Both the position numbers and the translations under genes were made by a program. The notes under the pieces are model-generated. The model saw nothing but the letters and a program-made list of their open reading frames with translations. It did no database searches and was not told where the DNA came from. Positions 1 to 15,946 of a DNA stretch of 15,946 bases are shown here, piece after piece. Source of the DNA: [Flavobacterium] thermophilum. Its GTDB lineage: Bacteria > Bacillota > Bacilli > Bacillales > Anoxybacillaceae. Location: contig UGGS01000005.1 of the NCBI GenBank assembly GCA_900450595.1, positions 1-15,946 on the forward strand, read 5' to 3'. The stretch's first letter is position 1, and the number at the start of each line of letters is the position of its first letter.

Positions 1-1
1 T

Positions 2-390
2 GCGGAAACATGGCAACGCAATATGAATCTAGGAAAAAAGACAAATCAAAAACTTTGTCAATATTCCTCTCGGTAACATAAAAGAAAAAACTAGAATATC
101 TTTGTAAATTTTACGGCATTGAATTCTTGAAACAGGAAGAATCATATACGTCTCAAGCCAGCTTTTTTGACGGCGATGAGATTCCTGAATATAATGCCGA
201 CAATCCAAAAGAATATAAGTTCAGCGGCAAACGTATTAAGCGCGGCTTGTATCGAACAAAGTCTGGCAAACTAATTAATGCTGATGTCAATGGCGCATTA
301 AACATCTTAAAGAAAAGTAAAGCTGTAGACCTGAGTGTCTTATGCTCTAGCGGCGAAGTGGACACGCCTCAAAGAATAAGGATTGCTTGA
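2..390 (+). pseudogene. tnpB: IS200/IS605-type TnpB (OrfB), C-terminal part, frameshifted and cut by window edge
   Basis: TnpB is the RNA-guided nuclease carried by IS200/IS605-type elements. Only the C-terminal part lies in the window. The reading starts in frame 2 (ETWQRNMNLGKKTNQ), shifts at the A-run 48-52 (one extra A), continues as NFVNIPLGNIKEK, and shifts again at the A-run 85-90 (one extra A) into the frame that ends at 390. The final part has the family features EESYTS and LINADVNGALNIL, whose Asp is the last RuvC acidic residue. The CxxC zinc-ribbon pairs common in TnpB are absent; a GKRIKRGLYR segment takes their place, which I believe is normal for one TnpB subgroup. No tnpA is visible. 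The two extra A residues may be sequencing error, so calling it dead is not certain. The family call is firm. Confidence 0.85.
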
Positions 391-412
391 AGCAGTCAAA
401 CTTCTTTGGAAG

Positions 413-450
413 CCCCCACTTCAAATTTTCGCTAGAAAATTAAGTGGGGG
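413..450 (+). repeat. Right-end hairpin of the IS200/IS605-type element
   Basis: A perfect 9-bp inverted repeat, CCCCCACTT (413-421) and AAGTGGGGG (442-450), with a further AATTTT/AAAATT pairing inside, lies 22 bases after the tnpB stop. Subterminal imperfect palindromes of this kind mark the right end of IS200/IS605 elements. In this family the same segment commonly forms the 3' scaffold of the omega (reRNA) guide RNA, with the guide taken from the flank just past the end, here about 455-475. The exact element boundary cannot be fixed without an empty site. Confidence 0.75.
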
Positions 451-566
451 TAGTTCATATATTAAAAAATAACTGAATTCTAAATCAATTGAAACATAAA
501 TTAATAGTGGCATACCTTGGACTGGTATAGCAACACAAATAAAATAATAAAAGGTATCTTTTATTA

Positions 567-595
567 TTTACTATCAAATATAAATTTAGTATAAT
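567..595 (+). promoter_or_regulatory. Probable sigma-A promoter of katG
   Basis: TTTACT (567-572), a 17-base spacer, then TATAAT (590-595), a perfect -10. Transcription would start near 601-603, just before the leader hairpin. Sequence around the -10 and at 603-617 loosely resembles a Fur/PerR operator: the reverse complement of 603-617 begins TGATAATGATT, as in the Fur consensus TGATAATNATTATCA, but its last bases diverge. Peroxide control by PerR is common for katG/katA in Firmicutes; here it is inference. Confidence 0.6.
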
Positions 596-607
596 TCTAA
601 TGTACAA

Positions 608-2907
<2,300 letters not shown>

Positions 2908-2912
2908 CCAAC

Positions 2913-2953
2913 AAAAAAGCAGCTTGTCCGTTTAAGGGGCAAGCTGCTTTTTT
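2913..2953 (+). terminator. Intrinsic terminator after katG
   Basis: The arms AGCAGCTTGTCC (2918-2929) and GGGGCAAGCTGCT (2936-2948) form a GC-rich stem with one wobble, followed by a run of six T. It starts six bases after the restored katG stop. The A-run before the stem makes it able to work in both directions. Confidence 0.92.
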
Positions 2954-3118
2954 ATATTCATATCCAGGGATTCTTTCTTAGACTTGTTGTGGATCAAAAG
3001 GGAAAGATTCGTTGAAAGGAAACTAGAGCGCTCAATTACCTGTTTTTATGCTTATGTGTCAGAGATTTGCAGAAAGAAAAGAGCCTTCGGAGAATCTTTG
3101 AGAATAGTATGTATTTTA

Positions 3119-3147
3119 TTGACAAATTATGTGTTTTTCAGTATGAT
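3119..3147 (+). promoter_or_regulatory. Strong sigma-A promoter driving the tandem-repeat leader and DUF3800 gene
   Basis: TTGACA (3119-3124) is a perfect -35 box. Exactly 17 bases later comes TATGAT (3142-3147), one mismatch from the consensus -10. The predicted start is near 3154, so the transcript would contain both repeats (3226-3310) before the gene at 3404. I see no comparably good promoter between the repeats and the gene. Confidence 0.75.
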
Positions 3148-3225
3148 TGCGGCAGAATCAAATCAAGATCAAATAGCATAGGGAAAGGGACAGGACAAAC
3201 GTTCACGTCAAAATAAAAAGACAGC

Positions 3226-3310
3226 TCAGCCCTGCCCAACGGTGGCGGGGAAAAGCTATCCTTCCGTACGTTGAGATGTTATCAGCCCTGCCCAACGGTG
3301 GCGGGGAAAA
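3226..3310 (+). repeat. Two identical 29-nt hairpin repeats separated by a 27-nt unique spacer
   Basis: The copies at 3226-3254 and 3282-3310 are identical over 29 bases, with a period of 56. Each begins TCAG and ends GGGGAAAA. Inside, CCCTGCC pairs with GGCGGGG (seven pairs, one wobble) around the 7-base loop CAACGGT. The spacer at 3255-3281 shows no repeat of its own. Two copies, the short spacer and the absence of cas genes argue against an active CRISPR array, although the layout resembles one. The position between a consensus promoter and a DUF3800 gene suggests a functional RNA. Confidence 0.9.
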
Positions 3311-3379
3311 CAACACCTTCTTTTTATGATTGTAAGGTATAAACGTGTTTTAGTCAACACAAAATGAATTTATGTATGG

Positions 3380-3399
3380 AAAGTAAAGGAGTTTACTTT
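3380..3399 (+). promoter_or_regulatory. Ribosome binding site of the DUF3800 gene presented in a hairpin loop
   Basis: AAAGTAAA (3380-3387) and TTTACTTT (3392-3399) form a perfect 8-bp inverted repeat whose 4-base loop is GGAG, the core of the Shine-Dalgarno AAAGGAG (3385-3391). The ATG follows 12 bases after the GGAG. The stem is nearly all A-U, so it would be weak at the growth temperature of a thermophile. It could be a protein-binding site or a temperature-sensitive control element; chance is not excluded. Confidence 0.6.
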
Positions 3400-3403
3400 A
3401 AAT

Positions 3404-4360
3404 ATGCACTACTTAATCTATTTTGATGAGAGCAATAAACTCGACCAGTTTAACGCTGACTATTCTTACTATGGGGCTTACGGAGGAACCGATGCCGCAA
3501 TGGCAAGGGTTGTTAAGCAAGTTCGAAACATCTTTAAACAGTGTAATTCTTTTAGTGAACTTCATTTTCGAGAGTATACGAAAGACAACCTTGTCAAGAA
3601 ATATTTTCAAACTCTTCATACGGTTATTAATGAGAATGTACAGATTAATATTCTAACCGTTAATAATAGGGATGCTTTGTATGCGGCACAGAAAATCGGA
3701 TTAACGGCGACTGAACTAAGAAACTTATTCTATATCAAAATACCGGAAAGATTATTTTATGGAATGACTCGGGATTTATCAAGTCAAGAATCTGGAACGA
3801 TTAAGGTGAAGATTAAGGTAGACCAGAATGATGAGTATGATAAGCTTTTTCTTGAAACAAAAATCATTGAACAGATGAACGCACATTCGGCTTATCGCAA
3901 TAAAAATTACCGCGTTGTTAATGTCCTTTCTCAAAACTCTGTTAAATCAATACCTTTGCAAATAGTGGATACATTTATGGGGATAGTTATATTTTTGTTG
4001 GAACAAAATTATCTTGAATTGTCCAATACTGCCAAGATAAAAAGTGATTTAATATATCGGTTCCTTATTGAAGGAAATAACTTAATGAAGTTTCAACAGC
4101 AAATCAAACTATATAAATGGACGGGACACGAAGAACTCACCTTTGTCAATATCAGCGACTATGTATCACCTTTTATGGCTTATAAAGCAGCATATGATTC
4201 ACAAGAAATAATACGAATTCAAAAGATCATGGTTGAGAATCCAGCGATGCCTCTAAAAGAGCTTAGACTCAAGGCAGGCTATCCGAATACCATGAAGAAC
4301 ACACTGATCGGATACAAGGATCAGATTGAAGGACGGGGTAGGAATTATTCTATTTTATGA
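3404..4360 (+). CDS. DUF3800-type protein, RNase H-like, function unknown
   Basis: This 318-residue protein has the DUF3800 pattern: an N-terminal strand with D8-E9-S10 (LIYFDESNK), SELHF with E52 and H54, an internal VDQND with D140, and PLQIVDTFMGIV with D189. These spaced acidic residues match what is expected of an RNase H-like metal site, so nuclease activity is plausible but unproven. The last 45 residues (NPAMPLKELRLKAGYP onward) look like a helix-turn-helix. The codon use is clearly more AT-rich than katG or the genes after 5996, which suggests recent transfer. DUF3800 proteins are often met in phages and mobile or defence regions; here the gene follows a tandem-repeat RNA under a strong promoter. 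The start at 3404 is chosen for its AAAGGAG. It is intact, with no frame breaks. Confidence 0.8.
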   Translation: MHYLIYFDESNKLDQFNADYSYYGAYGGTDAAMARVVKQVRNIFKQCNSFSELHFREYTKDNLVKKYFQTLHTVINENVQINILTVNNRDALYAAQKIGLTATELRNLFYIKIPERLFYGMTRDLSSQESGTIKVKIKVDQNDEYDKLFLETKIIEQMNAHSAYRNKNYRVVNVLSQNSVKSIPLQIVDTFMGIVIFLLEQNYLELSNTAKIKSDLIYRFLIEGNNLMKFQQQIKLYKWTGHEELTFVNISDYVSPFMAYKAAYDSQEIIRIQKIMVENPAMPLKELRLKAGYPNTMKNTLIGYKDQIEGRGRNYSIL

Positions 4361-4509
4361 TTCTCTTAGTTAGTTTTTTTTATCAATAAATATGAATCTT
4401 TGACACACAAAGAAAAGAAGGAGTTTTCCCATTCGGGCCATTTATGAAACCCGAGTTCGGCAGTCATGGCCGGCTGCATCTGTAAAATAGATCTGGAAAG
4501 GAGCGCCCG

Positions 4510-4935
4510 ATGAGGATACGCAAATGTGCTAGAGCAGTGATCATCAATGAGCGAAACGAAATTCTTCTTCAGCAATTTGAATTTCGGGATGTAGTAGGGA
4601 ACAAAGTGTTATGGGTTACTCCAGGAGGGGGCATTGAAGAAAACGAGACCCCAGCTGAAGCTTTAAAAAGGGAATTATACGAAGAACTAGGCATAGTGGT
4701 TGATCTTCTCGGTGGCCCCATATTCCAACTGGATGTATGGATTGAAGGAAAACAAGGTTCTTTTATTAGCCGGGAAATTTATTATCACGTTACGATCCAA
4801 TCCGATACGGTGTTGTCTATCGAACATATGACAAAGAACGAAAAAGACACACTGAAAGGACTCAAATGGTGGAGCAAAGACGAATTGCAGAAAATCGACA
4901 ACTTTGCGCCGCGTGAAATATTGAACTACATATAG
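4510..4935 (+). CDS. Nudix hydrolase
   Basis: Nudix enzymes hydrolyse a nucleoside diphosphate linked to another group, often in housecleaning or signalling. This 141-residue protein has a perfect Nudix box at residues 40-62: G40, E46, R54-E55-L56, E58-E59, G61. WVTPGGG just before it completes the fold. The C-terminal part (LKWWSKDELQ) is typical of small ADP-ribose or (d)NTP-type Nudix proteins, but the substrate cannot be read from sequence. GGAAAGGAG (4495-4503) sits 6 bases before the ATG. The gene lies 149 bases after the DUF3800 gene. It has no clear promoter of its own; a TTGACA at 4400-4405 lacks a matching -10, so shared transcription is possible. It is AT-richer than the genes after 5996. 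Confidence 0.92.
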   Translation: MRIRKCARAVIINERNEILLQQFEFRDVVGNKVLWVTPGGGIEENETPAEALKRELYEELGIVVDLLGGPIFQLDVWIEGKQGSFISREIYYHVTIQSDTVLSIEHMTKNEKDTLKGLKWWSKDELQKIDNFAPREILNYI

Positions 4936-5427
<492 letters not shown>

Positions 5428-5438
<11 letters not shown>

Positions 5439-5482
5439 TAACGTGCAGTGTTCCCGAGTGGTTCATGAAACACTGCACGTTA
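5428..5482 (-). terminator. Intrinsic terminator for the small minus-strand gene
   Basis: A perfect 14-bp inverted repeat, TAACGTGCAGTGTT (5439-5452) and its complement (5469-5482), has a 16-base loop. Read on the minus strand the stem is followed by TTATTTTATTT, so it fits a terminator for the gene ending at 5546. The stem is unusually long and perfect. Confidence 0.65.
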
Positions 5483-5545
5483 CCCGCTGCGTGTCGATTG
5501 TCGCAGGAAAGGCATGCTCCCATCCTTTCTTTTTAACTTTCAACG

Positions 5546-5740
5546 TTATGCAATGTCGGTGTGGCGATAGCGGACGCCTTTATACCGAACGCGAACCGGC
5601 ATGCCTTTCTCTTGTTTGTACCTAATGAGCAGCCGTCGAGCTTTTGAAAAGGCTTCCATCATCCCAGATGCCGGAATCGCCTCATCCCAGACAGACGTTC
5701 TTCCTTGGTCTGTGTAAAAGGAAAAGACGTACTGTTTCAC
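5546..5740 (-). CDS. Small conserved-looking protein, unknown function
   Basis: A 64-residue basic protein starting MKQYVFSFYTDQGRTSVWDE and ending GVRYRHTDIA. It has no signal peptide, membrane segment or cysteine, and it is rich in Arg, Lys and Tyr. I chose the GTG at 5740 because AGGGAGG lies 8 bases upstream; the GTG three codons earlier (5749) overlaps that site. A TATAAT (5764-5769, minus strand) could be its -10, but I see no convincing -35. A strong hairpin terminator lies about 60 bases downstream. I do not recognise the family. Good RBS, promoter element and terminator make it a real gene more likely than not. Confidence 0.6.
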   Translation of the reverse strand: MKQYVFSFYTDQGRTSVWDEAIPASGMMEAFSKARRLLIRYKQEKGMPVRVRYKGVRYRHTDIA

Positions 5741-5763
5741 CCTCTTCACCTCCCTATGTACTT

Positions 5764-5769
5764 ATTATA
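5764..5769 (-). promoter_or_regulatory. Possible -10 element of the small minus-strand gene
   Basis: TATAAT on the minus strand lies 24 bases upstream of the chosen GTG. The -35 region at 17-18 bases spacing is poor, so the promoter would need help from an activator or an unusual spacer. Confidence 0.4.
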
Positions 5770-5984
5770 ATCAGAGACTGTTTTTCCTAAACACAAAAAC
5801 TGTTACAATTATGTTAACATTTTCTGTGCCGCGGCACTATGAAAAAATGGCTGGCGGAATGGGCCGCCGTGTCACGTTCTTTTTTTGATCTATGGAGCTC
5901 CTTTCAGTATGTTCGTTGTCACCGCCGGAATCAGCCTGCCGCCATGCTGCAAAGCCAGCGGTCTCTCTCTTGTCGCCGCAAAGA
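5770..5984. other. Spacer between the small gene and nrnB, no supported gene
   Basis: A short plus-strand frame starts ATGAAAAAATGGCTGG at 5839 but has no Shine-Dalgarno site. Skipping one T in the T-run around 5880 would give a hydrophobic continuation (LIYGAPFSMFVVTAGI), hinting at the remnant of a membrane protein. It stops being protein-like by about 5945. The evidence is too weak for a gene call. Confidence 0.35.
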
Positions 5985-6012
5985 AAACCGGCACCTTATT
6001 CGATGCCGGTTT
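5978..6012 (-). terminator. Intrinsic terminator of the moxR-VWA-nrnB operon
   Basis: AAACCGGCA (5985-5993) and TGCCGGTTT (6004-6012) form a 9-bp stem with a 10-base loop; on the minus strand TTTTCTTT follows. The nrnB stop codon TAA (5998-5996) lies inside the loop, so the operon ends exactly at its last codon. Confidence 0.85.
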
Positions 6013-7234
6013 GATGTTTGTATTGTTTGACAGCCGACGGATAGTCGGCTTGGATGGCGTCTTTGTCCCGCCCGAGCCGCACGCTTAAAAACTCTAGCAC
6101 AGCGGCGTCGTAGGCGAGCCCTGCCGCAAACTGCCGCTTTAACCATCGCTCGCCTGCGGCTTCATCAGGAAAGGTGCGAGCCTCTCCCCCGTCGGCATAC
6201 CATGTCCATCCCTGTTCCGTCTGGCGGCTTAACCACCACTGGCCTTGATGATTCGTCCAAAACACGCCTTCTGCCTCTTCCCGCTTGTTCAGTTGGTTTT
6301 GTTCCGCATCGCCATAAACAGGCGCAAGCGGGAACGTCTCGATGACAAACAGCGGAAAGGTCGTGTCATCCACAAAACAACCCGATGCCTTCGGGTGGCC
6401 GCCGCCGCCAAACTGCTTCGCGAATTCGGCGACGTTGACGTCGTCATGGATGGTGCGAAACCCGATATGTTTTGTCCCGAGATTGACTAGGGCGATCAAA
6501 TCTAGGTGCGGATGCCGTTTGGATAAGGCGTTGCCAAGCTCCGACAGATGGCGTTCAGCGAACACGACGCCGATGCAGTAATCGCCGATCCAGCGCTGAA
6601 CGAGCTGCTTTTGCTTCTGTCGGATGTAGCGTTGAATTTTCTTTTCTTCCATATCCAGAAGCAACTCTTCCGTCTCCGTCAAGGCGAACGCCTCCCCGGA
6701 GGCGAGCCGCTCGCTCATCGTCTCCCAAAAGCCGTCGAGCCCGAGAATGGTGAACAAATCGTTGAGCCGCTTCGCTTGCAAATTCCCATTTTCTTCCCAT
6801 TCCCACGTGTCGTACTGGCGGACGAGCTCGACAAACGCATCCAACGTTTCGTTAGGCGCCAGTTTTCCTTCGCGGACGAGGTAATCGTAAAAGAGCGAGG
6901 TTGCACATGTTTTTTTGCCGTCTTCCCGTTCGGGCGCGACCCATCCCCATGGATAGCTGTTGAAATGAAGCGCGGTCACGTGGTGGTCGATGACTTGCAC
7001 ATGGCCGCCGCGCTTGGCCCGCTCGGCGAGCTGCTGCTCCACCTCCTGGCCGACGGCTAGGTCGGTGATAAACAGCATGGCGCCATTCGCTTCCTCGCTT
7101 TGCAAGAACTGGCTGACCCGTTCATCCAAGTTCCGGTACGAGCAAAACGAAATGTTCACCTCGGCAAACGCCAGCTTGGCGAGCAATCCGCAGCCGATGC
7201 CATCTAAATCGCTGTCGGTAAATAGTTTGATCAT
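5996..7234 (-). CDS. nrnB: DHH-family phosphoesterase, NrnB-like oligoribonuclease
   Basis: This is a 412-residue DHH/DHHA1 protein. Motifs visible: D7-S-D9-x-D11 (TDSDLDGIGCG), D58 (FITDLAV), D83-H84-H85 (VIDHHVTA), D142 (QYDTWEW), and the substrate-binding GGGGHPKASG at 276-285. These are the Mn-binding and DHHA1 signatures of enzymes that degrade very short RNA or pAp. Length and domain order fit Bacillus NrnB (YngD) better than the shorter NrnA, so I use that name with moderate confidence. A tail of about 120 residues follows the DHHA1 motif. I chose the ATG at 7234, not the upstream in-frame start at 7273, because it follows AAAGGATGG and avoids overlapping the previous gene, whose stop lies 17 bases upstream. 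It is the last gene of a three-gene operon and is intact. Confidence 0.85.
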   Translation of the reverse strand: MIKLFTDSDLDGIGCGLLAKLAFAEVNISFCSYRNLDERVSQFLQSEEANGAMLFITDLAVGQEVEQQLAERAKRGGHVQVIDHHVTALHFNSYPWGWVAPEREDGKKTCATSLFYDYLVREGKLAPNETLDAFVELVRQYDTWEWEENGNLQAKRLNDLFTILGLDGFWETMSERLASGEAFALTETEELLLDMEEKKIQRYIRQKQKQLVQRWIGDYCIGVVFAERHLSELGNALSKRHPHLDLIALVNLGTKHIGFRTIHDDVNVAEFAKQFGGGGHPKASGCFVDDTTFPLFVIETFPLAPVYGDAEQNQLNKREEAEGVFWTNHQGQWWLSRQTEQGWTWYADGGEARTFPDEAAGERWLKRQFAAGLAYDAAVLEFLSVRLGRDKDAIQADYPSAVKQYKHQTGIE

Positions 7235-7251
7235 CGATTCCCATCCTTTTG

Positions 7252-9162
7252 TTACAAGCTTTTTTGCAGCCACGTTTTCAAAAGCGGAAGCAGTCGGTCG
7301 GGCAGCTCGCTCACTTGTGGAACGAAAACGCGAAAGCGGCCGTAAATGTTTTCAATCGTCCGCCGCGTCGATTCGTCATCCGCCCCGCGGCCTAAAAAAA
7401 GGTTGACAACCTCAATGCCGCGCCTCCGCGCTTCGGCCACCGCTTCATGCGTGTCGATAATGCCGTTTTGTTCATAGCCATAGGCGGCCGGTTCCCCGTC
7501 AGAAAAGATGAGCAACACTTTTTGCATTTCCGGGCGACGGAGAAGTTGCTCAGTCATCCAGCGGATCGCCAGCCCGTCGCGGTTGTCTTCGTGGGGCTCA
7601 AGCTGCATGATCGCCGGGCCGCTTGATGGGTCCAACGACTCGCGGAACGAAACAGCCACTTGCAAGTAATTCGGCTGTCTGGCCGCGGTTGCCTCGTTGG
7701 CGTCTTCCCAAAACCCGACGATCTGGTGCGGCACACGCAACGTTTGAAGCACGTTGTGGCAGAGAACGAGCCCCGTTTTCGTTTCATCCATTTTATCGTG
7801 CATCGACGCCGAGCAGTCGACGAGCAGGCCGAACGCTGCGTTGAACCGCCGCGCTGGCTCGCCTTTTTTGTAAAACAGGCGCGGCCGCTCGTCGGTGAAA
7901 AACGGTATGAGCTGTTTGCGCAGCCGTCCGGCCGGCAAGTTCGTGCGCCACGTGCTGCGTTGGTGTTCGAGCCATTGCTCCATCACGCGCACAAGCCGCT
8001 TTCGGTATGGCGCGGCCGCCGCCTGTTTGCTGCGGTATTCGTTCCGTTCGTCACGACTTGGCGGCGGGGAAGAAAAAACAATGATGGCTGCCTGGCGGTT
8101 CGCTTCCCCATATGGAGCACCGCCTCCGGCTGGTCGATGTTCCTGGGATGCGGCCGCCGCCTCGAGGCCGTATTCGTTTCGCTTCGCCGGCCGGGACGTT
8201 CCTTGGACAATGGCGAGCGCCTGGTCGCCATCGTCCCCCGGCCTCGCCCCGTCGCCAAGCATGCCAGTGCGGGTGCCGCGTTTCAACTCAAAGCGGAGAA
8301 AATTCCCATTCGGCCGGCTTGTTTCCCGGTGCCACGTCGACAGCACTTCCTGGTGCGCTTTGCCGTTTGGCGGATTTTCCGCTGCATCGCGGTTTTCCAA
8401 CGGATCGACCCGCTTCAAATCGCGAACCGTCATCTCCGATTCATCGTCCCCGTCATCGACAAATGGAAGCGAGGTGTAAGCGTTCACCATGTCACCGGCA
8501 AGCGCCTCTTCCATCAATGCGACGATGGCTAACGCCCAGCGGGCCGTATCCGCGGTGGACATCGCGTCAAACCATTGCGGCCACAGCGCGTCAAGGCGCG
8601 CCTGCACCGTTTCATCCGCCATCGGAGCGAGCGGAACGTCATCAAGCGGCGAGTCGGCGGTCAGCCGCAAATACATCGCCGCCAAAAATTGATCGGCGGC
8701 GGCGCCGCGGGTTTGGTTTGCCTGCCATTGCTGGGTGAAGTAGCGACGGTAAAGGCGGCGGCGCGTGCGAAACCAACGTTTCACCCCGGGCCGTTCCCGC
8801 TCGCAGAGAGCCTCAACACGAAGATCCTCAGCCAACGAAAACAGCTGTTTCGCCAATTTCGGCCATGGGTGCGCTTCGGCTGCTTGCCGAAATGCGCGGA
8901 CCGCCGCTAGGTCCGTATGCCGCCGCGTGCCGATGACGCGCAAGGCGACATCGCTTTTCATTGCCGTTTCTTTCTCCTTTGGCGGATACACATCCCAAAA
9001 CTGACTGACGTACACCGTTGGCTTAACCGGATGCATCCCGGAATGGGCGGCGAACTCGACCGTCATGTCAGGACGGCGGGCGAGCGTTCGGGCGAGATCG
9101 GCGAGCTGCATCACCAAAAACGGATCAATCGGCCGATCGTTGAACATCATAAACCGTTCCAT
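7252..9162 (-). CDS. yojO: VWA-domain protein, partner of MoxR-type ATPase (YojO-like)
   Basis: This 636-residue protein carries a C-terminal von Willebrand A domain from about residue 440, with a complete-looking MIDAS: D449-C-S-A-S (LLVDCSASM), and D555 in FSDGEP. The N-terminal 250 residues are helical and Arg-rich. A low-complexity linker (about 260-400) is rich in Gly, Pro, Arg and Ala. Proteins of this kind (NorD, CbbO, CobT-like) pair with a MoxR-type AAA+ ATPase to insert metals or remodel client complexes; the client here is unknown. AGGAGG stands 6 bases before the ATG. The ATPase gene ends 9 bases upstream and nrnB starts 17 bases downstream, so the three are translated from one mRNA. 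Size and pairing fit Bacillus YojO. Confidence 0.85.
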   Translation of the reverse strand: MERFMMFNDRPIDPFLVMQLADLARTLARRPDMTVEFAAHSGMHPVKPTVYVSQFWDVYPPKEKETAMKSDVALRVIGTRRHTDLAAVRAFRQAAEAHPWPKLAKQLFSLAEDLRVEALCERERPGVKRWFRTRRRLYRRYFTQQWQANQTRGAAADQFLAAMYLRLTADSPLDDVPLAPMADETVQARLDALWPQWFDAMSTADTARWALAIVALMEEALAGDMVNAYTSLPFVDDGDDESEMTVRDLKRVDPLENRDAAENPPNGKAHQEVLSTWHRETSRPNGNFLRFELKRGTRTGMLGDGARPGDDGDQALAIVQGTSRPAKRNEYGLEAAAASQEHRPAGGGAPYGEANRQAAIIVFSSPPPSRDERNEYRSKQAAAAPYRKRLVRVMEQWLEHQRSTWRTNLPAGRLRKQLIPFFTDERPRLFYKKGEPARRFNAAFGLLVDCSASMHDKMDETKTGLVLCHNVLQTLRVPHQIVGFWEDANEATAARQPNYLQVAVSFRESLDPSSGPAIMQLEPHEDNRDGLAIRWMTEQLLRRPEMQKVLLIFSDGEPAAYGYEQNGIIDTHEAVAEARRRGIEVVNLFLGRGADDESTRRTIENIYGRFRVFVPQVSELPDRLLPLLKTWLQKSL

Positions 9163-9171
9163 GGCCTCCTC

Positions 9172-10047
9172 CTACTCGTCAAACCATGTTTCCGCGATAT
9201 TGCGCACCGCCGCCCGCTCCCGTTCATCGTCGAGCTTGTCGATGATGCTTCGTTCAATGGCGCGCAGCGGCGGGATATGCACCGCCAGATCGCACGCATC
9301 GAGCAAGGCGCGTACGGAAGCCACTTCTTCTGCCACTTGCCCGTTTCGCACCTGCGCCAGCAAGTCGGCTGACAAGGCGACGAAACGGTTGATCAACGCA
9401 TCGTCTGTTAATGTAGTTTGTGCCATGATGACCGATTTTAACGTCTCCCCCTGCACATATGGGACATCGATGACGACGAAGCGGTTTTTTAACGCTTCAT
9501 TGAGCGGCACGGTGCCGATATAACCTTCGTTGATCGCCGCAATGACGCCAAACGTCGGCTTCGCCTCGACGACCTCGCCAGTGAGCGGATTGGTGAGGCG
9601 GCGCCGATAGTCAAGCACGCTGTTTAAGATTGGCAGCGTCTCAGGTTTGGCCATATTGATTTCATCAATGTATAGCAAATGCCCCTTCTCCATCGCCCGG
9701 ATGACCGGGCCGGGCACATACTCGATCACCGCTTGGCCGTCGCGGTGCACGATCGTTTTAAACCCAAGCAGCGCCTCGGCATCAAGGTCCACAGAGCAGT
9801 TGATGCTGTGCATCGGCTGCCCGAACAAGGCGGACAACGTTTCCGCCAGCCGCGTTTTCCCCGATCCGGTTGGACCTTTTAACAGTACGTTTTTTCCAAG
9901 CGCCAGGGCGATGGCCGCATCGTGCACGATCGCTCCGTCTTCCGCCGTATACCCGTCGGAGCCGATCAGCGCGTGATCTGGATCATGGCGGAATAACGCT
10001 TTTCGTGTTTCCATTTCCCTTATGACAACCTGTGGCCATGTCAACAT
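9172..10047 (-). CDS. yojN: MoxR-type AAA+ ATPase (YojN-like)
   Basis: This 291-residue AAA+ ATPase has a Walker A at residues 58-65 (GPTGSGKT), Walker B at 124-131 (LLYIDEIN), sensor-1 N173 (IAAINEG) and an arginine finger candidate R189 (LKNRF). The sequence [14 protein letters not shown] after Walker A is typical of the MoxR/NorQ/CbbQ group, which acts as a hexameric remodelling machine together with a VWA protein. That partner is encoded 9 bases downstream. GAGGA lies about 9 bases before the ATG at 10047. It is the first gene of the operon with the VWA protein and nrnB. Size and pairing fit Bacillus YojN. It is intact, unlike its upstream neighbours rtp and purU. Confidence 0.92.
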
Positions 10048-10083
10048 CCTACGTCTTCCTCTCTGTTGCCGTGTCCTTCTCCC

Positions 10084-10112
10084 ATTCTACTAAATCGTTC
10101 GGTGGGATGCAA
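10084..10112 (-). promoter_or_regulatory. Possible promoter of the moxR-VWA-nrnB operon
   Basis: On the minus strand TTGCAT (10112-10107), 17 bases, TAGAAT (10089-10084). The -10 has one mismatch and the -35 three. It lies 37 bases before the ATG of the ATPase gene and downstream of the rtp terminator. Confidence 0.45.
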
Positions 10113-10154
10113 AACAAACAGAATTCACCATAAAAATGTTATGTAAATTCATAC

Positions 10155-10188
10155 AAAAAAAGAGGCGCCCTCAACTGAAGTTGTCCTC
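10155..10188 (-). terminator. Intrinsic terminator after rtp
   Basis: On the minus strand GAGG and CAACT pair with AGTTG and CCTC around a tiny loop, with an internal bulge, followed by seven T. The upper stem overlaps the last codons and stop of rtp. Confidence 0.6.
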
Positions 10189-10541
10189 ATCGCCTTGCGA
10201 ATGAGCGCCGCACACCGGTCCAGCTCCGCTTTCAGTTGGCGTTTGTACAATTTCGCCTTTTCCTGCCCCCCTTCCGCGAAGCGGTAGACACAACTTCTTG
10301 GTACTTCATGCCTTCTTTTTTCTGCTTGACTTGCTTTAAAATGCCGTCTTCAATCAAATCGTGGAGCGCTTTGTACACTTCGGAATGGTTCGGCCGGTAG
10401 CCAAACGGTTTAAACTCTGGCGCAGCACATCAAGCAGCTTCAGTCCATACACCGTTCTTGTTCCGTTAACGTGATTAAATACAGTTTTAAAAACGCACGT
10501 TGTTTTAACAGAAAACCGCTGGGCGTCCGTTTTTCTCCCAT
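10171..10541 (-). pseudogene. rtp: Replication terminator protein RTP, four single-base frame breaks
   Basis: RTP binds Ter sites as a winged-helix dimer and stops the replication fork in Bacillus-type chromosomes. The N-terminus [20 protein letters not shown] is very close to Bacillus RTP. Adding one base at each of about 10450-10455, 10409-10415, 10287-10291 and 10184-10188 restores the rest: [66 protein letters not shown] and an end DNFS. The restored length is about 124 residues, against 122 in B. subtilis from memory. AAGGAGG lies 10 bases before the ATG at 10541. Four missing bases in 371 with otherwise full conservation point to sequence error rather than decay; real loss would leave the cell without this terminator protein. 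In B. subtilis rtp lies at the terminus and is autoregulated through Ter sites in its own promoter. Confidence 0.9.
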
Positions 10542-10608
10542 AGGCTTTTTCCCTCCTTCCCTACGGATGAAATTTCGCTCTTTGGGCGGCCAAATCCTGC
10601 TTATCTTC

Positions 10609-10644
10609 ATTATACCATGCGGGAAAGGAAAAATCCTCTCCCGC
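10609..10644 (-). promoter_or_regulatory. rtp promoter region: TATAAT plus a strong inverted repeat
   Basis: On the minus strand a perfect TATAAT (10614-10609) lies about 68 bases before the rtp ATG. The place of the -35 is taken by a 26-base inverted repeat: GCGGGA and AGGA on one side (10619-10628), TCCT and TCCCGC on the other (10634-10644). No -35 consensus is visible. The repeat also stands just past the purU stop, but no T-run follows it on the minus strand, so it looks more like an operator or processing hairpin than a terminator. Confidence 0.5.
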
Positions 10645-10650
10645 TTGGGT

Positions 10651-11553
10651 TCAATAAAACACGATCGTTTTGTTTCCATGGATGATGACCCGGTCTTCCA
10701 AATGCCATTTGAGCGCCCGGCGAGCACGGTTTTTTCGATCAGGCGGCCGATCCGCCTTAAATCGTCGGGATGGTGGCGGTGGTCCACGCGGGCGACGTCT
10801 TGCTCGATGATCGGCCCTTCATCCAAATCGTCGGTGACGTAGTGCGATGTGGCGCCGATCAATTTGACGCCGCGCTCATACGCCCGCTCGTATGGCCTGG
10901 CGCCGATAAACGCCGGCAGGAACGAGTGTGGATGTTGATGATCCGTCCCGGGAATTCAGCCACAAACGCCGGCGATAAAATTTGCATGTACCGGGCGAGC
11001 ACAATCGTGTCGATGCGATAGTCATGAAGCAGGCGGATTTGCCTCGCCTCGGCGTCCGCCTTCGTTTCGCTCGTCACGGGAATGTGCACATACGGGAGTG
11101 CCAAACGGCTCGACCGCATCGCGCAAATCCGGATGGTTGCTGACAACAAGAGCGATATCGGCGATCAGTTCGCCTGCCTGCCATTGCCAAAGAAGTTCAA
11201 GCAAGCAGTGCTCCGCTTTTGAGACAAAAATGGCGATCCGCCGAATGTCGTTATGGAGGCGAAGATGCCAATCCATGCCAAACTCAGCAGCGATCGGGGC
11301 GAACGCCCGCTTCGATCTGGTCTTTTCGTTCCGTGATGTTCGGGCAGTCAAACTCCAAACGGAGGAAGAACGTACCCCCTTTCGGATCGGTCGAGTATTG
11401 GCTCGATTCGACGATATTGGCGCCTTGCTCATACAAGAAGGACGTGACCGCGGCGACAATGCCTGGACGATCCGGACAGGAAATGAGCAGGCGGGCGCGA
11501 TCTTCATAGCCTTGCAAAAATGATTGCCAGCGATGTTGGCGAAACGTCGTCAT
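10651..11553 (-). pseudogene. purU: Formyltetrahydrofolate deformylase PurU, four single-base frame breaks
   Basis: PurU hydrolyses 10-formyl-tetrahydrofolate to formate and tetrahydrofolate, balancing one-carbon units. An N-terminal ACT domain (about residues 15-90, starting LLISCPDRPGIVAAVTSFL) precedes the formyltransferase fold. The catalytic triad elements are N206, H208 in NIHHSFLPAF, and D244 in DEGPIIEQ. Frame breaks: an extra base at about 11301-11310 and 11095-11099, a missing base at about 10924-10931 and 10716-10722. Two gains and two losses cancel, and the repaired protein is exactly 300 residues, the family length, ending GNKTIVFY. The ATG at 11553 follows a GGGAGAG site. The regular structure argues for base-calling error. 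It has its own promoter upstream. Confidence 0.92.
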
Positions 11554-11590
11554 GTTGTTCTCTCCCTTTTCTTTCCGTCGTTTGGTTTTC

Positions 11591-11619
11591 ATCATACAAA
11601 AAAATCATCCGCTTGCCAA
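11591..11619 (-). promoter_or_regulatory. Promoter of purU
   Basis: On the minus strand TTGGCA (11619-11614), a 17-base spacer ending in TTG, then TATGAT (11596-11591). One mismatch in each box and ideal spacing. The -10 ends 37 bases before the purU ATG. Confidence 0.75.
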
Positions 11620-11723
11620 CTGCACGGTCCATCTTTTTTGCAAGAAAAGCCGCCTTTGCCCCTGCGGCGGAAGGGGCGATATTCAAAAGAACATCTCCCC
11701 TCGAGTAAAATGGCAGTGAAAAA
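11620..11723. other. Spacer between the purU promoter and the IS element, with alternative hairpins
   Basis: No gene is visible. CCGCC (11650-11654) can pair with GGCGG (11666-11670), or GCCCCT (11658-11663) with AGGGGC (11672-11677); the two hairpins exclude each other. If this was once the leader of xpt, the IS now separates it from that gene. None of the conserved pieces of a purine riboswitch (for example TCTACC or CCGTAAA) are present. Confidence 0.4.
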
Positions 11724-11770
11724 GGGGCTGACCCAAAAGTCCGCCAAAAAGCGGACTTTGGAGTCAGCCC
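11719..11770 (-). terminator. Terminator hairpin at the left IS end, behind the transposase gene
   Basis: GGGCTGAC (11725-11732) pairs with GTCAGCCC (11763-11770) and AAAGTCCGC with GCGGACTTT inside. On the minus strand the stem ends in CCCCTTTTT, a good terminator for the transposase transcript. Confidence 0.8.
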
Positions 11771-11831
11771 TCTCTGGTTTTTGTATATTTTACCAAACGG
11801 AACAAAATTCCGACTCTGTTCTCCCCCTCAT

Positions 11832-13381
11832 TTACGCCACCAAGGACAATTGCTTGTCCCTAGCGGCTTTTTTGAGAAGATTGTGGGCAGCACAAACCAG
11901 CCCCCATTCGATGGAAACTTTTTGGAGGCCTCGCAGGACAAAGCGACGAAACCCGCGATTTTGTTTGATTTGCCCAAATACACTCTCAATGTCGGTTTGG
12001 CGTTGGCGGTATCGGGCTTGCCCTTCTTCACTCTCCAACCGTTCGCGGGCTTTCTGTTTTTGTTCATGATAGACGGGGTTCCATTGCGTGGTTCGTCCAT
12101 ACTTGGAAGTCGTGCAGGCCGAACGGAACGGACATCCTTCGCATTCATGGCATTGGTAGTGTCGGGTGACCGAGGTGTATCCTGATTCCGTGGTCTGTTT
12201 CGAAGTTCCGGTGCGAACCAGCTTTTTCCCATTGGCGCAAATCCAAACGTCTTCTTCTTCCACATAGGTCCAATTCTGCTGATGATGCGGATTTTTCTTG
12301 ACCTTGCGCGTGTTCTCCTTCTCATACGTATGGTACTTGATCAAGGCCGATATGTGCTTCTCTTCCAGCTTCACGTAGTTCTCTTCCGAGCCATAAGCCG
12401 CGTCAGCGATCAAACGTTCGGGTTCCACGCCGTACTTCTCTCGAACGGTCTCCAAATGCGGGAGAAGACAACGAGTGTCGCCCGGCCTCTGATGAAGGGA
12501 ATACCCCAAAATAAATTGGCCGGAAGAACCCACCTGTACGTTATAGGCCGGCTTGAGCTGGCCGTTTCGCATGTGATCCTCCTTCAACCGCATGAAGGTG
12601 GCATCCACATCGGTCTTGGAATAGCTGTTGCGATCCCCGCATACATGGAGTTGGTGTTCATACTTTTCACTGCGGGGCAAGTAGTCCTCCTTCATCTTCT
12701 TGATGGCCTTCTTCAACGGTTGGTTGTCCGGCTCGGCCTCCAACCGTTTTTCCCACTCCTCGGTTTTCTTTCGGATTTCTTCTGACGTAAAGGCCGGCGA
12801 AGGGTCGATGTCTTCCGCCTTTTCTTCTTCCACGATCGCCTCGATCTGGGCAATCAGCCGATCGACATTGGCTTGGAGTTTCTCCTGGTACTTCTCAGCC
12901 GATTTGCGCCAACGAAGGTGTACCGGTTGGCATTCGCTTCAATTTTCGTTCCATCCACAAAATAATCTTCCATCTTGACATAGCCGTCGGCCACGAGCAG
13001 CGTGATCATTTCCCGGAACAGGTCGTCAATCAGGTCTTTCATCCGCTCCGAACGAAACCGATTGATGGAGCGGAAGTCCGGCTTTTTGAAATCCACTTAG
13101 CCACATGAGGGGAAGGTGGACTTCGAGCTGCCGTGCAATCTCACGGCCATGATACATTTTTTGGGTGTAAGCGTAAAGGAGAATTTTGGTCATCATTTTC
13201 GGATGATAGGCGGAGGCGCCCCTCCTTTGTAGTAAGCAAGAAACGTCTCCATCGGGATGCGTTCAACCATCTCATGAACCACGTGGGCCATGTTATCCCG
13301 TGGAATGAGATCGGCGATGTTGCTTGGCAAAGAGAGGTTGTCCATGGTATACTCTTTAAAGGAAATATGATCATGTTTCAT
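11832..13381 (-). pseudogene. IS1182-family DDE transposase, three frame breaks
   Basis: The transposase starts MKHDHISFKEYTMDNLSLPS at 13381 and ends KQLSLVA at 11832. The DDE residues appear in EDYFVDGTKIEANANRY (first Asp), RLIADAAYGSEEN (second Asp) and RQTDIESVFGQIKQN (Glu). A Cys-rich part (YQCHECEGCPFRSAC) lies before the last motif. Frame breaks: a missing base (or two extra) at about 13211-13222, an extra A in the run 13083-13087, and a missing base at about 12909-12912. Repair gives about 516 residues, in the normal range. As with the neighbouring genes, the breaks may be errors; if real, the element can only move with help from another copy. Confidence 0.92.
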
Positions 13382-13383
13382 AA

Positions 13384-13452
13384 AAGAATCGCCCTTCTTT
13401 CGGTGGTAGTGGTTTTGGTGACTCTATTCTACCAGAAAAAAGGGCGATTCTT
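13384..13452 (-). promoter_or_regulatory. Fold-back inverted repeat around the transposase promoter and start
   Basis: A perfect 13-bp inverted repeat, AAGAATCGCCCTT (13384-13396) and its complement (13440-13452), flanks a -10-like TAGAAT (13431-13426, minus strand). The inner arm covers the likely ribosome binding site (AAGGG) and ends 2 bases before the ATG. The element's own transcript would begin near 13419 and lack the outer arm, while read-through transcripts from outside contain both arms and would hide the start. The -35 is weak. Confidence 0.55.
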
Positions 13453-13473
13453 CTATATTTGAGGCAAAAAAGT

Positions 13474-13536
13474 GGGGGCTGATCCCAAAACGCATTCGCG
13501 TTTTGGGTCAGCCCCCGGTGTTTTTTAAGCTTTTTT
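13474..13536 (+). terminator. Terminator-like hairpin at the right IS end, facing xpt
   Basis: GGGGGCTGA (13474-13482) pairs with TCAGCCCCC (13508-13516), and CCCAAAACGC with GCGTTTTGGG inside, loop ATTC. Reading toward xpt, GGTGTTTTTT and a second T-run TTTTTTATTTT follow. It should stop transcription that enters from the left, 20-40 bases before the xpt ribosome binding site. Confidence 0.75.
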
Positions 13537-13554
13537 ATTTTGGAGGGGATTGGC

Positions 13555-14143
13555 ATGCGCGAATTGCTCGAAAAAATTGCCGCTGAAGGAGAGGTGCTGG
13601 CCGGCGGGGTGCTGAAAGTCGACCGCTTCTTAAACCATCAAAGTCGACCCGCATTTGATGAAGCGGATTGGGGAGGAGTTCGCCGCCAAGTTTCACTGTG
13701 AGCGGCCGACGAAAGTGCTGACGCTTGAGTCATCGGGCATCAGCCCGGCACTTATGGCTGCCTATGAACTTGGCGTTCCTCTTGTCGTTGCCCGCAAGCG
13801 GCGGCCAGTGACGATGGCCGACGATGTATACCGCGCGGAAGTATATTCGTTTACGAAGCAGGAGACGAACGAGATCGTTGTTTCCCGTTCGTTGCTTAAC
13901 AGCGGTGACCGGGTGCTCATTATCGATGACTTTTTAGCCAACGGCCAGGCAGCGCTTGGAATGACGGAGATTGTCCAACAAGCCGGCGCGGTTGTCGCCG
14001 GCATCGGCATCGTCATTGAAAAGGCGTTTCAAGACGGCGGGCGATTGCTTCGTGCGCGCGGCTTCCGCGTCGTATCGCTCGCCTGCATCGCGTCGCTTGA
14101 TGGTGGTGTCATTCAATTTGCTGACGAGGTGATGAGTCAATGA
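13555..14143 (+). pseudogene. xpt: Xanthine phosphoribosyltransferase Xpt, one frame break
   Basis: Xpt converts xanthine and PRPP to XMP in purine salvage. MRELLEKIAAEGEVLAGGVL at the N-terminus and the PRPP-binding loop [13 protein letters not shown] (about residues 120-132) are diagnostic. One extra A at 13639-13643 (CAAAG) breaks the frame after LNHQ; removing it joins [13 protein letters not shown] and gives 195 residues, the family size. GGAGGGG lies 8 bases before the ATG. The stop overlaps the pbuX start by ATGA, so the two are translationally coupled. No promoter is visible between the gene and the IS element whose terminator-like end lies only 39 bases upstream, and the usual purine riboswitch is missing. 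Error or real break cannot be told from sequence alone. Confidence 0.92.
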
Positions 14144-15445
14144 AGATGAAATGGTGGCAAGTTGGATCACTCGGCATCCAACACGTATTGGCGATGTACG
14201 CCGGGGCGATCGTCGTTCCGCTTATCGTCGGCGGGGCGTTGCATTTGACGAGCGAACAGCTGACGTATTTAGTGGCCATTGACTTATTGACGTGCGGCAT
14301 TGCGACGTTTTTGCAAGCGTGGAAAAACAAGTGGTTTGGCATCGGCTTGCCGGTTATGCTTGGCTGCACATTTACGGCGGTCGGGCCGATGATCGCTATT
14401 GGCGGACAGTACGGGATGCCGGCAGTGTATGGGGCGATCCTCTGCGCCGGAGCGGTTGTGGTGCTCATCAGTCCGTATTTCGGCAAGTTGCGGACGTTGT
14501 TTCCGCCAGTTGTCACCGGCTCGGTCGTGACCATTATTGGCTTGACGCTCATCCCGGCGGCGGTGAACAACATGGCCGGCGGGCAAGGGGCAAAAGACTT
14601 CGGCGATCCGGCCAACTTGGCGCTGTCATTTGGCGTCCTGGCGCTGATTATCTTGCTGTATCGTTGTTTACAGGATTCATCCGCTCGATCTCTGTTTTGC
14701 TTGGCATGGCAGCCGGAACGTTTGCCGCGGCCATGATGGGAAAAGTGGACTGGACGCCGGTTGCGGAAGCGTCATGGCTTCACTGGCCGACGTTGTTTTA
14801 CTTTGGCGCCCCGACGTTTCATGGGTCTGCTGTTTTCACCATGGTGCTCGTCGCGATCGTCAGCCTTGTCGAATCGACCGGCGTTTACTTTGCTTTGTCG
14901 GACATTTGCCGCCGCCGGCTGACCGATGACGATTTGCGGGCGGCTACCGCGCTGAAGGATTGGCCATCATCATCGGCGGGCTGTTGAACGCATTTCCGTA
15001 TACGACGTATTCGCAAAACGTCGGACTTGTTCAGCTATCGGGCGTGAAAACGCGCAATGTCATTTACGCTGCCGCGGCGTTTCTTGTCCTGCTTGGATTT
15101 GTGCCGAAAATCGCCGCCGTGGCGACAATCATCCCAGCGCCGGTTTTAGGCGGGGCCATGCTCGCTATGTTTGGCACGGTCATCGCCTACGGCGTGAAAA
15201 TGTTAAGCCAAGTCGATTTGGCTATGCAAGAAAACTTGCTGATCATTGCTTGCTCGGTCGGCATAGGGCTTGGGGTGACGGCGGTGCCGAACTTGTTTGC
15301 TGAGCTTCCGGCGGGCCTGCGCATTTTGACGGACAGCGGCATCGTCGCCGGCGGCCTCACCGCCATCCTTTTAAATGCCGTCTTCCATTTCGGCAAGGCG
15401 AGAAAATCGGCTGCACTGCCGTTGCAGGAACAAAAAATTTCATAA
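14140..15445 (+). pseudogene. pbuX: Xanthine permease PbuX, two frame breaks
   Basis: PbuX is a membrane proton-xanthine symporter of the NCS2 (nucleobase-ascorbate) family. It shows the NCS2 QH motif early (LGIQHVLAMYAG) and the later signature QNVGLVQLSGVKTR, with about a dozen hydrophobic segments. A missing base at about 14661-14665 (after LIILLYR) and another at about 14937-14944 (after DDDLR) break the frame; repair gives 435 residues, normal for the family, with clean sequence across both. The ATG at 14140 overlaps the xpt stop and follows GAGGTGA. Both genes supply and use xanthine, so this is the classic xpt-pbuX operon. A terminator follows. Confidence 0.93.
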
Positions 15446-15464
15446 TCGTGTTGATCGCTTTTAT

Positions 15465-15496
15465 AGCCATCTTCGTTTTCTGGCCGCTGCTCGGAA
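15465..15496 (+). terminator. Intrinsic terminator after xpt-pbuX
   Basis: AGCCATC (15465-15471) pairs with GATGGCT near 15489, with TTTTC/GAAAA pairing inside, and TTTTTT follows. It lies about 20 bases after the pbuX stop. Confidence 0.75.
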
Positions 15497-15564
15497 AATG
15501 GGGATGGCTTTTTTGTCGGCGTGTCGATTGGCGGTGAAAACGATAGAAATTGGTAGAAGTATGA

Positions 15565-15573
15565 TGGTATAAT
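15565..15573 (+). promoter_or_regulatory. Extended -10 promoter of the coiled-coil gene
   Basis: TGGTATAAT: a perfect TATAAT (15568-15573) with the TGn extension. The -35 position (15545-15550, AGAAAT) is poor, which is typical of extended -10 promoters. Confidence 0.6.
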
Positions 15574-15596
15574 GGAAAGCGAAAGGGGGTGAAACG

Positions 15597-15946
15597 ATGG
15601 ATGAATGGGTGGAGCGCCTTTTCGATGAGCTGCGGCAAATACGGAATCAGATGGCGACCAAACAGGATGTTGTGCGGGTGAATGATCGCATCGATCGGCT
15701 TGAACAAACGGTGAGCGCGACGAAAGAGGATGTTGCGCGGTTAAATGGACGCGTCGGGCAACTCGAAGAGACCGTGGCAGCGACGAGAGAAGACGTTGTC
15801 CGGATGAATGATCGCATCGGGCGGCTTGAGCAGACCGTGGCAGCGACGAGAGAAGACGTCGCAGCGCTGGATGAGCGCATCGGGACTATCGAGCGGACGA
15901 TGGCAACGAAAGAGGATGTCGCAACGCTGGATGGGCGCATCGGGAC
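15597..15946 (+). CDS. Coiled-coil protein of 21-residue tandem repeats, cut by window edge
   Basis: The visible 116 residues begin MDEWVERLFDELRQIRNQM and continue as repeats of the form ATKEDVARLNGRVGQLEETV, each 21 residues (63 bases), the fourth 20. Five copies are seen, the last incomplete. Three heptads per repeat with hydrophobic residues at regular positions predict a long coiled coil. No signal peptide or membrane segment is visible in this part. A good site AGGGGGTG lies 6 bases before the ATG, and a promoter precedes it, so it is a separate unit from xpt-pbuX. I do not recognise a function; the rest is outside the window and may hold an anchor or other domain. Confidence 0.8.
   Translation, partial: MDEWVERLFDELRQIRNQMATKQDVVRVNDRIDRLEQTVSATKEDVARLNGRVGQLEETVAATREDVVRMNDRIGRLEQTVAATREDVAALDERIGTIERTMATKEDVATLDGRIG
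15654..15946 (+). repeat. 63-bp coding tandem repeat
   Basis: Units start at about 15654, 15717, 15780, 15843 and 15903, each beginning with an Ala-Thr-Lys/Arg-Glu/Gln-Asp-Val codon block. The third and fourth units share near-identical DNA over their starts (GCAGCGACGAGAGAAGACGT), which suggests recent duplication. Confidence 0.85.

Follow-up and report, generated by a model that had tools for sequence, protein, structure and literature searches.

What do two identical repeats in front of a DUF3800 gene encode, and do they belong to the transcript of that gene? The question is raised by a 15,946-nt stretch of [Flavobacterium] thermophilum DNA, here called the window, in which two identical 29-nt copies (3226–3254 and 3282–3310, 27 nt apart; 0 expected from 200 shuffles), each able to form a 7-bp hairpin, lie upstream of an open reading frame. 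A first-pass annotation had described these hairpin repeats, read them as the leader of a DUF3800 mRNA and likened the layout to type III toxin–antitoxin systems. Its central proposal, that a structured RNA and a DUF3800 nuclease form a mobile and possibly defence-related module, is supported by the analysis below; the placing of the RNA is not. The 29-nt repeat proves to be only the core of a larger unit: an outer stem of ~7–10 bp encloses each core, and the outer stems differ between the two units of the window RNA.

The open reading frame (3404–4360, plus strand) is intact and encodes 318 residues. Pfam DUF3800 (PF12686) matches it at E 1.9e-6 (29.1 bits against a cut-off of 21) and is the only Pfam match up to E 0.01; in PADLOC, the protein matches the candidate family PDC-M04A (6.7e-6). 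The acidic residues singled out by the first-pass annotation, D8, E9, E52, D140 and D189, are invariant across 34 aligned sequences. Structure prediction, which had also been proposed there, gave a model with a pLDDT of 92.7 whose best fold match is RNase HII, and the protein is here regarded as a predicted nuclease with an RNase HII-like fold. In the parts covered of two published studies, DUF3800 is a domain without assigned function, with structured RNAs reported in its vicinity and with occurrences in some CRISPR loci (PMC10910872, PMC12669027).

A protein search returned 279 relatives, of which the best 120 were considered, and a scan with the 34-sequence alignment placed 41 loci in species genomes, among them Geobacillus, Anoxybacillus, Paenibacillus and Brevibacillus. 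The 330 nt upstream of the gene were inspected for 37 of the 41; the other four have a gene cut by a contig edge (L038, L070), a 43-residue fragment (L073) or a partial gene (L072), the last accompanied by two units according to RNA model R1. Two hairpin units were seen by eye beside the DUF3800 gene in all 37 inspected loci. The exceptions found in this upstream comparison, which the first-pass annotation had suggested as a search for homologues lacking the repeats, are two broken genes that keep one unit and a 69-residue fragment of a family gene (L031) at which no RNA was matched. Nine of the 37 loci, group B, have a different inner region, and a second model, R2, finds eight of these nine (E 7e-5 to 0.03), missing L063. 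The RNA model detects the RNA in four of five close plasmid relatives (E 1e-11 or better); in the fifth, from the same species as L063, it was recognized by eye. One genome outside the Bacilli, G1074, also has the RNA; its DUF3800 protein is identical to one named Heliorestis convoluta.

Beyond these relatives, the searches were negative. Distant DUF3800 loci (L015–L027 and L032; 23–29% identity) gave no Rfam DUF3800 RNA, the only match there being an L31 leader, and no R2 match better than E 0.98; the distant plasmid relatives L335 and L336 gave nothing convincing. In viral contigs, 14 stretches found by protein fitted the pattern and none was confirmed, and none of the 80 stretches scanned with R2, out of 105 found with a degenerate DNA pattern, matched at E up to 0.1. 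Phage records contained no protein match, and with the Wadjet-linked RNA of L110 as the DNA query, plasmids and phages gave short chance matches only. Two arrangements met along the way are recorded here: in a Brevibacillus laterosporus plasmid (L332, 2314–4638), an RNA–DUF3800 pair lies between cas3 and an RNA ligase family gene, and in Litchfieldia (L053, 3847–3951 and 8433–8516), two tandem RNA–DUF3800 pairs have a Lamassu LmuB-like gene between them.

Each hairpin unit consists of the outer stem, a 3 × 3 internal loop and an inner stem that a single mismatch interrupts. In the window, both units lie on the minus strand: unit A, first in the RNA, at 3274–3318 (core 3282–3310; 52.7 bits by R1) and unit B, second in the RNA and forming the terminator stem, at 3218–3262 (core 3226–3254; 54.6 bits by R1), both being training sequences of that model. 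Compensatory changes had been named in the first-pass annotation as something to look for, and they are plentiful: across 55 group A units, 92.5% of cells are paired, double changes occur in 14 of 15 pairs (232 double-change cells), and the covariation score is 0.729 versus 0.265 for shuffled alignments. Sliding the partner by one column lowers pairing to 46–49%. Units A and B differ in the sequence of their outer arms, and each stem is nonetheless paired, with mismatches or a bulge in the unit A outer stem at a few loci (L049, L055, L057, L067, L069). Judged from these alignments, covariation in the hairpins is strong, and paired changes have remade the outer stems. With this and the hairpins at all 37 inspected loci, the first-pass proposal withstood two of the outcomes that it had named as refuting.

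Plain stem-loops, without the pseudoknot of type III repeats, suffice to explain this covariation, loop pairings having been viewed by eye only. One such pairing, between a loop and an ACGG-like leader motif, was rejected because it failed in the group with ACCAUU loops. The single-stranded ACGG-like motif itself precedes one unit in 21 of the 37 RNAs with the patterns used, 14 times in the leader and 7 times in the linker; the linker cases include the Geobacillus group (e.g., window 3254–3282, minus strand). Folding energy was discarded as a lone support, the z values of −0.9 to −2.2 for plus-strand pieces being weak, and no conserved open reading frame for an encoded peptide was found among 39 RNAs.

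The two units of one RNA resemble each other in a particular way. In group A (28 loci), likeness between cores is 0.88 within a locus versus 0.68 between loci, a value reached by 0 of 5000 permutations, and the outer arms show no such likeness (0.31 within versus 0.28 between). Like cores held in unlike stems suggest, as far as sequence comparison goes, that one partner may read both cores in group A. Group B (9 loci) behaves differently: within-locus core likeness is 0.71 versus 0.90 between its A units, and 513 of 5000 permutations reach the within-locus value.

The RNA apparently belongs to the minus strand and is read away from the DUF3800 gene, with its own promoter and terminator: a conserved promoter, a conserved terminator and the pattern of G·U pairs all point that way. 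Of 39 upstream regions, 37 have a TTGAC-17-TATAAT-like promoter directed away from the gene at a shared position in the alignment, each hexamer being required to match in no fewer than 4/6 places and the spacer to be exactly 17; L037 falls short in its −10 hexamer and L064 in its −35 hexamer. Best minus-strand promoter scores average 10.2 over the 39 regions; best plus-strand scores average 8.5, with per-locus shuffle means of 8.2–8.8, and no conserved plus-strand promoter for the DUF3800 gene was found in these regions. A T-run of at least four follows unit B in 37 of 37 RNAs, against 6 of 37 at the mirrored plus-strand position. An A·C pair on the minus strand would be a G·U pair if the RNA were on the plus strand. 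In 74 units from 37 sequences, the minus-strand stems contain 429 Watson–Crick pairs, 44 G·U and 2 A·C; outer arms were paired symmetrically outward from the inner hairpin with G·U and A·C both allowed, which favours neither strand, and most group B units contribute nothing to this count, the register having been set on group A. Imposed on a plus-strand alignment, this structure is 84.9% paired with fewer pair types than shuffles, although that alignment places one inner pair less well. Fold stability separates the strands weakly: the minus-strand fold is the more stable one for only 28 of the 39. Because these sets include several near-identical loci, the counts are less independent than they look.

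In the window, the predicted small RNA gene of ~110 nt therefore occupies 3210–3322 on the minus strand (R2 match 3212–3318). Its predicted sigma-A promoter lies at 3329–3357 (TTGACT at 3357–3352, a 17-nt spacer and TACAAT at 3334–3329), its predicted start is near 3322, and its predicted end falls within 3219–3210, where the T-run TTTTTATTTT (3210–3219, minus strand) closes a predicted intrinsic terminator. On these strand signals (minus-strand promoter, T-run and G·U pairs), the earlier reading of the repeats as an mRNA leader was rejected, and with it the type III-like layout that had been proposed. The promoter on which that reading drew, TTGACA-17-TATGAT, does exist at 3119–3147 on the plus strand and is a possible promoter of the DUF3800 mRNA, but it is not general, being seen only in close Geobacillus relatives.

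The pair occupies a site that is variably filled. In 6 of 14 congeneric genomes (G000, G001, G004, G009, G010, G013), the block lies between katG and a NUDIX gene, and in five (G002, G003, G005, G007, G012) the site is empty, with a katG–NUDIX gap of 197–396 nt; in the window, this distance is ~1.6 kb with the block included. In the remaining three, the katG side was matched and the NUDIX gene was not. One genome with an empty site, G012, has a related block (80% protein identity) ~4–5 kb away. This presence and absence across the 14 genomes indicates that the RNA and the DUF3800 gene form a transferred cassette that is acquired or lost whole, in agreement with the transfer suspected from base composition in the first-pass annotation. 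The compositional contrast itself is one-sided: the gene block has 33–36% GC against 54–60% in katG on the left, but the first 1.5 kb on the right, which had also been called GC-rich, has only 42–49%.

The surroundings of the block have features of their own. The window is the whole of contig C5 (15.9 kb), a near-repeat of two stretches of contig C1 that correspond to at least window 1619–13515 and 11724–15946, and C5 may have arisen in assembly or may reflect a true duplication. The junction is a multi-copy transposase element (11724–13516; DDE_Tnp_1_6 domain) with at least 9 near-identical genomic copies. The katG-like catalase-peroxidase gene (701–2842; identified by eye) is broken across three reading frames; as small indels nearby distinguish the C1 copy, errors in the contig may be involved. 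The Pfam scan of the window covered five open reading frames, one of them a TnpB-like remnant.

Damaged copies of the cassette bear on the relation between RNA and gene. In G004 and G010, a single core joins one arm of each unit; R1 matches positions 9–37 of 45 and leaves the outer stem unmatched. The accompanying genes are broken, by an insertion of ~1.0 kb in G004 and by the loss of ~0.8 kb in G010. An intact family gene was never seen beside fewer than two units, and the link between a one-unit RNA and a broken gene comes from these two related genomes only. Broken genes also occur beside two-unit RNAs: L045, L063 and L067 stop early, for which sequencing error is possible, and in L050 the gene is split between frames and the two-unit RNA is kept.

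The RNA models also identified partners other than DUF3800. Searches covered 397 genomes of the order (R1), 398 of the class (R2) and 398 of the phylum (R2), in overlapping draws, and gave matches in 13, 7 and 2 genomes, respectively, 18 of them distinct. A family DUF3800 gene or remnant adjoins the RNA in 14 of the 18, counting a remnant (G010), two frameshifted genes (G025, G543) and one gene at whose start the contig ends (G060). In two others, no family DUF3800 gene stands beside the RNA, and a complete Wadjet operon is divergent from it: Wadjet III (JetDABC) in G342 and Wadjet II (JetABCD) in G101. Both RNAs were found by R1, which was built without them; they keep 30/30 (G342) and 27/30 (G101) of the modelled pairs and, by eye, have TTGACA followed 17 nt on by TAAACT. 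On the terminator side of the G101 RNA lies a split DUF3800-like gene of another subfamily (L131, 11499–12668). The last two genomes, G589 and G736, have an RNA-model match with neither a family DUF3800 gene nor a Wadjet partner. The G736 match (L141, E 1.3e-5) was rejected as a chance pair of terminator-like hairpins; that of G589 (L140, 1501–1593; E 7.2e-7) consists of two hairpins directly after HTH-type genes, without a convincing promoter, and both DUF3800 and Wadjet are absent within 1.5 kb of it.

Approached from the Wadjet side, the association is rare. Sixty Wadjet loci were scanned (30 of 31 JetD3 matches and 30 of 41 JetA2 matches), and 58 of the 60 contain no RNA match at E up to 1; the 30 JetD3 loci include one decayed copy, and G101 itself is the sole match in the 30 JetA2 loci. 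A possible origin for the G342 arrangement is visible in L051, where the RNA and DUF3800 are followed downstream by a JetC3 end that is 92% identical to its G342 counterpart. The stretch of 211 nt that runs from the RNA up to the DUF3800 start is 81.5% identical in DNA between G342 and L051, and the genes that follow it differ. The simplest history we can infer is that RNA, DUF3800 and Wadjet were once neighbours and that G342 lost DUF3800 and kept the RNA. Wadjet genes lie near 4 of the 41 family loci (L044, L045, L051, L061) versus 0 of 20 hand-picked control regions, a small comparison, and Lamassu-like, type I restriction, Gabija-helicase-like and Fic genes lie near other family loci. Ten neighbour proteins, picked partly for size, were tested, and eight matched. 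PADLOC tallies set 129 neighbour genes (of 178 open reading frames) against 129 control genes from the 20 hand-picked regions; the control genes also match mad3, GajB and other families, and since the tallies list families rather than genes, only the Wadjet comparison was used. Defence genes lie near the RNA–DUF3800 pair in several relatives; the pair is probably part of defence against phages or plasmids.

How might RNA and protein act together? We give about an even chance to the proposal that the divergent two-hairpin RNA binds the predicted RNase HII-fold nuclease and keeps it inactive. The observations on which this proposal builds are the RNA family, its strand signals and covariation, its pairing with one DUF3800 subfamily, the presence and absence of the cassette and the fold model. 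The two hairpins of the minus-strand RNA (3210–3357 region) would bind the DUF3800 nuclease, binding would inhibit it, and entry of a phage or plasmid would lower the RNA and so free the nuclease; in this scheme the RNA would behave as an RNA antitoxin does, but with the gene order reversed and a toxin of unrelated fold. We favour inhibition because of the core likeness in group A, because the RNA exists without the gene and the intact gene is unseen without the RNA, and because in AbiF/RCd22 a terminated two-hairpin RNA of similar size neutralises a defence protein. The orphan RNAs of G342 and G101, with intact features and no family gene beside them, are counted on this side. Against inhibition stand the missing within-locus core likeness of group B, the broken genes beside two-unit RNAs (L045, L063, L067, L050) and the RNA-model matches with neither partner in G589 and G736; a required cofactor would also fit the pairing pattern almost as well. 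RNA distances follow protein distances, but those of the outer stems do so no less than those of the cores, so the correlation reflects shared descent and is no proof of contact; as a sign of co-evolution, it was set aside as uninformative.

The cofactor alternative, in which the RNA is a required cofactor or guide and an active ribonucleoprotein with the DUF3800 nuclease attacks foreign nucleic acid, is possible though on the unlikely side. The near-constant pairing of RNA and gene and the likeness of cores fit it equally, and in the parts covered of two studies, DUF3800 is an accessory in some class 2 CRISPR loci with a suggested role in interference or crRNA handling (PMC10910872, PMC12669027). 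However, the RNA has no variable unpaired stretch to serve as a guide, its variable parts being paired arms, and in two genomes RNAs with intact promoter, stems and terminator persist without a family DUF3800 gene. Those same two genomes are what recommends another explanation, which we consider unlikely: that the RNA gene is a control region whose transcription, or whose RNA, tunes the divergent defence operon behind it. In them, this RNA gene stands at the head of a complete Wadjet III and a complete Wadjet II operon, and G342 and L051 have it in front of different genes. Yet the RNA is missing from nearly all scanned Wadjet loci, the JetC3 end downstream of DUF3800 in L051 means that loss of DUF3800 can explain G342, and no conserved plus-strand promoter was found. 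Nor does the RNA match its own gene start in antisense: with overlap with the RNA's own DNA excluded, the pairing energy was −31.0 kcal/mol versus −30.0 for other gene starts (rank 16.6, 18 expected), and antisense action was rejected for want of signal. It is highly improbable that the repeats form a mini-CRISPR, or DNA repeats of another sort, and lack any function as RNA: 29-nt repeats set 27 nt apart do resemble a one-spacer CRISPR array, but the apparent spacer holds covarying outer stem arms, which refutes this reading, and two units with a conserved promoter and terminator recur in 37 of 37 inspected loci, with no cas operon noted in the window among the five open reading frames scanned against Pfam. 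Returning to inhibition, a broader and doubtful extension is that a portable divergent two-hairpin RNA silences an RNase HII-fold nuclease until infection stops transcription and is also the control RNA of Wadjet operons, which would make it a general RNA safety catch for Bacillota defence genes.

Structured RNAs near DUF3800 genes are a known kind. They were reportedly first described by Weinberg in 2017. Among the sources covered in part, two report such RNAs (PMC11701678, PMC10910872), and Rfam 15 names DUF3800-I and DUF3800-IX (PMC11701678). The first-pass annotation had pointed to these families for a covariance-model search, and none of them matches the window RNA: Rfam 15 gives 0 matches in the window at gathering score, and the 11 matches in 2900–4500 up to E 10 include no DUF3800 family. 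DUF3800-I was unmatched in 41 genomes, but since the control genomes gave no match either, this carries no information. The window RNA is thus like the Rfam DUF3800-associated RNAs (DUF3800-I, DUF3800-IX and others) in adjoining a DUF3800 gene as a structured RNA, and unlike them in matching no family model. Literature naming DUF3800 contains, in the parts covered, no description of this RNA, and searches on Wadjet with non-coding RNA and on mixed terms gave no such module in the titles and abstract openings covered. What appears new here is an RNA absent from Rfam 15, the reversed gene order, the predicted RNase HII-like partner and the link to Wadjet. The family offers a compact test case for DUF3800-associated RNAs, with one small RNA of predicted ends and one protein, and its broken and orphan versions are natural controls.

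Set against known systems, the locus differs from a CRISPR array in having two units in 37 loci and, in place of a unique unpaired spacer, covarying stem arms. It shares with Wadjet II and III an RNA gene that, in two genomes, stands divergently upstream of a complete operon, although no Wadjet gene lies beside the RNA in this window; a role of the RNA in Wadjet, if real, would make a single RNA family common to separate defence systems. The closest parallel in RNA form is AbiF/RCd22, described, in the part covered, as a type III-like toxin–antitoxin module in which a terminated RNA of ~100–130 nt with two hairpin motifs, a sigma-A promoter and a Rho-independent terminator lies beside a toxic defence protein that it binds and neutralises (PMC12373285). 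There, according to the same part, the RNA is upstream of the gene and co-transcribed with it, whereas the window RNA is apparently divergent; the AbiF protein is Abi_2, whereas the window protein is predicted to be RNase HII-like, with no Abi_2 match (Pfam, E up to 0.01). Type III toxin–antitoxin systems (ToxIN, CptIN, TenpIN) likewise have repeated RNA units adjoining a predicted nuclease gene, with 2–5.5 repeats quoted in the part covered (PMC12373285), and the two units of the window family lie at the low end. In the parts covered of two sources, type III RNA and toxin are co-transcribed with a terminator between them (PMC8860590, PMC12373285); here, the signals place them on opposite strands and no terminator separates them on the strand of the gene. 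The predicted fold probably differs too: its best matches are RNase HII, although a list of this kind may miss the ToxN, CptN or TenpN fold. If the RNA restrains the nuclease, RNA antitoxins would be tied neither to co-transcription nor to the known type III toxins.
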